From assembly GCA_943329845.2 (NCBI GenBank), contig CALQFM020000005.1, positions 1-64,000 on the forward strand: 64,000 nucleotides of DNA. The letters run 5' to 3'. Below are positions 1 to 64,000 of this stretch, in pieces. Origin of the DNA: Candidatus Kuenenia stuttgartensis. Its GTDB lineage: Bacteria > Pseudomonadota > Alphaproteobacteria > SMXS01. The notes under the pieces are model-generated. The model did no database searches. It was not told the origin of the DNA and saw nothing but the letters and a program-made list of their open reading frames with translations. The position numbers and the translations under genes are program-made. The stretch's first letter is position 1; each line of letters opens with the position of its first letter.

Positions 1-83
1 ACGCCGCCCTTCTGGTTGGCGACGGCGATGATCCGTCCGCCGTGCCGCTTCTTGCGCTTGCCTTCAACGCCCAGGGACAGCAC
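1..83 (-). CDS. parA: ParA chromosome-partitioning ATPase, N-terminal fragment
   Basis: Only the first 27 or so codons are in the window. They read ...GRIIAVANQKGGV, the start of the deviant Walker A box (KGGVGKT) of ParA/Soj ATPases. ParA drives segregation of ParB-parS complexes. The gene follows rsmG on the same strand, the usual rsmG-parA-parB order. No ATG precedes the conserved region in frame, so the start is probably the GTG at 83 (TTG at 89 is the alternative), overlapping the end of rsmG. The rest of the gene lies outside the window. Confidence 0.85.
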   Translation of the reverse strand, partial: MLSLGVEGKRKKRHGGRIIAVANQKGG

Positions 84-699
84 GGGCAACTTCCTGGATC
101 TGGATGATTTTCGCCTCGGGATCGGTGGCGCTGGGATGGCTATGGGCGAGGAAGTTCCACTGACCGCGTGCCTCTTCAAGCTCGGTCTCGGCGTCCCGCC
201 CCTTGAGGAAGAACGCGCTGCCGCCTTCGGCCAGAAGCGGCGCGGCATAGCCGAGCAACTTGCCGAGAGGCGCCAATGCGCGTGCCGTGACGATGTCCGC
301 GATGACGCCCTCCACTGCTTCGAGACGCGACGGATGCAGCTTAACAGAAACCCCGGTGACACGGGCGGCTTCTTGCAGAAAAACGAGCTTCTTCCGGTCG
401 CTGTCGATCAGCGTCCACGTGCCCACGCCCATGATCGCCAGCACCATGCCGGGAAAGCCCGCGCCGGTGCCGATGTCGGCGCAGCGCGGCGCGGGATGGG
501 ACGCCAGGATCAGCGGCGCCAGTTGTGCCGAATCGAGGAAATGCCGCCGCCACAGGTCCGGCAGCGTGGCTGTCGATACCAGGTTGATGGAGCGCTGCCA
601 CTTTTCCAGCAGCGCGGCATAGGCCTCCAGTTTAAGTAATGTTTCACGTGAAACATCGGTGGCGCGCCGGAACGCGGCGGAATCGAAGCCTCCGCTCAC
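64..699 (-). CDS. rsmG: 16S rRNA (guanine527-N7)-methyltransferase RsmG
   Basis: This 211-residue SAM-dependent methyltransferase modifies G527 of 16S rRNA in the small subunit. The SAM-binding motif [17 protein letters not shown] lies near residue 72, and length is normal for GidB/RsmG. The start is a GTG that overlaps the mnmG stop as GTGA, so translation is likely coupled to mnmG. Codons near residue 17 (DVSRET) are encoded by a perfect parS centromere site, so the segment serves both as protein code and as a ParB-binding site. Confidence 0.95.
640..655. promoter_or_regulatory. parS: parS centromere site 1 (inside rsmG)
   Basis: TGTTTCACGTGAAACA is a perfect 16-bp palindrome identical to the consensus ParB-binding parS site. 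It lies within the rsmG coding region close to parA, where parS clusters are normally found next to bacterial origins. It is about 12 kb from the predicted oriC. Confidence 0.95.
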
Positions 700-2582
700 G
701 CCCGCCGCTTCTGCCGTTCGCCGGACCGGCGCACATACCCGAGCAAGGCGGTCAGCGCCGCTGGAGTCACACCGGAGATTCGCGCCGCGGCACCCAAGGT
801 GGCAGGGCGGACCCGGATCAGCTTGCCGCGTACCTCGTTGGACAGCCCACCGATCGACGCATAGTCCAGGTCCGCCGGGAGGACCAGCGACTCGTCCTTG
901 CGGAACGCCACCACGTCTGCGTCCTGCCGATCCATGTAGCCGGCGTACCGCGCATCGATCTCGAGCTGCTCACGGACGGCCGGGGGAAATGCCAGCAGCT
1001 CCGGCCAGATCCGCCCGAGACTGTCGAGCGTCACGTCGGGATAGGCAAGCAGTTCATGCACCGGCCGCCGCTTGCCGTCATGGTTGATGACGATGCCATG
1101 CGTCGCAGCTTCATTCGGCGTCAATGCCAGCGTGCTGGAGAGCGCCCGGGCCCCGGCAAGCTGCGCCGTTTTCGCCTCGAACGCAGCAGACCGCACTGAT
1201 CCGACACAGCCCAGGTCGATGCCGCGCGGGGTCAAACGCTGGTCGGCGTTGTCGGCGCGCAGGCGAAGGCGGTATTCGGCGCGCGAGGTGAACATGCGGT
1301 ACGGCTCTTGCGTGCCACGCGTCACCAGGTCGTCGATCATCACGCCAATATAGGCTTCGGCGCGGTCGAGCACGACCGGTTCCGCGCCGCCCGCCGACAG
1401 CGCGGCATTCAGCCCGGCCATCAACCCTTGCGCCGCGGCCTCCTCGTAGCCGGTGGTGCCGTTGATCTGGCCTGCGAAGTAAAGTCGTGAAACTTTTCGT
1501 GTTTCCAGCGTCGGGCGCAGTTCCCGGGGGTCGACGAAATCATACTCGATGGCGTATCCCGGCTGCAGCATCACCGCGTGCTCCAGGCCCGGGATGGTCT
1601 TCAGCATCTCGGCCTGGACCTCGCAGGGCAGGGACGTGGAGATGCCGTTGGGATAGACCGTGTCATCGTCGAGGCCTTCCGGCTCCAGGAAGATCTGGTG
1701 CCGGTCGCGCTCGCCGAACCGCACAACCTTGTCCTCGATGGACGGGCAATAGCGCGGCCCGCTCGACTCGATCTGGCCGGAATACATCGGCGCCCGGTGC
1801 AGATTGGCACGGATGATCGCGTGGGTCGCCGCGTTGGTGTGGGTGATGTGGCAGTTGATCTGCGGCGTGGTGATGGTTTCGGTGAGAAACGAGAACGGCA
1901 CCGGCGGATCGTCACCCGGTTGTGCTTCCAGGCTGGGCCAGTCAATGGTCCGGCCATCGAGCCGCGCCGGCGTGCCGGTCTTCAACCGGCCAACCGCGAA
2001 GCCCTGCCGCCGCAGCGTCTTCGACAAGCCCAGCGACGGTGCCTCGCCGATCCGGCCGCCCGCGGTCTGCTGTTCACCCATGTGGATGACGCCGCTGAGA
2101 AACGTCCCGGTGGTCAGGATCACCCGCCCGGCGCGGATTTCCGTCCCGTCACCGGTGACGATCCCCGCCACGCGCGTCGTCCGGTCGCCGCCCTCGTCGA
2201 CCTCGTCGAGAATCAGGTCTTCGACCGCACCCGCCATCACGGTCAGGTTGGGATAGCCGAGCAGCAGCGCCTGCATGGCATTTCGGTACAGCTTTCGGTC
2301 GGCCTGGGCGCGTGGTCCGCGCACCGCGGGACCCTTGCCACGGTTCAGCAGCCGGAACTGGATGCCGGCGGCATCCGCGACCTGGCCCATGACGCCGTCG
2401 AGCGCGTCGATCTCACGCACCAGGTGGCCCTTGCCCAGCCCGCCGATGGCCGGATTGCACGACATCTGGCCGATGGTCTCGATCTTGTGGGTGAGCAGCA
2501 AGGTGCGCGCGCCGATACGGGCCGAGGCGGCCGCCGCCTCGCACCCCGCATGACCACCGCCGATGACGATAACGTCGTACAT
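696..2582 (-). CDS. mnmG: tRNA uridine-5-carboxymethylaminomethyl modification enzyme MnmG
   Basis: This 628-residue protein is the FAD-dependent subunit (GidA) that works with MnmE to place the cmnm5 group on the wobble uridine U34 of certain tRNAs. The N-terminal dinucleotide-binding motif [12 protein letters not shown] and the family signature [13 protein letters not shown] are present. Length is typical. It sits between mnmE and rsmG on the minus strand and overlaps rsmG by four bases. The second parS site lies just upstream of its ATG. Confidence 0.97.
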
Positions 2583-2641
2583 GCCCGCTCCGGTTTGCGC
2601 GCAATCTATGCGCGAGGCGGCGTCAGAGCAAGCGACAGGGA

Positions 2642-2657
2642 TGTTTCACGTGAAACA
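2642..2657. promoter_or_regulatory. parS: parS centromere site 2 (mnmE-mnmG intergenic)
   Basis: This is a second perfect TGTTTCACGTGAAACA palindrome, identical to the one at 640. It occupies the short space between the mnmE stop and the mnmG start. The two sites are about 2 kb apart, a spacing that suits ParB spreading and clustering. Confidence 0.95.
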
Positions 2658-2694
2658 TCACTTTAACCCGCCCAACCGCCGTCTTTGCGAGAGC

Positions 2695-3990
2695 TTACTT
2701 CCCGATGCAGAACTCGCCGAACACGACGTCGAGAATATCCTCCACATCCACGCGTCCCGTGATGCGGCCCAGCGCCCGGGAAGCGAGACGGACGTCCTCA
2801 GCGACGAGTTCGGGTTCGCGCCCGATGCCTGCGCGAGCACGGTCGAGGTGGGAGGCGGCGTCCTCAAGCGCCCGGCGATGCCGCGAGCGGGTCAGGCTCG
2901 GCGTCTCGCGCAGGCCCATCATGGTGACGACCCGCGTCTCGAGCGCCGCGAGCAACCCGTCAATGCCCTCGCCGCTACGAACCGAGATCAGGAACGCTCC
3001 CGGCATCGGCGAGGAGCGGGCGATATCCACCTTGTTGATGACGATCAGGTCATCCGGCTGAACTGTGCCGATGCCTTCGCCGGCCTCGTGGATCTGCAGC
3101 CGCAGATCCGCGTTCTCGGCGCGCTCACGGGCGCGGCGCACGCCCTCCTGTTCGATGACGTCGTCCGAGTCCCGCAGACCGGCCGTGTCGACCAGCGTCA
3201 CAGGATAGCCGCCCAGGTCGAGGCGGACCTCTATGGTGTCGCGGGTGGTGCCGGCGATCTCCGAGACGATGGCCACGTCTCGGCGCGCCAACGCGTTGAG
3301 AAGGCTGGATTTTCCCACGTTCGGCGGGCCGGTGATGACGACCTGGAAACCGTCCCGCAGCGCCTCGCCGCGCCGGTCGTCGGCCAGATGCGTACGGATC
3401 TCCGTGACCAACCGATCGAGCGCCGGGAGCACCTGCGCCGCCAGCCCGCCGGGCAAATCCTCGTCAGGAAAATCCAGGTCCGCCTCCAGGAAGGCGAGCG
3501 CCCGGATCAGGTCGCCGCGCCAGCCCTCGTAGACGGCGCCCAGCGCGCCGTCCATCTGCCGAAGCGCCTGGATGCGCTGCGCCTCGGTCTCGGCGCTGAC
3601 CAGGTCGGCGATGCCCTCGGCCTCGGTCAGGTCCAGCTTGCCGCGCTCGAACGCCCGGCGGGTGAACTCGCCCGGCTCGGCCGGCAGCAACCCGAGCCCG
3701 TCCAGCGCCGCGACCATGGCGGCGATCACCGCGGGACCGCCGTGCAGGTGAAGCTCGGCCACATCCTCACCAGTGAAACTGGCCGGCGCCGGAAACCAGA
3801 TGGCCAGGCCGCGATCAATCACCACGCCGGTCTCCGGATCGGCGAACGACCGCAGCGCGGCCTGCCGCGCTTGCGGCACGTCCTTGCCGGTGAGGGTGGC
3901 GAGCGCCGTGCCCGCGTCCTCGCCCGACAGGCGCATCACCGCGACGCCGGCACGGCCCTTCGCCGACGCCAGCGCATAGATGGTGGTCAT
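2695..3990 (-). CDS. mnmE: tRNA modification GTPase MnmE
   Basis: This 431-residue GTPase partners MnmG in wobble-uridine modification. It has the N-terminal formyl-THF-binding domain (starting TIYALASAKGRAGVAVMRLSG), a central G domain with P-loop GPPNVGKSSLLN and DTAGL switch II, and the family-defining C-terminus FGEFCIGK with the conserved cysteine. The ATG overlaps the stop of the upstream 2Fe-2S gene as ATGA, so the two are probably co-translated. Confidence 0.97.
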   Translation of the reverse strand: MTTIYALASAKGRAGVAVMRLSGEDAGTALATLTGKDVPQARQAALRSFADPETGVVIDRGLAIWFPAPASFTGEDVAELHLHGGPAVIAAMVAALDGLGLLPAEPGEFTRRAFERGKLDLTEAEGIADLVSAETEAQRIQALRQMDGALGAVYEGWRGDLIRALAFLEADLDFPDEDLPGGLAAQVLPALDRLVTEIRTHLADDRRGEALRDGFQVVITGPPNVGKSSLLNALARRDVAIVSEIAGTTRDTIEVRLDLGGYPVTLVDTAGLRDSDDVIEQEGVRRARERAENADLRLQIHEAGEGIGTVQPDDLIVINKVDIARSSPMPGAFLISVRSGEGIDGLLAALETRVVTMMGLRETPSLTRSRHRRALEDAASHLDRARAGIGREPELVAEDVRLASRALGRITGRVDVEDILDVVFGEFCIGK

Positions 3991-4346
3991 TTTCCGGCGG
4001 GTTCGGCGAGCACGGTCTGGCTCGGCTGCAGCATCAGCCGCTCGACCCGTTCGCCCCCGATCAGGTGGCGTTCCAGGATCTCGTCCACGTCGGCCTCGGT
4101 GTCATAGTGGTACCAGACGCCTTCGGGGTAGATCACCATGGTCGGCCCCAACTCGCAGCGGTCGAGGCAGCCGCTCACGTTGATCCGCACGCCCTTGATC
4201 TTCAGCTCCTTGGCGCGCTTTTTCATATAGTCGCGCAGCGGTTCGGAACCCTTGGCCTTGCACGAGCTGCGCGGATGACCCTCGGCCCGTTCATTGGTGC
4301 AGCAGAAGACATGCCCGGTGAAGTAAAGCGGCGGATCTTTCGGCAT
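3987..4346 (-). CDS. thioredoxin-like (2Fe-2S) ferredoxin domain protein
   Basis: This 119-residue protein has the thioredoxin-fold 2Fe-2S layout. An early cysteine pair (FCCTN), a later C in SSCKAKG and the pair SGCLDRCELGP could ligate a cluster as in the NuoE-like/clostridial-type (2Fe-2S) ferredoxin family. The partner is unknown. It lies between a DUF6489-like gene and mnmE and overlaps the mnmE start by four bases. A link to tRNA modification is suggested only by position. Confidence 0.85.
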   Translation of the reverse strand: MPKDPPLYFTGHVFCCTNERAEGHPRSSCKAKGSEPLRDYMKKRAKELKIKGVRINVSGCLDRCELGPTMVIYPEGVWYHYDTEADVDEILERHLIGGERVERLMLQPSQTVLAEPAGK

Positions 4347-4349
4347 AAC

Positions 4350-4616
4350 CTATTTGGATTCCTTGTCTTTTTCCGTCTTTTTCCCGCCGCCGCCGGTGGC
4401 CATGCGCCAGAACAGGCCCTGCATCTCTTCCAAACCTGGAATGCCGGTGGGGAAGAACGCCTTCATCATCGCCTCGGGTCCCAGCGTGTCGATGGTCTTC
4501 TGCACCTGGTGCTGCATCTTGTCCATCATGGCGTCCTGAAACGGCTTGACGTCCGGCAGGCCAAGGAAGGTTCTGGCTTCCTCGGGGGTGCAGTCTATGT
4601 CTATCGTCACCTTCAT
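4350..4616 (-). CDS. DUF6489-like small protein
   Basis: This is an 88-residue cytoplasmic protein with no signal peptide. It begins MKVTIDIDCTPEEARTFLGLPDVKPFQ and ends in a lysine/glutamate-rich tail (GGGGKKTEKDKESK). I recall this start as that of the DUF6489 family of Alphaproteobacteria, which has no known function. It ends three bases before the ferredoxin-like gene, so the three minus-strand genes here (this one, the ferredoxin, mnmE) look like one operon. Confidence 0.7.
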   Translation of the reverse strand: MKVTIDIDCTPEEARTFLGLPDVKPFQDAMMDKMQHQVQKTIDTLGPEAMMKAFFPTGIPGLEEMQGLFWRMATGGGGKKTEKDKESK

Positions 4617-4690
4617 CGGCGTAACCTCTCGCGGCAGTCAAGAGCGGGTGGTCCAGACCGAACCGTACACCAATCGGTCCCGGAAACCCA

Positions 4691-6729
<2,039 letters not shown>

Positions 6730-6733
<4 letters not shown>

Positions 6734-7179
6734 CCCAGCTCTCCATGCATAGCCCGGTCGGCGATCTCACCATCAGCGAGGACGACGGCGCCATCGTGTC
6801 TCTCGACTGGGGCTGGGGAGCGCTGCAGACAGAAACGCCGCTGCTGCTGGAGGCCAAGCGCCAGCTCGAGCGTTTTTTCGACGGCGACCTGAAGCAGTTC
6901 GACCTGCCGCTGCGGCCCTACGGGACCAAGTTCAGGAAGCAGGTCTGGGACGGCATGCTCCGGATTCCGTATGGCCGCACAGAGACTTACGGGAAGATTG
7001 CCGAGTCGGTGGGCGCGCCGGCGCGGACCGTTGGCGGGGCGTGCGGCGCCAATCCCATCCCGATCCTGATTCCCTGCCACCGTGTCCTCGCCGCAAATGG
7101 CGGCATGGGCGGCTATTCCGGCGACGGCGGCGTGGAAACCAAGGTGTTACTGCTGCGGCTGGAAGGCGCGCTGCTGTAG
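6730..7179 (+). CDS. ogt: methylated-DNA-[protein]-cysteine S-methyltransferase
   Basis: This 149-residue suicide DNA-repair protein removes the methyl group from O6-methylguanine. The active-site motif [19 protein letters not shown], with acceptor cysteine in PCHR, lies near residue 118, and the helix-turn-helix region ([20 protein letters not shown]) precedes it. The ATG overlaps the stop of the upstream gene as ATGA. The length matches single-domain Ogt rather than the two-domain Ada. Confidence 0.93.
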
Positions 7180-7251
7180 CGCGCCAACGGCCTTGAGGCC
7201 CTTTCCTGGTCCGACTACAGTTCCTGCACCACCGGGCAGAGGAGAGCATCG

Positions 7252-7950
7252 ATGAGCGAGATCAATATCCAGCCGACGGACGGCAGCGGCACCTTCATGG
7301 GCCACCTGGCCAAGCCGGCCAGCGGCAGGGGACCGGGTGTCGTCGTCATCCAGGAGATCTTCGGCGTCAATGCCTTCGTCCGCGAGACCGCCGACTGGCT
7401 GGCGGCGCAGGGCTACATCGCGCTCGCACCGGACCTGTTCTGGCGGCAGGAGCCCGGCATCCAGCTCACCGACAAGACCGAGGCCGACTGGGCCAAGGCC
7501 TTCGAGCTGTTCAACGGCTTCAACATCGACAAGGGCATCGAGGACATCGCCGCGACTATAGACGCGCTGCGCAATATGGACGGCTGCACCGGCAAGGTCG
7601 GCGCGGTCGGCTACTGCCTCGGCGGCCTGCTGGCCTACCTGACCGCGGCGCGCACCAGCATCGACGCCGCCGTCGGCTATTACGGCGTATCGATCAACGA
7701 CCGGCTGCCCGAGGCGGCCGGCATCAAGCGGCCGTTGCTGCTGCATGTGGCCTCCGAGGACGGCTTCGTGCCGAAGGAGGCCCAGGCCGCCATGCATGAG
7801 GGCCTCGATTCCAATCCCCGGGTGACGCTGCACGACTATCCGGGCCGCGACCACGCCTTCGCCCGCACCGGCGGCGAGCACTACGACCAGCAGGACGCCG
7901 ATCTTGCCAACAAGCGGACGCTGGATTTCTTCGCTGCCAATCTCCGCTAG
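7252..7950 (+). CDS. dienelactone hydrolase family protein
   Basis: This 232-residue alpha/beta hydrolase has a dienelactone-hydrolase layout. The nucleophile is the cysteine of GAVGYCLGG, the acid is in ASEDGFVP and the histidine is in GRDHAFART, giving the Cys-Asp-His triad of the family. There is no signal peptide, so it should be cytosolic. The physiological substrate is not evident because no aromatic-degradation genes lie nearby. A purine-rich ribosome site (agaggagagc) precedes the ATG. Confidence 0.93.
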   Translation: MSEINIQPTDGSGTFMGHLAKPASGRGPGVVVIQEIFGVNAFVRETADWLAAQGYIALAPDLFWRQEPGIQLTDKTEADWAKAFELFNGFNIDKGIEDIAATIDALRNMDGCTGKVGAVGYCLGGLLAYLTAARTSIDAAVGYYGVSINDRLPEAAGIKRPLLLHVASEDGFVPKEAQAAMHEGLDSNPRVTLHDYPGRDHAFARTGGEHYDQQDADLANKRTLDFFAANLR

Positions 7951-8151
7951 CCGGACGGTCGGGGCCAAGGCGTCATGCACGATGCGATCCATCAGGGTTC
8001 TATGCGCATAGAAAACCATCGGACCTGCCGCCCAAACGACATCGTTCAGTTGCATCGCGATGCGGAAGGCCGCAAACATACCGTTCAACCGTCATCCTGC
8101 CCTGACGAGCCGGCCTGACGCCCGCCCCTTCTGTCCAGGCCCCGCAGGCCA
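7951..8151. other. intergenic stretch before coaA
   Basis: About 200 bases lie between the dienelactone hydrolase and coaA. No promoter or hairpin stands out. On the minus strand from 8088 an open frame reads MNGMFAAFRIAMQLNDVVWA and runs into the hydrolase gene without a stop. It faintly resembles the start of small phasin-like proteins, but is too weak to call a gene. Confidence 0.4.
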
Positions 8152-9099
8152 ATGAACCGCAAGACCGTGCCTAGCGTGTCCCCCTACCGGAACTTCACCC
8201 GTGCCGAATGGTCGCGCCTGCGCGAGGACACACCGCTCACCCTGTCGCCCGAAGAGCTCGACCGGCTGAAAGGCCTTAACGAGCCGATCTCCATGGACGA
8301 GGTGATCGACATCTACCTGCCCATGTCGCGCCTGATCAACCTGCACTATGCCGCCTCGCAGCAGCTGTTCCGTGCCACCAACGAGTTCCTTGGCCTGGAA
8401 AAGCGCAAGGTGCCCTACATCATCGGCATGGCGGGCAGCGTCTCGGTGGGCAAGAGCACCACCGCCCGCATCCTGCGCACCCTGCTCAGCCGCTGGGCCG
8501 ACCATCCCAAGGTGGACCTGGTACCGACCGACGGCTTCCTGCTGCCCAACGAGGAGATGGAGCGCCGCGGTATCATGAACCGCAAGGGCTTTCCGGAAAG
8601 CTACGACCTGCACGCCATGCTGGCGTTCATGGCCAGCGTGAAGGCGGGTGAGCGCGATGTATCGGCGCCCACCTATTCGCACCTGGTCTACAACGTCCAG
8701 CCCGACAAGCGTCTGGTGGTCGACCGGCCGGACATCCTGATCGTCGAAGGCCTCAACGTGCTGCAGACCAGCCCGGCCGGCGCCGAACCCATGCCCTACG
8801 TATCGGATTTCTTCGATTTCTCGGTCTATATCGACGCCAGCGAGGAAGACCTGCTGCAATGGTACGTGGAGCGCTTCCTGCGGCTCCGGGAAACCGCGTT
8901 CCGCGACCCGCAGTCCTATTTCCACCGCTATGCGCTGCTGACCGAGAGCGAGGCGAAGGAAACCGCCACGTCGATCTGGGAGACCATCAACCTGGTCAAT
9001 CTGCGCCGTAACATCCAGCCGACCCGCCAGCGCGCCGACCTGATCCTGCGCAAGGGCAGCGACCACACCATGGAATCGGTGGCGCTGAGAGGCGCTTGA
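8152..9099 (+). CDS. coaA: type I pantothenate kinase CoaA
   Basis: This 315-residue kinase phosphorylates pantothenate, the first step of coenzyme A synthesis. It has the prokaryotic PanK signatures: P-loop [17 protein letters not shown] near residue 90, [23 protein letters not shown] and SHLVYNV. Length is typical. In many Alphaproteobacteria coaA follows hisE; here it is detached from the his genes. The only other CoA gene in the window is coaE, 6 kb away. Confidence 0.96.
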
Positions 9100-9126
9100 G
9101 GCTCCGTCAGTTCCACTTCTTCAATT

Positions 9127-9211
9127 GTCATCCCGGACCTGTTCCGGGATCCGTAAATATGCAGGTAACTGCTCTGCGGATGCACAGACCCCGGAACAAG
9201 TCCGGGATGAT
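9127..9211. repeat. palindromic repeat pair A (convergent coaA/rho space)
   Basis: Two 21-bp arms beginning TCATCCCGGAC face each other at about 9129-9149 and 9190-9210 with one mismatch, separated by about 40 bases. The same architecture, GTCATCCCGG near both ends in inverted orientation, recurs at 31082 and 35002, and in a variant form at 24996. It lies between two convergent genes. Confidence 0.85.
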
Positions 9212-9231
9212 AACGAGAGCGGGGAAATGGG

Positions 9232-9260
9232 AATGAAAAAGGGGCGCTGATGCGCCCCTT
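9232..9260 (-). terminator. rho-independent terminator downstream of rho
   Basis: Read on the minus strand, GGGGCGCATCAGCGCCCC is a GC-rich hairpin followed directly by TTTTTCATTC. It lies 25 bases past the stop codon of the rho gene and should end the rho transcript. Confidence 0.85.
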
Positions 9261-9285
9261 CCCATGCACTCAAACAGCAAAACCC

Positions 9286-10554
9286 TCAGGTATTCATCGA
9301 CTCGAAGAAGTCGGCGTTGTTCTTGCTGTCCTTGACCTTGCTGAGCAGGAACTCGATGGCATCGACGGTACCCATCGGGTTGAGGATGCGGCGCAGCACC
9401 CACATCTTCGACAGGGTGCCCTTGTCGACCAGCAGCTCTTCCTTGCGGGTGCCGGACTTCAGGATGTCGATGGCCGGGAACACGCGCTTGTCGGAAACCT
9501 TGCGGTCCAGGATGATTTCCGAGTTACCGGTACCCTTGAACTCTTCGAAGATCACCTCGTCCATGCGGCTGCCGGTGTCGATCAGCGCGGTGGCGATGAT
9601 GGTCAGCGAGCCGCCTTCCTCGATGTTGCGGGCGGCGCCGAAGAAGCGCTTGGGGCGCTGCAGGGCGTTGGCATCCACGCCGCCGGTCAGCACCTTGCCG
9701 GACGACGGCACCACGGTGTTGTAGGCGCGCGCGAGGCGGGTGATCGAATCGAGCAGGATCACCACGTCGCGCTTGTGCTCGACGAGACGCTTGGCCTTCT
9801 CGATGACCATTTCCGTGACCGCCACGTGCCGCGTCGCCGGCTCGTCGAAGGTCGAGCTGATGACCTCGCCCTTCACCGAGCGGGCCATGTCGGTCACTTC
9901 CTCAGGCCGCTCGTCGATGAGCAGCACGATGAGGTAGACCTCGGGATGATTGGCGGTGATCGAGTGGGCGATGTTCTGCAGCAGCACGGTCTTGCCGGTG
10001 CGCGGCGGCGCCACGACCAGGGCGCGCTGGCCCTTGCCGAGCGGCGAGATGATGTCGATGATCCGCGAGCTCATGTCGTCGCTCTTCGAATCGCCCAGGG
10101 CGCCGCTGCGGTCGAGCACCAGGCGCTCGTCCGGATAGAGCGGCGTCAGGTTGTCGAAGTTGACCTTGTGACGGGCCTTCTCCGTATCCTCGAAATTGAT
10201 CGTGTTGACCTTGAGCAGCGCGAAATAGCGCTCGCTGTCCTTCGGGGCGCGGATCGGACCCTCGATGGTGTCGCCCGTGCGCATGCCGAAGCGGCGGATC
10301 TGCGTCGGGCTGACATAGATGTCGTCCGGACCCGGCAGGTAGTTGGCGTCCGGCGAGCGCAGGAAGCCGAATCCGTCCTGCAGCACCTCGAGCACACCGA
10401 CGCCGGTGATCTCTTCGCCCTGGAACGCCAGCTGCTTGAGGATCGCAAACATCATGTCCTGTTTGCGCATGTTCGACGCGTTCTCGATCTCGAGCTCTTC
10501 GGCGAACGCCAGCAAGTCAGGCGGCGACTTGCCCTTAAGTTCTTGTAGATTCAT
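9286..10554 (-). CDS. rho: transcription termination factor Rho
   Basis: This 422-residue hexameric RNA helicase ends transcription. It has the N-terminal Rho domain starting [20 protein letters not shown], the RNA-binding cold-shock-like domain ([20 protein letters not shown]), Walker [12 protein letters not shown] and the Q/R-loop region ([17 protein letters not shown]). An upstream in-frame ATG at 10626 would add 24 unconserved residues, so the ATG at 10554 is chosen. The 250-base leader between hemJ and rho is available for rho autoregulation. Confidence 0.97.
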
Positions 10555-10801
10555 CGGAATATCCGATTGCCTTCTGGAAGGATGGAACTGTTGCGACCAA
10601 CCCGGGAATAAGTGGCGATTATCCACTCACTGTGTCCCACCGGTCGGTCGTACTGGTTCTTGTGGAGGTGCTTTTCCGAGAGACCCCGGAAAGGGGCGCG
10701 ACAGCGTGTGATTACTGCCATGGGATATGGCCACAATGGCCAATGGTTCAAGCCTTGTCCAGCAAAAATGGCGAGTCCGGAAAAGGGCTTGAAACCTGTC
10801 C

Positions 10802-11260
10802 CTAGGAACGGCTGCCCACGACCACGAGGACGACGATGCCAATCATCAGGACCGTGGGAATCTCGTTCATCACCCGGTAGTAGCGTGCCGTACGGGCCCT
10901 CTGGTCCTCCCTGAACCGCCGCACATGGCCGGTCATCACGCCATGAACCGCACCCATCAGCAGCACGAGGGTCAGTTTGGCATGCATCCAGCCGTGCTTC
11001 AGGAAGGCCCAGTCACTGGCCCACAGCAGCAGCACACCCAGGATCACGCTGGCGATCATGGCCGGGTTGATGATGGCCTTGAGCAGGCGCCGCTCCATGA
11101 CCTTGAATATCTCGGAGGCCTCCGAGCCTGGCATGGTGCCCGAATGATAGACGAACAGGCGCGGCAGATAGAGCATGCCCGCCATCCAGGCGATCACCGC
11201 GGTGATATGCGCCGCCAGGATCCAGGGTTGAATATCGGCCAGAAACAGGGTCATCGCCAT
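10802..11260 (-). CDS. hemJ: protoporphyrinogen IX oxidase HemJ (UPF0093)
   Basis: This 152-residue inner-membrane protein has four predicted hydrophobic helices. It begins with ILAAHITAVIAWMAGMLYLP, carrying the conserved histidine and the LYLPRLFVYH segment of HemJ. HemJ oxidises protoporphyrinogen IX to protoporphyrin IX in bacteria lacking HemG/HemY. It follows hemE by 13 bases on the same strand, so both are heme-synthesis genes in one transcript next to rho, the common alphaproteobacterial order. Confidence 0.93.
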   Translation of the reverse strand: MAMTLFLADIQPWILAAHITAVIAWMAGMLYLPRLFVYHSGTMPGSEASEIFKVMERRLLKAIINPAMIASVILGVLLLWASDWAFLKHGWMHAKLTLVLLMGAVHGVMTGHVRRFREDQRARTARYYRVMNEIPTVLMIGIVVLVVVGSRS

Positions 11261-11273
11261 CGTCTCCCGGAAA

Positions 11274-12323
11274 TCAGCTGCTCTGCCAGTTCCTGATCAA
11301 ATCGGACAACGCCGCGACATGCTCGGGCGGAGTCTGCGGCACGATGCCATGGCCCAGGTTGAAGATGAAGGGGCCGTTGGACAGCGACTCGAGAATATCC
11401 CTGGCCTGGTCTTCCATCGCCCTGCCGCCCACCACCACCGCCAGCGGATCCAGGTTTCCCTGCACCGCTACGGTCGTCTGCAGCGCGCGGGCGGCCCAGC
11501 GTGGCGGCATGGACGTATCGATGGCGACACCGTCGATGCCGGTCGCCGCCGCATACTCGGCGGTCTTGGCGCCCGCGCCGCGCGGAAAGCCGATCACCGG
11601 CACGCCCGGATAGCGCCGCTTCAACCGGCCGACGATGGTCCGCGTCGGTCCGGTGCACCAGCGTCCGAACTGGTCCTCGGACAACACGCCCGACCAGCTG
11701 TCGAACAGCTGCACCGCATGGGCGCCCGCTTCGATCTGGCGGCCCAGATATTCGGTCGTCGCTTCTGTGAGCACGTCGATCAGCGCGCCGAACGCCTGCG
11801 GGTCGCGCATCGCCCAAAGTCGGGTTTCCTGGAATTCCTTGGAGCCGTGGCCTTCGACCATATAGCTGGCGACTGTCCACGGCGACCCGGCGAACCCGAT
11901 CAGCGCGGTCCCGTCAGGCAGCGCGCCCGCGACCCGATCGACGGTTTCATAGACCGGCGACAGCCGCTCATGGATGGCATCGGGCTTGAGGGCCGCGATG
12001 CCGGCGGCGGTACGGATCGGCTCCAGCACCGGACCTTCGCCTTCCCGGTATTCCAGCTTCTGACCTAGGGCATCCGGGATCAGCAGGATATCGGCGAACA
12101 GGATCGCCGCGTCCATGCCGTAACGCCGGATCGGCTGCAGGGTCACCTCGGCGGCGGCTGACGGCGTATAACAAAGCTCCAGGAAGTCGCCGACCTGGGC
12201 GCGTACCTTGCGATACTCCGGCAGATATCGGCCTGCCTGGCGCATGAACCAGAACGGGGGTCGGTCGACTGGATGATCGGTCAATGCGTCGATCAGGCGC
12301 TTGCCGGAGGAAGGCTTGCTCAC
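11274..12323 (-). CDS. hemE: uroporphyrinogen decarboxylase HemE
   Basis: This 349-residue enzyme decarboxylates uroporphyrinogen III to coproporphyrinogen III. Family motifs include PPFWFMRQAGRYLPEYR near the N-terminus, GFAGSPWTVASYMVEG mid-protein, and FNLGHGIVPQTPPEHV near the C-terminus. The start codon is GTG (MSKPSSGKRLID). Its 5' flank is the predicted replication origin, as in Caulobacter, where oriC overlaps the hemE promoter region. Confidence 0.97.
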   Translation of the reverse strand: MSKPSSGKRLIDALTDHPVDRPPFWFMRQAGRYLPEYRKVRAQVGDFLELCYTPSAAAEVTLQPIRRYGMDAAILFADILLIPDALGQKLEYREGEGPVLEPIRTAAGIAALKPDAIHERLSPVYETVDRVAGALPDGTALIGFAGSPWTVASYMVEGHGSKEFQETRLWAMRDPQAFGALIDVLTEATTEYLGRQIEAGAHAVQLFDSWSGVLSEDQFGRWCTGPTRTIVGRLKRRYPGVPVIGFPRGAGAKTAEYAAATGIDGVAIDTSMPPRWAARALQTTVAVQGNLDPLAVVVGGRAMEDQARDILESLSNGPFIFNLGHGIVPQTPPEHVAALSDLIRNWQSS

Positions 12324-12335
12324 GTGGCCTTATCC

Positions 12336-12350
12336 TTAAGGATTCTTTAA
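12336..12350. promoter_or_regulatory. CtrA-binding box in oriC
   Basis: TTAAGGATTCTTTAA matches the full CtrA recognition site TTAA-N7-TTAA exactly. A GANTC site (GATTC) is embedded in its spacer, combining cell-cycle methylation and CtrA control. It lies 13 bases upstream of the hemE GTG, so bound CtrA could affect both hemE expression and initiation. Confidence 0.75.
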
Positions 12351-12468
12351 AGAGAATAGGTTGAAGAGGTAGTGGATCCCTGTGAGTCACGGGGGTTGCG
12401 CAGTCATACAATACTTGTCCTCGTACTGGCCACCCTTATGCCTCGTCCGCCGGCTGCGGGGCGGGGAT

Positions 12469-12477
12469 AGTGGATAA
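12469..12477 (-). promoter_or_regulatory. DnaA box, one mismatch
   Basis: On the minus strand this reads TTATCCACT, one base from the TTATNCACA consensus. It lies inside the predicted origin about 190 bases from the perfect box. Confidence 0.6.
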
Positions 12478-12663
12478 CCATCCTGCATGCGAGCCGGAGC
12501 GCCGAGTCCCCAGACCTTAATCATGGGGATATCCATCTGCCTGCGCCACGGAGTCTCCGTGACTCACAGGCAGTACCGTTTTCTTGTTCAATGGACTCAC
12601 TGTTTGACCGACTTATCCCCGCTGACCTCGCGCCGCATGCCGGTCATTGCCAAGCGGCCAAGG

Positions 12664-12672
12664 TTATGCACA
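12664..12672 (+). promoter_or_regulatory. DnaA box, perfect match
   Basis: TTATGCACA fits the TTATNCACA consensus exactly. It lies 30 bases upstream of the ppsR start, at the ppsR-proximal edge of the predicted origin. Confidence 0.75.
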
Positions 12673-12702
12673 GTTCGTCCACAGTTTCATCCTGGGCGGC
12701 AA

Positions 12703-13527
12703 ATGCAGCGATTTCACCTCCATCTGGTCTCCGACGCCACTGGCGAGACCCTGAGTTCCGTGGCCAAGGCGGCGCTCGCGCAGTTCGAAGGCTTCGACGC
12801 CATGGAGCACATGCACGCCATGATCCGCAGCCCCAAGCAGATGGAGCTGGCGCTTGCAGCGATCCAGCGCATGCCGGGCCTGGTGCTGTACACACTGGTC
12901 GACCGGGAGTTGCGGGCCCAACTCGAGGAAGGCTGCCGGTCGCTGGGCTTCCTGTCGATCGCCGTGCTCGATCCGGTGATGGAGGCCTTCGGCCGCTTCC
13001 TCGGCGCGGAAAGCCTGGGACGGCCCGGCCAGCAGCACGAGATGAATGCCGAATATTTCGGCCGCATCGAGGCCATGGGCTTCACCATGGCCCATGACGA
13101 CGGCTTGCGCACCGACGATCTCCACCAGGCCGATATCATCCTGCTCGGCGTTTCCCGCACCTCGAAGACGCCAACCGGCATTTACCTGGCCAACCGTGGC
13201 CTCAAGGTCGCCAACGTCCCCGTGGTGCCCGGCGTGCCCTTGCCCGAAGAGCTGGACGGGCTGAAGAAGCCGCTGATCGTGGCGCTCACCGTTTCACCGG
13301 ACCGGCTGGTGCATATCCGCCGAACCCGGATGCGGGCCCTGTCCGAGCCCGAGGACACGGCCTATGCGGATCCCGAGGCGGTGGCGGAGGAGATCACCGC
13401 CGCGCGGCGTGTCTACCTGAAGCGCGGCTGGCCGATCATCGACGTCACCCGCCGCTCGATCGAGGAAACGGCTGCCGCCATCTACAGCCTCTACCAGCGG
13501 CGCCAGGAAGAGTTGAACGGCGCATGA
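12703..13527 (+). CDS. ppsR: pyruvate, water/phosphate dikinase regulatory protein (DUF299)
   Basis: This 274-residue bifunctional kinase/pyrophosphorylase family protein acts on PEP synthase or pyruvate phosphate dikinase. It begins MQRFHLHLVSDATGETLSSV and carries the family P-loop-like motif GVSRTSKTPTGIYLANRG near residue 150. Longer upstream starts would extend into the origin and are not conserved. It opens the operon ppsR-maf-aroE-coaE-dnaQ, with its stop overlapping the maf ATG. Whether the substrate is PpsA or PpdK cannot be told here. Confidence 0.93.
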   Translation: MQRFHLHLVSDATGETLSSVAKAALAQFEGFDAMEHMHAMIRSPKQMELALAAIQRMPGLVLYTLVDRELRAQLEEGCRSLGFLSIAVLDPVMEAFGRFLGAESLGRPGQQHEMNAEYFGRIEAMGFTMAHDDGLRTDDLHQADIILLGVSRTSKTPTGIYLANRGLKVANVPVVPGVPLPEELDGLKKPLIVALTVSPDRLVHIRRTRMRALSEPEDTAYADPEAVAEEITAARRVYLKRGWPIIDVTRRSIEETAAAIYSLYQRRQEELNGA

Positions 13528-14114
13528 GCCGGCTGGTGCTGGCGTCGGGCAGCCGGGTGCGCGCGGCCATGCTGCGCCAGGCAGGACTGGCGTTCCAGGT
13601 GCTCCCGGCCGATGTGGACGAATCCGTCACCAAACGCGAGATGGCCGGCGCCGACCCCATGCGGATCGCTGAGGCGCTCGCCGTCATCAAGGCCAGGGCC
13701 GTGTCGCCGTCCTGTCCCGGGGCGCTGGTGATCGGCGCCGACCAGATGCTGGTCTGCGACAGCAACCTGTTCGATAAGCCCGCGGATATTGATGAAGCCC
13801 GCAGCCATTTGCGCCGCCTGCGCGGCATGACCCACCACTTGTGCACCGCCGCCGTCATCGTGCGCGACGGCGAGGTGTTGTGGCAGCACAGCGAACGGCC
13901 CGAACTGGTCATGCGGCCATTCAGCGACGGCTTCATCGACAGCTATCTGGCCGCGATCGGAGACGATGCGCTGCTCAGTGTCGGCGCCTATCAGCTCGAA
14001 GGCCGCGGCGCGCAGCTGTTCGACCGCGTGGCCGGTGATTTCTTCTCGATCCTGGGCTTGCCTTTGCTGCCGCTGTTGGCTTTTCTGAGGCACCGCAACC
14101 TGATCGAGGCCTGA
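13524..14114 (+). CDS. maf: Maf family nucleotide pyrophosphatase
   Basis: This 196-residue Maf/YhdE-type enzyme hydrolyses non-canonical or regular nucleoside triphosphates to monophosphates. Motifs are the start LVLASGSRVRAAMLRQAGL, the conserved E in VDESVTKRE and GADQMLVCD. It overlaps ppsR by ATGA and abuts aroE directly. This ppsR-maf-aroE-coaE-dnaQ order is widely conserved beside alphaproteobacterial origins. Confidence 0.93.
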   Translation: MSRLVLASGSRVRAAMLRQAGLAFQVLPADVDESVTKREMAGADPMRIAEALAVIKARAVSPSCPGALVIGADQMLVCDSNLFDKPADIDEARSHLRRLRGMTHHLCTAAVIVRDGEVLWQHSERPELVMRPFSDGFIDSYLAAIGDDALLSVGAYQLEGRGAQLFDRVAGDFFSILGLPLLPLLAFLRHRNLIEA

Positions 14115-15035
14115 GTGTCATCCGCAATACCCATCAAGGCAGGCGTCATGGGCTGGCCGGTCGCCCATTCGCGCTCGCCCGTGATCCACGGCTACTGGCT
14201 GAAAAAGCACGGCATTGACGGCTCCTACGGCCTGCTGCAGGTGAGGCCGGAGAATGCTGTCGCGGCGATCCGCGCCTTGCCGGATCAGGGTTATGCCGGG
14301 TGCAACTGCACGGTGCCGCACAAGCACGCGGCGCTGCTGGCCGCCGACGTGGTGGATGATCTCGCCCGTCGAATCGGCGCGGCCAACACCATCGTGGTCC
14401 GCGGCGGCGTCATACACGCCACCAACACCGACGCCGAAGGCTTCCTGCAAAACCTCGTTCAGGGCGCGAACGCGCTGCTGCGGGAAAAATTCATCGCCAG
14501 TACGCAGGGCGCCGGGCACGCCGGCTTCCTGGTCAGCGCGCCCGAGTTCCGGTTCGACGCAGGTCCTGCCGTGGTGCTGGGCGCGGGCGGCGCGGCTCGG
14601 GCCGTGCTGGTGGCGCTGCTCGACGCCGGCGTGCCCCATATCCGCCTTGCAAACCGTACCCGCACCCGTGCGAACGAGCTGGCGGCCGAGCTGGGCCATG
14701 GCAAGGTCGAGATCGTCGGCTGGGACGAGCGGGAGGCGGCGCTGGCCGGCGCGGCGCTGCTCGTCAACACCACCAGCATGGGCATGCAGGGACAGGAGCC
14801 GCTGGTGCTGCGGCTCGACGACCTGCCCGAGACGGCACTGGTCAACGACATCGTCTATGCGCCGCTTGAGACCGACCTGCTGGCGGCGGCGCGGGCGCGT
14901 GGCAACCTGGCCGTCGACGGCCTGGGCATGCTGCTGCATCAGGCCGTGCCCGGTTTCGAGGCATGGTTCGGTGTCCGGCCGGCGGTGACGCCGGAACTGC
15001 GCAATATCATCGTTCGGGACCTGGGGGGAAAATGA
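14115..15035 (+). CDS. aroE: shikimate dehydrogenase AroE
   Basis: This 306-residue NADPH-dependent enzyme reduces 3-dehydroshikimate in the aromatic amino acid pathway. The catalytic lysine lies in [11 protein letters not shown] and the catalytic Asp in NTDAEGF; the nucleotide-binding loop is [11 protein letters not shown]. It starts with GTG immediately after the maf stop. It is longer than usual because about 30 residues (around [20 protein letters not shown]) separate NTDAEGF from the Rossmann loop. Confidence 0.95.
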
Positions 15036-15667
15036 TCCTGATCGGACTGACCGGCTCCATCGGTATGGGCAAATCTGAAACCGCCCGCATGTTCCGCCGC
15101 GCCGGCGTGCCGGTCTACGATGCGGATGCGGCAGTCCATGCGCTGATGCGCAAGGGCGGCGCGGCGGTCAAGCCTGTCGAGGCCGCGTTTCCGGGCGTCG
15201 TCAGGGACGGCGCCATCGATCGGCCCGAGCTCGGCAAGCGGGTGTTCGGCAAGCCCGACGAATTGCGCAGGCTGGAGCGCATCGTCCATCCGCTGGTCGG
15301 CCAGGCCCAGCGCCGCTTCCTGCAGCGGGCGCAAGCGCGCGGCGCCCTGCTCGTGGTGCTGGATATCCCGCTGCTGTTCGAGACCGGCGGCAACCGCTAT
15401 GTGGACTATTCGGTGGTGGTGTCCGCGCCGCCCGAGGTGCAGCGCCGCCGCGTTCTGGCCCGGCCCGGCATGACCGAGGACCGGCTGAAGCATGTCCTTG
15501 CGCAGCAGACGCCCGACCGGGTGAAGCGCAGGAAGGCCGACTTCGTCGTGCATTCGGGGCTTGGCAAGGCCTATGCGCGGAACGCCGTCGAGCGTATCCT
15601 GAAAACGGTCCGGGAAACCGGCCACGCCCGGGTCTGGCCGGGCCGGATTCTGCTGCGGCGGAGATAG
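15032..15667 (+). CDS. coaE: dephospho-CoA kinase CoaE
   Basis: This 211-residue kinase phosphorylates dephospho-CoA in the last step of CoA synthesis. The P-loop is [17 protein letters not shown] at the very N-terminus, followed by the family DADAAVH segment and [10 protein letters not shown]. The ATG overlaps the aroE stop as ATGA. The dnaQ ATG follows its stop with no gap. Confidence 0.96.
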
Positions 15668-16336
15668 ATGCGCGAAATCGTCCTCGATGCGGAAACCACC
15701 GGCCTCGACCCGTTGCAGGGTCACCGCGTGGTCGAAATCGGCTGCCTCGAGCTGGTCAACCACATGCCGACCGGCCGCAGTTTTCACGTCTACCTCAATC
15801 CCGACCGCGACATGCCCATGGGCGCGTTCCAGGTGCATGGGTTATCCGAGGAGTTCCTGTCCGGCAAGCCGCGCTTTCCCGAGGTGGTCGACGACTTCCT
15901 CGCCTTCATCGACGACGGCGTGCTGATCGCCCACAACGCGTCGTTCGACATGGCCTTTCTCAACGCCGAGCTGCAGCGCGCCAGCCGGCCGCTGATTCCG
16001 GGCGAGCGGGTGATCGATACCCTGGCGCTGGCGCGGCGGAAATTTCCCGGCGCCAACAACAGCCTCGACGCCCTGTGCCGGCGCTTCAACGTCGACAACA
16101 GCAGCCGCACGCTGCATGGAGCGCTGCTCGACTCGGAGCTGCTCGCCGAGGTCTATCTGGAGTTGATCGGCGGCCGCCAGCCCGGCCTGGTACTGTCGGT
16201 ACAGGCAACGCAGGTCAGCATCGCGGTCCAGCGCAACATCCGCCCGCCGCGTCCGCACGCGCCGACCGGGGAGGAACTGGGCGCCCACGCGGCCTTCGTC
16301 GCGAAGATCGCGAACGCGCTCTGGCTGCAGGAATAA
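15668..16336 (+). CDS. dnaQ: DNA polymerase III epsilon subunit (3'-5' proofreading exonuclease)
   Basis: This 222-residue protein proofreads in the polymerase III core. The DEDDh exonuclease motifs are all visible: ExoI LDAETTGLDP at residue 5, ExoII AHNASFDMAFL near 97, and ExoIII LHGALLDSELLAEVY near 150. The C-terminal 40 residues would bind the alpha subunit. It is the last gene of the ppsR operon, converging on secB. Confidence 0.95.
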   Translation: MREIVLDAETTGLDPLQGHRVVEIGCLELVNHMPTGRSFHVYLNPDRDMPMGAFQVHGLSEEFLSGKPRFPEVVDDFLAFIDDGVLIAHNASFDMAFLNAELQRASRPLIPGERVIDTLALARRKFPGANNSLDALCRRFNVDNSSRTLHGALLDSELLAEVYLELIGGRQPGLVLSVQATQVSIAVQRNIRPPRPHAPTGEELGAHAAFVAKIANALWLQE

Positions 16337-16343
16337 GGTTTAC

Positions 16344-16820
16344 CTAGTTCGGCTTGTTGCCGGTCTCGGCGTTGGCCAGGTGCTGGGCGCGGTAAAGGGC
16401 GGCGAAGTCGACGGGCTCCAGCAGCACCGGCGGAAAGCCGCCGTCGCGGATCGAATCGGCCAGTACGCGGCGCGCGAACGGGAACATCAGGCGCGGGCAT
16501 TCCACCAGCAGCAGCGGCGGCAGATGCTCCTCGGGAACGCCGCGGATGCCCCACAGGGTGCCGTATTCAAGTTCGACCAGGAACGCGACCATCTCGCCGC
16601 TCATGGCCCGGACGTTGACCGTCATCACCACCTCGAAGCCTTCCGGGCCCACCTGGTTGACGCGGACCGACACGTTGACGTCGATGCGCGGCTTGTGTTC
16701 CTCGTTGGACTGGAAGATCGCCGGCGTGTTGGGACTCTCGAACGACAGATCCTTAACATATTGCGTCAGCAGAACGACCTGGCCGCCCTGGTTCTCCGCC
16801 TGCTGGTTATTGTCGCTCAT
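16344..16820 (-). CDS. secB: protein-export chaperone SecB
   Basis: This 158-residue cytoplasmic tetrameric chaperone delivers unfolded preproteins to SecA. Signatures include YVKDLSFESPNTPAIF near residue 20 and the C-terminal CPRLMFPFARRVLADSIRDG. The start MSDNNQQAENQ is chosen because all upstream in-frame sequence lies between secB and fxsA and is unconserved. It is convergent with dnaQ, leaving seven bases between the stops. Confidence 0.96.
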   Translation of the reverse strand: MSDNNQQAENQGGQVVLLTQYVKDLSFESPNTPAIFQSNEEHKPRIDVNVSVRVNQVGPEGFEVVMTVNVRAMSGEMVAFLVELEYGTLWGIRGVPEEHLPPLLLVECPRLMFPFARRVLADSIRDGGFPPVLLEPVDFAALYRAQHLANAETGNKPN

Positions 16821-16882
16821 GGAATCCTCGCTGGAATGAAGCGCGCGGACTGTAGCGGCGGCGGCGTGGCGCTTCAACCGGC

Positions 16883-17347
16883 TTATGGCGACGGCGGCAA
16901 CCGCGGCGGATCGGCCGGACGGGGCGTCTCGACAACCTCGAACGCACCGTCGACAACGCTGCCGGCGCCGGATCCTGGCGACCTGGCAGCGGGCTTCAGC
17001 GCACGGTACAGCAGCGCGTAGCCAAGCGTCCGCCGCACCCAGGGAATCAGCAGCAGCAGGCCCAGGATATCGGTGAAGAATCCCGGCAGGATCAACAATC
17101 CGCCGGCGGCGACCAGCGCCAGACCGTCCAGCACGTCGTTGACCGGCGCGATGCCCTGCCTCAGGCTGTCCTGTGCCCGGCCGATGGCTTGAGGCGCCCG
17201 CAGGCGGATGATCGCCGCGCCCAGCCCCGCGGCGAGGAACACCAGCGCTATGCACGGTACCGCACCGATCAGCGCCCCGACCCGGATGAACAGGTAGATT
17301 TCCAGCGCCGGGACGGCGATGAATATCAGGGCCAGCGCAATCAGCAT
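16883..17347 (-). CDS. fxsA: FxsA family membrane protein
   Basis: This 154-residue inner-membrane protein has three to four hydrophobic segments. It opens with LIALALIFIAVPALEIYLFI and includes the family stretch ILPGFFTDILGLLLLIP near residue 88. FxsA in E. coli affects phage exclusion; the core function is unknown. It lies upstream of secB on the same strand and diverges from the Tim44-domain gene. The proline-rich C-terminus (PRPADPPRLPPSP) is unconserved. Confidence 0.9.
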   Translation of the reverse strand: MLIALALIFIAVPALEIYLFIRVGALIGAVPCIALVFLAAGLGAAIIRLRAPQAIGRAQDSLRQGIAPVNDVLDGLALVAAGGLLILPGFFTDILGLLLLIPWVRRTLGYALLYRALKPAARSPGSGAGSVVDGAFEVVETPRPADPPRLPPSP

Positions 17348-17487
17348 GCTTGTTCTTTCGGCAACCGCGAATTATCTATGGTCGATACGGCCATGCGCTT
17401 GCCGGCGGCCCGCCGATACCTTTCAACTGGGTTTCGGGCGGGGCCACGTCAACGGCCGGGCCGAAGTGAAAGGCTATACGTAGTATC

Positions 17488-18165
17488 ATGGGCGGCGGAC
17501 TCGATCTCATACTTCTGGCTCTGCTCGCGGGTTTCATCATCCTGCGGCTGGTCAGCGTGCTCGGCCGCCGCACCGGCAACGAGCGCCGCCAGGAGAATCC
17601 GGCCGGCCTCGAACGCGCGCCTGCGCCCGACGCCAAGACCGTCGATCTGCCCGGACGCGACCGTGTGCAGTCTGCGCCCCAGCCTTCCGCGAGCAGCTTC
17701 GACCGCGAGACGCCGCTGGGCAAGGTGCTGTCACGGATCATGATGGCCGACCACAGCTTCGATCCGGATAGTTTCCTCGATGGCGCCAGCGGCGCGTACT
17801 CGATGGTCACCACGGCCTTCGCCGAGGGCGACCGCGAGACCTTGCGCTCGCTGATCAGTCCCGACGTGCTGCGCGATTTCGAATCCGCCATCGCCGAGCG
17901 CGAGGCCGCGAACCAGACCATGCAGACCACGATCGTCGACGTCCTCAAGCATGAGATCACCGACGCCAAGCTGGAGAACGGCACGGCCGAGGTCACCGTC
18001 ATGTTCAAGGTCGAGCTGATCAGCGTGGTACGCGACAGCGAGGGCCGGATCATCGAGGGCAATCCGTCGGACACCGAGACGGTCACCGACGTCTGGACCT
18101 TCGCACGCCAGGTCAAGGCCCGCGACCCGAACTGGACGCTCGTCGCCACCGACTCCAACGACTGA
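17488..18165 (+). CDS. Tim44/TimA domain-containing membrane-anchored protein
   Basis: This 225-residue protein has one N-terminal membrane helix (LDLILLALLAGFIILRLVSV), a charged linker, and a C-terminal Tim44-like domain (from about residue 85: DPDSFLDGASGAYSMVTTAF) ending DPNWTLVATDSND. This is the alphaproteobacterial relative of the mitochondrial import protein Tim44, inferred to act near membrane protein translocation. It is followed 24 bases later by mltA; secB and fxsA are the divergent neighbours. Confidence 0.9.
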   Translation: MGGGLDLILLALLAGFIILRLVSVLGRRTGNERRQENPAGLERAPAPDAKTVDLPGRDRVQSAPQPSASSFDRETPLGKVLSRIMMADHSFDPDSFLDGASGAYSMVTTAFAEGDRETLRSLISPDVLRDFESAIAEREAANQTMQTTIVDVLKHEITDAKLENGTAEVTVMFKVELISVVRDSEGRIIEGNPSDTETVTDVWTFARQVKARDPNWTLVATDSND

Positions 18166-18189
18166 CCGGGCCGCGAGGGCCGGCCGGCG

Positions 18190-19434
18190 GTGCAGATCAA
18201 ATCCCCTTTCCTTCCCGTCCTGTTTTTCCTTGCCGCACTGACGGCTATCGGCGTCTGGCTGCTGATATCGCGGCAGCCGCCCGTGCCGGTCCCGCCTGGC
18301 GAGGAGCCGCCGCTGACCCTCTCCTTGAAGCCGGTCACCTATGCCGATCTCGAGGGCTGGGACAAGGACGACCAGTCCGCCGCGCTGAAGGCGCTGCTGC
18401 GTTCCTGTGCTTCCATGCTCAAGCAGCCTGCCGACAAGCCCATGGATGGCGACGGCTTCGCCGGCACGGTCGGTGACTGGCAGGCGGATTGCCGCGACGC
18501 CGGGGGTGTCCGCCCCGGGGACCCAATCGCCGCCCGCCGTTTCTTCGAGGATCGCTTCCGGCCGTTCTCGGTCCGCGTGGGCCATGACGCCGACGGCCTG
18601 TTCACGGGCTACTACGCGCCCATCGTCGCTGGCAGCCGGAGTCGCGATGAAACCTACCGGGTACCGCTGTACAAGGTGCCGCCCGAACTGGTCATGGTGG
18701 ATCTGGGCGCGTTTCGCCCTGCTCTCAAGGGCGAGCGCATCGCCGGCAAGGTCGAGGGTAACAGGCTGGTGCCTTTCGCGTCGCGCGGCGACATCGTCGG
18801 CGGCGCGCTGTCGGGCCGCGGGCTGGAAGCCATGTACCTGAAGGACCCGGTCGACGCGTTCTTCCTGCAGATCCAGGGATCGGGCCTGGTGCGGTTGCCG
18901 GACGGCGGTCTGGTGCGCCTCGGCTACGCCGCCCAGAACGGCCATCCCTACACCGCCATCGGCAAGTTGCTGGTGCAGCGGGGCCTGATGACCCGGGACG
19001 AGGCCAGCATGCAGACCATCCGCGCCTGGGTGAATGCCCACGGGGCCGAGGGTGCGGCGCTGATGGACGAGAATGCCTCCTACGTCTTCTTCGAGGAACA
19101 GCAGGCCGAAGGCGCCATCGGCTCACAGGGCGTGGTGTTGACCGGTGGCCGCTCCATGGCCGTGGACCGCAAGCACATGCCGCTGGGCGCGCCATTGTGG
19201 CTCGACATCGCGAGCGAGGACGGCAGCCGCAAGATCCGCCGGCTGGTGATCGCCCAGGACACCGGCGGCGCGATCCGCGGCGCGGTGCGCGGCGACTTCT
19301 ACTGGGGCGAGGGAGATAGGGCCGAGGCCGCCGCCGGCGCCATGAAGGATCCGGGCCGCTATTACATCCTGCTGCCCGTGCCGCTTGCCGAGAAGGCGGT
19401 CCGGCCCAAGGCCCAATCCGCACCCGCGTCATGA
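18190..19434 (+). CDS. mltA: membrane-bound lytic murein transglycosylase A
   Basis: This 414-residue periplasmic enzyme cleaves peptidoglycan to 1,6-anhydromuropeptides. An N-terminal membrane/signal helix (FLPVLFFLAALTAIGVWLL) has no lipobox cysteine, so it is anchored or exported rather than a lipoprotein. The MltA domain contains FTGYYAPIVAGS, and the C-terminal 3D domain contains the catalytic-Asp region IAQDTGGAIRGAVRGDFYWG. It starts with GTG. The smr gene overlaps its stop. Confidence 0.94.
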   Translation: MQIKSPFLPVLFFLAALTAIGVWLLISRQPPVPVPPGEEPPLTLSLKPVTYADLEGWDKDDQSAALKALLRSCASMLKQPADKPMDGDGFAGTVGDWQADCRDAGGVRPGDPIAARRFFEDRFRPFSVRVGHDADGLFTGYYAPIVAGSRSRDETYRVPLYKVPPELVMVDLGAFRPALKGERIAGKVEGNRLVPFASRGDIVGGALSGRGLEAMYLKDPVDAFFLQIQGSGLVRLPDGGLVRLGYAAQNGHPYTAIGKLLVQRGLMTRDEASMQTIRAWVNAHGAEGAALMDENASYVFFEEQQAEGAIGSQGVVLTGGRSMAVDRKHMPLGAPLWLDIASEDGSRKIRRLVIAQDTGGAIRGAVRGDFYWGEGDRAEAAAGAMKDPGRYYILLPVPLAEKAVRPKAQSAPAS

Positions 19435-20000
19435 CCCGCAAGCCGCTCAGGCCGGAGGACGCCGCGCTGTGGGCGGCGGTGACGAAGGACGTGGCGCCGC
19501 TGAAAGGCGTAAAGCCCATGCGCTTCGACGCCTGGCGGCATCCGCGCGACATCCCCATCCGCGATCATTCGGCGCGCCGCCACGCGGCCGAGCCCATGTT
19601 CGACATGCCGCCGCGCCAGCTCGCTCCGGCGCCGCAGTCGCTGACCGGCCTCGACGGCTCGCGCGCCAAGCGGCTGCAGCGCGGCCAGCTCGCCGTCGAA
19701 GGCCGTCTCGACCTGCATGGCATGACCCAGGATAAGGCCTGGCGCGCGCTGGGCCCATTCCTCGCCCGCTCGCAGGAGATGGGCAAGCGCGTGGTGCTGG
19801 TGGTGACCGGCAAGGGCGGCGCGAAGAAAGACGACATCGAGGACGCCTGGGCCGAGCCGCGCACCGGCATCCTGCGCAACCTGGTCCCGCAATGGCTCAC
19901 CGAGGGCGAGAACGCGGCCCGGGTCGTCGCCTGGCATCCCGCCGCCCAGAAGCACGGCGGCGACGGTGCGCTCTACGTGGTGATCAGAAGAATCAGGTAG
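19431..20000 (+). CDS. Smr/MutS2 domain-containing protein
   Basis: This 189-residue protein has a C-terminal Smr domain with the LDLHGMTQDKAW motif near residue 95 and the VVTGKGG element (VLVVTGKGGAKKDD). Smr domains are nicking or RNA-cleaving nucleases. The N-terminal half is basic and proline-rich. ATGA overlap with mltA implies co-translation, the common mltA-smr pair of Alphaproteobacteria. Its 3' end overlaps the 3' end of the minus-strand acetyltransferase gene by eight bases. Confidence 0.92.
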   Translation: MTRKPLRPEDAALWAAVTKDVAPLKGVKPMRFDAWRHPRDIPIRDHSARRHAAEPMFDMPPRQLAPAPQSLTGLDGSRAKRLQRGQLAVEGRLDLHGMTQDKAWRALGPFLARSQEMGKRVVLVVTGKGGAKKDDIEDAWAEPRTGILRNLVPQWLTEGENAARVVAWHPAAQKHGGDGALYVVIRRIR

Positions 20001-20499
20001 GGAAACTGCGTTCCATCATCAGGATGTCGACGTAGCGGCCGAACTTGAAGCCGGCCTCGCTCAGTTCGCCGATCAGGCGGAACCCGAATTTCTCATGCAG
20101 CGCCACCGAGCCGGGGTTGGGCTGGGCGATCATGGCGATGGCGCGGTGCAGGTCCGGCTGCTGGTCGAGGGCGCCGAACAGCGCGCCGTAGAGCGTGCTG
20201 CCGATGCCCTGCTCGTCGGCGTGGGGCGCTAGGTAGATGGCGACCTCGATGGTCTGCTCGTAAGCCTGCTTGTCGCGGAACGGTGTGGAATAGGCAAAGC
20301 CCTGGATGACGTTGCCGGCGCTGGCGGCCACGAACAGCTGATGCGGTCCGTGCGTCGCGAACTGGTGGAACCAGCCCAGCCGGTCCGACGTACGGAACTC
20401 CCTGGTGTCGAAGGTGATCACCGTGTTGGCGACGAAGTAGTTGTAGATCTCGGTGATCGCCGCCAGGTCCGCTTCGGTGCCGTGACGGGTGTTGGCCAT
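19993..20499 (-). CDS. GNAT N-acetyltransferase, phosphinothricin-acetyltransferase type
   Basis: This 168-residue acetyl-CoA-dependent transferase has the Pat/YwnH layout. It starts with ADLAAITEIYNYFVANTVITFD and has the acetyl-CoA-binding loop in HADEQGIGSTLYGALF followed by NPGSVALHEKFGFRLIGEL. The substrate is unknown, though relatives acetylate amino-acid-like compounds. Its ATG overlaps the hslU stop by one base (TAATG), so it is the third gene of hslV-hslU. Confidence 0.88.
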   Translation of the reverse strand: MANTRHGTEADLAAITEIYNYFVANTVITFDTREFRTSDRLGWFHQFATHGPHQLFVAASAGNVIQGFAYSTPFRDKQAYEQTIEVAIYLAPHADEQGIGSTLYGALFGALDQQPDLHRAIAMIAQPNPGSVALHEKFGFRLIGELSEAGFKFGRYVDILMMERSFPT

Positions 20500-21815
20500 T
20501 ACAGAATGTGCTTCGACAGGTCGGTGTCGCGCACGAGGGCGCCCACATGAGCGTCCACATAGGCGGCATCGACGATGACCGTGGTGCCAGGCTTGTCGGT
20601 CGCCTCGAAGCTGATCTCGTCCAGCACCAGCTCCAGGATGGTGTGCAGCCGGCGCGCGCCGATGTTCTCAACCGACAGGTTCACCTCGTAGGCGGTCGCC
20701 GCCAGCGCGTCGATGCCGTCGTCGGTGAAGTCGAGCGTCACGCCCTCGGTCTCCATCAGCGCCTTGTACTGCTTGATCAGCGAGGCTTCCGGATCGGTGA
20801 GAATGCGGCGGAAATCGTCGCGGCTCAACGCCTTGAGCTCCACCCGGATCGGGAGGCGGCCCTGCAATTCCGGCAACAGGTCGGAAGGCTTGGCGATCGA
20901 GAACGCACCTGACGCGATGAACAGCACGTGGTCGGTGCGCACCGGGCCGTATTTGGTGCCGACCGTGGTGCCCTCGATCAAAGGCAGCAGGTCGCGCTGG
21001 ACACCCTCGCGCGACACGTCGGCACCGCTGCGTTCGCCCGAGCGGGCGGTGATCTTGTCGATCTCGTCGAGGAACACGATGCCGCTCTGCTCCACCGCGT
21101 CGATGGCGGCGCGGGTGACGTCCTCGTCGTCGAGCAGCTTGTCGCTCTCCTCGGCGATCAGCATGGGATGGCTTTCGGCGACGGTGGTGCGCTTGTCCTT
21201 GGTGCGACCGCCCATCATCTTGCCGAACACGTCATTCAGGTTGAGCATGCCCATCTGGGCGCCGGGCATGCCCGGGATGTCGAAGGTCGGCAGGTTGCCG
21301 CCGCCGCCATTTTCGGCCACCTTGATGACGATTTCCTTGTCGTCCATCTCGCCGGCGCGCAGCTTCTGGCGGAATTTGTCGCGGGTGTCGGGGCGCGCGT
21401 CGGTGCCGACCAGCGCGTCGAGCACCCGCTCCTCCGCGGCCAGTTCGGCGCGGGCGCGGACTTCCTTGCGCTTCTTTTCGCGCACCATGACGATCGCCGA
21501 CTCCAGCAGGTCGCGGATGATCGACTCGACGTCGCGGCCCACATAACCAACCTCGGTGAACTTGGTTGCCTCGACCTTCATGAACGGCGCTTCCGCCAGC
21601 TTCGCCAGCCGGCGCGAGATCTCGGTCTTGCCGACGCCGGTTGGGCCGATCATCAGGATGTTCTTGGGCAGCACCTCGTCGCGGAGATTGTCGGGCAGCT
21701 GCTGCCGGCGCCAGCGGTTACGCAGCGCCACGGCAACGGCGCGCTTGGCGTCGTTCTGGCCGACAATGTAGCGGTCGAGCTCGGAGACGATCTCGCGGGG
21801 GGAAAAGGCGCTCAC
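20499..21815 (-). CDS. hslU: ATP-dependent protease ATPase subunit HslU
   Basis: This 438-residue AAA+ unfoldase caps the HslV peptidase. It begins [20 protein letters not shown], with Walker [14 protein letters not shown] near residue 60, the I-domain insert (about 110-240) and Walker [12 protein letters not shown]. The start is GTG overlapping the hslV stop as GTGA. A much longer open frame runs upstream antisense to nothing real, through hslV in another frame, so the GTG is the correct start. Confidence 0.97.
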
Positions 21816-22360
21816 TTGGCCTCCAGCACTTCGACGGTGACGTTCTCGTTGGTGAACACGCAGATGTCGGCGGCGATCTTCATGGACTTGCGCACAATCT
21901 CCTCGGCGCTCAGCTCCATGTCGTAGAGCGCCTTGGCGGCCGCCAGCGCGTAATTGCCACCCGAGCCGATGGCGATGATGCCGTCGCCGGGCTCCAGCAC
22001 GTCGCCGGTGCCGGTCAGCAGCAGGCTGACGTCCTTGTCGCCCACGGCGAGCAGCGCCTCCAGCCGGCGCAGGTAGCGGTCGGTGCGCCAGTCCTTGGCC
22101 AGCTCGACGCAGGCGCGGGTAAGATTGCCGCTGTGCTTGTCCAGCTTGCCTTCCAGGCGCTCGAACAAGGTGAACGCGTCGGCGGTCGCGCCCGCGAAGC
22201 CGGCGATGATGCTGCCGTCGCCGATCCGCCGCACCTTGCGGGCGTTCGGCTTGACGATGGTGTTGCCCATCGAGACCTGGCCATCGCCCGCCATGACGAG
22301 CGTGCCGGCCTTGCGGACCGAAAGGATGGTGGTACCGTGCCAGGAGGGTGTGTCGGACAT
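21812..22360 (-). CDS. hslV: ATP-dependent protease proteolytic subunit HslV
   Basis: This 182-residue threonine peptidase forms the double hexameric core of HslUV. After a short propeptide (MSDTPSWHG) the mature N-terminal catalytic threonine starts [10 protein letters not shown], followed by [11 protein letters not shown] and [17 protein letters not shown]. The hslV-hslU overlap makes a tight operon. It diverges from hisB across about 120 bases. Confidence 0.97.
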
Positions 22361-22480
22361 GGCTGGTTACATAGGGACCTTGGAGAAGGGTTGCAACTGG
22401 CGAACCGGAGACCCGCAAGCCTTGTCCCGCCGGAAAACAGAACTACACAATATCCGCCGTTCCCGGTATGAGAATGCGAC

Positions 22481-23080
22481 ATGCGCACCGCCAAGATCGA
22501 ACGCAACACCAAGGAAACCCGGATCGCCGTCGAGGTGAACATCGACGGGACCGGTGTCTATGACGTCGAGACCGGCATCGGCTTTCTCGACCACATGCTG
22601 GAGCAGCTGTCGCGCCACTCGCTGATGGACCTGACGGTCCGTGCCGAGGGCGACCTGCATATCGACTTCCACCACACCACCGAGGATACCGGCATCGCCA
22701 TCGGCGAGGCGGTGTCGCAGGCGCTGGGCGACCGCAAGGGCATCGAGCGCTACGGGTCGGCCGTCATTCCCATGGACGAGACCTGCACCCGCGTGGCGCT
22801 CGACATGTCGAACCGGCCCTACCTGATCTGGAAGGTGGAATTCACCAGGCCCAAGCTGGGCGACATGGACACCGAGCTGTTCAAGGAATGGTTCCAGGCG
22901 TTCTCCCAGGCGGCCGGATGCACCCTGCACATCGAGAACCTGTACGGCGAGAACAACCACCACATCGTCGAAAGCTGCTTCAAGGGCGTCGCCCGCAGCC
23001 TGAAGCAGGCGCTCGCCATCGATCCGCGCAAGGCCGACGCCGTGCCGTCGACCAAGGGCGTGCTCGGCGGGAGCCTCTGA
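22481..23080 (+). CDS. hisB: imidazoleglycerol-phosphate dehydratase HisB
   Basis: This 199-residue single-domain enzyme catalyses step six of histidine biosynthesis. Metal-binding motifs are [32 protein letters not shown], and the late pair [15 protein letters not shown]. There is no fused phosphatase domain, as usual outside enterics. It opens the his cluster here; its stop overlaps the start of the small membrane-protein gene (TGATG). Confidence 0.97.
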
Positions 23081-23535
23081 TGGCCGGGACGCTTCTCTAC
23101 ACGGTCCATGAAAAGGGCGGCGTGGAAGGCGAGGTCGAGTTCGTCCGCGAGGGTTTCAGCGTCCTTGCGTTCATTTTCACGGTGCTGTGGCTGTGGGTGC
23201 GCCGGGCCTGGCTCGCCGGTTTCGTGGTGCTGGGCATCTATCTGCTGCTGGTCTTCGGCCAGAGGGCGATGGGCGTGCCCGAATATCTGAACTGGGCCAT
23301 CCAGGCGGTGGTCGCCGTGGGCGTCGGTATCTTCGGCCGCGACTTCCAGCGCGCGGCGCTGACGCGGCGCGGCTTCGTGGAGACCGGGGTTTCCACCGGC
23401 GATTCGATCGAGGAGGCCGAGATGCGCTATTTCGGCAAGCGTATCAACCAGCTCGCCGTGCTGCCGCCGGACGTCCATGCGAGCACGCCTCATGGCGCCG
23501 CGCCCCATTGCACCGCGCCGGTGATCCCGGCGTAG
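23080..23535 (+). CDS. DUF2628 family membrane protein
   Basis: This 151-residue protein has three hydrophobic segments between residues 25 and 85 (EGFSVLAFIFTVLWLWVRRA, then LAGFVVLGIYLLLVFG, then WAIQAVVAVGVGIFG) and a soluble tail. This resembles DUF2628 proteins often found between hisB and hisH in Alphaproteobacteria. Function is unknown. The one-base-overlap start implies coupling to hisB. The C-terminal tail, rich in His, Pro and Ala, is not conserved as far as I recall. Confidence 0.8.
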   Translation: MAGTLLYTVHEKGGVEGEVEFVREGFSVLAFIFTVLWLWVRRAWLAGFVVLGIYLLLVFGQRAMGVPEYLNWAIQAVVAVGVGIFGRDFQRAALTRRGFVETGVSTGDSIEEAEMRYFGKRINQLAVLPPDVHASTPHGAAPHCTAPVIPA

Positions 23536-23601
23536 TTTGAGCTTGTCATGCCCGCGCGATGCGGGCATATGCCCCCACAATCAAAACCCCGCGAGAAAGC
23601 C

Positions 23602-24255
23602 ATGGCCACGGCTGAAACCGTCGCGATCATCGATTACGGCTCGGGCAATCTGCGCTCGGCCGAAAAGGCGTTCGCCCGTGCCGCCGGCGAGGCCGGCACG
23701 GGACAGGACATCGTCGTCACCGCCGATCCGGCGGTGGTGGCGGCCGCCGGCCGCGTGGTGCTGCCCGGCGTCGGCGCGTTCGCCGACTGCCGCCAGGGGC
23801 TGCTCGGCATCGCCGGCATGGGTGCGGCGCTCGAGCAGGCCGTCCACGTCCGAAAGGCGCCGTTCTTCGGCATTTGCGTCGGCATGCAGCTGATGGCCGA
23901 ATGGGGCCTCGAGCATGGCCGTCATCCGGGCCTGGGCTGGCTGAAAGGCACCGTCGCGCTGATGGAGCCGTCGGACCCGTCGCTGAAGATCCCGCACATG
24001 GGCTGGAACGACCTGGACATCCGCGCCGCGCATCCGGTGCTCGACGGCATCGCCACCGGCGAGCACGTCTATTTCGTCCACTCCTACGCCTTCCGGCCCG
24101 ACGACCCGGCCGACCTGCTGGCCACCGTCGACTATGGCGGGCCGGTCGCGGCGCTGGTCGGGCGCGCCAACATGATCGGCAGCCAGTTCCACCCGGAAAA
24201 GAGCCAGGCGGCGGGACTGAAGCTGATCGGCAACTTCCTGAGGTGGACGCCGTGA
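23602..24255 (+). CDS. hisH: imidazole glycerol phosphate synthase subunit HisH
   Basis: This 217-residue glutamine amidotransferase feeds ammonia to HisF. The nucleophile lies in [11 protein letters not shown]; the His-Glu pair lies in [10 protein letters not shown]. The N-terminus [20 protein letters not shown] is typical. The ATG at 23602 is preferred over one at 23548 because it sits directly before the conserved strand and has a GAGAAAG ribosome site. The stop overlaps hisA as GTGA. Confidence 0.96.
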
Positions 24256-24971
24256 TCCTGTTCCCTGCCATCGACCTGAAGGACGGCAAGTGCGTGCGCC
24301 TGCTCTATGGCGACATGGACAGGGCGACCGTCTATGGCGAGAACCCCGCCGAGCAGGCCCGTAAATTCGAGGATGCGGGCTTCCAGTGGCTGCACCTGGT
24401 CGACCTCAACGGTGCCGTCGAGGGCAGGCCGGTCAACGCGCCCGCCGTCGAGGCGATCCTTGAGGAGATCTCGCTGCCGGTGCAGCTCGGCGGCGGCATC
24501 CGCGACATGGCCACCATCGAGATGTGGCTGGGCAAGGGCGTGCGCCGGGTCATCCTCGGCACCATGGCGCTGCGCGACCCGGCCACGGTCAAGGCAGCAT
24601 GCAAGCGGTTCCCCGGCCGCATCGTCGTCGGCATCGACGCGCGCGGCGGCATGGTGGCTGTCGAGGGCTGGGTGGAGACCTCCACCATCACCATCGTCGA
24701 CCTGGCCCGCCAGTTCGAGGACGCTGGCGTGGCGGCGATCATCTACACCGACATCGACCGCGACGGCGCGCTGACCGGCGTCAATGTAGAGCAGACAGCT
24801 CTGCTGGCGCGGGCGACCACGATCCCGGTAATCGCGTCCGGCGGCGTCGCGTCGCTCAACGACCTGACGGCGCTGAAAGCCACGGGCGCGCCGTTCGAGG
24901 GCGTGATCTCAGGCCGAGCGCTGTATGACGGAAGGCTCGATCCCAAGGCGGCACTGGAGCTGCTGAAATGA
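24252..24971 (+). CDS. hisA: phosphoribosylformimino-5-aminoimidazole carboxamide ribotide isomerase HisA
   Basis: This 239-residue (beta/alpha)8 isomerase carries out step four of histidine synthesis. The paired catalytic aspartates lie in [14 protein letters not shown] (first strand) and [12 protein letters not shown]. The start is GTG overlapping hisH. Unlike many operons, hisA and hisF are separated by about 200 bases occupied by a palindromic repeat, which could uncouple their expression. Confidence 0.96.
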
Positions 24972-24995
24972 GCCTCGCTCTGTCCCCTACTCCGC

Positions 24996-25142
24996 GTCAT
25001 TCCCGCGCACGCGGGAACCCAGATGGGGCAAGGAACGAGGCGGTGGTGCGCTTCATTCACGAAAAGATTCTTTCGTGGACCGAGCGCGCGGAAATGGCAT
25101 TGCTCTACGATCATCTGGGTCCCCGCGTGCGCGGGGATGACG
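24996..25142. repeat. palindromic repeat pair B (within his cluster)
   Basis: The left arm (24996-25025, beginning GTCATTCCCGCGCACGCGGG) and right arm (25113-25142) are inverted imperfect copies of about 30 bp with CCCAGAT at their inner ends. The body between is about 85 bases. It is a GCGC-rich variant of the repeats at 9127, 31082 and 35002. It splits hisA from hisF; no gene lies in the gap. Confidence 0.8.
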
Positions 25143-25167
25143 ACGGTTTTTTGCGGATAGTTCACCC

Positions 25168-25935
25168 ATGCTGAAGGCGCGCATCATCCCCTGCCTCGAC
25201 GTGAAGGACGGGCGCGTCGTCAAGGGCGTCAACTTCGTCAACCTGCGCGACGCCGGCGATCCCGTTGAACAGGCCAAGGTCTACGACGCCGCGGGCGCGG
25301 ACGAACTCTGCTTCCTCGACATCACCGCGAGCCACGAGAACCGCGGCATCATCCTGGACGTGGTCCGCCGCACCGCCGAGCAGTGCTTCATGCCGCTCAC
25401 GGTCGGCGGCGGCATTCGCACGGTCGAGGACGTCAGGAAGCTGTTGCTGGCGGGCGCCGACAAGGCCTCGATCAACACCGCTGCCGTCAACAATCCGGAC
25501 TTCGTGCGCGAGGCGGCGGAAAAATTCGGCTCCCAGTGCATCGTCGTCGCCATCGACGCCAAGCAGGTGGCGCCGGGCCGCTGGGAAATCTTCACCCATG
25601 GCGGTCGCAACGCCACCGGCATCGACGCTGTCGAGTACGCCCGGCAGGCGGAGCGCAACGGCGCAGGCGAGATCCTGCTGACCTCCATGGACCGGGACGG
25701 CACCGGCCAGGGCTTCAACATCCCGCTCACCCGCGCCGTCGCCGACGCGGTGCGCATCCCGGTTATCGCCTCCGGCGGCGTCGGCACCCTGGACCATATG
25801 GTCGAAGGCATCCGCGACGGTCACGCGACCGCGGTGCTCGCGGCGTCGATCTTTCACTTCGGCACCTATTCGGTCGCTCAGGCCAAGCAGCACATGGCGG
25901 CGGCGGGCGTTGCCATCCGCCCCTTCGGCCCATAA
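25168..25935 (+). CDS. hisF: imidazole glycerol phosphate synthase subunit HisF
   Basis: This 255-residue cyclase subunit partners HisH. The catalytic aspartates are in [15 protein letters not shown] (strand 1) and VVAIDAKQV (strand 5), with phosphate loops [13 protein letters not shown]. It begins 25 bases after the repeat element and is followed nine bases later by hisE. Confidence 0.97.
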
Positions 25936-25944
25936 GGTTTCGCC

Positions 25945-26268
25945 ATGCCCCAGGAACACCTGATCGACAAACTTTTCGCGCTTATCGAGTCCCGCCAAGG
26001 CGGCGACCCGGACAAGAGTTACGTGGCGAAGCTGCACAGCAGGGGCCTCAACAAGATCGCCGAGAAGATGGGTGAGGAGGCGATCGAAACCATCGTCGCC
26101 GCGGTCGCCAAGGACAAGGGCGAAACCGTCGCCGAATCCGCCGATCTGCTGTTCCATCTGATGGTGCTGTGGTCGGCCAAAGGAGTTACCCCGAAAGAGG
26201 TGTTCACCGAGCTGGCGCGCCGCGAGGGCGTCTCCGGCATCGAGGAGAAGAAGGGAAGGAAGAAGTGA
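25945..26268 (+). CDS. hisE: phosphoribosyl-ATP pyrophosphatase HisE
   Basis: This 107-residue enzyme hydrolyses phosphoribosyl-ATP, step two of histidine synthesis. The MazG-like helix motifs EKMGEEAIETIVAA and ESADLLFHLMVLW give the metal-binding glutamates and aspartate. The lysine-rich tail EEKKGRKK precedes a GTGA overlap with the HIT gene. HisE is a separate protein here, not fused to HisI. Confidence 0.95.
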   Translation: MPQEHLIDKLFALIESRQGGDPDKSYVAKLHSRGLNKIAEKMGEEAIETIVAAVAKDKGETVAESADLLFHLMVLWSAKGVTPKEVFTELARREGVSGIEEKKGRKK

Positions 26269-26642
26269 CGGCCTACGACCAGAACAACATCTTCGCCCGC
26301 ATCCTGCGCGGCGAAATCCCCTGCAAGAAGGTCTACGAGGACGACAGCGCGCTCGCCTTCCACGACATCAATCCGCAGGCGCCGATCCACGTTCTGGTTA
26401 TCCCGAAAGGGCCATACGTCTCCATGGCCGACTTCACGGCCAACGCGCCCGATGCGCTTGTGCTGGGTTTCTTCCGCGCCGTCGGCAAGGTCGCGGCCGA
26501 ACTGGAGCTGGTCGAGCCAGGCTACCGGATTCTCGCCAACCACGGCCCCAATTCGCACCAGGAAGTGCCACACCTGCACATCCATATATTCGGCGGCAAA
26601 CGCCTCGGACCCATGTTGGCCAAGGACTGGGCCAAGGGATAA
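26265..26642 (+). CDS. HIT family (HinT-like) nucleotide hydrolase
   Basis: This 125-residue histidine-triad protein hydrolyses phosphoramidate bonds on AMP-lysine-type substrates. The triad PHLHIHIFGGKRLG is near the C-terminus and the start NNIFARILRGEIPCKKVYED is typical of HinT. The start is GTG overlapping the hisE stop. It ends the his cluster. Confidence 0.93.
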   Translation: MTAYDQNNIFARILRGEIPCKKVYEDDSALAFHDINPQAPIHVLVIPKGPYVSMADFTANAPDALVLGFFRAVGKVAAELELVEPGYRILANHGPNSHQEVPHLHIHIFGGKRLGPMLAKDWAKG

Positions 26643-26752
26643 GTATGGGTTCGTACAGAGCTTTTCGCTGAATTTTTCCGGACACTTTTCACTCTCCTGA
26701 ACGTTACCACCGGTGGGCCGACAACCACGGGTTGTTCAACGTCGAGGAGTTG

Positions 26753-27325
26753 ATGGACAGATTTGACGCATTGCCTGGCGACATGGCGACGGTTGAGCGA
26801 GTGGCGCTCGGGAGCGCCGCGCTGCCGGATAATGCCTTTGCCCAGGCCCTCGAAGCGATCATCCCGCACTTGCGCGGTTATGCGCGCAGCCTGTCCCGTT
26901 CGCCGGCCCAGGCCGACGATCTCGTCCAGGATGCGTTGTTGCGTGCCTGGTCGGCCCGCGCCCGCTTCTAGGCCGGTACCAACTTCAAGGCATGGATGTT
27001 CGTCATCCTGCGCAACGTCTTCCTCAGCGGCCTCCGGCGCCGGAAGTTCGAGCAGGAAACGACCGGCAACGAACCTGAGATCATCGCGCCTGCCGCCCAG
27101 CCCGGCCACATGGAGCTGCTCGCATTGCGCGACGCGCTCGCGAAGCTGGCCCCGTCACGGCGCGAGGCGCTGATGCTGGTCGGCGCGGCGGGCATGTCCT
27201 ACGAGGAGGCGGCCAAGGTGTGCGGCTGCGCCGTCGGCACCATCAAGAGCCGGGTCAGCCGCGCCCGGTCGGAGCTTCAGCTTCTGCTGGAGGGCGAAAG
27301 CCCGGAGCCCGATCCGGCCGGCTGA
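26753..27325 (+). pseudogene. EcfG-like (ECF15) sigma factor with in-frame TAG
   Basis: Read through one TAG (26969-26971), the frame gives about 190 codons of a sigma-70 ECF factor. Region 2 is HLRGYARSLSRSPAQADDLV..., then RARF-[TAG]-AGTNFKAWMFVILRN, then region 4 MSYEEAAKVCGCAVGTIKSR. The C-terminal helix resembles EcfG general-stress sigma factors. The ATG at 26753 has a GAGGAG ribosome site; TTG at 26732 is the other option. The stop severs region 2 from region 4, so it is a pseudogene, a sequencing error, or a recent mutation. Relatives often have Glu or Gln there, so a single base change suffices. No anti-sigma factor (NepR) or PhyR gene is adjacent. Confidence 0.8.
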
Positions 27326-27328
27326 TCC

Positions 27329-28312
27329 CTATCCCAGCTTTTCCGCGAGCAGCGCCGCCAGATCGGCCTGGGGCCGGGCGCCGATGTGGCTGATCGCCTC
27401 GGCCGCGGCGATGGCGCCGATTCTCCCGCACTCGGCGAGCGGCCGTCCCCTCGTCAGGCCCGACAGGAAGCCGGCGGCGTAGAGGTCGCCCGCGCCGGTG
27501 GTGTCGATCACCGTCACGCCGCGCTCGGCGCCGATCACGTGCACGTCGGCCCCGTCGAGGATCACCGAGCCCTGCTCCGAGCGGGTCAGCACGGCCAGCG
27601 TGCCGGCCTTGCGCACGGCCTGCAGCGCCTCGTCGAAGGTGGCGACCTGGTAGAGCGACAGGATCTCGGCCTCGTTGGCGAAGACGATGTCGACCTGGTC
27701 GACGAGGGCGCGGAATTCGTCGCGATGCCGGTCGACGCAGAACGAATCCGACAGGGTCAGCGCCACCTTCCGGCCCGCGCCGTGGGCGATCTCCAGCGCC
27801 TTGCGGAACGCGGCCTTGGCGGCGGGCGGATCCCAAAGATAGCCCTCCAGATAGGTCACCTTCGCCGCGCCGATGACCGCCGGATTGATATCGTTGGACG
27901 TCAGATCGTTGGCCGCGCCAAGCAGGGTGTTCATGGTGCGCTGTCCGTCCGGCGTCACCACGATCAGGCAGCGACCGGTCGGCGGGCCTTCCAGCGCGGG
28001 CGGCGTCATAAAGCTGATGCCGATGGAGCGGATGTCGTGGGCGAACACCTCGCCGAGCTGGTCGTCGCGCACCTTGCCGATGAACGCGCCCTTGCCGCCC
28101 AGAGAGGCCATGCCAGCCATGGTGTTGGCCGCCGAACCGCCCGAGATCTCCACGCCCGGCGGCATGGCGGCGTAGAGCCTGCCCGCCTGCGCGGCGTCGA
28201 TCAGCATCATGCCGCCCTTGGTCAGGCCGTGGCGGTCGAGGAAGGCGTCGTCGGCCTGGCAGAGAACGTCGACAATGGCGTTGCCGATGCCGACAACATC
28301 GATTTCATGCAT
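27329..28312 (-). CDS. adenosine kinase (PfkB/ribokinase family)
   Basis: This 327-residue carbohydrate/nucleoside kinase starts MHEIDVVGIGNAIVDVLCQA and has the PfkB signatures GGSAANTMAGMASLG near residue 55 and DTTGAGDLYAAGFLSGL near 270, containing the catalytic aspartate. The overall pattern best fits adenosine-kinase-type bacterial enzymes. A longer start at 28384 would add 24 unconserved residues. It converges with the sigma gene, the two stops being three bases apart. Confidence 0.9.
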   Translation of the reverse strand: MHEIDVVGIGNAIVDVLCQADDAFLDRHGLTKGGMMLIDAAQAGRLYAAMPPGVEISGGSAANTMAGMASLGGKGAFIGKVRDDQLGEVFAHDIRSIGISFMTPPALEGPPTGRCLIVVTPDGQRTMNTLLGAANDLTSNDINPAVIGAAKVTYLEGYLWDPPAAKAAFRKALEIAHGAGRKVALTLSDSFCVDRHRDEFRALVDQVDIVFANEAEILSLYQVATFDEALQAVRKAGTLAVLTRSEQGSVILDGADVHVIGAERGVTVIDTTGAGDLYAAGFLSGLTRGRPLAECGRIGAIAAAEAISHIGARPQADLAALLAEKLG

Positions 28313-28450
28313 GGGGAGACTTTCTGGCGGTTGTGTCGCGGCGAGTATAGGGTCGGACGTCCGAGGCGCAACCGCACGGTGCAAGGTGGGCGATGATGGT
28401 TGCTCTCGCGCCGATATTTCGGGATGGTGGCGGCACGGCGCGGATGGTGC

Positions 28451-29002
28451 ATGTGTTCAAGGGAGTGGCGAAGGTTGCGAGGGCTTAGGATCGTGGTGCT
28501 GGCGGCGGTGATCGCCGCTGTTTCGGCGGGCGCCGCGGACGCCAGGAGGAAGAAGCAGGAGACGCCGCCGCCGCCGGTTCAGCAGGCGCCCGCGCAACCG
28601 GCAAAGCCCGCCATTCCCGATATCAATACCCGCGCCAGGGAGTTGATGGACCTGGACGCGGAATCGGTTCGTGCCCGCTACGGTCAGCCGCGGCTGCTGC
28701 GCAAGGAGTCGCCCGCCCAGGTCTGGCAGTATGCCGACGACACCTGCGTGCTGCTGGTGGTGCTCTACGAGCCCAAGGACGGCAAGGGCAGCCCGCGGGT
28801 CAAATACGCCCAGGGCCGCATGCTGCCGGGACGGGAGACCGAGGTGGCCAACTGCCTCACCGGTCCGCGCCCGAGCACGCCGGCCAACGCCTCCACGCTG
28901 CCATCCGCCAGCCCGGTGGTCATCCCCGGACGGCCCCTGTCCGGCACGCCGATCTATTCGCCAGGCGATCCGGTGCCGCCATCGGCGGCGGCGCCCAAAT
29001 AG
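28451..29002 (+). CDS. secreted proline-rich hypothetical protein
   Basis: I do not recognise the family. The frame encodes an N-terminal export signal (RGLRIVVLAAVIAAVSAGAADA), a proline-rich linker (PPPPVQQAPAQPAKPAIP) and a compact domain with VRARYGQPRLLRKESPAQVWQY and DDTCVLLVVLYEP, resembling the SmpA/OmlA-like lipoprotein fold in pattern only. A proline/serine-rich tail follows. The start is uncertain: ATG 28451 or TTG 28475, the latter placing the signal peptide at the very N-terminus. It is divergent from the adenosine kinase gene. Confidence 0.65.
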   Translation: MCSREWRRLRGLRIVVLAAVIAAVSAGAADARRKKQETPPPPVQQAPAQPAKPAIPDINTRARELMDLDAESVRARYGQPRLLRKESPAQVWQYADDTCVLLVVLYEPKDGKGSPRVKYAQGRMLPGRETEVANCLTGPRPSTPANASTLPSASPVVIPGRPLSGTPIYSPGDPVPPSAAAPK

Positions 29003-29005
29003 GCG

Positions 29006-29647
29006 CTAGATCGTCTTCGCCTTGTAGGCGCACAGATCCTCGACGATGCATTTCGGGCACTCAGGCTTGCGCGCCTTGCAGATGTAGCGCCCGTGCAGGA
29101 TCAGCCAGTGGTGCGCGTGCAGCTTGAAGCGGTCGGGCACGACCTTGTTCAGCTTGGTCTCGACATGCAGCGGCGTCTTGCCCGGCGCCAGGCCGGTGCG
29201 GTTGCCGACGCGGAAGATGTGGGTATCGACGGCGATGGTCGGCTCCCCGAAGGCCACGTTCAGCACCACGTTGGCGGTCTTGCGGCCCACGCCGGGCAGC
29301 GCTTCGAGCGCGTCGCGATCCCGCGGCACTTCGCCACCATGCTTGTCGATGAGTAGTTGCGACAGGGCGATGACGTTCTTCGCCTTGGCGTTGAACAGGC
29401 CGATGGTCTTGATGTAGTCGCGCAGCCTGTCCTCGCCCAGCGCCACCATCTGCGCTGGCGTCGTCGCCACCTTGAACAGCGGTCCGGTCGCGCGGTTCAC
29501 GCCGACGTCGGTGGCCTGGGCCGACATCACGACGGCGACCAAGAGGGTATAGGGGTTGATATAGTCGAGCTCCGTGCGCGGCTCGCTGTCCGCGCCCTCC
29601 AGCCTTGTGAAGAATTCCTCGATGTCGGCCTTTTTCATGGGCGCCAT
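29006..29647 (-). CDS. nth: endonuclease III
   Basis: This 213-residue DNA glycosylase/AP lyase removes oxidised pyrimidines. The helix-hairpin-helix LPGVGRKTANVVLNVAF contains the catalytic lysine, and VDTHIFRVGNR contains the catalytic aspartate. The C-terminal four-cysteine set CKARKPECPKCIVEDLC would bind a 4Fe-4S cluster with normal spacing. A second ATG three codons in is an equally good start. The start lies next to an intergenic hairpin at 29648. Confidence 0.96.
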   Translation of the reverse strand: MAPMKKADIEEFFTRLEGADSEPRTELDYINPYTLLVAVVMSAQATDVGVNRATGPLFKVATTPAQMVALGEDRLRDYIKTIGLFNAKAKNVIALSQLLIDKHGGEVPRDRDALEALPGVGRKTANVVLNVAFGEPTIAVDTHIFRVGNRTGLAPGKTPLHVETKLNKVVPDRFKLHAHHWLILHGRYICKARKPECPKCIVEDLCAYKAKTI

Positions 29648-29684
29648 GTTAGAGCGGTTTCAGCCAAGGCTGAACCGCTCTAAC
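29648..29684. repeat. near-perfect intergenic hairpin upstream of nth
   Basis: GTTAGAGCGGTTTCAGCC and GGCTGAACCGCTCTAAC form a 17-bp stem with one bulged T and a two-base loop. It lies at the nth start, between the divergent nth and DUF2244 genes. It lacks a T-run on either strand, so it is more likely a repeat element or RNA structure than a terminator. Confidence 0.7.
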
Positions 29685-29785
29685 TTCGGTCGCCGCGGCT
29701 TTCGGGCGGCAAGGCGATTCCGCCTTACCTGAAAGCGCTATAAAGCCGCATGACGGACGGGCAAGCGTAGGCCTATGTTTCCGTC

Positions 29786-30256
29786 ATGACCGATCCCGCC
29801 GTGCATTTCGACGCGGTGCTGCATCCGCACCGGTCGCTCAGCCGCAAGGGCTTCCTGATCGTGATGATCATGGTGGGCGCGATCAGCTTCGCCGGCGGCA
29901 TGGTGTTCCTGCTGATGGGCGCGTGGCCCATATTCGGCTTCTTCGGACTGGATGCGGCGATCATCTATGTCGCGTTCCGCGTCAATTTCCGCGATGGCGA
30001 GCGTTACGAACGGGTCTGCCTCGGCGACGACGGCCTCGAGGTGCTGCAGGTGGCGCCTGGCGGCGCCGAGACGCGCACATCATTCCAGCCTTACTGGACC
30101 CGCGTGCTGGTGGATGAGGAAGGCTGCCTGGTGCTGCGGTCCCATGGCAAGTCCATGGAGCTGGGATGCTTCCTGGTCGAGCATGAGAAGGAAAGCTTCC
30201 GCGCGGCTCTCGATACCGCCTTACGGGCGTTCAAGGCTCCGCGGTTCGCCGGCTAA
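29786..30256 (+). CDS. DUF2244 family membrane protein
   Basis: This 156-residue integral membrane protein has two adjacent helices (FLIVMIMVGAISFAGGMVFL and WPIFGFFGLDAAIIYVAF) followed by a soluble domain with YERVCLGDDGLEVLQVAPGG and SHGKSMELGCFLVEHEKESF. This matches the DUF2244 pattern seen with nth and cytochrome genes in Alphaproteobacteria. Function is unknown. Its 3' end overlaps the 3' end of dapB by four bases. Confidence 0.85.
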   Translation: MTDPAVHFDAVLHPHRSLSRKGFLIVMIMVGAISFAGGMVFLLMGAWPIFGFFGLDAAIIYVAFRVNFRDGERYERVCLGDDGLEVLQVAPGGAETRTSFQPYWTRVLVDEEGCLVLRSHGKSMELGCFLVEHEKESFRAALDTALRAFKAPRFAG

Positions 30257-31059
30257 AGCTTCAGCACATCCTGCATCGTGTAGAACCCGGGCGGCTTGCC
30301 CGCCGTCCACAGCGCCGCGTGCACCGCGCCGCGGGCGAAGATGATGCGGTCGCCGGCCTTGTGGGTCAGCTCGATGCGTTCGTCGTCGGCCGCGAAGACC
30401 ACCGTGTGGTCGCCCGCCACGTTGCCGCCGCGCAGCACCGCGAAGCCGATGTCGCCGCGCTTGCGCGCGCCGGTGATCCCGTCGCGGCCGCGGTCGGCCA
30501 CCTCTTCCAGTGCAACACCGCGCCCCTCCGCTGCCGCGCGCCCCAGCGCCAGCGCGGTGCCCGAGGGCGCGTCCACCTTGTGGCGGTGGTGCATCTCGAC
30601 GATCTCGATGTCGAAGCTGTCGTCGAGCACCTCGGCGAGGCGCCTGGTCAACGCGATGCTCAGGTTGACGCCGAGCGAGAAATTGGCCGCCTGAACGACG
30701 ACGGCATGCCTGCCGGCCTCGGTGATCGCGGCCTGCTGATCCGGTTCCAGGCCCGTGGTGCCGACCACATAGGCGGTGCCGGTCTCGGCGGCGATGCGGG
30801 CGTTCTCCACGGTGACCCTGGGAATGGTGAAGTCGATGATCACGTCCGCCTTCCCGAACAGCGCCCGAACGTCGTCGGTGAGCGCGACGCCGAGCGGCTC
30901 GATGCCGGCCAGCGTGCCCAGGTCCTTGCCCATGTCCGGATTGCCGGGCGCGTCGACGGCGCCGATGACTGCCGCGCCCTTCGCTTCGGTCACCGCGCGC
31001 ACCAGCGCCCGGCCCATGCGGCCCGCGCCACCCAGGATGCCCACTGCAAGATCGCTCAT
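30253..31059 (-). CDS. dapB: 4-hydroxy-tetrahydrodipicolinate reductase DapB
   Basis: This 268-residue NAD(P)H-dependent enzyme acts in lysine and diaminopimelate synthesis. The Rossmann loop is VGILGGAGRMGRALVRAV at the N-terminus, with the family motif EMHHRHKVDAPSGTALALG near residue 155. The start MSDLAVG is chosen because upstream in-frame sequence runs into a palindromic repeat. It is downstream of dnaJ on the same strand but separated by the repeat at 31082 and a hairpin at 31171. Confidence 0.96.
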   Translation of the reverse strand: MSDLAVGILGGAGRMGRALVRAVTEAKGAAVIGAVDAPGNPDMGKDLGTLAGIEPLGVALTDDVRALFGKADVIIDFTIPRVTVENARIAAETGTAYVVGTTGLEPDQQAAITEAGRHAVVVQAANFSLGVNLSIALTRRLAEVLDDSFDIEIVEMHHRHKVDAPSGTALALGRAAAEGRGVALEEVADRGRDGITGARKRGDIGFAVLRGGNVAGDHTVVFAADDERIELTHKAGDRIIFARGAVHAALWTAGKPPGFYTMQDVLKL

Positions 31060-31081
31060 CTCACCTGCTCCCAACCCAGCT

Positions 31082-31161
31082 GTCATCCCGGCGAAAGCCG
31101 GGACCCAGTCCTGCAACCACCGCGCCCTATGAAGCTGGGTCCCGGCTTTCGCCGGGATGAC
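31082..31161. repeat. palindromic repeat pair C (dnaJ-dapB space)
   Basis: Two 27-bp arms (31082-31108 and 31135-31161), each starting GTCATCCCGGCGAAAGCCGG read inward, are perfect inverted copies separated by 26 bases. Each arm is itself a small hairpin (CCCGGC...GCCGGG). It is the best-preserved copy of the family also found at 9127 and 35002. Confidence 0.9.
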
Positions 31162-31170
31162 AAGGAAAGG

Positions 31171-31198
31171 AAACGGCGGGAGAACCCCGCCGCCGTTT
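31171..31198 (-). terminator. possible terminator hairpin after dnaJ
   Basis: AAACGGCGG pairs with CCGCCGTTT across a ten-base loop, just past the dnaJ stop on the minus strand. The following sequence (CCTTTCCTT) is pyrimidine-rich but not a clean T-run, so activity is uncertain. Confidence 0.45.
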
Positions 31199-31224
31199 AG
31201 CACGAAAAAGAAAGTGGCCGAACC

Positions 31225-32367
31225 CTAATCCTTGATCAGGTCGTCCCAGAACTCCTTCGCGCGGGCGAAGAAGCCTTCGGATTCGGGGCTGGACTTGCCG
31301 CCGCCGGCGGCCTCGAACTCGCGCAGCAGGCGCTCCTGCTCCTTGGTCAGGTTGACCGGCGTCTCCACGCCCACATGCACGAACAGGTCGCCGATGCCGC
31401 CGCGCTGCAGCCGGGGCATGCCCTTGCCGCGCAGGCGGAACTGGCGGCCGGTCTGGGTGCCCTCGGGGATGGTGACCTTGGCCTTCTTGCCGTCGATGGT
31501 CGGCACCTCGATGGAGCCGCCCAGCGCCGCGGTGGTCATGGGGATCGGCACGCTCATGTGCAGGTCCATGCCCTCGCGCTCGAAGATGCCGTGCGGTTTC
31601 ACCGACAGGAAGATGTAGAGGTCGCCGGCCGGGCCGCCGCGCGTGCCGGCCTCGCCCTCGCCGGACAGGCGGATGCGGGTACCGTTCTCGACGCCCACCG
31701 GAATGGCGACAGACAGGGTCTTGTCGCGGGTCACGTGGCCGGCGCCATGGCATGACGCGCATGGATCGCTCACCGTCTGGCCGGCGCCGTGACAGGTCGG
31801 GCAGGTCCGCTCGACGGTGAAGAAGCCCTGCTGGGCGCGCACCTTGCCCATGCCGCGGCAGGTCGGGCAGTCGACCGGCTTGGAGCCGGGCGCCGCGCCG
31901 GTGCCGCCGCACGGCTCGCAGGCGACCGAGGTGTTGACGTTGATCTCGGCCTGCTTGCCGGAGAAGGCCTCCTCCAGGGTCACCGCATAGTCGTAGCGCA
32001 TGTCGGCGCCGCGTTGCGGGCCGCCGCGGCGCTGGCCGCCACGCTGGCCGAAGGCGCTGCCGAACAGGTCCTCGAAGATGTCGCTGAACGACCCGTTGAA
32101 ATTGAAGTCGAAACCGCCGCCACCGGGCCGTCCGCCACCGTTCTCGAAGGCGGCATGGCCGAACTGGTTGTACGCGGCACGCTTCTGCGGGTCCTTCAGG
32201 ACCTCGTAGGCCTCGTTGATGTCCTTGAACTTGCGTTCGGCGTCGCCGTCGCCGGGGTGGCGGTCGGGATGGCACTCCATGGCCTTGGCGCGGAACGCCT
32301 TCTTGATCTCGCCATCATCCGCCTCACGGCTGATGCCGAGCATCTCGTAGTAACAAACCTTCGCCAT
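31225..32367 (-). CDS. dnaJ: chaperone protein DnaJ
   Basis: This 380-residue type I Hsp40 co-chaperone has a J domain (residues 1-70) with [20 protein letters not shown], a Gly/Phe-rich linker ([16 protein letters not shown]), four CxxCxGxG zinc repeats ([32 protein letters not shown]) and the C-terminal substrate domains. The start is [11 protein letters not shown] at 32367; ten more residues upstream would be unconserved. It follows dnaK by 69 bases containing a perfect hairpin. Confidence 0.97.
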
Positions 32368-32397
32368 CTGTGCGTCCCTGGGAAGCCCTCGAAACAA

Positions 32398-32424
32398 CGG
32401 GCGGCAGGGGTCGCCTGCCGCCCG
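32398..32424 (-). repeat. perfect hairpin between dnaK and dnaJ
   Basis: CGGGCGGCAGG and CCTGCCGCCCG form an 11-bp perfect stem with a five-base loop between the dnaK stop and the dnaJ start. There is no T-run after it on the minus strand. It may be a partial terminator or RNA-stabilising hairpin that sets the dnaK:dnaJ ratio. Confidence 0.7.
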
Positions 32425-32436
32425 GTTACTGTCGCG

Positions 32437-34368
<1,932 letters not shown>

Positions 34369-34463
34369 CTCGTTGTTCTCCTCTTTTTCCTTGTGGCGGA
34401 CCGGGGCAGCCACGTCGTGCACCGCGCCGGCCCCCTCGGGAGCCTCGAATTTTGGTTCGGCCG

Positions 34464-34493
34464 TTATATAGTGAGGCGGTTTTTGGCCTACAA
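34464..34493 (-). promoter_or_regulatory. candidate dnaK promoter
   Basis: On the minus strand TTGTAG (34493-34488) and TATATA (within 34471-34464) are spaced by about 16-17 bases, 95 bases upstream of the dnaK ATG. The -10-like CTATATAA resembles RpoH-type promoters of Alphaproteobacteria, but the -35 lacks the CTTGAA form. No CIRCE element was found here. Confidence 0.4.
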
Positions 34494-34554
34494 CCACTGA
34501 TGACTCGAAATTCGTGAATCTTCCAAATGCCTTGAATCCCGCCGGAGAGCGCCC

Positions 34555-34992
34555 ATGACCGACGCGGACACGATCATCGCGCGCCTCGGGCTGCTGCCGC
34601 ATCCGGAAGGCGGCCACTACCGCGAGATTCACCGCGCCGCTGGCGAGGGCCGCAGCCCGGCCACCGCGATCTACTATCTGCTGCGCGCGGGCGAGCGGTC
34701 GCACTGGCACCGCATCGACGCCACCGAGATCTGGCACTGGTACGCTGGCGCGCCGCTGCTGCTGTCGGTGTCGGCGGACGGTGAGGCGGTGGCCCGCCAC
34801 ATCCTCGGCAACCAGCTCGACCTGGGCCAGCTTCCCCAGGCCATCGTCCCGCCACACGCCTGGCAGGCGGCCGAAAGCCAGGGACACTGGTCGCTGACGG
34901 GCTGCACGGTGGCGCCCGGTTTCGAGTTCTCGGGTTTCGAGATGGCACCCGAGGGTTGGCGGCCGGGACAGGCGAAAGTTATTGAAAAATAA
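34555..34992 (+). CDS. cupin domain protein (DUF985)
   Basis: This 145-residue cytoplasmic protein has the DUF985 cupin pattern. It opens [18 protein letters not shown], has [17 protein letters not shown] with candidate metal-binding histidines and glutamate, and closes [16 protein letters not shown]. The reaction is unknown; the family includes sugar-isomerase-like cupins. It diverges from dnaK and converges with pyrE across repeat D. GGAGAG precedes the ATG. Confidence 0.9.
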
Positions 34993-35001
34993 CTAATAAT
35001 T

Positions 35002-35103
35002 GTCATCCCGGCGAAGGCCGGGACCCAGCCCTATCTTGCGAAAGACCAGCGCGCAGCGTGCAACAACTCGCCAGGTCTGGATCCCGGCCTTCGCCGGGAT
35101 GAC
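35002..35103. repeat. palindromic repeat pair D (convergent cupin/pyrE space)
   Basis: Arms at 35002-35028 and 35077-35103, each beginning GTCATCCCGGCGAAGGCCGG inward, are inverted with one mismatch and separated by 48 bases. The arms differ from those at 31082 by only a base or two, showing a mobile or homogenised family. Confidence 0.9.
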
Positions 35104-35123
35104 GGCTGGGGTGGGGCGCGTAC

Positions 35124-35705
35124 CTACCCCTTCAGGAACGTCTCGGCCCTGAACACCGACAGCAGTTCCAGCCCTTCCTTCGCCAGTTCCTCTGCGGCGC
35201 CTTCCTGCCGGTCGACGATGGTCAGCACCTTCGACACCTCGGCGCCCATCTCGCGCATGGTGCGCACCGCCTTCATCACCGAGCCGCCGGTGGTGGTGAC
35301 GTCCTCTATCATCAGCACTTTCGCGCCCTTCAGCGCGTCGTCGGACGGCAGGCCTTCGATGGGCAGGCGGGTGCCGTGCTCCTTGGGCTGCTTGCGCACG
35401 ATCAGGCAGGGCACCGGCGCGCCGGCCAGCCAGCTCGCCATGGTGGCGCAGGCCAGCGGCGGCACCGCGCCCAACTCCAGCCCGGCGATGAAGTCGGGCT
35501 TCTCCCGCTTCAGCACCTCGACGAAGGCGGCGGCGATCAGCGCCGAACCTTCCGGGTCCAGCATGGTCGGCTTCATGTTGAAGTAGAAATTGCTCTCGCG
35601 CCCCGACGCCAGCCTGATGATCTTGCCCATGCCGAACGACTTGGCGCGGATGATCTCGGCAAGGCGCGCCGGGTTGGGCGCAAGGATGCTGGCGGCGTCG
35701 GACAT
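35124..35705 (-). CDS. pyrE: orotate phosphoribosyltransferase PyrE
   Basis: This 193-residue enzyme makes orotidine 5'-phosphate from orotate and PRPP in pyrimidine synthesis. The PRPP-binding loop is VLMIEDVTTTGGSVMKAVRT near residue 115, with the N-terminal SGRESNFYFNMKPTML. Length is typical of the alphaproteobacterial form. No other pyr gene lies nearby. Confidence 0.95.
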   Translation of the reverse strand: MSDAASILAPNPARLAEIIRAKSFGMGKIIRLASGRESNFYFNMKPTMLDPEGSALIAAAFVEVLKREKPDFIAGLELGAVPPLACATMASWLAGAPVPCLIVRKQPKEHGTRLPIEGLPSDDALKGAKVLMIEDVTTTGGSVMKAVRTMREMGAEVSKVLTIVDRQEGAAEELAKEGLELLSVFRAETFLKG

Positions 35706-35777
35706 GGCGAACCTCGGGCTGGGGAAGGTAACCGGGTTTATCAGGCGCGATCGGGGACGGCAAGGAGGTGCGCCTAG

Positions 35778-36209
35778 CTACTCTTCGTCTGTCCAATAAA
35801 TCCCGTCGACCTTCCCGCTCTCACGCAGAATGTCCTCGATCGCCTGTTTGAGGGCAGCTGTGCGTTCGGCAATGTCGATCCGGCGAAACCAACGCCAGAT
35901 GATTGGCTTGTCCGGCCTGACGAAGCATTGCAAACCGTAATCGCCGTGGTCGTCAAAGCCGTACTGGCAGCCGATCCACTGGTTGTAGCCATGGATCTTT
36001 TTCAAGTTCACATACCAACCCCAATCTTCCTTGCCCACGTAGTCGACCGGAAAGCCTTTGGAAGGAAGCCGTTCCTCAAGGAGTGCTGCAACGAAACGGC
36101 CGCCATGTTCGATCATGGCACCTTCCTCCGATACGTCGAGATGAGCGAGTTCGGGAGCGAGAACCTCTGGGTCGAAGAGGGCCTTCGACTGAAAACGAAT
36201 CCAGCGCAT
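35778..36209 (-). CDS. conserved hypothetical protein (orphan, unknown function)
   Basis: I do not recognise a named family. This 143-residue soluble protein has a W/Y/G-rich centre (DYVGKEDWGWYVNL, then IGCQYGFDDHGDYGLQCFV) followed by RPDKPIIWRWFRRID. Similar small proteins accompany contact-toxin or SMI1-like immunity loci in other bacteria, but no toxin is present here. The start MRWIRFQSK at 36209 is preferred to 36257. Its composition looks less GC-rich than its neighbours, a possible sign of transfer. Confidence 0.7.
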   Translation of the reverse strand: MRWIRFQSKALFDPEVLAPELAHLDVSEEGAMIEHGGRFVAALLEERLPSKGFPVDYVGKEDWGWYVNLKKIHGYNQWIGCQYGFDDHGDYGLQCFVRPDKPIIWRWFRRIDIAERTAALKQAIEDILRESGKVDGIYWTDEE

Positions 36210-36270
36210 GAAAATCCCCGACGCTGCCGCGAACATTGCGGCCACAGAATGCCACAATCTCGCGCCTAGG

Positions 36271-36867
36271 TCAGCGTTTCTTCAAATTCTCCAGTGTTTC
36301 GAACAGCTTAGGCATATCCGCCCGCGTCACGTGCCGGTGGTTGAACTCGCCTGCCCCGGCGATTCCATCCGGGTTCTCCACCCAGACCGTCTCGGTGATG
36401 GGCACGAACTTGTCCAGCATCCGGTTGACGCCGATGTTGCGCGGCCTCGTCTGGTGGGTCAGGCGGTTCATGTCGCAGGCCTCGCAATACATGGCGATGC
36501 GGTGCGGATAGAGCGCGGTCGAGATGCCGGTCTTGCGGGCGAGCGGGTTGGTCAGGTGCCAGTGGGAGAAGTTGCTGTCCGGCGCGTAGCGATTCAGCAG
36601 GGTGTAGCCCACGAACGTCTCGTCGAGGGTGATGGCGAACGCCATGGAGCGCTGGTCCGGGTCGCCGGTGCGCAGGGCCCGGCGGAAACGGGCGCGCGTG
36701 TCGTCCTCGGTGCCCAGGCGGGCCCTGTCGATGCCGAGGAACGCCAGATAGTCGTCGCCGCTGTCGTACCAGTAGCGCACGACGGCCTCGATATCGTCTT
36801 CGATGAGGTCACGGAAGGCGGCATGGCCGGCGGCGATGGTCTCGCCCCCGTACCGCGCCGGGCTCAC
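36271..36867 (-). CDS. GNAT-like N-acetyltransferase
   Basis: This 198-residue protein has the general acetyltransferase order: FRDLIEDDIEAVVRYWYDSG, central strand FAITLDETFVGYTLLNRY, and SNFSHWHLTNPLARKTGIST, where a GNAT acetyl-CoA loop would sit. A conventional Q/RxxGxG/A motif is absent (LARKTGIST in its place), so activity is uncertain. The GTG start overlaps the grpE stop as GTGA, so it is translationally coupled to the chaperone gene. Confidence 0.6.
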   Translation of the reverse strand: MSPARYGGETIAAGHAAFRDLIEDDIEAVVRYWYDSGDDYLAFLGIDRARLGTEDDTRARFRRALRTGDPDQRSMAFAITLDETFVGYTLLNRYAPDSNFSHWHLTNPLARKTGISTALYPHRIAMYCEACDMNRLTHQTRPRNIGVNRMLDKFVPITETVWVENPDGIAGAGEFNHRHVTRADMPKLFETLENLKKR

Positions 36868-37430
36868 TTCCCCGCGTCGGCTTTCGCCGGCGCCTTGGTC
36901 ACGCCGACCATGGCGGGGCGCAGCAGCCGGTCGCCCAGGGTGTAGCCCACCTGCAGCACCTGGTTGACAGTGCCGTGGGGCTGGTCGGCGTCCTCCACCT
37001 CGAACATGGCCTGGTGCAGGTTATGGTCGAACTTCTCGCCGTGCGGGCGCACTTCCTTGACGCCGTGGCGCTGCAGCACGTTGGCGACCTCGCGGCCGGT
37101 GAGTTGGACGCCCTCGACAAAGCTGCCGAACTTGTCGTCCTTGTCGGCGCCCTCGGGCAGCGCGTCGAGCGCCCGGCCCAGATTGTCGGCCACCGCCAGC
37201 ATGTCGCGGGCGAAACCGGCGATCGAGTACTTGCGGGCATCCTCCACGTCCTTCTGGGCGCGGCGGCGCACGTTCTCGGCCTCGGCCACGGCGCGCAGCA
37301 TCTTGTCCTTCAGGTCGGCGATCTCGGCTTGCGCCAGCGCCAGGCGCGCCTCCAGATCGACGGCCTCGCTGGGATCGGCGCCACCGGTTTCCTGGCCAGA
37401 TTCGGGAGTGTCTTGTTCGTCGTTCATCAT
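36864..37430 (-). CDS. grpE: nucleotide exchange factor GrpE
   Basis: This 188-residue protein drives ADP release from DnaK. The acidic N-terminus and long coiled coil (LEARLALAQAEIADLKDKML) lead to the GrpE core ENVRRRAQKDVEDARKYSIA, ending with the beta domain NQVLQVGYTLGDRLLRPAMV. Its ribosome site and start are duplicated just upstream (37416-37485), creating a 12-codon minicistron before it. It is downstream of hrcA in the heat-shock operon. Confidence 0.96.
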   Translation of the reverse strand: MMNDEQDTPESGQETGGADPSEAVDLEARLALAQAEIADLKDKMLRAVAEAENVRRRAQKDVEDARKYSIAGFARDMLAVADNLGRALDALPEGADKDDKFGSFVEGVQLTGREVANVLQRHGVKEVRPHGEKFDHNLHQAMFEVEDADQPHGTVNQVLQVGYTLGDRLLRPAMVGVTKAPAKADAGK

Positions 37431-37485
37431 GTCCTCAACTCAGAAGCCGGTTCGTCGTTCATCATGTCCTCAACTCAGAAGCCGG
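37416..37485. repeat. 35-bp perfect tandem duplication at the hrcA/grpE junction
   Basis: The 35-base unit at 37416-37450 is repeated exactly at 37451-37485. It contains the last codons of hrcA, a GAGGAC ribosome site and the first codons of grpE. The duplication restores the hrcA end but gives two grpE-like starts, at 37465 and 37430. Perfect identity points to a recent slippage event. Confidence 0.95.
37427..37465 (-). CDS. minicistron MMNDEPASELRT created by the duplication
   Basis: From the duplicated upstream start, ATG at 37465 begins 12 codons (MMNDEPASELRT) and stops at a TGA (37429-37427) that overlaps the true grpE ATG in the ATGA manner. Ribosomes ending here could re-initiate on grpE. 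It is probably incidental but should be translated because it carries the same ribosome site as grpE. Confidence 0.45.
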   Translation of the reverse strand: MMNDEPASELRT

Positions 37486-38507
37486 CCCACGACGCGGGCG
37501 GTGTAATCGACCATCGGCACGATACGGGCATAGTTGATCCGGGTCGGACCGATAACGCCCAGGATGCCGATGACGTTTCGTTGCTCGTTGGCGTAGGGGG
37601 CCAGAATCAGCGACGAGCCCGACAGGCTGAACAGCTGGTTTTCCGAGCCGATGAAGACGCGAACGCCCTCGGCTTCCTTCGCCAGGTCCAGCAAATGGAT
37701 GAACTCGCGCTTGTTTTCAAGGTCTTCCAGCAGCCGGCGGATGCGCTCCAGATCCTCGGCCGCCTCCAGGTTCTCCAGCAGGTGGCTCTGGCCGCGCACG
37801 ATCAGCGTCTGGTTGCCTTCGGTCGGGCCGGTCCAGATCGCGAGGCCGTCCTCGACCACCTTGCTTGACAGCGCGTCGAGCTGGGCCTGGTGCTCGGTCA
37901 ACTCGCTCAGGATGAAGGCCTTCGCCTCGTCCAGCGTCTTGCCGGTCATGCGCGCGTTCAGATAGTTGCCGGCGCGCTGCAGCGTCGACGGCATCATGTC
38001 GGCGGGCACCTCCATGATGCGGTTCTCCACCTGGCCGTCCTCGGTCACCAGCACGGCGAGCGCGCGGCCCGGGTTCAGGCTGACGAACTCGATGTGCCTT
38101 ATCGCCACGTTCAGCTTGGGCGCGATCACCAGACCGGCCGCGTGCGACAGGCCCGACAGCATCGCCGACGCCTGCTGCAGCACGCCGTCGATGGTCTGGC
38201 CGCCCGCGCCCATGCGGCCCTGGATGGCGTTGCGCTCGTCGTTACTCAAATTGCCGAATTCCAGCAGGCCGTCGACGAAGATGCGCAGGCCGCGCTCGGT
38301 CGGCAGCCGCCCGGCCGAGGTATGCGGCGCATAGAGGAGTCCTGCATCCTCCAGGTCGGCCATGACGTTGCGGATGCTGGCCGAGGACAGGTTCAGGCCC
38401 AGCCGCTGGACGAGGGTGCGCGAGCCCACCGGCTCGCCGGTTTCCAGGTAGGCCTCGACAATGCCGCGCATGATCTTGCGCGTGCGTTCGTTCAGTTCCT
38501 CGATCAT
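37470..38507 (-). CDS. hrcA: heat-inducible transcription repressor HrcA
   Basis: This 345-residue repressor binds CIRCE elements upstream of chaperone genes. It starts MIEELNERTRKIMRGIVEAY with an N-terminal winged helix (SSASIRNVMADLEDAGLLYA) and the core signatures HTSAGRLPTERGLRIFVDGL. The start at 38507 is chosen; 28 further residues to 38591 would overlap the rph promoter region. No CIRCE inverted repeat was found near dnaK, grpE or dnaJ, so the target operon, perhaps groESL, lies elsewhere. Confidence 0.95.
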   Translation of the reverse strand: MIEELNERTRKIMRGIVEAYLETGEPVGSRTLVQRLGLNLSSASIRNVMADLEDAGLLYAPHTSAGRLPTERGLRIFVDGLLEFGNLSNDERNAIQGRMGAGGQTIDGVLQQASAMLSGLSHAAGLVIAPKLNVAIRHIEFVSLNPGRALAVLVTEDGQVENRIMEVPADMMPSTLQRAGNYLNARMTGKTLDEAKAFILSELTEHQAQLDALSSKVVEDGLAIWTGPTEGNQTLIVRGQSHLLENLEAAEDLERIRRLLEDLENKREFIHLLDLAKEAEGVRVFIGSENQLFSLSGSSLILAPYANEQRNVIGILGVIGPTRINYARIVPMVDYTARVVGRLLS

Positions 38508-38632
38508 GACCCGACTATGTAGGCAAACCGCCCCGCGGTTCAACGTGAAGCGGACGCGGCGGGTCGTCGCGCTGGACGCGGCGGGAGACACGGACTAGAA
38601 CGCTGCCACCATTCCTTGCGGGAAAACCCATC

Positions 38633-39352
38633 ATGCGCCCATCCGGCCGATCCCCCGACCAGCTCCGTCCGATCTCGCTGGAAACCGGCTTCTCCGCCTA
38701 TGCGGAAGGCTCGTGCCTGGCGCGCTTCGGCGGCACCCACGTGCTGTGCACCGCCTCGCTCGACGAAGGCGTGCCCGGCTTCCTGCGCGGCAAGGGCAGC
38801 GGGTGGGTGACGGCGGAATACGGCATGTTGCCGCGCTCGACCCACACGCGCAGCTCGCGCGAAGCGGCGCGCGGCAAGCAGACCGGCCGCACCCAGGAAA
38901 TCCAGCGCCTGATCGGCCGGAGCTTGCGCGCAGTCACCAACATGAAGGCGTTCGGCGAGCGCCAGATCGTCATCGACTGCGACGTGATCCAGGCCGACGG
39001 CGGCACCCGCACCGCGTCGATCACCGGCGGCTACGTGGCGCTCTACCTGTGCTTCAAGAAGATGCAGGACCAGGGCCTGATCGAGAACATCCCGCTGACC
39101 AGCCAGGTCGCCGCGGTGTCCTGCGGTATCTTCAACGGCCAGCCGGTGCTCGACCTGGACTATCTGGAGGATTCCAAGGCCCAGGCCGACGCCAATTTCG
39201 TGCTGACCGGCGCGGGCGGCATCGTCGAGATCCAGGGCACCGCCGAGGACGAGCCATTCTCCGAGGCCGAATTCCTCCACCTGCTGTCGCTCGCCAAGGG
39301 CGGCATCGCCGATCTGGCCCGCATCCAGCGCCAGGCGCTCGGGATCGAGTGA
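38633..39352 (+). CDS. rph: ribonuclease PH
   Basis: This 239-residue phosphorolytic 3'-5' exoribonuclease trims tRNA 3' ends. The start is [20 protein letters not shown], followed by the active-site stretch [20 protein letters not shown] and [17 protein letters not shown]. It diverges from hrcA, the usual alphaproteobacterial rph/hrcA pairing. Its stop overlaps the rdgB start (TGATG). Confidence 0.97.
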
Positions 39353-39951
39353 TGGCGCGGCGCTTTCCCGGCGGACGGCTGGTGGTCGCCACCCACAATC
39401 CGGGCAAGGTGCGCGAGATCAACGACCTGCTGCGTCCGTTCGACGTGGACGCGGTCTCGGCGGGAGAGCTCGGCCTGCCCGAGCCGGAAGAGACCGGCAC
39501 GACGTTCCGCGCCAACGCCGAGCTGAAGGCCCTGGCCGCCGCGGCCGCGTCGGGCCTGCCCGCGCTGGCCGACGATTCCGGCCTGTCGGTGGCGGAACTC
39601 GGCGGCGACCCGGGCATCTATTCGGCGCGCTGGGCCGGCGAGGCCAAGGATTTCGGCGTCGCCATGCGCAAGGTCCATGACCTGCTGCGGGAGGGCGGCA
39701 AGGACGGCAGCCGCGCCCATTTCACCTGCGCCCTGACCCTGGCCTGGCCCGACGGCCATGTGGAGACCTTCGAGGGCGAGATCCACGGCGACCTTGTCTG
39801 GCCGCCGCGCGGCGTGCACGGCTTCGGCTATGACCCCATCTTCCGGGCCGATGGCCACGACATCACCTTCGGCGAGATGGACCCCGACGAGAAGCACGCG
39901 ATCAGCCACCGCGCCGTGGCGTTCCGGCAGCTGATCGATGCGTGCTTCTGA
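39352..39951 (+). CDS. rdgB: RdgB/HAM1 non-canonical purine NTP pyrophosphatase
   Basis: This 199-residue enzyme hydrolyses ITP, dITP and XTP to monophosphates. Motifs are [20 protein letters not shown] at the N-terminus, [20 protein letters not shown], and [19 protein letters not shown]. It is coupled to rph upstream, and its last 14 bases overlap the hemW start in another frame. Confidence 0.96.
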
Positions 39952-41110
39952 ACCCGGATTCCCTAAAGCTGGCTTTGCAGTCTACGTCCACTGGCCGTTC
40001 TGCCTGTCGAAATGCCCGTATTGCGACTTCAACAGCCATGTCCGCGAGGCGGTCGACCAGGACCGCTGGCGCGCCGGCCTGCTGCGCGAGATCGATCACT
40101 ACGCTGCGCTGACGCCGGGGCGCACCGTCACCAGCGTGTTCTTCGGCGGCGGCACGCCGTCGCTGATGGCGCCGGAGACCACGGCGGCGGTGATCGACCG
40201 CATCGGCGAACGCTGGGGCTTTGCCGACAATCCCGAGATCACGCTCGAGGCCAATCCGACCAGCGTCGAGGCGGGCCGCTTCACCGCCTATGAAAAGGCC
40301 GGCGTCAACCGGGTCTCGCTGGGCGTGCAGGCGCTGAACGACGCCGACCTGAAGGCGCTGGGCCGCGGCCACAGCGTCACCCAGGCGCTGGACGCCGTGG
40401 CGCTCGCCCGCGACACCTTCCCCCGCTACAGCTTCGACCTGATCTATGCCCGGCCGGGCCAGACCGTGCCGCTGTGGGAAGCCGAGCTGGCGCGTGGACT
40501 GGCGCTGGCGGGTGACCATCTGTCGCTCTACCAGCTCACCATCGAGGAAGGCACCGCCTTCCACGCCGCGTTCCGCGACGGCCGCTTGGTGCTGCCCGAC
40601 GAGGACACGTCCGCCGAGCTGTACGAGGTGACGCAGGCCATGACCGGCGCCGCCGGCATGCCCGCCTACGAGATCTCCAACCACGCCGCGCCGGGCGGCG
40701 AGAGCCGGCACAACATGACCTACTGGCGCTACGGCGAATATGCCGGCATCGGCCCCGGCGCCCATGGCCGCCTCCATCTCGGCGCGGTGACCGCGACCGC
40801 CCAGCGCCGCAAGCCCGAGACCTGGCTCGACCTGGTCGAGGCGCAGGGTCACGGCACCGAATTGATGAACGCCGTACCACCCGCCGAAAGCGCCGAGGAG
40901 ATGGTGATGATGGGCCTGCGCACGGTCGAGGGCGTCGACCTGGCGCGGCTGGCGGCGATTTCGGGCGGCAGGCTGGAGGATGTAGTCGATCGCGAGCGGC
41001 TGGCCGATTTGCTTGATCAGGGGATGCTGCTGCGCACGCCGGACGCTCTGAAGGCCACGCAGCAAGCCTGGCCGGTCCTCAACGAAGTGATCCGGCGGCT
41101 GCTGGGTTAG
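39938..41110 (+). CDS. hemW: radical SAM heme chaperone HemW
   Basis: This 390-residue radical SAM protein delivers heme to target proteins. The 4Fe-4S cysteine motif is [17 protein letters not shown] near residue 20, with the coproporphyrinogen-oxidase-like pattern [10 protein letters not shown] and a C-terminal HemN domain. It lacks HemN-type decarboxylase context, so it fits HemW. The rph-rdgB-hemW series forms one operon by overlaps. Confidence 0.94.
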
Positions 41111-41144
41111 CCTAACCCCACCCTATAATTTTGGGCTAAAACCC

Positions 41145-42452
41145 CTACGGCCGCGCGACCGGCGCGCCGAATTCCTGCGGCGCCGGGTCCACCGTGTTCA
41201 TGCCCGACGGGGTGATCTGGATCACCGCCAGGCCGCGCTCGGCGACGCCCTCGCGGTCGAAGCGGAACACGCCGTCGATGCCGGCGAAGCCCTTCGCGTC
41301 GGCCAGCGCCGACGCCGTGAACGGCCGGTCGGGATGCATCTTCTTCAAGGCGGCGACCAGCGCCACCGCATCATAGGCGATGCTCGACACCCGCGGCGCG
41401 GTGCCGCCATAGACCCTGCCGTAATGGGTCGAGAAGGTCACGCCGGTCTCGGGCGACGGGCCCGCATAGAACGCGCCGGCCAGCGCCGGTTCGTTCTTCA
41501 GGCTGGCGTCGTCCCACAGGCCGGTGCCGAGGAACTTCACCTTCTCCGGCTCGATGTCGTAATAGGGCAGCATGGGCGCCAGGGTCTTCAGCAGCCCGCC
41601 GCCGGTGGCGATCAGCAGCGCGTCGAACTGGTACTGGTAGACCGGCTGCTGCACATAGGGCGGCGCGCCGGGAACGGCCGGCGGCACCGGCTCGGTCGAC
41701 GGCACCTGGACCTTGCGCGCGGCCAGGCGCTGCACCGGCGGCGCCAGCGCCTCCTCGGTCTCCTGGAACGGCTCGATGGCGACGATCGTGCCGCCATATT
41801 TCGACGCGGCGTTGCGCAAGGCCTCGGTCACCATGGTGCCATAGGCGGATTCGGGCACCAGCGCGGCCAGCCGCTTGTAGCCCTGGTCGATGGAATATTT
41901 GACGATCCGGTCCACCTGCTGCTGCGGCGTGAAGCCCAGGATGTAGACGCCGCCGCCGGCCACGGTCCGGTCGCTGGAGAAACCCACCAGCGGCACCTTG
42001 TACTGCTTCGCCACCGGCCCGGCCGCGCGGATGCCGTCGGCGAAGATCGGCCCCAGCAGGATCTGCGCGCCATTGTCGATGGCGTCCTGCGCCGCGCCCG
42101 CCGCGCCCTTCGGGCCCTCGGTGTCGCGCGGCAGCAGCACGATGGTGGGATCCTGCACGTCGAACAGCGCCAGCTGCGCCGCGTCCAGCATGGCCTGGCC
42201 CAACGCCTGGTTGCGGCCCGACAGCGGCAGCAGGAGGCCGACCTTGGTGAAGCCCTTCTCGAAATACTTGTCCGGCCGCTGGGGCAGGGTCGGCAGTTCC
42301 TCCTCCGGCGGCGGCAGGGCGGCCACCACCTGCGGCGGCGGCGGCGGCGCGACCACCTCTTCCCGGACGCCGCCGCAGCTGGCCAACGCCAGCATGGACG
42401 CCGCAAGCAAAAGCGGGCAAAGATGGTTTCGGATCAGGCGGAAGAACGTCAT
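41145..42452 (-). CDS. penicillin-binding protein activator (LpoA-like lipoprotein)
   Basis: This 435-residue predicted lipoprotein has a signal peptide and lipobox LALASCGG with the cysteine at residue 26. A proline-rich linker follows, then a periplasmic-binding type I fold (VGLLLPLSGRNQALGQAMLD and ILLGPIFADGIRAAGPVAK). LpoA homologues activate PBP1A from the outer membrane; the alphaproteobacterial form is inferred by architecture. It diverges from rsmI, the frequent lpoA-rsmI pairing. Confidence 0.9.
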   Translation of the reverse strand: MTFFRLIRNHLCPLLLAASMLALASCGGVREEVVAPPPPPQVVAALPPPEEELPTLPQRPDKYFEKGFTKVGLLLPLSGRNQALGQAMLDAAQLALFDVQDPTIVLLPRDTEGPKGAAGAAQDAIDNGAQILLGPIFADGIRAAGPVAKQYKVPLVGFSSDRTVAGGGVYILGFTPQQQVDRIVKYSIDQGYKRLAALVPESAYGTMVTEALRNAASKYGGTIVAIEPFQETEEALAPPVQRLAARKVQVPSTEPVPPAVPGAPPYVQQPVYQYQFDALLIATGGGLLKTLAPMLPYYDIEPEKVKFLGTGLWDDASLKNEPALAGAFYAGPSPETGVTFSTHYGRVYGGTAPRVSSIAYDAVALVAALKKMHPDRPFTASALADAKGFAGIDGVFRFDREGVAERGLAVIQITPSGMNTVDPAPQEFGAPVARP

Positions 42453-42518
42453 GCAGGCGGGCCTTTAGGAAGGCGAATTCGGTCGGATGCGCCTGATCGG
42501 GCTGAACAGGAACACCCC

Positions 42519-43391
42519 ATGACTATGGAAGCCCCCGAAGGCCAAGTCAAACTGACGCCCGGCCTTTACCTCGTCGCGACCCCCATCGGCAATCTGCGCG
42601 ACGTCACCCTGCGCGCGCTCGATGTGCTGCGCGCCGTGAGCGTCGTCGCCTGCGAGGACACGCGGATCACCAGGCGGCTGATGGACCGGTACGCCATTCC
42701 CACGCCGCTGTCGCGCTACGACGACCACAGCAGCGACGCCGACCGCCAGCGGCTGATCGACCGCATGAAGGCGGGCGAGGCGGTGGCGCTGGCTAGCGAC
42801 GCGGGCACGCCGCTGGTTTCCGATCCCGGCTTCAAGCTGGTGCGCGCGGCCATCGCCGAGGGCGTCGACGTGGTGCCGATCCCCGGCCCGTCCTCGGTGC
42901 TGGCGGCGCTGTGCGTGGCCGGCCTGCCGACCGACCGGTTCAGCTTCGGCGGCTTCCTGCCGGAAAAGCAGGTGGCGCGCCAGAACGCGCTCAACGAGGC
43001 GCTGCGGCTGCCCGGCACCATCGTGGTGTTCGAATCCGCCCGCCGGCTGCCCGCCTCGCTGGCCGACCTTGCCGCCATCGCCCCCGGCCGGCCCGTCGTC
43101 GTCGCCCGCGAGCTGACCAAGCATTTCGAGGAGGCGGTGCGCGGCACCGCCGCCGAACTGGCGGCGCGCTACCACAAGGACGGCCCGCCGCGCGGCGAGG
43201 TGGTGCTGGTGATCGGCCCGCCCGACGAGGCCGATCCCGACGCCGCCGACCTGGACGCGGCGCTGCGCAGCGCCCTGCGCGACCTGTCGGTGAAGGAGGC
43301 GGCCAGCGCCGTCGCCTTCATGCTCAAGCTGCCGCGGCGGCAGGTCTATGCCCGCGCCGTCGAGCTGTCCCAGGGACCAGAGGGCGAATGA
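42519..43391 (+). CDS. rsmI: 16S rRNA (cytidine1402-2'-O)-methyltransferase RsmI
   Basis: This 290-residue SAM-dependent enzyme methylates the ribose of C1402. Signatures are LYLVATPIGNLRDVTLRAL near residue 17, CEDTRITRRLM, and LASDAGTPLVSDPGFKLV. The ATG at 42519 is chosen over far-upstream in-frame starts that would cross lpoA. It is followed 10 bases later by a yraN homologue and then gshB. Confidence 0.96.
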   Translation: MTMEAPEGQVKLTPGLYLVATPIGNLRDVTLRALDVLRAVSVVACEDTRITRRLMDRYAIPTPLSRYDDHSSDADRQRLIDRMKAGEAVALASDAGTPLVSDPGFKLVRAAIAEGVDVVPIPGPSSVLAALCVAGLPTDRFSFGGFLPEKQVARQNALNEALRLPGTIVVFESARRLPASLADLAAIAPGRPVVVARELTKHFEEAVRGTAAELAARYHKDGPPRGEVVLVIGPPDEADPDAADLDAALRSALRDLSVKEAASAVAFMLKLPRRQVYARAVELSQGPEGE

Positions 43392-43401
43392 GGGGCGGCG
43401 C

Positions 43402-43770
43402 ATGAGGACGACGGCGCAGCGCCGTCGCGCGTTCCAGGCCGGCCGCAAGGCCGAGACGCTGTGCTGCTGGCTGCTGCGGCTGAAGGGCTACCGCATCCTG
43501 GCGCGCAACTGGAAGACGCCGGTGGGCGAGGCCGACATCGTCGCCCGGCGCGGCCGGTTGCTGGTGTTCGTCGAGGTCAAGGCCTGCGCCAGCCACGGCG
43601 CCGGCATCGAGGCGGTGTCACCCAAGCAGCAGCGCCGCGTGCGGCGCGCGGCCGAGGTCTATATCGCCGCCCATCCGGCGCTGGCCGCGCTGGACATGCG
43701 GTTCGACATCATGACAATTGCGCCCCGAAGCTGGCCGACCCATAGTCCGGGCGCCTGGGGATATGAATAG
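43402..43770 (+). CDS. YraN/UPF0102 endonuclease-like protein
   Basis: This 122-residue protein has the UPF0102 pattern: GRKAETLCCWLLRLKGYRIL, then NWKTPVGEADIVARRG, then LLVFVEVKACASHGAG. This E-x(n)-D-x(n)-E-x-K arrangement is that of restriction-like nucleases, here probably acting in DNA repair or RNA handling. The role is unproven. The rsmI-yraN-gshB order is standard in Proteobacteria. Confidence 0.92.
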   Translation: MRTTAQRRRAFQAGRKAETLCCWLLRLKGYRILARNWKTPVGEADIVARRGRLLVFVEVKACASHGAGIEAVSPKQQRRVRRAAEVYIAAHPALAALDMRFDIMTIAPRSWPTHSPGAWGYE

Positions 43771-43782
43771 GGAACCTGCCGC

Positions 43783-44730
43783 ATGAGTCTTGCCGTCGCC
43801 ATCCAGATGGACCCGATCGCCGGCATCAACATCAACGGCGACAGCACCTTCGCGCTGGCGCTCGAGGCCCAGCGCCGCGGCCACGGCCTCTACTACTATT
43901 TGCCGAAGGATCTGAGCTTCGTTCACGGCCGCGTCGTCGCCTTCGCCCACCCGTTGGAGGTCCGGCGCGAGCAGGGCAACCATTTCAGCCTGGGCGCGGG
44001 CGAGACCATCGACCTGGCCACCTTCGACGTCGTCCTGCTGCGCCAGGACCCGCCCTTCGACATGGGCTACATCACCACCACCCACTTGCTCGAGCACGTC
44101 CACCCCAAGACGCTGGTGGTGAACGACCCGCACCATGTGCGCAACGCCCCGGAGAAGCTGTTCGTCACCCGCTTCCCCGACCTGATGCCGCCGACCCTGA
44201 TCAGCGCCGCCAAGCGCGACATCGAGGAGTTCCGCCGCGAGCACCAGGACATCATCATGAAGCCGCTGTTCGGCAATGGCGGCGCCGGCGTGTTCCGGGT
44301 CAAGCCCGAGGACGAGAACTTCAACGCCCTGTTCGAGATGTTCACCCAGTTCTACCGCGAGCCCATCGTGGTGCAGCGCTACGTGCCCGAGGTGCGCCAG
44401 GGCGACAAGCGGATCATCATCGTCGACGGCCGCGCGGTGGGCGCCATCAACCGGGTGCCGGCGCAGGGCGAAAGCCGCTCCAACATGCATGTGGGCGGCC
44501 GGCCCGAGAAGTCGACGCTCACCAGGCGCGAGAAGGAGATCTGCGAGGCCATCGGCCCGGCGCTGGCCGAACGCGGCCTGATCTTCGTCGGCATCGACGT
44601 GATCGGCGACTACCTCACCGAGATCAACGTCACCTCGCCCACCGGCATCCAGGAAATCGACCGCTTCGACAACGCGAATATCGCGGGGTTGGTGTGGGAT
44701 GCGATCGAGGCCCGGCGGGTGAGGATGTAG
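43783..44730 (+). CDS. gshB: glutathione synthetase GshB
   Basis: This 315-residue ATP-grasp enzyme joins gamma-glutamylcysteine to glycine. It starts [20 protein letters not shown] and has the ATP-grasp features [38 protein letters not shown] and [20 protein letters not shown]. The window has no gshA. It ends the rsmI-yraN-gshB run; after it the gene content becomes accessory. Confidence 0.97.
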
Positions 44731-44858
44731 TCTGCGCACCGGAGGTGCCGCTCTCGCTGGCGCCTCTATGCGCCGACGACCAACTTAAGCCGTCCTGTGC
44801 CACAAGACCTGCCGATTTATTCGTGTTTGGACGGGATTCAATTGTCTCCGGAACTCGC

Positions 44859-45377
44859 CTAATCCCACGAGTCTGGATCGTTGATCCGGCTGATCCAGTA
44901 GTCGTCGAGGTTCATTAGCGCCTCTGCAAGACGAGTGTGCCCCTTGGCCACTGCTTGGGCCGCTGCGACGGACAGCATCATACCTTCGTTCCACGGGTCG
45001 CCCCGATGTGCGACGATGCAGTCCATCAGCAGCGACAACCCGTCAGTGTACGCGGAAGCCAAATCGCGTGGGATTTTCGGCCCGCGGCCGGCCGCCCTTG
45101 CTACTTCGATCGAGGTCGGAAGCAGGAAAAAACTGGAGTCTATCGGACCGGCCGTATCGAGCCCGATTTTAACAATGTGCGGCAGTGCCGCATATGAGGC
45201 GGTGTAGACATCGTCCTGGTGACACAGGCTCGACCATAAGGTGAACCACGGCTCGTCGGAAACATCACCCTTCGGTCCAGGTGAGCCTTCCAGTTGGCCA
45301 AGAAGCGCGGGAATATCCGATGCCGGGCCATAGGCATGGCTCAACTCGGACCAGCGCGGGTCATCAAGTGAAAGCAT
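44859..45377 (-). CDS. hypothetical protein, possible HEAT-like repeat
   Basis: This 172-residue protein has no named family that I can assign. It starts MLSLDDPRWSELSHAYGPAS, contains DVYTASYAALPHIVKIG, and ends DDYWISRINDPDSWD. The helical, tandem-like pattern resembles small immunity-type proteins. The start at 45377 has a GGAGAG ribosome site. The gene stands alone between gshB and an opposite-strand pair. Its composition looks less GC-rich than gshB. Confidence 0.7.
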   Translation of the reverse strand: MLSLDDPRWSELSHAYGPASDIPALLGQLEGSPGPKGDVSDEPWFTLWSSLCHQDDVYTASYAALPHIVKIGLDTAGPIDSSFFLLPTSIEVARAAGRGPKIPRDLASAYTDGLSLLMDCIVAHRGDPWNEGMMLSVAAAQAVAKGHTRLAEALMNLDDYWISRINDPDSWD

Positions 45378-45517
45378 GTGGCTCTCCAAAGGGCGACGCA
45401 GTTTCAGATAGCCGATAGACCGCCCGGAAAGTCAAATGCCTACCGCGTTGCGTTGGAGAACGCTCCCGTAACGGAGTATTCTCGGTCCGCTGGGGGCGCT
45501 GAGGGGGGAGACGCATC

Positions 45518-45829
45518 ATGGATGCGGTGTCCGCGCAGGATGCCGCCCGGCTGGCGGCATCGGTCTACCGCGCTCTGATCGGCGAACGCGCCGGCGACAA
45601 GTACAAGGCCCACGACCTGGCGACGGCGCCCGGCAGCGGCGTTGACCGTTCCGTGCTGCGCACCTTGCTGATCAAGACGACCTCCGGCGACTACGCCGCC
45701 GGCAAGGAGGAGCAAGGCCGACTAGACCATCGCGTTCACCCGCTTGTAGCGAGCCTGCGACCCGGCACGGAACTGCAATCATTCGCCGCTAGTATGACCG
45801 CGCCTGAGGCGGCCGGAGGGCAGGCGTGA
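45518..45829 (+). CDS. small hypothetical protein upstream of hydrolase
   Basis: This is a 103-residue soluble protein of unknown family. It begins with helix AQDAARLAASVYRALIGERA and is otherwise polar. A strong purine tract (GGGGGAG) precedes the ATG. Its stop overlaps the start of the alpha/beta hydrolase gene as GTGA, which argues the two are expressed together and that this gene is real. Confidence 0.6.
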   Translation: MDAVSAQDAARLAASVYRALIGERAGDKYKAHDLATAPGSGVDRSVLRTLLIKTTSGDYAAGKEEQGRLDHRVHPLVASLRPGTELQSFAASMTAPEAAGGQA

Positions 45830-46593
45830 AAAAACGACGCACGGAATTGTTGCCATTTGATGAAGCGCTCCCAATATCCTTGCTCCTAGGAGCAAGGCCC
45901 ATGGATCTGAGCGGCGTTTTCGACAATTCGGGAAGTTTGCGGGGGCCGTCCTACGGCGACCTGCACCGTGAGTTCAAGTCAGCGGCGACCTACTGGCCCA
46001 AAAGCGCGCCGGTCGACGGCCTGCCGCGCGGCGACGGTCACACCGTGCTGGTGGTGCCCGGCCTACTGACCACCGACGCCTTCACCTTCGCCCTGCGCCA
46101 GTTCCTCACACGCTGCGGCTATCATGTCGAAGGCTGGCAGATGGGCTTCAATCTCGGCCCGACGACGCGGGCCATCGCCGGCCTGACCAAGCGCCTCGAG
46201 CGTCTCAGCAAGCGCGAGGGCGGTCCGATCAGCCTGATCGGCGTCAGCATGGGCGGCATCCTGGCGCGGCACCTGGCGCACGAGAATCCCGACCTGATCC
46301 GCAAACTGGCGACCGTGGTCAGTCCGGTACGTTTCCCTACCGCCTCGAACCTTGAGCCGCTGATCCGCGTGCTGTCGCCCCTCTACAGCAAGGATGTCAG
46401 CCCGCGGGACTATGCGCGGCCGCTGGAAATGCCGGTGATGGCGGTCTACACCAAGGACGACGGCCTGATCGCCTGGGAAACCTGCCGGGGCGCCGACGAC
46501 CATGCGCACCATGTCGAGGTCGAAGGCGGCCACGTCACCATCTGCCGCAACCCGCAGGTGCACCGCGCGCTGGCCGAATGGCTGGCGGCCTGA
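45826..46593 (+). CDS. alpha/beta hydrolase (lipase-like)
   Basis: This 255-residue protein has an alpha/beta hydrolase fold. The oxyanion region is VLVVPGLLTTDAFTF, the nucleophile elbow GVSMGG near residue 142, an aspartate in VYTKDDGLI and a histidine in EVEGGHVTICR complete the triad. No signal peptide is evident. It is similar in layout to poly-hydroxyalkanoate or lipid esterases; the substrate is unknown. It is coupled to the upstream small gene. Confidence 0.88.
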   Translation: MKKRRTELLPFDEALPISLLLGARPMDLSGVFDNSGSLRGPSYGDLHREFKSAATYWPKSAPVDGLPRGDGHTVLVVPGLLTTDAFTFALRQFLTRCGYHVEGWQMGFNLGPTTRAIAGLTKRLERLSKREGGPISLIGVSMGGILARHLAHENPDLIRKLATVVSPVRFPTASNLEPLIRVLSPLYSKDVSPRDYARPLEMPVMAVYTKDDGLIAWETCRGADDHAHHVEVEGGHVTICRNPQVHRALAEWLAA

Positions 46594-46648
46594 TCATCCG
46601 TTAGCGTCGGTAGCCGTTTGCCGGTAGGATTTCCGGCAAGGGGTGCGC

Positions 46649-47353
46649 ATGCCTGCCAGAGATACATCGCCGCACGGAAAACCGATCCTCGTCATCTTCG
46701 ACGTGGACGGCACGCTGGTCGACAGCCGCGCCTTCATCGTCGAGACCCAGCGCCGCACCTTCTTCGCCCATGGGCTGACGCCGCCGTCCGCCCGGCAGGG
46801 GCTGTCGCTGATCGGCCTGTCCCTGCGGGAGTGGGTCGAGCAACTCGCCGGCCCCGAGGCGCCCATCGATGCCATGGTCGATACCTATCGCCGGTTCATG
46901 CCGGTGCTGCGCAACGACCCGTAATACCGCGAGGTGCTGTTCCCCGGGATCAAGGCACTGCTCGACCGGCTGGCGGCGCGGGCCGACGTGGCGCTGGGCC
47001 TCGCCACCGGCCACCAGATGACCAGCGTCGGCGAGCTGGTCAGCAACTTCGGCTGGCACGGCTTGTTCCGCACGGTCCAGACACCCGACAACGCCCCGTC
47101 GAAGCCCGATCCCGGCATGATCCTGAACGCCATGCAGGCGACCGGCGCGGCGCCGTCCGATACGGTGATGATCGGCGACAGCACCGTCGACATGGTCATG
47201 GCGAAGGCGGCCGGCGTCACCGCCGTCGGCGTCTCGTGGGGCTACAACCCGCCGGTCAAGCTGTACGCCGCCGGCGCCGACCGGGTGGTGGATTCGGTCG
47301 AGGCGCTCCGCTTCATGCTGGACGCCCGGTTCCCGCCCGGAGAGGCCGGATGA
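46649..47353 (+). pseudogene. HAD-family phosphatase with in-frame TAA
   Basis: Reading through one TAA (46922-46924) gives a complete HAD phosphatase. Motif I is VIFDVDGTLVDSRAF, then RNDP-[TAA]-YREVLFPGIKALLD, motif II LGLATGHQMTSVG and motif IV VMIGDSTVDMVMAK. Length and motifs suggest a phosphoglycolate-phosphatase-like enzyme. The stop cuts the cap from the core. Relatives have Glu or Ala before YREVL; GAA to TAA is one base. It overlaps the downstream methyltransferase start as ATGA. It may be a sequencing error. Confidence 0.8.
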
Positions 47354-47946
47354 GGGACGACGATACGCTGCGCTTCTATGCCGAGCACGCGGCTGCCTAT
47401 GTGGCCGGCACGCGCAGCGCGCCCGCGGTCCGCCTCGCCGGTTTCCTCGCGTGGCTTGCGCCGGGCGCGGCCATCCTCGAACTGGGCTGCGGCGGTGGCG
47501 TCGACGCGGCCGAGATGCTCCGGCTGGGCTTCGAGGTCGACGCCACCGACGGATCGCCGGCGATGGCGGCACAGGCGTCGGCGCGGCTCGGCCGCGCGGT
47601 GCGGGTGATGGCCTTCGACGCACTCGACGCCGAAGCCGCCTATGATGCGGTCTGGGCCAATGCCTGCCTGCTGCACGTGCCGACGGCCGGCCTGCCCGGC
47701 GTGCTCGCGCGTATCCACCGGGCGCTGAAGCCGGGCGGGAAATTCAACGCCGGCTACAAGGCCGGGAACGGCGAGGGTCGCGACGCGCTGGGACGATATT
47801 ACAACTTTCCCGACCGCGAGGCCTTGGCGGCGGCCTATGCACAGGCCGGTTCGTGGGCCGATCTGTCCATGGAGGAGACGCGGGGCAAGGGCTATGACGG
47901 CGTCGAAACGCCGTGGCTGCATGTGGACGCGCGCAAGTCCGCCTGA
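47350..47946 (+). CDS. class I SAM-dependent methyltransferase
   Basis: This 198-residue protein has the Rossmann-fold SAM motif AILELGCGGGVDAAEML near residue 42, the acid at the end of strand 2 in EVDATDGSPAM, and motif-IV-like YDAVWANACLLHVP. The substrate is unknown. It overlaps the HAD gene, so the two were one operon before the HAD stop appeared. Confidence 0.9.
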   Translation: MRDDDTLRFYAEHAAAYVAGTRSAPAVRLAGFLAWLAPGAAILELGCGGGVDAAEMLRLGFEVDATDGSPAMAAQASARLGRAVRVMAFDALDAEAAYDAVWANACLLHVPTAGLPGVLARIHRALKPGGKFNAGYKAGNGEGRDALGRYYNFPDREALAAAYAQAGSWADLSMEETRGKGYDGVETPWLHVDARKSA

Positions 47947-47987
47947 CCGGCCTAAATCAATCGGATGGAAGGACAACGGAGCGCGCG

Positions 47988-48458
47988 ATGACCCAGCCCG
48001 CCGAGGTCGAATTCGCCAGCCAGCAGTTTCAGGACTGGCTGACCGCCCTGAAGACCCGCGCCCTGCTGCAGACCCACAACCAGAGCCAGGCGATCATGCG
48101 CGCCGTGCTTGCCGAGCTGCGGCGGTACATGAGCACGGACCAGGTGCTGGATTTCGCGGACGCATTGCCGCCGCTGCCGCGCGGCATCTTCCTCGAACGC
48201 TGGCGTCCGGCCGACGCCATGCCGCTCGCCTCGGCCGCGGATTTCACCGTCGGCGTGGTGCGTCGTCTGTCGCCGCATGTGATCCCGCCGGACTCCGTGG
48301 CGGGCGACGTGCTCGCCGTTCTCGCGGCCCATGTGAGCGCGCGCAACGGCGCCGTCATGCGCGCCGCGCTGCCTGAGGCGCTCAGACCGTTGTGGCCCGA
48401 CTGTCCCGAGGCGGCCGGCGAGCCCGGCTATCTGCGGCGCGCCACGGACGGCTCCTGA
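47988..48458 (+). CDS. DUF2267 domain-containing protein
   Basis: This 156-residue soluble helical protein has the DUF2267 layout: FQDWLTALKTRALLQTHNQS, then YMSTDQVLDFADALPPLPRG, then IFLERWRPADA. The family function is unknown. The ATG at 47988 is chosen; an upstream start at 47913 would overlap the methyltransferase end. Confidence 0.8.
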   Translation: MTQPAEVEFASQQFQDWLTALKTRALLQTHNQSQAIMRAVLAELRRYMSTDQVLDFADALPPLPRGIFLERWRPADAMPLASAADFTVGVVRRLSPHVIPPDSVAGDVLAVLAAHVSARNGAVMRAALPEALRPLWPDCPEAAGEPGYLRRATDGS

Positions 48459-48561
48459 TCACGAATTATCAAACTATCGCAATAGTGCTATCTGACAATT
48501 GAAAAATCTATAAAGCTGATATAGTCTAAGCTCTTAAAGGAATCCCTTCGGACACCATCGG

Positions 48562-49215
48562 ATGAAGTCTGTCGCTTACTATCGCCGCTCGGTCCGGCGC
48601 CATCTCGATCTGATGGCCCAGCGCGAGGCGGTCTACCGCAAGCTGGGCTACGACGCGGCGCTGGAATTCACCGAGGTGGAAGCCGGCCGCAAGGGCGACC
48701 GCCCCGAGCTGATGCGGGCGCTCGACGCCTGCCGCGAGCACAAGGCGAGCCTGCTCGTCGCCACCATGGACGGCCTCAGCCGCGACCGCCTTTTCCTGCG
48801 GACTCTGGCCGACGCGGGCGTGCTGGTGTCGTTCTGCGACTTCCCGGTGCCCGACGGCGCCGGCGGCCGCTTCATGCTGCAGATGATGGCCCAGGTGGCC
48901 GAGCTGGAATCGGGCCTCGCCAGCCGGCGGACCACGGCCGCGCTACGCGCCCGGGTCGAACGCGCGGGGCAATGGGACCGTAACGCGCGCCATCATCTGG
49001 TGCCGGGCGCCGGCCAGGCGGCCGCGGTGCAGGCGATCCGCGACCGGGCCGACGCCCGCGCCGCCCAGCTCATCGGCATCATCGGGCCGCTCGCCGACCA
49101 GGGGCTGACCCTGGCCGCCATCGCCGAGACGCTGAACGCGCGCGGCGTGCCCACCGCGCGGCGCGGCCGCTGGACGCCGGCGTCGGTCAAGCGGGTGCTG
49201 GACCGGGTTGGCTAG
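48562..49215 (+). CDS. compact serine recombinase-like protein
   Basis: This 217-residue protein has a resolvase/invertase catalytic fold. The N-terminal motif VAYYRRSVRRH carries the candidate nucleophile serine at residue 10, and VATMDGLSRDRLFL supplies the DRLSR-like arginine region. A C-terminal part (TLAAIAETLNARGVPTARRG) resembles the recombinase DNA-binding zinc-free domain. It is much shorter than large serine integrases. The upstream 100 bases are clearly AT-rich relative to the surroundings. There are no inverted repeats framing a transposon, so its role is uncertain. Confidence 0.8.
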   Translation: MKSVAYYRRSVRRHLDLMAQREAVYRKLGYDAALEFTEVEAGRKGDRPELMRALDACREHKASLLVATMDGLSRDRLFLRTLADAGVLVSFCDFPVPDGAGGRFMLQMMAQVAELESGLASRRTTAALRARVERAGQWDRNARHHLVPGAGQAAAVQAIRDRADARAAQLIGIIGPLADQGLTLAAIAETLNARGVPTARRGRWTPASVKRVLDRVG

Positions 49216-49817
49216 ATTTCCGCCTTGCGCAGATGGGTCTTCAGCGCGGCCAGCATGCCGGCGGCGCGGCGCTCGTCCTCGCCATGTGACAGCAGGGCGA
49301 AGACCTTGGCCATGAAGCCCTGCTGCTCCGGCTCCTCGAAGGTCAGCGTCACCAGCGCGCCGCCGCGCCTCGCCGGCTCGACGGTCACGCGGTAGGCGCC
49401 CATGCCGTCGCCGTCCTCGTAACGCTCCAGGGTCATCGGCGCCGGCTCTGGCTTGCCGCCCCTGACCACGGCGGGCGACAGGGCAAACCGCACCTCACGG
49501 CCTGCCACATCGGACGGTCCGCGGGTGAAGCAGCCGTCGCCCAGCTTGCGGCCGGTCCAGCACACGGTGGGCCGGTCGTCCGAACCATGGGTGGCGAACA
49601 CGGCCGACTTGTCGTGGCGGCGCCAGCCCGACCAGTCGGGGAACGCGGCGGGGTCGGTCACCATCTGGTAGATCTCGGCCGGGTCGCGGTTGATGGTCAG
49701 CGAGGTGACCGCGTCGCCCGAGGTCTGCGTGAAGGCGCGCCACAACGCCACCACGGTCATGCCGACGCAGAACGCGACGAACAGACCGGCCACGCCCTTC
49801 AGCAACATCTTGCCCAT
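49212..49817 (-). CDS. SRPBCC family membrane-anchored protein
   Basis: This 201-residue protein has an N-terminal membrane helix (LLKGVAGLFVAFCVGMTVVAL) followed by a SRPBCC/polyketide-cyclase-like fold: VTSLTINRDPAEIYQMVTDP, then FPDWSGWRRHDKSAVF. Such domains bind hydrophobic ligands. The start at 49817 precedes the helix; longer starts add unconserved sequence. Its 3' end overlaps that of the recombinase gene by four bases. Confidence 0.82.
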   Translation of the reverse strand: MGKMLLKGVAGLFVAFCVGMTVVALWRAFTQTSGDAVTSLTINRDPAEIYQMVTDPAAFPDWSGWRRHDKSAVFATHGSDDRPTVCWTGRKLGDGCFTRGPSDVAGREVRFALSPAVVRGGKPEPAPMTLERYEDGDGMGAYRVTVEPARRGGALVTLTFEEPEQQGFMAKVFALLSHGEDERRAAGMLAALKTHLRKAEI

Positions 49818-49915
49818 GCTTCTCCCCCGGCGGACGGTCCAGCATACAGGAAAACCGGTGCGGCCGCCGACGCCAATCGCTATCGTTCGGGGCAATCCTT
49901 GGGGAGGAAAATCAA

Positions 49916-50728
49916 ATGAGACCGCTGGCCATACACCAGATCACCGCCATGGAAGCGTCGCCGCCCGATCTGCTGACCATCGCCGGCCAGGTCGGCTGCC
50001 AGCACGCCTGCGTCTTCGTCCACCTGCCGACGCCGAACGTGCCGTTCCCGGCGGTGACCAAGGGCATGATCCTGGAGATGCGGGCGCGTATGGCCGCGAC
50101 CGGCGTCACCGTCTCCAACATCGAATATTTCCCGCTGACCGGGGACGTCGACCTGGACGCGTTTCTCTACGCGCTCGACCTGGGCGCCGAGATGGGCGCG
50201 CACCGGCTGGTCACCCACATCCACGACCATGACGACACCCGCGCCGCCGACAATCTGGCCCGGCTGTCGGCGCTCGCCGCCGAGCGCAGCCTGGGCGTCG
50301 GGCTGGAGTTCATGGGCCTGACGCCGGCCTGCGCGTCGATCACCCGCGCGGTGCGGTTCATCGATCTGGCCGGCAAGCCGGCCAACGCTGGCATCGCCAT
50401 CGACTGCCTGCACCTGATCCGCACCGGCGGCACGCCCGCCGACGTGGCCGCGGTGCCGGCCGAGTATTTCAGCTACGCCCAGCTCTGCGACGGGCCGGAC
50501 CTGTCGGTCCAGGCCGACTACCTGGCCGAGGCGATGAACCGCATGGTGCCGGGCGACGGCGTCTTCCCCATCGCCGCCATCCTCGATGCCATGCCGGCGG
50601 CGACCGCCGTCGACGTGGAAGTGCCGTCGATCACCGGCCAGCAGCAGGGCATTTCCGCGCTGGACCGCGCAAGGCGCGCGGTCGACGCGGGCCGGAAGCT
50701 GATGGATGCGGCGCGGCCGAAACGATAG
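49916..50728 (+). CDS. sugar phosphate isomerase/epimerase family protein
   Basis: This 270-residue xylose-isomerase-like TIM barrel has candidate metal ligands at the glutamate of LGVGLEFMGLTP, the aspartate-histidine of IDCLHLIRTGG and a late glutamate in DVEVPSITGQQ. No signal peptide is present. Substrate unknown. It stands alone after the divergent SRPBCC gene; a GGGGAGGAA ribosome site precedes the ATG. Confidence 0.88.
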   Translation: MRPLAIHQITAMEASPPDLLTIAGQVGCQHACVFVHLPTPNVPFPAVTKGMILEMRARMAATGVTVSNIEYFPLTGDVDLDAFLYALDLGAEMGAHRLVTHIHDHDDTRAADNLARLSALAAERSLGVGLEFMGLTPACASITRAVRFIDLAGKPANAGIAIDCLHLIRTGGTPADVAAVPAEYFSYAQLCDGPDLSVQADYLAEAMNRMVPGDGVFPIAAILDAMPAATAVDVEVPSITGQQQGISALDRARRAVDAGRKLMDAARPKR

Positions 50729-50749
50729 GCAGTCATCTCGTGGCCTTTA

Positions 50750-50773
50750 AGATATTCCAATTTGGGAATATCT
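50750..50773. promoter_or_regulatory. palindromic operator upstream of the XRE gene
   Basis: AGATATTCC and GGAATATCT form a perfect inverted repeat with a six-base spacer, 53 bases before the XRE gene ATG. Symmetric spacing suits a dimeric HTH repressor, so autoregulation by the downstream protein is likely. Confidence 0.6.
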
Positions 50774-50825
50774 TTGTCGGTGAGTTGGAACATCGAAGTA
50801 ACCGACGGAACACAGGATTGCTGCC

Positions 50826-51137
50826 ATGACCGGACATCGGCCTTTCTCGGACCTGAAAGAGGGCTGGGACGTTGATCGCCGCGCGCGCAACGAGACGCGT
50901 AAGGCCGAACTGGCGGCGGAATACGCGACGCTCGAAGAGCTGCGCGTCGCGCTGGGACTGAGCCAGGAAGAGCTGGCGCGCCGACTGGAGGTCCAGCAGC
51001 CCGCGGTTTCGCGGCTCACCAACCGCAGGGACATGCGGATCAGCACCCTCCGCGATCTTATCACGGCCATGGGCGGTGAGCTCCGCGTCACCGCCGTGTT
51101 TCCCGATCGAACGGTCGAATTGGCGAATTTCGACTGA
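50826..51137 (+). CDS. XRE-family (HigA-like) regulator without a toxin partner
   Basis: This 103-residue protein has a central HTH (LGLSQEELARRLEVQQPAVS) with the C-terminal pattern DLITAMGGELRVTAVFPD of RelE/HigB-partner antitoxins. Neither side carries a toxin: the upstream neighbour is an isomerase and the 97-base gap has no open frame of toxin size. It is therefore an orphan antitoxin-type regulator, probably self-repressing through the palindrome at 50750. Confidence 0.85.
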   Translation: MTGHRPFSDLKEGWDVDRRARNETRKAELAAEYATLEELRVALGLSQEELARRLEVQQPAVSRLTNRRDMRISTLRDLITAMGGELRVTAVFPDRTVELANFD

Positions 51138-51219
51138 TCCGTTGCCGGGACTCCAGACACAAATAAGACCGGCGCGTCGCCCGAAAGCGTCCGCGCCGGT
51201 CCCGTCAGTTCAGGCGCCG

Positions 51220-51591
51220 TCAGCGGCCGATATAGATGCCGAAGCCGGGCTGCGAATAGCCGACGCCGTAACCGTAGCCGCCATAATAGGGCGCGGGCGG
51301 GCCGTAGGCATACGGGCTGTCGTAATAGCCGCTGTAATACGGCCGGTAGCGGTCGTTGTGATGCCGGTAGTACCGGCCATGGTCCTGATACCTGCGGTGA
51401 CCGCGATCGTAGTGCTGGCCGCGGTCACCGTTGCGATAGCCGCCGCCGTAATCGTCGTCGTAATCTCTGCCGCCGTCGTGATAGCCGCCACCGCGGTTGC
51501 CGCCGTCATGGTAGTCGCGGGCCGAGGCCTGGCCGGCGATGCCGAAGGCCAGTGCGGCCGACGCCACCAGTGTCAGAATGGTTTTACGCAT
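51220..51591 (-). CDS. secreted Gly/Tyr/Arg/His-rich protein
   Basis: This 123-residue protein has a clear signal peptide (KTILTLVASAALAFGIAGQASA, cleaved after about residue 24) and a mature part built of Gly, Tyr, Arg, Asp and His in short irregular repeats such as YHDGG and YGGG. It resembles intrinsically disordered envelope proteins. The function is unknown. The start MRKTIL at 51591 is chosen. Confidence 0.75.
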   Translation of the reverse strand: MRKTILTLVASAALAFGIAGQASARDYHDGGNRGGGYHDGGRDYDDDYGGGYRNGDRGQHYDRGHRRYQDHGRYYRHHNDRYRPYYSGYYDSPYAYGPPAPYYGGYGYGVGYSQPGFGIYIGR

Positions 51592-51810
51592 GTCGTGCTC
51601 CTGTCGGAGGTTCATTACCGGGCGTGGCAATGGTCATGGCGGGCACACTACCCATGGTCACGTGAATGCAGCGTGAATGTTACTGGAAGTTGTATCCGGG
51701 GTTCCTGGCGGGTGCGGGCGGCCGTGCCCGGCTTGTCTTGCGTTGGCCATTGCGTTCCCCATTCGTACCGCTAGTATAACGACCGTATTGTTCACGCCTT
51801 CCGGGGGCGC

Positions 51811-53325
51811 ATGACCGCGCATATCAGCAACGTCGCATTCTTCGGCATCGAGGCGAGGCTGGTCGACGTGCAGGTGCGGATGATGAGCGGTCTGCCCGCC
51901 TTCGCCGTCGTCGGCCTGCCCGACAAGATGGTGGCCGAATCCCGCGAGCGGGTGCGCGGCGCGCTCAGCGCCATTGGCCTGTCGCTGCCACCCAAGCACA
52001 TCACCGTCAACCTGGCGCCCGCCGACCTGCCCAAGGAAGGCGGCCATTTCGACCTGCCGATCGCGCTCGCCATGCTGGGCGCCATGGGCGTGCTGCCGTC
52101 CGACGTGGCCGACCGCTATTGCGTGATGGGCGAGCTGGGGCTCGACGGCTCGATCTCGCCGGTGTCCGGCGTGCTGCCCGCGGCGCTGCGGGCGGGCGAC
52201 GAGGGCCTGGGCCTGATCTGCCCGGCGGCGTGCGGGCCGGAAGCGGCCTGGGTCGGCACCGTCGACGTGGTGGCCGCGCCCGACCTGATCTCGCTGGTCA
52301 ACCACCTGAAGGGCACCCAGACGCTGGCGCCGCCCGAGCCGAAGCTTGCCGAGGCGCCTGTTTCCGTGCCCGACCTGCGCGACATCAAGGGGCAGGAGGC
52401 GGCCAAGCGCGCGCTCGAGGTGGCGGCGGCTGGCGGCCACAATCTGCTGATGGCCGGGCCGCCCGGGTCCGGCAAATCCATGCTGGCGGCGCGCCTGCCC
52501 GGCCTGCTGCCGCCGCTGTCGCCGGCCGAGGCGCTCGAGGTGTCGATGATCGCCTCCATCGCCGGCCAGCTCGACGGCGGCCGCATCTCGCGGGTCCGGC
52601 CGTTCCGCGCGCCGCACCATTCGGCCTCCATGCCGGCGTTGGTCGGCGGCGGCATCCGGGCGAAACCCGGCGAGATCTCGCTCGCCCATAACGGCGTGCT
52701 GTTCCTCGACGAGCTGCCGGAGTTCCCGCGCCAAGTGCTGGATTCGCTCAGGCAGCCCATGGAAACCGGCCGCATCATGGTCGCCCGCGCCAATGCCCAT
52801 GTGGAATATCCGGCGCGGGTCCAGCTCGTCGCCGCCATGAACCCGTGCAAGTGCGGCTATCTGGGCGATGCCCAGCTCGCCTGCAACCGCGCCCCGAAAT
52901 GCGCCGTCGACTATCAGGGCCGCATCTCCGGCCCGCTCTACGACCGCATCGACCTGCAGATCGAGGTGCCGGCGGTTGCCGCCGCCGACCTGTCGCTGCC
53001 GCCGCCCGCCGAAGGCTCGGCCGAGGTCGCGCGCCGGGTCGCCGCCGCCCGCGCCATCCAGACCGAACGCTACGAGGCGCTGGGCGCCAACGTGCGCACC
53101 AACGCCCAGGCCGACGGCGAAATCCTCGAAGCCGCCGCCGGCCCTGACGAACCCGGCCGCGCCCTGCTCACCCAGGCCGCCGACAAGCTGCGGCTGTCGG
53201 CCCGCGGCTATCACCGGGTCCTGAGGGTGGCGCGGACGCTGGCCGATCTGGCGGGCGTTGAAACAGTAGGTCGGGTGCACATCGCTGAGGCGCTGTCCTA
53301 TCGGCGCTTCACGGTGCAGCGGTGA
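51811..53325 (+). CDS. comM: ComM/YifB family Mg-chelatase-like AAA+ ATPase
   Basis: This 504-residue protein has an N-terminal Lon-like domain (AFFGIEARLVDVQVRM), a central AAA+ ATPase with Walker A LMAGPPGSGKSMLAARL near residue 215 and Walker B GVLFLDELPEF, a zinc-like signature MNPCKCGYLGD and a C-terminal domain with LRLSARGYHRVLRVARTLA. ComM helps branch migration in natural transformation. It is a full-length single gene. DUF2252 follows after a repeat-rich stretch. Confidence 0.93.
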   Translation: MTAHISNVAFFGIEARLVDVQVRMMSGLPAFAVVGLPDKMVAESRERVRGALSAIGLSLPPKHITVNLAPADLPKEGGHFDLPIALAMLGAMGVLPSDVADRYCVMGELGLDGSISPVSGVLPAALRAGDEGLGLICPAACGPEAAWVGTVDVVAAPDLISLVNHLKGTQTLAPPEPKLAEAPVSVPDLRDIKGQEAAKRALEVAAAGGHNLLMAGPPGSGKSMLAARLPGLLPPLSPAEALEVSMIASIAGQLDGGRISRVRPFRAPHHSASMPALVGGGIRAKPGEISLAHNGVLFLDELPEFPRQVLDSLRQPMETGRIMVARANAHVEYPARVQLVAAMNPCKCGYLGDAQLACNRAPKCAVDYQGRISGPLYDRIDLQIEVPAVAAADLSLPPPAEGSAEVARRVAAARAIQTERYEALGANVRTNAQADGEILEAAAGPDEPGRALLTQAADKLRLSARGYHRVLRVARTLADLAGVETVGRVHIAEALSYRRFTVQR

Positions 53326-53331
53326 AGGGGA

Positions 53332-53590
53332 AATTTAAGTGCAGTGTCACCGGAACCCCACTATTCGCTCGATCCTTCGCGTTCTGATCAAGGCGGCATG
53401 TGCCGCAGTGCTCTTCGATGCTGTCTATTCACTGTTTATGGGTGAATTTGTAATACATTTCTCACCAATTATTTTCCCAATTTCGTTGGGTGCGTGCAGT
53501 TTCGAAGAATGGTACCTGAGACGAAAGGGGCGCGAAAAATAGCGGGGTATTTAGATTCCGGATTCCGGTGACAGTCCTGGAGTGCACCCC
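53332..53590. repeat. REP-like inverted arms flanking a small low-GC segment
   Basis: The left arm at 53332-53354 (AATTTAAGTGCAGTGTCACC...) and the right arm at 53564-53590 (TCCGGTGACAGTCC...GTGCACC) are inverted imperfect copies of a motif also found as a pair at 60075-60163. The enclosed 210 bases are AT-richer than the surroundings and hold one small open frame. It may be a small non-autonomous element. Confidence 0.6.
53339..53542 (+). CDS. putative small membrane protein
   Basis: This 67-codon frame encodes two hydrophobic stretches (AACAAVLFDAVYSLFMGEF, then IHFSPIIFPISLGACSF) and a basic tail. The GTG start lies inside the left repeat arm, so the gene may not be genuine, and no ribosome site is obvious. 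I recognise no family. Confidence 0.35.
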   Translation: MQCHRNPTIRSILRVLIKAACAAVLFDAVYSLFMGEFVIHFSPIIFPISLGACSFEEWYLRRKGREK

Positions 53591-53636
53591 TTGAGTGAGA
53601 CAGATTAATTGAGTGACATGGCTCTTAGGAGGGTCC

Positions 53637-54452
53637 ATGTCGGATCGAGTGAACCGGGTATTTACGACAGATTTCGACGAGGCGGCGGTGATGCCCTGGC
53701 CACTGGACCTGGTGCGTCTGGTCGCCAGCGCCCGGGTCATGCCCGGCAGGGCGATCGGCGGCAAGGAGGCGGCCGAGGCGGTCATCGAGGGCTACCGGCG
53801 CGGCCTGTCGGCGCCGCGCCCGACCCTGCTCGACGAGCAGGAGACCTGGATGCGCCGCTTCGTCGCCTGCACCGACGACGACCGCCGCGAATTCTGGCAG
53901 GAGATCGCCGGACTGCCGGACATCCAGCCGCCGCCGCGCGCGGTCGACGGGTTGAAGCGCAACGTGCCCGACGGCGCGGTGATCGAGCGCTTCGCCAAGC
54001 GCACCAAGGGCGCCGGCGGACTCGGCCGGCCGCGCTACGTGGCGGTGGCGCGGTGGCGCGGCGGCCATGTGGTGCGCGAGGCCAAGGCGGCGGTGCCGTC
54101 CACCTGGGAATGGCAGCACGGCATGGCGCCCGGCAACCACTTCCTCGCCGCCGCGACCGGCAAGCACCGCTCGCCCGACCCGTTCCTCACCGTGCATGAC
54201 GGCTTCATCTTCCGCCGGCTCGCCGCCGATTCGCGCAAGGTCGAGCTCAAGAACCTGACCAGCCCGGGCCTGACCGCCGACCTGGTCCGCGCCATGGGCT
54301 TCGACCTGGGCTCGATCCACGCCGCCACGGACGGCGCGGCGGACCGGATCGTCGCCGATCTTGCGCACCGTCCCGGCGACTGGCTGCGCGACGCGTCGCG
54401 TGCGGCGGCGAAGGCAGTCGAGGGCGACTGGGAGGAATGGAAGCGGCGCTAG
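53637..54452 (+). CDS. DUF2252-like protein, N-terminally truncated
   Basis: This 271-residue protein starts MSDRVNRVFTTDFDEAAVMP, which matches the interior of DUF2252 proteins (NDFDEx...WDLxRLxxS), then GLGRPRYVAVARWRGG, then VREAKAAVPSTWEW. The roughly 80 residues that normally precede FDEA, with the phosphate-binding CGDxHxxNFG segment, are missing. A good ribosome site (AGGAGGG) precedes the ATG, so a shortened protein could still be made. The REP-like arm 47 bases upstream suggests an insertion or deletion removed the front of the gene. Confidence 0.65.
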   Translation: MSDRVNRVFTTDFDEAAVMPWPLDLVRLVASARVMPGRAIGGKEAAEAVIEGYRRGLSAPRPTLLDEQETWMRRFVACTDDDRREFWQEIAGLPDIQPPPRAVDGLKRNVPDGAVIERFAKRTKGAGGLGRPRYVAVARWRGGHVVREAKAAVPSTWEWQHGMAPGNHFLAAATGKHRSPDPFLTVHDGFIFRRLAADSRKVELKNLTSPGLTADLVRAMGFDLGSIHAATDGAADRIVADLAHRPGDWLRDASRAAAKAVEGDWEEWKRR

Positions 54453-54511
54453 GCAACTTCGTGCCGAAATGCTCTGGACTCCCGGAAAACTTCTGTGTCA
54501 GCCTCCGCACC

Positions 54512-54988
54512 ATGAACGATGACAAGCTGCAGCAGTTAATCGATCGCCAGGCGATCACCGATGGCCTCCACTGGTACACCAGGTGGGTCGATCTCAACCG
54601 CGTCGACATGCAGGTCCAGATCTTCGCCGACGACGGCCGCATCAGCTTCGGCGGCGACAACTGGACCGTGGGCCGCGCCAACATCCAGGCGCTGATCGAC
54701 CCGCTGGTCCAGCTCTATGCCGCCACCCATCACTACATCACCAATGTGGAGATCACCTTCGAAGGCGCCGACGAGGCGCGTTCCCAGTGCTATCTCCACG
54801 CCTGGCACCGGCCCGTGGCCGGCGGCGACAACTTCGTCCTCTACGCCCAGTACCACGACCGCTGGGTGCGGACCGCCGAGGGCTGGCGGATCAAGGAACG
54901 GCGCCTCAAGACCGCGGCCACCGAGGGCCGTCCTGGCGGCGAAGCCGGCATGGACCTGATCGGCCGGGCCCCCAGCCGACCGGCATAG
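54512..54988 (+). CDS. SnoaL-like/NTF2 fold protein
   Basis: This 158-residue protein has a nuclear transport factor 2-like fold: LQQLIDRQAITDGLHWYTRW, then QIFADDGRISFGGDNWTVGR, then ATHHYITNVEITFEG, ending with a WRIKERRLKTA strand. Members include small isomerases and dehydratases. Substrate unknown. The start MNDDKLQQ at 54512 is preferred over an upstream ATG at 54437 that would overlap the DUF2252 gene. Confidence 0.85.
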   Translation: MNDDKLQQLIDRQAITDGLHWYTRWVDLNRVDMQVQIFADDGRISFGGDNWTVGRANIQALIDPLVQLYAATHHYITNVEITFEGADEARSQCYLHAWHRPVAGGDNFVLYAQYHDRWVRTAEGWRIKERRLKTAATEGRPGGEAGMDLIGRAPSRPA

Positions 54989-55033
54989 CGCGGCGAGTCC
55001 CGGCTACGGTTTGTTTCCTGTCCGGCGAGAAAC

Positions 55034-55458
55034 TCATCGCGCCGCCTGCCAGATGATCAGCACTCCCAGCAGCAGGAAAAGCGGGCTGTAGAGCCGCGTG
55101 TCGTATCTGGCCCAGCGGGTCGTTCGAAGTGATTTGAAGAAGCCGACATAGACGTTCGGAATGAGCGCGCGGCATACAAACGCCGTGCCCACGACCATCA
55201 GCCCTGGGCGAACGAGTCGCTGCGGCAGCGGCAGTTCCAGGTGCCCGGCACACGCAAGCAGAAGCATCCCGAGGCAGATCAGGCACAATGCCACGCCGCC
55301 AGCTGCGGGGCGCCACCACGGCAGGCGATGCGCCATGACAGGCCTGCCATCTGGCTGCTGGGTAGCGACACGGAGAAGCCAAGCTGACCTCCGAAAGCCC
55401 AGTACGCGTGGAACCCGGCTGCGAACACGATGATCACCAGGGCGATGACGAGCGTCAT
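55034..55458 (-). pseudogene. DUF3995 membrane protein split by a frameshift
   Basis: The minus strand from ATG 55458 reads MTLVIALVIIVFAAGFHAYW, then AFGGQLGFSVSLP, the typical DUF3995 start. The frame then runs out at a TGA. The remainder in another frame reads VMAHRLPWWRPAAGGVALCL, then FFKSLRTTRWARYDTRLYSP, the typical family end. The frames join at about 55353-55368. A one-base indel there would restore a protein of about 140 residues with four membrane helices. It is either a broken gene or a sequencing error. Confidence 0.75.
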
Positions 55459-55560
55459 GCTTTCCGCCTCTGTTTGGGACGAAGCGACCTTCTGGGTGCC
55501 GCAACGGGATCATAAACCTCGCAAGCGGAGCTTCCGGCAGCGGCCGTCGCGGACATTGAC

Positions 55561-56097
55561 CTACCGCGCTGCCAGCAGTCGCCGCACCCGCGCCTTGGCC
55601 AGCGCGTTGACGGCAAACGACAGCGCCACCATCCGCGCATCCACCCACAGGCTGCCATAGCGGCAATAAGCGCGGTCAAGGCGCAGGGCTTCCCGCGCGG
55701 AACTGGTGCCCATCACCTGCGCCAGTCCGGTCAGGCCCGGCGTCACCCGCCAGCGGAAGTCGTGGCGGCTTCGGGTCCAGCCCAGCCGGATCACGTCGGC
55801 CTCGGTCAACGGGCGCGGGCCGACGGCGCTCAGTTCGCCGCGCAGGATGTTGATGAACTGGGGCAGCTCGTCCAGTCCGGTGGCGCGAATCACCCGGCCC
55901 ACGCGGGTAATCGCGCCGTCCCGCATCGACCGGAACTTCAGGATGGTGAAGGGCGCCCGGCCTCGGCCCAGCCGCTCCTGCCGGAACAGCACCGGGCCGC
56001 CGTCGTCGAGCAGGATGGCGAGGGAGACGAGCGCCATGGGCAGGGCGAAGAACGCCAGCCCGGCCAGCGCGCCCAGCACGTCGAACAGCCGCTTCAT
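55561..56097 (-). CDS. bacterial sugar transferase (undecaprenyl-phosphate glycosyl-1-phosphate transferase)
   Basis: This 178-residue enzyme transfers a sugar-1-phosphate to a polyprenyl phosphate at the membrane. It begins MKRLFDVLGALAGLAFFALP (one membrane helix) and has the catalytic signatures GPVLFRQERLGRGRAPFTIL, LKFRSMRDG, ATGLDELPQFINILRGELS and VGPRPL. It is a short WcaJ-C-like form without the N-terminal membrane domain. It diverges from the membrane protein-regulator-uppS operon and shares its promoter region and operator. Confidence 0.92.
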   Translation of the reverse strand: MKRLFDVLGALAGLAFFALPMALVSLAILLDDGGPVLFRQERLGRGRAPFTILKFRSMRDGAITRVGRVIRATGLDELPQFINILRGELSAVGPRPLTEADVIRLGWTRSRHDFRWRVTPGLTGLAQVMGTSSAREALRLDRAYCRYGSLWVDARMVALSFAVNALAKARVRRLLAAR

Positions 56098-56150
56098 GGA
56101 AGTCTCCTTCGGCGCGGATTCGCCGCTTGCCTGAATTTGTAATCCCATGT

Positions 56151-56167
56151 ACTTTGTGTTGTAAAGT
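56151..56167. promoter_or_regulatory. operator 1 of the uppS cluster (divergent promoter)
   Basis: ACTTTGTGTTGTAAAGT lies between the divergent sugar transferase and membrane-protein genes, 17 bases before the latter's start. Its complement, ACTTTACAACACAAAGT, nearly equals operator 2 (GCTTTACAATGCAAAGT), with 14 of 17 bases the same. It is an imperfect palindrome (CTTT...AAAG) of the size bound by a winged-helix dimer. Confidence 0.6.
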
Positions 56168-56183
56168 TACTTCCGGAGGGGAC

Positions 56184-56798
56184 ATGAGGGATCTGGAGAA
56201 GGCCTTGAGCGAGATCAGCGCGATCCGCGGCCAGATCGCCCGCGGCACCGAGTTCCAGGGCTATGGCCCGGCCACGCTCGCGGCAACCGGCGTGCTGGCG
56301 CTCGCTGCCGCCGTGGCGCAGTCGGCGTGGCTGCCCGATCCGGCCGCCGCCATGACCGCCTATCTGGCGCTGTGGGCGGCGACGGCGGCGTTGTCCGTCG
56401 GCGTCATCGCGCTGGAAACCGTCACCCGCACGAAGCGCGTTCATTCCAGCCTGGCGCAGGAGATGATCCTGTCGGCGGCCGAACATTTCCTGCCCGCCGC
56501 CGTGGCCGGCACGGCGCTCACCATCGTGCTGTGGCGGGTGGCTCCGCAGGCGCTCTGGCTGCTGCCGGCCCTGTGGCAGATCGTCTACAGCCTGGGCGTC
56601 TTCGCGTCGTGCCGCTTCCTGCCGCGCGCCATGTGGATCGCCGGCGCCTGGTACATGCTGACCGGGCTGGTCTGCCTGTGGCTGTCGCCCGGCGGCGGCG
56701 CCCTGTCGCCCTGGGCCATGGGGTTGCCCTACGGCGTCGGCCAGCTGCTGATCGCCGCCATCCTGCAGGCCAGCCTGAGGACTAGCCATGACCGATAG
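56184..56798 (+). CDS. six-helix membrane protein of unknown function
   Basis: This 204-residue inner-membrane protein has six hydrophobic segments after an amphipathic N-terminus (MRDLEKALSEISAIRGQIAR). Examples are ALAAAVAQSAWLPDPAAAM, LWAATAALSVGVIALETV, FLPAAVAGTALTIVLW and LLPALWQIVYSLGVFASC. I recognise no family name. A GGAGGGG ribosome site precedes the ATG. It overlaps the downstream regulator gene by 11 bases, so the two are expressed together; this pairing suggests the membrane protein may sense a signal for the regulator. Confidence 0.8.
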   Translation: MRDLEKALSEISAIRGQIARGTEFQGYGPATLAATGVLALAAAVAQSAWLPDPAAAMTAYLALWAATAALSVGVIALETVTRTKRVHSSLAQEMILSAAEHFLPAAVAGTALTIVLWRVAPQALWLLPALWQIVYSLGVFASCRFLPRAMWIAGAWYMLTGLVCLWLSPGGGALSPWAMGLPYGVGQLLIAAILQASLRTSHDR

Positions 56799-57156
56799 CG
56801 GACGCTTCGCCTATGAGGGCCTCGACCGGGTGATTCACGAGCGCGCCCGGCTGGGCGTGCTGACCTCGCTGATCGGCCACCGGAAAGGCCTGCTGTTCGG
56901 CGACCTGAAGCAGCTCTGCGGCCTCACCGACGGCAATCTCAGCCGCCATCTGCAGGTGCTGCAGGAGGCAGGGCTGGTCGAGATCGCCAAGGGCTTCGAG
57001 CACAACCGGCCGCAGACCATCTGCCGCATCACCGCGGCGGGCCGCGCCCGCTACCTGGACTACCTGGCCGTGCTCGAGCAGGTGGTGCGCGACGCCGCCG
57101 AAGCGGCCGACACCGACGAGGCCGAGGAGCCCGAAAGCGGCTTTGTCCCCATCTGA
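56788..57156 (+). CDS. winged-helix transcriptional regulator
   Basis: This 122-residue protein has a winged-helix domain: HERARLGVLTSLIGHRKGLL, then GDLKQLCGLTDGNLSRHLQV (recognition helix), then LQEAGLVEIAKGFEHN and RPQTICRITAAGRARYLDYL. It is MarR/ArsR-like with an acidic tail (EAADTDEAEEPESG). It probably binds the CTTT...AAAG operators at 56151 and 57176, controlling the membrane protein, itself and uppS. No metal-binding cysteine pair is visible, so it does not look like an ArsR metal sensor. Confidence 0.88.
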   Translation: MTDSGRFAYEGLDRVIHERARLGVLTSLIGHRKGLLFGDLKQLCGLTDGNLSRHLQVLQEAGLVEIAKGFEHNRPQTICRITAAGRARYLDYLAVLEQVVRDAAEAADTDEAEEPESGFVPI

Positions 57157-57175
57157 CCCCTTTTTTTGTCCCGGA

Positions 57176-57192
57176 GCTTTACAATGCAAAGT
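57176..57192. promoter_or_regulatory. operator 2 of the uppS cluster (over the uppS start)
   Basis: GCTTTACAATGCAAAGT overlaps the ATG of uppS (57184). It agrees with the complement of operator 1 at 14 of 17 bases. A protein bound here would block both transcription and ribosome access to uppS. A T-run (57161-57167) lies just upstream. Confidence 0.6.
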
Positions 57193-57921
57193 AGTCTGCA
57201 ACACCAAACCCGATCGTCCGGCGGCCCCCGTGTGGCGATCATCATGGACGGCAACGGCCGCTGGGCCACCAGGCGCGGCCTGCCGCGCACCGCCGGTCAC
57301 CGGGCCGGCGTCGCCGCGGTGCGCCGCGTTGTCGAGGCCGCCGCCGGGCAGGGCGTCGGCACGCTCACCCTGTTCGCCTTCTCCGGCGACAACTGGCGCC
57401 GGCCGGACGAGGAGGTCGACGGGCTGATGTGGCTGTTCCGCGTCTATGTGCGCTCGGCCGTCGCCCGCTTCGTCGAGCATGGCCTGCGGCTCAGCATCAT
57501 CGGCCGCCGCGACCGGCTGCCGGCCGCCCTGCGGCGCGAGATCCAGCGCGCCGAGGCTGCCACCGCCCATGGCGGCGGCCTGCATGTGCGCATCGCCGTC
57601 GACTACTCGGCCCGGCACGCCATCGCCGGCGCGGCGGCGCTGGTCGGCACCGGCTCGCCGCCCTCGGTGGAGCTGTTCGCCCTCACCCTGAGCACGGTCC
57701 CCGACGTGGACCTGCTGATCCGCACCGGCGGCGAGAAGCGCCTCTCCGATTTCCTGTTGTGGGAAAGCGCCTATGCCGAGCTGGTGTTCAGCGACGTCAT
57801 GTGGCCCGACTTTTCCACCGCCGACCTAGACACGGCGCTGGCCGATTTCCGCCGCCGCGAGCGCCGCTTCGGCGGCCTCGGCGCGGCGGCCGCGCCGCTC
57901 AGGCAGGAGGCCGCCCGATGA
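57184..57921 (+). CDS. undecaprenyl diphosphate synthase-like cis-prenyltransferase
   Basis: This 245-residue protein has all UppS active-site motifs: [19 protein letters not shown] with the essential aspartate, [19 protein letters not shown] and [18 protein letters not shown]. It lengthens trans,cis-polyprenyl diphosphate with isopentenyl units. The canonical alphaproteobacterial uppS normally sits with frr, cdsA and dxr; this copy is in a regulated operon with a radical SAM gene, so it is likely a second, specialised enzyme. Its start codon lies inside operator 2. Confidence 0.93.
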
Positions 57922-59354
57922 GCCCGCGCGTCAACCGGCCGCTGCGGGTCAAGCTGATCCTGCCGGCGCTGACCGAGGCGACCAGCCCGCACTGGCGGCC
58001 GGTCAAGTATTCGCTGTTCCCGCCGCTGGGCCTGGCGACGCTGGCCGCCTATCTCGATCCGGACGACCGGGCGGTGATCGTCGACGAGCATGTGGAGAAG
58101 CTCACCACCGACGATTGCCCGGACCTGGTGATCATCCAGGTCTACATCACCAACGCCTACCGGTCCTACAGGCTGGCCGACCATTACCGGGCCAGGGGCG
58201 CGTTCGTGGCGCTGGGCGGGCTGCACGTCACCTCGCTGCCGGAAGAAGCCGCGCCGCACGCCGACGCCATCTTCCTCGGTCCCGGCGAGCAGACCTTCCC
58301 GCAGTTCCTCGAGGACTTCCGCGCCGGCCGGCCCCAGAAGATCTACCGGTCCACCTCGGGCCGCACGCTCGAGCGGGTGCCGCCGATCCGCCGCGACCTG
58401 ATCCGCCGCGCCAGCTACCTGGTGCCCAACTCCCTCGTCGTCACCCGCGGCTGCCCGCAGCACTGTGACTTCTGCTACAAGGACGCGTTCTTCGAGGGCG
58501 GGAAAAGCTTCTACACCCAGCGCGTCGACGACGCCCTCGCCGAGATCGACCGGCTGCCGGGCCGCCACCTCTATTTCCTCGACGATCACCTGCTGGGCGA
58601 CCGGCGGTTCGCGCCCGCTTTGTTCGAGGGCATGCGCGGCATGAACCGGCTGTTCCAGGGCGCGGCCACCGTCGATTCGATCCTGCGCGGCAACCTGATC
58701 GAACAGGCGGCCGAGGCGGGCCTGCGCAGTATCTTCGTCGGCTTCGAGAGCCTGTCGTCGGCCAACCTGGCCGGTTCCAACAAGGTCCAGAACCTGGGCC
58801 GCGACTACAAGGCGGTCACCGACCGGCTGCACGGCCTCGGCATCATGACCAACGGCAGCTTCGTGTTCGGCATGGACGACGACGACGAGGGCGTGTTCCG
58901 CCGCACCGTCGACTGGGCCATGGACCACGGCGTCACCACCGCCACCTTCCACATCCAGACGCCCTATCCGGGCACGCGCCTCTACCAGCAGATGGCGAAG
59001 GCCGGCCGGCTGACCAGCGGCAACTGGGACGAATACGACACCCGCACGGTGGTGTTCCGCCCCGCGCGGCTGACGCCGGAGGCACTGAAGCGCGGCTACG
59101 ACTGGGCCTACCGGGAGTTCTATCGCTGGCCGTCCATCGCCCGCGCGGCGCTCAGCCACGGCACGCTGAAACACCAGGCCAAGCACTTCTTCTACGCCGC
59201 CGGCTGGAAGAAGTTCGAGCCGCTGTGGGACATGGTGATCCCCGCCCGCCAGCTGCGGATCATGACCCCGGTGCTGGAGGCGGTGCTGTCGAAGGTGACG
59301 GGGCGGCGGGAACGGCCTGCCGCCGTGGTGCCGCAGACTGTGGCTCAGGGGTAG
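57918..59354 (+). CDS. B12-binding-domain radical SAM protein
   Basis: This 478-residue protein has an N-terminal cobalamin-binding-type Rossmann domain (residues 30-135: [20 protein letters not shown], then [20 protein letters not shown]) lacking the DxHxxG cobalamin ligand, so cobalamin binding is unproven. A radical SAM domain follows with [19 protein letters not shown] (Cx3Cx2C) near residue 172. The C-terminus ([16 protein letters not shown]) is helical. Relatives include HpnJ/HpnR hopanoid enzymes and other lipid or natural-product methylases. Overlap with uppS (ATGA) implies coordinated production. Confidence 0.92.
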
Positions 59355-59597
59355 AACCACCAACATCCGGCCGCAGCGTTCAAGAGATTATCAAATCGTG
59401 GCAATATTAATTACAGAAATTCGGGAAACATGAAACCTATTTAAAATCAAGGTCTTGGGAGGCGTCGATTGCACCGCAGATCATCGTGAAGGCATCTGGG
59501 TTTCCGTCGCCGCGTAAAATAGGTGATTGGTCCGGTTTGCAAACTTGCTCCGCAGACGTCCGTAGCTGACGTTCGAGGCGCCAAATAGAGGCTCTGA
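59355..59597. other. AT-rich intergenic stretch
   Basis: About 240 bases follow the radical SAM gene and are noticeably AT-richer than the surroundings. It contains ATTATCAAA-N5-GCAATA, which also occurs at 48465, upstream of the recombinase gene. On the minus strand a frame ending MICGAIDASQDLDFK lacks a good start codon and may be a gene remnant. A promoter for the following lipoprotein gene may be here, but I could not identify it. Confidence 0.4.
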
Positions 59598-60017
59598 ATG
59601 AACCATGGTCGCGCAGCCCTTTCAGTCATTCTCATTTGCCTAATGCCGCTGCTATTCGCCTGCGGACAGGAACGGGAACTCACGCGGGACGATGTTGTCG
59701 GTAGCTATTGCGGAAGCCGAAAATCGTCGTCGTGGCGCATGGAAGTGGCGTACAGACTCTCGCTAACCGCAGGTCAAGGCTACCGGTACTCACTCACGCC
59801 AGTGGATGCTCGTGCTCAAGGCAGTTCATATTCTGGCGCCTACCAAATCTACGGCGACGTGCCAGTCAACCGCGTCGAGCTTCGAGGGATCTGTCTGCAA
59901 TGGGGACGCTGCACGGACTATCCGGCGGAGATACAGGCATGATGGGGCAAGGAAGCGCCGTGGATCGTCATTGATGACCTCGATGGCCAACCGCTGGAAC
60001 TCACTAGATGCGAATGA
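59598..60017 (+). pseudogene. small lipoprotein gene with in-frame TGA
   Basis: The frame starts with a lipoprotein signal (SVILICLMPLLFACGQ, lipobox cysteine at about residue 22). A domain follows (DVVGSYCGSRKSSSWRMEVA) and it halts at TGA 59940-59942. Immediately after, in the same frame, WGKEAPWIVIDDLDGQPLEL and then TRCE continue to a TGA at 60015, looking like the true C-terminus. The stop may be a mutation or error. I do not recognise the family. Confidence 0.6.
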
Positions 60018-60023
60018 GGTCGC

Positions 60024-60069
60024 AAAAAATAGGGCGCCCCAAGGGACGCCCGGGTCTCCCCATTGAACT
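60024..60069 (-). terminator. orphan terminator, near-copy of the one at 63675
   Basis: On the minus strand GGGCGTCCC-TT-GGGGCGCCC is followed by TATTTTTTG. Forty of 46 bases match the segment at 63675-63720, and all six differences are transitions. No minus-strand gene feeds into it, so it looks like a duplicated remnant. Confidence 0.7.
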
Positions 60070-60074
60070 TATTA

Positions 60075-60163
60075 CGGTGACAGTGCATTAATTCGGCATC
60101 GACTTCGGCCCCTCTTACCGGGTGTGAGCGCGCTGCGGACTGTCAATTTAGTGCACTGTCACC
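60075..60163. repeat. paired palindromic repeat (REP-like)
   Basis: CGGTGACAGTGCATTAATT (60075-60093) and AATTTAGTGCACTGTCACC (60145-60163) are inverted copies separated by about 50 bases. The same motif forms the arms at 53332 and 53564. Such pairs with a GTGACAG core are typical of REP elements mobilised by RAYT transposases; no such transposase is in this window. Confidence 0.7.
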
Positions 60164-60293
60164 ATAACCCGGGCTACTTCTGACCCATAGCGGGCGTCCA
60201 GCGAGATCGTCCACTATCTGTAGAAGCTGGTGTGGTAATGTCGACCGCACCGCTGTAGCCGCACAGCGCAACTTTAGGCATTCAGCTCGACGC

Positions 60294-60632
60294 ATGGCCC
60301 GGAAGCATTCAAAACCTGACCCCTATGGAGACTTGCAGTCCGAGGACGAGGCTCCGGCGGCGGCGGTACCCTGCTGGCTCTGTGGCCGGCCTACCGGCAA
60401 GACCATTGTCTGGCACCATCCCATACCAAAGAGCCGGGGCGGGCGCGATGTGGTGCCGATGCACCCCATTTGCCAGCAGACGCTGATCGCCAATTTCACC
60501 AATTCCGAACTGCAGCGCCATGGGATGGATGTGGACGGCCTGCTGGCCAACCCCAACGTGCGCAAATTCGTCGATTGGGTGACGAACAAGGCTCCGGATT
60601 TCACCGCGACCACGGCCAGGAAGCAACGCTGA
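60294..60632 (+). CDS. HNH-type zinc-finger nuclease-like protein
   Basis: This 112-residue protein has two zinc-like cysteine pairs around an HNH-type core: PCWLCGRPTGKTIVWHHPIP, KSRGGRDVVPMHPICQQTL. The HH, asparagine and histidine positions fit a small HNH endonuclease fold. The C-terminus (NVRKFVDWVTNKAPDF) is unassigned. It may be a phage or mobile-element-derived gene; no other phage gene is near. Confidence 0.7.
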   Translation: MARKHSKPDPYGDLQSEDEAPAAAVPCWLCGRPTGKTIVWHHPIPKSRGGRDVVPMHPICQQTLIANFTNSELQRHGMDVDGLLANPNVRKFVDWVTNKAPDFTATTARKQR

Positions 60633-60755
60633 CGCCGACGTGCGGGCCGAGATTGGCAGTCTCTCTCCTTCCCCCGAGCACTTTGGTTCGCCGTGAGGCG
60701 GGAGGCAGCCCCGTCGTCTGGGGGGTGGGATCGGGCTGCCTCCCGCGCGGCCCGG

Positions 60756-61154
60756 TCAGTCGCCGAGCCAGACGTCGCGGGTGCGGGTCTCGCCGTTGGC
60801 CCAGGTGCGGGTGATGTCGCGGTCGCAGCCCGTGCCCCGGTCGCAGCTGGTGTTCACCGTGCGGCTGCCGCCCCGGTTGTTTTCCCAGCCGCGCTCGGCG
60901 TCGTAGTGGCCGGCGCCCCAGTTGCGCTCGACGCTGCGGCTGCCGCCCCGGCCCGAATTGGTCTCCACATAGCGCCGCTTGTCCATGTGGCCCGGCGAGC
61001 GGTTGTAGCTGAAGCCGCGTTCGTAGCCGTGGCCGTGCGGGCCCTGGACGCTGGTGCCGCGCGAGAACGAGCGGGCCTCGGCGCCGCCCGCGGTGGCGGC
61101 GATCAGGCCGATCGCGGTGGCTGTGGCGGCGATGGTGAAGGCGATGGTCTTCAT
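60756..61154 (-). CDS. secreted Arg/Gly/Asn-rich protein
   Basis: This 132-residue protein has a signal peptide (FTIAATATAIGLIAATAGGAEA) and a mature region with short related units (RGGSRSVERNWGAGHYDAER, then RGGSRTVNTSCDR). A cysteine pair CDRGTGCDRD follows. Function unknown. It precedes an EF-hand gene on the opposite flank of the same intergenic area. Confidence 0.7.
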   Translation of the reverse strand: MKTIAFTIAATATAIGLIAATAGGAEARSFSRGTSVQGPHGHGYERGFSYNRSPGHMDKRRYVETNSGRGGSRSVERNWGAGHYDAERGWENNRGGSRTVNTSCDRGTGCDRDITRTWANGETRTRDVWLGD

Positions 61155-61179
61155 GGGCGTGGTCCTTTCCTCGGGTTGG

Positions 61180-61488
61180 TTACTGGCGGCCCCAGCGGGC
61201 CATGGCGCGGGCGCGGATCTCCTGGCGGGTGATCTTGCCGTCGCCGTCGGTGTCGGCCTCGGAAATGCGGGTCATGCTGGCGTCGGTGAATTCCTTCTCC
61301 GAGATCATGCCGTCGCGGTTCGTGTCCATGGCCTGGAAGCGCAGCTTCACCGCCGCCTTGGCCTCGGCAACCTCGATGGCGCCGTTGCCGTCACGGTCGA
61401 CGCCGCGCAGGCCCTCCATGCCCTGCGCCAGGGCGGGCGAAGCGGCGAGGGCGAACAAAGCGCCGAGCAGGGGAAGTTTCCAGGTCAT
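61180..61488 (-). CDS. secreted EF-hand calcium-binding protein
   Basis: This 102-residue protein has a signal peptide (LPLLGALFALAASPALAQG) and three EF-hand loops: DRDGNGAIEVAE, DTNRDGMISEKE and DTDGDGKITRQE, each with the 1-3-5-12 calcium ligands. The start MTWKLP at 61488 is preferred because GGAG lies 6 bases upstream; ATG 61500 has none. It faces the response-regulator gene, so the two-component system may sense or control it. Confidence 0.88.
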   Translation of the reverse strand: MTWKLPLLGALFALAASPALAQGMEGLRGVDRDGNGAIEVAEAKAAVKLRFQAMDTNRDGMISEKEFTDASMTRISEADTDGDGKITRQEIRARAMARWGRQ

Positions 61489-61623
61489 GAGCATCTCCAT
61501 GTTGCGGTTGGCATGGGATGAAGATGGGCGCGGCGTGTAGCTGGCGGATTTCGAGCGCGTGACCATGTGTAACGGCGTGTAACCGGGCTTGAACGGCACG
61601 GCGCGCGGGCGCAAAACCAGAGC

Positions 61624-62337
61624 ATGGCGGAGAAGCAGTCCATCCTGCTGGTCGAGGACGACCGGGAAATCGCCCTGCTGGTCGCCGGCCTGCTGGAGCG
61701 CGACGGCTATGCGGTGCGCCGGGCGCGCGACGGCGCCGAGGCCGACGCGCTGCTGGCCGAGCGGCCCGCCGACCTGATCCTGCTCGACCTCATGCTGCCA
61801 GGCGAGGACGGCTTTTCCATCTGCCGGCGGCTGCGCGCCGTGTCCCCGGTGCCGATCGTCATGCTGACGGCCCGGAGCGACGACATCGACCGCATCGTCG
61901 GACTGGAGCTGGGCGCCGACGACTATATGGCCAAGCCGTTCAACCCGCGCGAGCTGGTCGCCCGCATCCGCGCCGTGCTGCGCCGCTGCGCGCCGGCCGC
62001 CGCCGCGCCGTCGCCGTCGGGCAACCGGCTGCGGTTCGACGCCTTCACGCTGGACGTGGATGGGCGGCGGCTGTTCCGCGGCGATGCGGAGATCGAGCTG
62101 TCGACCGGCGACTTCGACCTGCTGCTGGTGCTGCTGCGGCATCCGCACCGGGTGCTGTCGCGCGACCAGCTCATGGACCTGATCAAGGGGCGCACCTGGG
62201 AAGCCTTCGACCGGTCCATCGACGTGGCCATGTCGCGCCTGCGCCGCAAGATCGAGCCGGACAGCGCCCATCCGGTGCTGATCCGCACCGTCCGCAACGC
62301 CGGCTACATGCTGGCGGCCACGGTGACGAGGGCGTGA
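61624..62337 (+). CDS. OmpR-family response regulator
   Basis: This 237-residue protein has a receiver domain (SILLVEDDREIALLVAGLLE, phosphoacceptor aspartate in DLILLDLMLPGEDG near residue 58, lysine in YMAKPFNPRELVARI) and a C-terminal winged-helix DNA-binding domain (DQLMDLIKGRTWEAFDRSID). It partners the overlapping histidine kinase gene (GTGA). Targets unknown; the EF-hand gene lies divergently upstream. Confidence 0.95.
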   Translation: MAEKQSILLVEDDREIALLVAGLLERDGYAVRRARDGAEADALLAERPADLILLDLMLPGEDGFSICRRLRAVSPVPIVMLTARSDDIDRIVGLELGADDYMAKPFNPRELVARIRAVLRRCAPAAAAPSPSGNRLRFDAFTLDVDGRRLFRGDAEIELSTGDFDLLLVLLRHPHRVLSRDQLMDLIKGRTWEAFDRSIDVAMSRLRRKIEPDSAHPVLIRTVRNAGYMLAATVTRA

Positions 62338-63683
62338 TGCGTGGGCTGGTGTTCCAGATCGGGCTGCTGCTGGCGCTGTCGCTCGCCGCGCTCACATCTG
62401 TCCTGGGCGGGCTGGGCTATCTGCAGGCGCGCGGCAACGGGCTGGCGGGCGGGGTGCTGCTGCCACCCGCGCGGCAGCTGGCCGCCATGGTCGGGCAGAT
62501 CGAGGCGGCGCCGCCCGACCGGCTTCCCGGCCTGCTCGCCGCCTTTACCTCCCGCAGCCAGAAGGTGCGCGTCGTCGACATGGCGCCGGAAGCGGGCCAG
62601 GACGTGCGGATGCCCGGCCTGCGGCTGGCGTTGGCGTCCTACCGCCGGGCGCTCGACGGACGGGCGGTGAGCGCAACCATCGAGGGCGGCGAGGACGACG
62701 AGCCGCGTGCCATGCGCCGCCGCGACCGGTTCTGGCTGGCCAACCCGCTGCGCCTCGCCATCGCCCTGAAGGATGGGCGCACGGCGATCGTCGAGGTGCG
62801 CGGCTGGCGCGCCGGCCAGTTCGACGGATTGCGGCTGTCGATGATCGCGCTGGCCGCCGCCATCGTCATCGGCGCGGCCGCCCTGTTCCTGCTGCTGCGC
62901 CAGCTCGGGCCGTTGCGGCGGCTGGCGGGCGCCGTCGACCGGTTCGGCGCCAGCGCCGCGCCCGAAACCCTGCCGGAACAGGGCTCGAAGGAAGTGCGCC
63001 AGCTCATCGGCGCGTTCAACCGGTTGCAGGGTCAGGTCGGCGCGCTGGTCGCCGGCCGCTCGCGGATGATGGCGGCCATCGGCCATGACCTCGGCACCTA
63101 CCTGACCAGGCTGCGGCTGCGCACCGAATTCATCGAGGATCCCGACCAGCGCCGCAAGGCCATCGACGACATCGCCGGCATGCACGCCATGATGACCGAC
63201 ACCCTGACCCTAGCCAAGCTGGACCACGACGCCGAACCCGCCGAGCCGGCCGACCTCGGCGCGCTGCTCCGCGACCGGGCGGACGGGCTGCCCGATCCGG
63301 CGAAGGTGTCGCTGTCGCTGCCGGCCGCGCCCGTCATGGCGCCGGTCCGGCGCACGGCCCTGTCCCGCGCCGTCGACAATCTGATCTCCAACGCCCTCAA
63401 ATATGGCGGCGCGGTCGAGATCACCCTGCGCGCCGTGGGCGGCATGGCCGAGATGCTGTTCGAGGATCGCGGCCCGGGCATCCCGGCGGCCGAGCGCCAG
63501 GCGGTGCTGGAGCCGTTCTACCGCCGCGACGGCGCCCGCAACCTGGACGAACCCGGCTTCGGCCTGGGTCTCGCCATCGTCGCCGATGTGGTCGCCCGCC
63601 ATGCTGGCACCATCGCGCTGGAAGACCGGGACGGCGGCGGCCTGCGTGCCCGCGTCCGGCTGCCGCTCGCCGCGAAAAAATAG
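62334..63683 (+). CDS. sensor histidine kinase
   Basis: This 449-residue inner-membrane kinase has two membrane helices (residues about 6-26 and LSMIALAAAIVIGAAALFLL) flanking a short periplasmic loop. Next come a HAMP-like linker, H-box AIGHDLGTYLTRLRLRTEF with the phosphohistidine, N-box DNLISNALKYG and G-boxes EDRGPGIPAAE and GFGLGLAIV. The signal is unknown. Its TAG stop overlaps the terminator hairpin that follows. Start GTG 62334 or ATG 62337. Confidence 0.95.
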   Translation: MMRGLVFQIGLLLALSLAALTSVLGGLGYLQARGNGLAGGVLLPPARQLAAMVGQIEAAPPDRLPGLLAAFTSRSQKVRVVDMAPEAGQDVRMPGLRLALASYRRALDGRAVSATIEGGEDDEPRAMRRRDRFWLANPLRLAIALKDGRTAIVEVRGWRAGQFDGLRLSMIALAAAIVIGAAALFLLLRQLGPLRRLAGAVDRFGASAAPETLPEQGSKEVRQLIGAFNRLQGQVGALVAGRSRMMAAIGHDLGTYLTRLRLRTEFIEDPDQRRKAIDDIAGMHAMMTDTLTLAKLDHDAEPAEPADLGALLRDRADGLPDPAKVSLSLPAAPVMAPVRRTALSRAVDNLISNALKYGGAVEITLRAVGGMAEMLFEDRGPGIPAAERQAVLEPFYRRDGARNLDEPGFGLGLAIVADVVARHAGTIALEDRDGGGLRARVRLPLAAKK

Positions 63684-63703
63684 GGCGTCCCGAAGGACGC
63701 CCG
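63675..63703 (-). terminator. rho-independent terminator for the SDR gene
   Basis: On the minus strand GGGCGTCC-TTCG-GGACGCCC is followed by TATTTTTTCG. It lies 26 bases past the SDR stop codon. A near-copy occurs at 60024. Confidence 0.85.
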
Positions 63704-63728
63704 AGTCTCCCCGTTGGACTGGGTCGCT

Positions 63729-64000
63729 CTACGGCATCAGCTTGCCGCCGTTGAGCATGAAGGTCTGGCCGGTGATGTAGTCCGAGCCGTGCCCGGCGAG
63801 GAACACGCACAGCGGCGCGCCGTGGATCAGCGGGTCGCCCAGGTAGCGCATGGGCAGCGCCTGCTCCAGGGCGGTGACGAATTCGGGGCGCGCCTTGCGC
63901 CAATTCTCGAACGCGTCCGACGCCAGCGTCGGGCTGATGATGTTGACGTTGATGCCGAACTGGCCCCACTCGTTGGCGGCGGTGCGGCTGACGGCGCGGA
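63729..64000 (-). CDS. SDR-family oxidoreductase, C-terminal part
   Basis: The last 90 codons read RAVSRTAANEWGQFGINVNI, then PTLASDAFENWRKARPEFV, then FLAGHGSDYITGQTFMLNGG ending KLMP. This is the typical short-chain dehydrogenase end: substrate helix, NxxxPG-like region (here NIISPT) and the ITGQxxxxxGG motif. The cofactor-binding N-terminus and catalytic YxxxK lie beyond the window. The terminator at 63675 ends it. Confidence 0.9.
   Translation of the reverse strand, partial: RAVSRTAANEWGQFGINVNIISPTLASDAFENWRKARPEFVTALEQALPMRYLGDPLIHGAPLCVFLAGHGSDYITGQTFMLNGGKLMP

What the first reader, a model, noticed from the sequence alone, without database searches (positions are those of the whole stretch)
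12324..12702. Caulobacter-type replication origin with CtrA box, clustered GANTC and DnaA boxes
Six GANTC sites lie in 379 bases (random expectation about 1.5), one sits inside a perfect TTAA-N7-TTAA CtrA box, and there is one perfect and one near DnaA box. A 14-bp inverted repeat (12379, 12557) carries a GANTC in each arm. This suggests coordinated CcrM/CtrA/DnaA control of initiation.
Basis: partly seen in the sequence, partly recalled or inferred. Interest (0 to 1): 0.55.

Follow-up and report, generated by a model that had tools for sequence, protein, structure and literature searches.

The report
Replication origin with methylation-site DnaA boxes

Summary
The sequence features are real. 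12324-12702 is the 379-bp hemE/ppsR (DUF299) intergene, the standard alphaproteobacterial oriC site. Origin identity is supported by the flanking genes, the genome's only two perfect parS sites 10-12 kb away, AT-richness, and a sign change of third-position A/T skew at the orthologous place in a congener (G/C skew did not support it). The CtrA part fails: no credible native ctrA or chpT was found in the 10 family genomes, whereas ccrM and gcrA were found in all 10, and the exact TTAA-N7-TTAA box occurs in 2 of 6 full-length genus members, inside the AT-rich segment next to hemE. The new point is the inverted repeat. It is not a conserved hairpin: its arms look like DnaA-box slots that here read TGANTCACA, so a CcrM site fills box positions 2-6. 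A profile from eight genomes outside the family ranks arm 1 first in the window (27.6 against 10.1). GANTC is kept in arm 1 in 6 of 6 full-length genus members; two other lineages have GANTC in a corresponding slot, one assigned by eye only. I infer a methylation-tuned DnaA origin in a CtrA-less lineage. Position and conservation are shown; DnaA binding and methylation sensitivity are inferred.

The parts
12324..12702 (.). putative chromosomal origin (oriC), hemE/ppsR intergene
   Evidence: flanks by NCBIfam; AT 43.8% against 32.9% for the window; 16 of 1273 windows of that size, the locus itself included, are as AT-rich
11274..12323 (-). hemE, uroporphyrinogen decarboxylase, left boundary gene
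   Evidence: TIGR01464, 410 bits, over cut-off
12703..13527 (+). ppsR-type regulator (DUF299/COG1806), right boundary gene
   Evidence: NF003742, 322 bits, over cut-off
12328..12367 (.). most AT-rich 40-mer of the intergene (68% AT), candidate unwinding element next to hemE
   Evidence: on the hemE side in 8 of 8 full-length family intergenes
12336..12350 (+).
   Evidence: of the five other full-length genus members only G001 has the exact box
12370..12395 (-). class-wide DnaA-box context CCCCCG-TGACTCACA-GGGATCCACTA
   Evidence: best hit of the whole window to a profile built from 8 genomes outside the family, 27.6 against 10.1
12379..12392 (-). inverted-repeat arm 1; contains TGACTCACA (12381-12389), GANTC at box positions 2-6
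   Evidence: GANTC kept in register in 5 of 5 other full-length genus members
12557..12570 (+). inverted-repeat arm 2; contains TGACTCACA (12560-12568); the same place reads TTATCCACA in G003
   Evidence: GANTC kept in 4 of 5 other full-length genus members
12469..12477 (-). DnaA-box-like TTATCCACT (perfect TTATCCACA in G003)
12664..12672 (+). DnaA-box-like TTATGCACA, inside the most conserved 12-mers of the intergene
12507..12512 (+). TCCCCA, Caulobacter W-box-like
   Evidence: count, place read
12524..12529 (-). TCCCCA, Caulobacter W-box-like; lies in an invariant run
12519..12531 (+). match to the published IHF consensus WATCAN5WTR
   Evidence: a match at about the same place in G001 and G005, not in G002, G003 or G006
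12594..12598 (+). third conserved GANTC
   Evidence: kept in 4 of 5 other full-length genus members
641..654 (+). parS, perfect GTTTCACGTGAAAC
   Evidence: one of only two sites (at up to one mismatch) in the 3.68-Mb assembly
2643..2656 (+). parS, perfect GTTTCACGTGAAAC
   Evidence: the other one
64..3990 (-). rsmG, mnmG, mnmE (neighbours towards the contig end)
   Evidence: NCBIfam, over cut-off

Best explanation
The intergene is the chromosomal origin. DnaA assembles on a weak box next to hemE (arm 1), directly beside an AT-rich segment that opens, and on further weak boxes, including an oppositely oriented one (arm 2). In this genus both of these box slots read TGANTCACA in most members, so a CcrM site occupies box positions 2-6. 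CcrM would then methylate the boxes themselves. Replication leaves them hemimethylated until CcrM acts again, and I infer that this changes DnaA affinity (or the binding of another factor such as GcrA) and helps limit firing to once per cycle, in a lineage where no CtrA was found. Shown here: location, flanks, CtrA/ChpT not found, CcrM/GcrA found, slot homology of arm 1, GANTC conservation. Inferred: DnaA binding, methylation in the cell, effect on initiation. My odds: origin 0.95; not CtrA-controlled 0.92; arms are DnaA-box slots 0.75; methylation of them matters for initiation 0.4.
For: Flanks and gene order. The assembly's only two parS are 10-12 kb away; in G003 and G006 a perfect parS lies inside the intergene. 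A/T third-position skew of G003 changes sign between the 20-kb sample on the locus and the next one. CtrA not found in G000, G001, G003-G009; the one strong ChpT match of the family is on the foreign-looking G002:C41 contig, which also holds the one CtrA piece. CcrM and GcrA in 10 of 10 (in G004 only part of CcrM). The profile from 8 outside genomes finds arm 1 first in the window and first in 8 of 8 family intergenes. The arm-2 slot is TTATCCACA in G003. TGANTCACA occurs 23 times in 3.68 Mb and the oriC pair is the only pair within 2 kb on one contig. N varies (C or T) while GANTC stays. Kordiimonas marina (TGATTCACA) and a Minwuiaceae MAG (GGACTCACA) have GANTC in a corresponding slot.
Against: TGACTCACA is 3 mismatches from TTATCCACA and may bind DnaA weakly or not at all. 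GANTC-in-box is not class-wide: 8 regions of 49 with a candidate slot, 6 of them genus members, and many of the 49 candidate slots are weak; G007 and G008 of the same family lack it. The profile does not pick the Minwuiaceae slot, nor a corresponding site in G010, G065, G046 or G021, so the Minwuiaceae case rests on reading by eye. In Caulobacter a ccrM deletion did not disturb control of initiation (PMC3973325, section 15). G/C skew and gene-strand bias of G003 do not point to the locus, nor does the skew of the window itself. The strict published trio criterion is not met with the arm-1 box. Mean GANTC retention over all six sites (2.33 of 5) is only modestly above other positions (1.49).
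Confidence: 0.6

Rival explanations
1. Ordinary alphaproteobacterial oriC. The arms are merely weak DnaA boxes whose drift happened to create GANTC, and methylation has no role in initiation.
For: Caulobacter initiation control is normal without CcrM (PMC3973325, section 15). GANTC is generally enriched between genes in CcrM-bearing alphas (same paper, passages). 41 of 49 regions with a candidate slot have no GANTC in it.
Against: Both slots carry it in 5 of 6 full-length genus members; GANTC is kept while N and other box letters change; TGACTCACA gives up DnaA-box position 4 and still keeps GANTC; no 379-bp stretch of the window holds more GANTC.
Confidence: 0.3
2. The conserved GANTC sites serve methylation-dependent transcription (GcrA with CcrM) of hemE and/or ppsR, not replication.
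For: GcrA and CcrM occur in 10 of 10 family genomes; GcrA binds methylated GANTC promoters (PMC3667746, PMC8116508, passages); arm 1 begins 56 bp upstream of the hemE start codon.
Against: No sigma-70-type promoter-like pair in 12200-12800, though such scans are weak evidence; the arm-1 context matches a DnaA-box context shared with genomes whose slot has no GANTC.
Confidence: 0.2
3. Caulobacter-type origin repressed by CtrA through the TTAA-N7-TTAA box.
For: A perfect box with shuffle mean 0.03 in the window; also in G001.
Against: No CtrA found in the genome by two searches; the Caulobacter control rings, and 50 of 96 genomes searched pass the cut-off (in G000 26 of 33 first-look candidates were scored). 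ChpT not found. Box absent from G002, G003, G006 and imperfect in G005. The box lies in the AT-rich segment. Exact boxes occur in only 4 of 46 intergenes: G000, G001, G010 and G071, the last two with CtrA.
Confidence: 0.03
4. The inverted repeat forms a cruciform or hairpin that is the functional element.
For: 14 of 14 complementary in G000.
Against: Complementarity falls to 12, 13, 13, 10 and 10 of 14 in the five other full-length genus members while GANTC is kept in all but one arm; arms 164 nt apart.
Confidence: 0.03

Closest known systems
Caulobacter crescentus Cori (hemE/COG1806 origin)
   Same: Same flanking genes, AT-rich segment, weak DnaA boxes with G at position 2 (Cori G-box TGATCCACA), TCCCCA W-boxes, GANTC sites (PMC4285127, PMC4468827, PMC1914354, PMC3973325: passages seen)
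   Different: No CtrA found in the genome, one non-conserved TTAA-N7-TTAA instead of five CtrA sites, no TGATCCACA; the G-box-like sites here contain GANTC
Vibrio cholerae oriII with RctB 12-mers
   Same: Initiator binding sites that contain the methylation site itself (GATC); full methylation is needed for efficient RctB binding (PMC2865523, passages seen). This is what the present site may work like
   Different: Other initiator, other methylase, plasmid-like origin; not homologous. No binding data here
E. coli oriC with Dam and SeqA
   Same: Origin rich in methylation sites that is held back while hemimethylated (PMC2865523 and PMC11514494, passages seen)
   Different: Dam/GATC and SeqA; SeqA was not searched for here
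Basal origin unwinding system (DnaA box plus DnaA-trios; PMC8287927, passages seen)
   Same: A box oriented towards an AT-rich segment, with a CTA/CAA-rich array between
   Different: Three consecutive trios behind the arm-1 box are not met in G000
CtrA-less alphaproteobacteria that keep CcrM and GcrA (Granulibacter in Brilli et al. 2010)
   Same: Same regulator content by genome search (PMC2877005, passages seen)
   Different: Another lineage; its origin was not examined here

Membership tests
Alphaproteobacterial hemE/COG1806 oriC | hemE and DUF299 genes as divergent boundaries | tested here: met
Alphaproteobacterial hemE/COG1806 oriC | DnaA boxes in an intergene of over 300 bp, more AT-rich than the genome | tested here: met
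   one TTATNCACA plus weaker boxes, 379 bp, 43.8% AT against 32.9% of the window; the whole-genome AT was not computed
Alphaproteobacterial hemE/COG1806 oriC | IHF site | tested here: inconclusive
   one consensus match, at about the same place in 2 of 5 other full-length genus members
Alphaproteobacterial hemE/COG1806 oriC | strand asymmetry changes sign at the site | tested here: inconclusive
   A/T third-position skew does, G/C skew does not (congener G003, 59 samples)
Alphaproteobacterial hemE/COG1806 oriC | parS sites nearby | tested here: met
Alphaproteobacterial hemE/COG1806 oriC | drives autonomous replication / marker-frequency peak | not testable with these tools
   needs cells
CtrA-controlled origin (Cori type) | ctrA gene | tested here: not met
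CtrA-controlled origin (Cori type) | several conserved TTAA-N7-TTAA sites | tested here: not met
   one site, exact in 2 of 6 full-length genus members
CtrA-controlled origin (Cori type) | G-boxes TGATCCACA | tested here: not met
   0 in 8 of 8 full-length family intergenes; TGANTCACA in 6 of 8
CcrM-methylated origin | ccrM gene and GANTC cluster | tested here: met
CcrM-methylated origin | methylation of these sites and its effect on initiation | not testable with these tools
   needs long-read methylation calls and mutants
Basal unwinding system (DnaA box plus trios) | box with at most 3 mismatches, spacer at most 16, three consecutive trios | tested here: not met
   with the arm-1 box at best 3 of 4 trios fit, not three in a row; a strict hit exists with the overlapping GGATCCACT

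The most novel reading that the evidence does not exclude
In a lineage that lost the CtrA relay, the DnaA box at the opening site of oriC, and a mirror box, have been turned into composite DnaA/CcrM sites (TGANTCACA), so that CcrM methylation directly gates DnaA assembly: the chromosomal, DnaA-based counterpart of the methylation-gated RctB sites of Vibrio chromosome 2, possibly arisen several times in alphaproteobacteria.
Probability: 0.33. Interest if true: 0.8.

Novelty: new variant of a known kind. Interest (0 to 1): 0.55.

Why it matters
Whether CcrM methylation controls chromosome initiation in alphaproteobacteria is disputed: it was stated for Caulobacter (as told in PMC2865523) and then not found in a ccrM deletion (PMC3973325). 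CtrA complicates the test there. A lineage without CtrA whose unwinding-side DnaA box contains the CcrM site gives a clean test: one band-shift and one pair of point mutants would answer it.

Tried and rejected
CtrA control: rejected (no gene found, box not conserved). Hairpin or cruciform: rejected (pairing decays, GANTC mostly stays). G002 as a CtrA-bearing congener: G002:C41 (9,647 bp) carries chpT and an interrupted ctrA at its end, but its glutathione-transferase-like gene is only 55% and 60% identical to the two family members that have one (G003, G009) and was not found at E 1e-60 in the other 7, with 63-67% to several genomes outside the family, so I take the contig for a binning error; this is an inference. 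GC skew as locator: not informative. Gene-strand bias as locator: best fit elsewhere. Strict DnaA-trio test: not met with arm 1. Promoter and terminator scan: nothing. Naming the genus: not resolved; the named records that match best carry conflicting labels (Rhizobium sp. Q54, Sphingomonadales bacterium, Alphaproteobacteria bacterium).

Rows dropped before counts: of 52 loci, six had no usable hemE/ppsR pair (G004, G009, G013, G054, G083, G090), leaving 46. In one search, 57 regions were scanned (those 46, ten further regions upstream of ppsR, and the partial G004) and 8 gave no candidate slot; of the 49 kept, many slots score low. G010 has a GANTC just behind its box and G065 one in a similar stretch; neither is counted. 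The 8 outside genomes of the profile were picked by eye for a clear box, so the profile is not a random sample, although it contains no family member. In the scripts the two named records (Kordiimonas marina, Minwuiaceae MAG) carry default labels for ctrA and ccrM; neither gene was searched for in them.

Full report
Observation. GANTC is depleted in the window (104 found, mean 264 in shuffles), so six in 379 bp is about ten times the rate of the rest of the window (0.58 expected, P 3.3e-5), and no other such stretch holds more.

Origin. The region lies between divergent hemE and a DUF299/PpsR gene, with hemJ, rho and, further out, mnmE-mnmG-rsmG on one side and a maf-like gene (below its models' cut-offs), aroE and dnaQ on the other. 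hemE/DUF299 is the location of the Caulobacter and Rickettsia origins (PMC1914354, passages seen). The assembly of 3.68 Mb holds two parS sites at up to one mismatch, both perfect and both in this window, at 641 and 2643. In G001, G002, G003, G005, G007 and G008 all perfect parS sites lie within 14 kb of ppsR, and in G003 and G006 one lies inside the intergene itself. In G004 the one site, and in G006 the other two perfect ones, are on contigs other than that of ppsR; G009 was not in that search.

Skew. In G003, a congener in two contigs, the A/T skew at third codon positions was positive in all 10 samples from C2:1 to C2:210,000, negative in 28 of the 32 samples that follow up to C1:500,000, then positive in 15 of 17 (59 samples of 20 kb). 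The locus is at C2:199.8-200.2 kb. Two-segment fits put the second change at C1:480-600 kb, which brackets the point opposite the locus (about C1:562 kb, my arithmetic). The first change is broad: boundaries at 190-210 kb and at 320-360 kb fit about equally well (R2 0.450 and 0.455); 0 of 100 permutations reached the best fit. This assumes that C2 runs into C1 head to tail, inferred from the high skew at both ends. Third-position G/C skew gives other boundaries (C2:560-640 kb, C1:1-120 kb; 1 of 100 permutations) and gene-strand bias yet others (3 of 100), so these do not support the place. The window's own skew shows no clear switch at the locus.

Regulators. CcrM is present: 620.6 bits to the CcrM model over 348 of 350 positions, below that model's cut-off of 830, which none of 96 genomes and not even the Caulobacter control reaches; the closest solved structure is CcrM, E 3e-164. 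GcrA and CcrM were found in 10 of 10 family genomes, CcrM in G004 only as a 115-residue piece. DnaA has an intact 481-residue reading frame. CtrA was not found: of the nine OmpR-type regulators of G000 (read) I scanned seven, and none reaches the CtrA cut-off of 350 bits (best 190.9). The CtrA model finds nothing at E 1e-60 in G000, G001 and G003-G009, while 50 of 96 genomes pass its cut-off and the Caulobacter control rings (for G000 26 of 33 first-look candidates were scored; G004 and G006 are 78% and 84% complete). ChpT shows the same pattern: the only strong family match is on G002:C41; G005 has a short 23.5-bit match inside a 730-residue frame, nominally over the cut-off of 22.9, which I do not count. 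G002:C41 looks foreign. CtrA loss with CcrM and GcrA kept is known from Granulibacter (PMC2877005, passages seen), so it is not new as a pattern. CckA was not tested.

The CtrA box. Of six full-length genus members only G000 and G001 have it exactly; G005 has it with one A-to-T change; G002, G003 and G006 do not. It sits in the most AT-rich 40 bp of the intergene, which lies on the hemE side in 8 of 8 full-length family intergenes. I read it as a by-product of that AT-rich segment. Among 46 intergenes exact boxes occur in four: G000, G001, G010 and G071, the last two with CtrA.

The inverted repeat. Arm 1 on the hemE strand reads CCCCCG-TGACTCACA-GGGATCCACTA. The same context with a DnaA box is found in other alphaproteobacteria, for example TTACCG-TTATCCACA-GGCATCCACTA in G059 and TCCCCG-TTATCCACA-GGCATCCACCA in G051. 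A profile from eight genomes outside the family scores arm 1 at 27.6, first in the whole window on both strands; the next site scores 10.1, and arm 2 is fifth with 7.5. Arm 1 or its counterpart is also first in each of the 8 family intergenes. Of seven other regions tried, the profile put the slot first in Kordiimonas marina and G037, but not in the Minwuiaceae MAG, G010, G065, G046 or G021. At the arm-2 place G003 has TTATCCACAGG. I conclude that both arms are DnaA-box slots, arm 1 firmly, arm 2 less so.

GANTC in the slots. In the six full-length genus members arm 1 is TGACTCACA or TGATTCACA, always with GANTC; arm 2 keeps GANTC in five of six. Complementarity of the arms decays to 10 of 14 while GANTC mostly stays, which argues for binding sites and against a hairpin. 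TGATTCACA is one change from the Caulobacter G-box TGATCCACA and one from the Helicobacter box TCATTCACA (both in PMC4285127, passages); TGACTCACA is two from either. In the whole genome TGANTCACA occurs 23 times, and no other two lie within 2 kb of each other on a contig. Of 57 regions scanned, 49 had a candidate slot, many of them weak, and 8 of these had GANTC in it: the six genus members, Kordiimonas marina and a Minwuiaceae MAG. G007 and G008, of the same family, do not. Over the whole intergene the eight full-length family members hold 42 GANTC in 3,061 bp. Of the six sites of G000, three (12384, 12561, 12594) are kept in register in 5, 4 and 4 of 5 other genus members, the others (12341, 12504, 12551) in 0, 1 and 0.

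Mechanism and its limits. From the anatomy I infer that CcrM methylates the DnaA boxes themselves and that the change from full to hemimethylated state after firing alters their use by DnaA. The nearest demonstrated parallel is RctB in Vibrio cholerae, whose sites contain GATC and bind best when fully methylated (PMC2865523, passages seen). Against it stands the Caulobacter result that initiation control is normal without CcrM (PMC3973325, section 15 read), although the Caulobacter G-box TGATCCACA carries no GANTC. My searches of the paper library for GANTC with DnaA box, CcrM, oriC or origin gave listings in which I saw no report of GANTC inside DnaA boxes; only some of those papers were opened, and then in passages, and most subscription papers are not held. 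The comparative Caulobacter origin paper of Shaheen et al. 2009, which I saw only in a reference list, may bear on it.

Verdict. The origin is real and of a known kind; the CtrA claim fails; the composite DnaA/CcrM boxes are a new variant worth a direct test.

Noticed in passing
G003:C2:199827-199840 and G006:C66:2509-2522: A perfect parS lies inside the oriC intergene, a few bases before ppsR, in two congeners; the window's genome has none there.
   Followed up: partly
window 530-893: Five GANTC within about 365 bp around rsmG/mnmG and the parS at 641, the only other place of the window with five or more in 379 bp.
   Followed up: no
L153 (G002:C41:1-9647): Short contig with chpT and an interrupted ctrA in a congener bin; its neighbour gene points to another lineage, so probably a binning error.
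   Followed up: yes
G000 contigs C7, C47, C55, C56, position 83-91: The same TGAATCACA at the same distance from four contig starts suggests a repeat element that broke the assembly.
   Followed up: no
G003:C2:1570001-1590000 and G003:C1:1-20000: Both stretches, near the contig ends, show an unusual G excess (raw GC skew about 0.10), which suggests joining the two contigs there.
   Followed up: partly
window 12404-12418: TCATACAATACTTG is among the most conserved stretches of the intergene in the genus and is not explained; G007 and G008 have TTGTCCACA and TTATCCACA at its right end.
   Followed up: no
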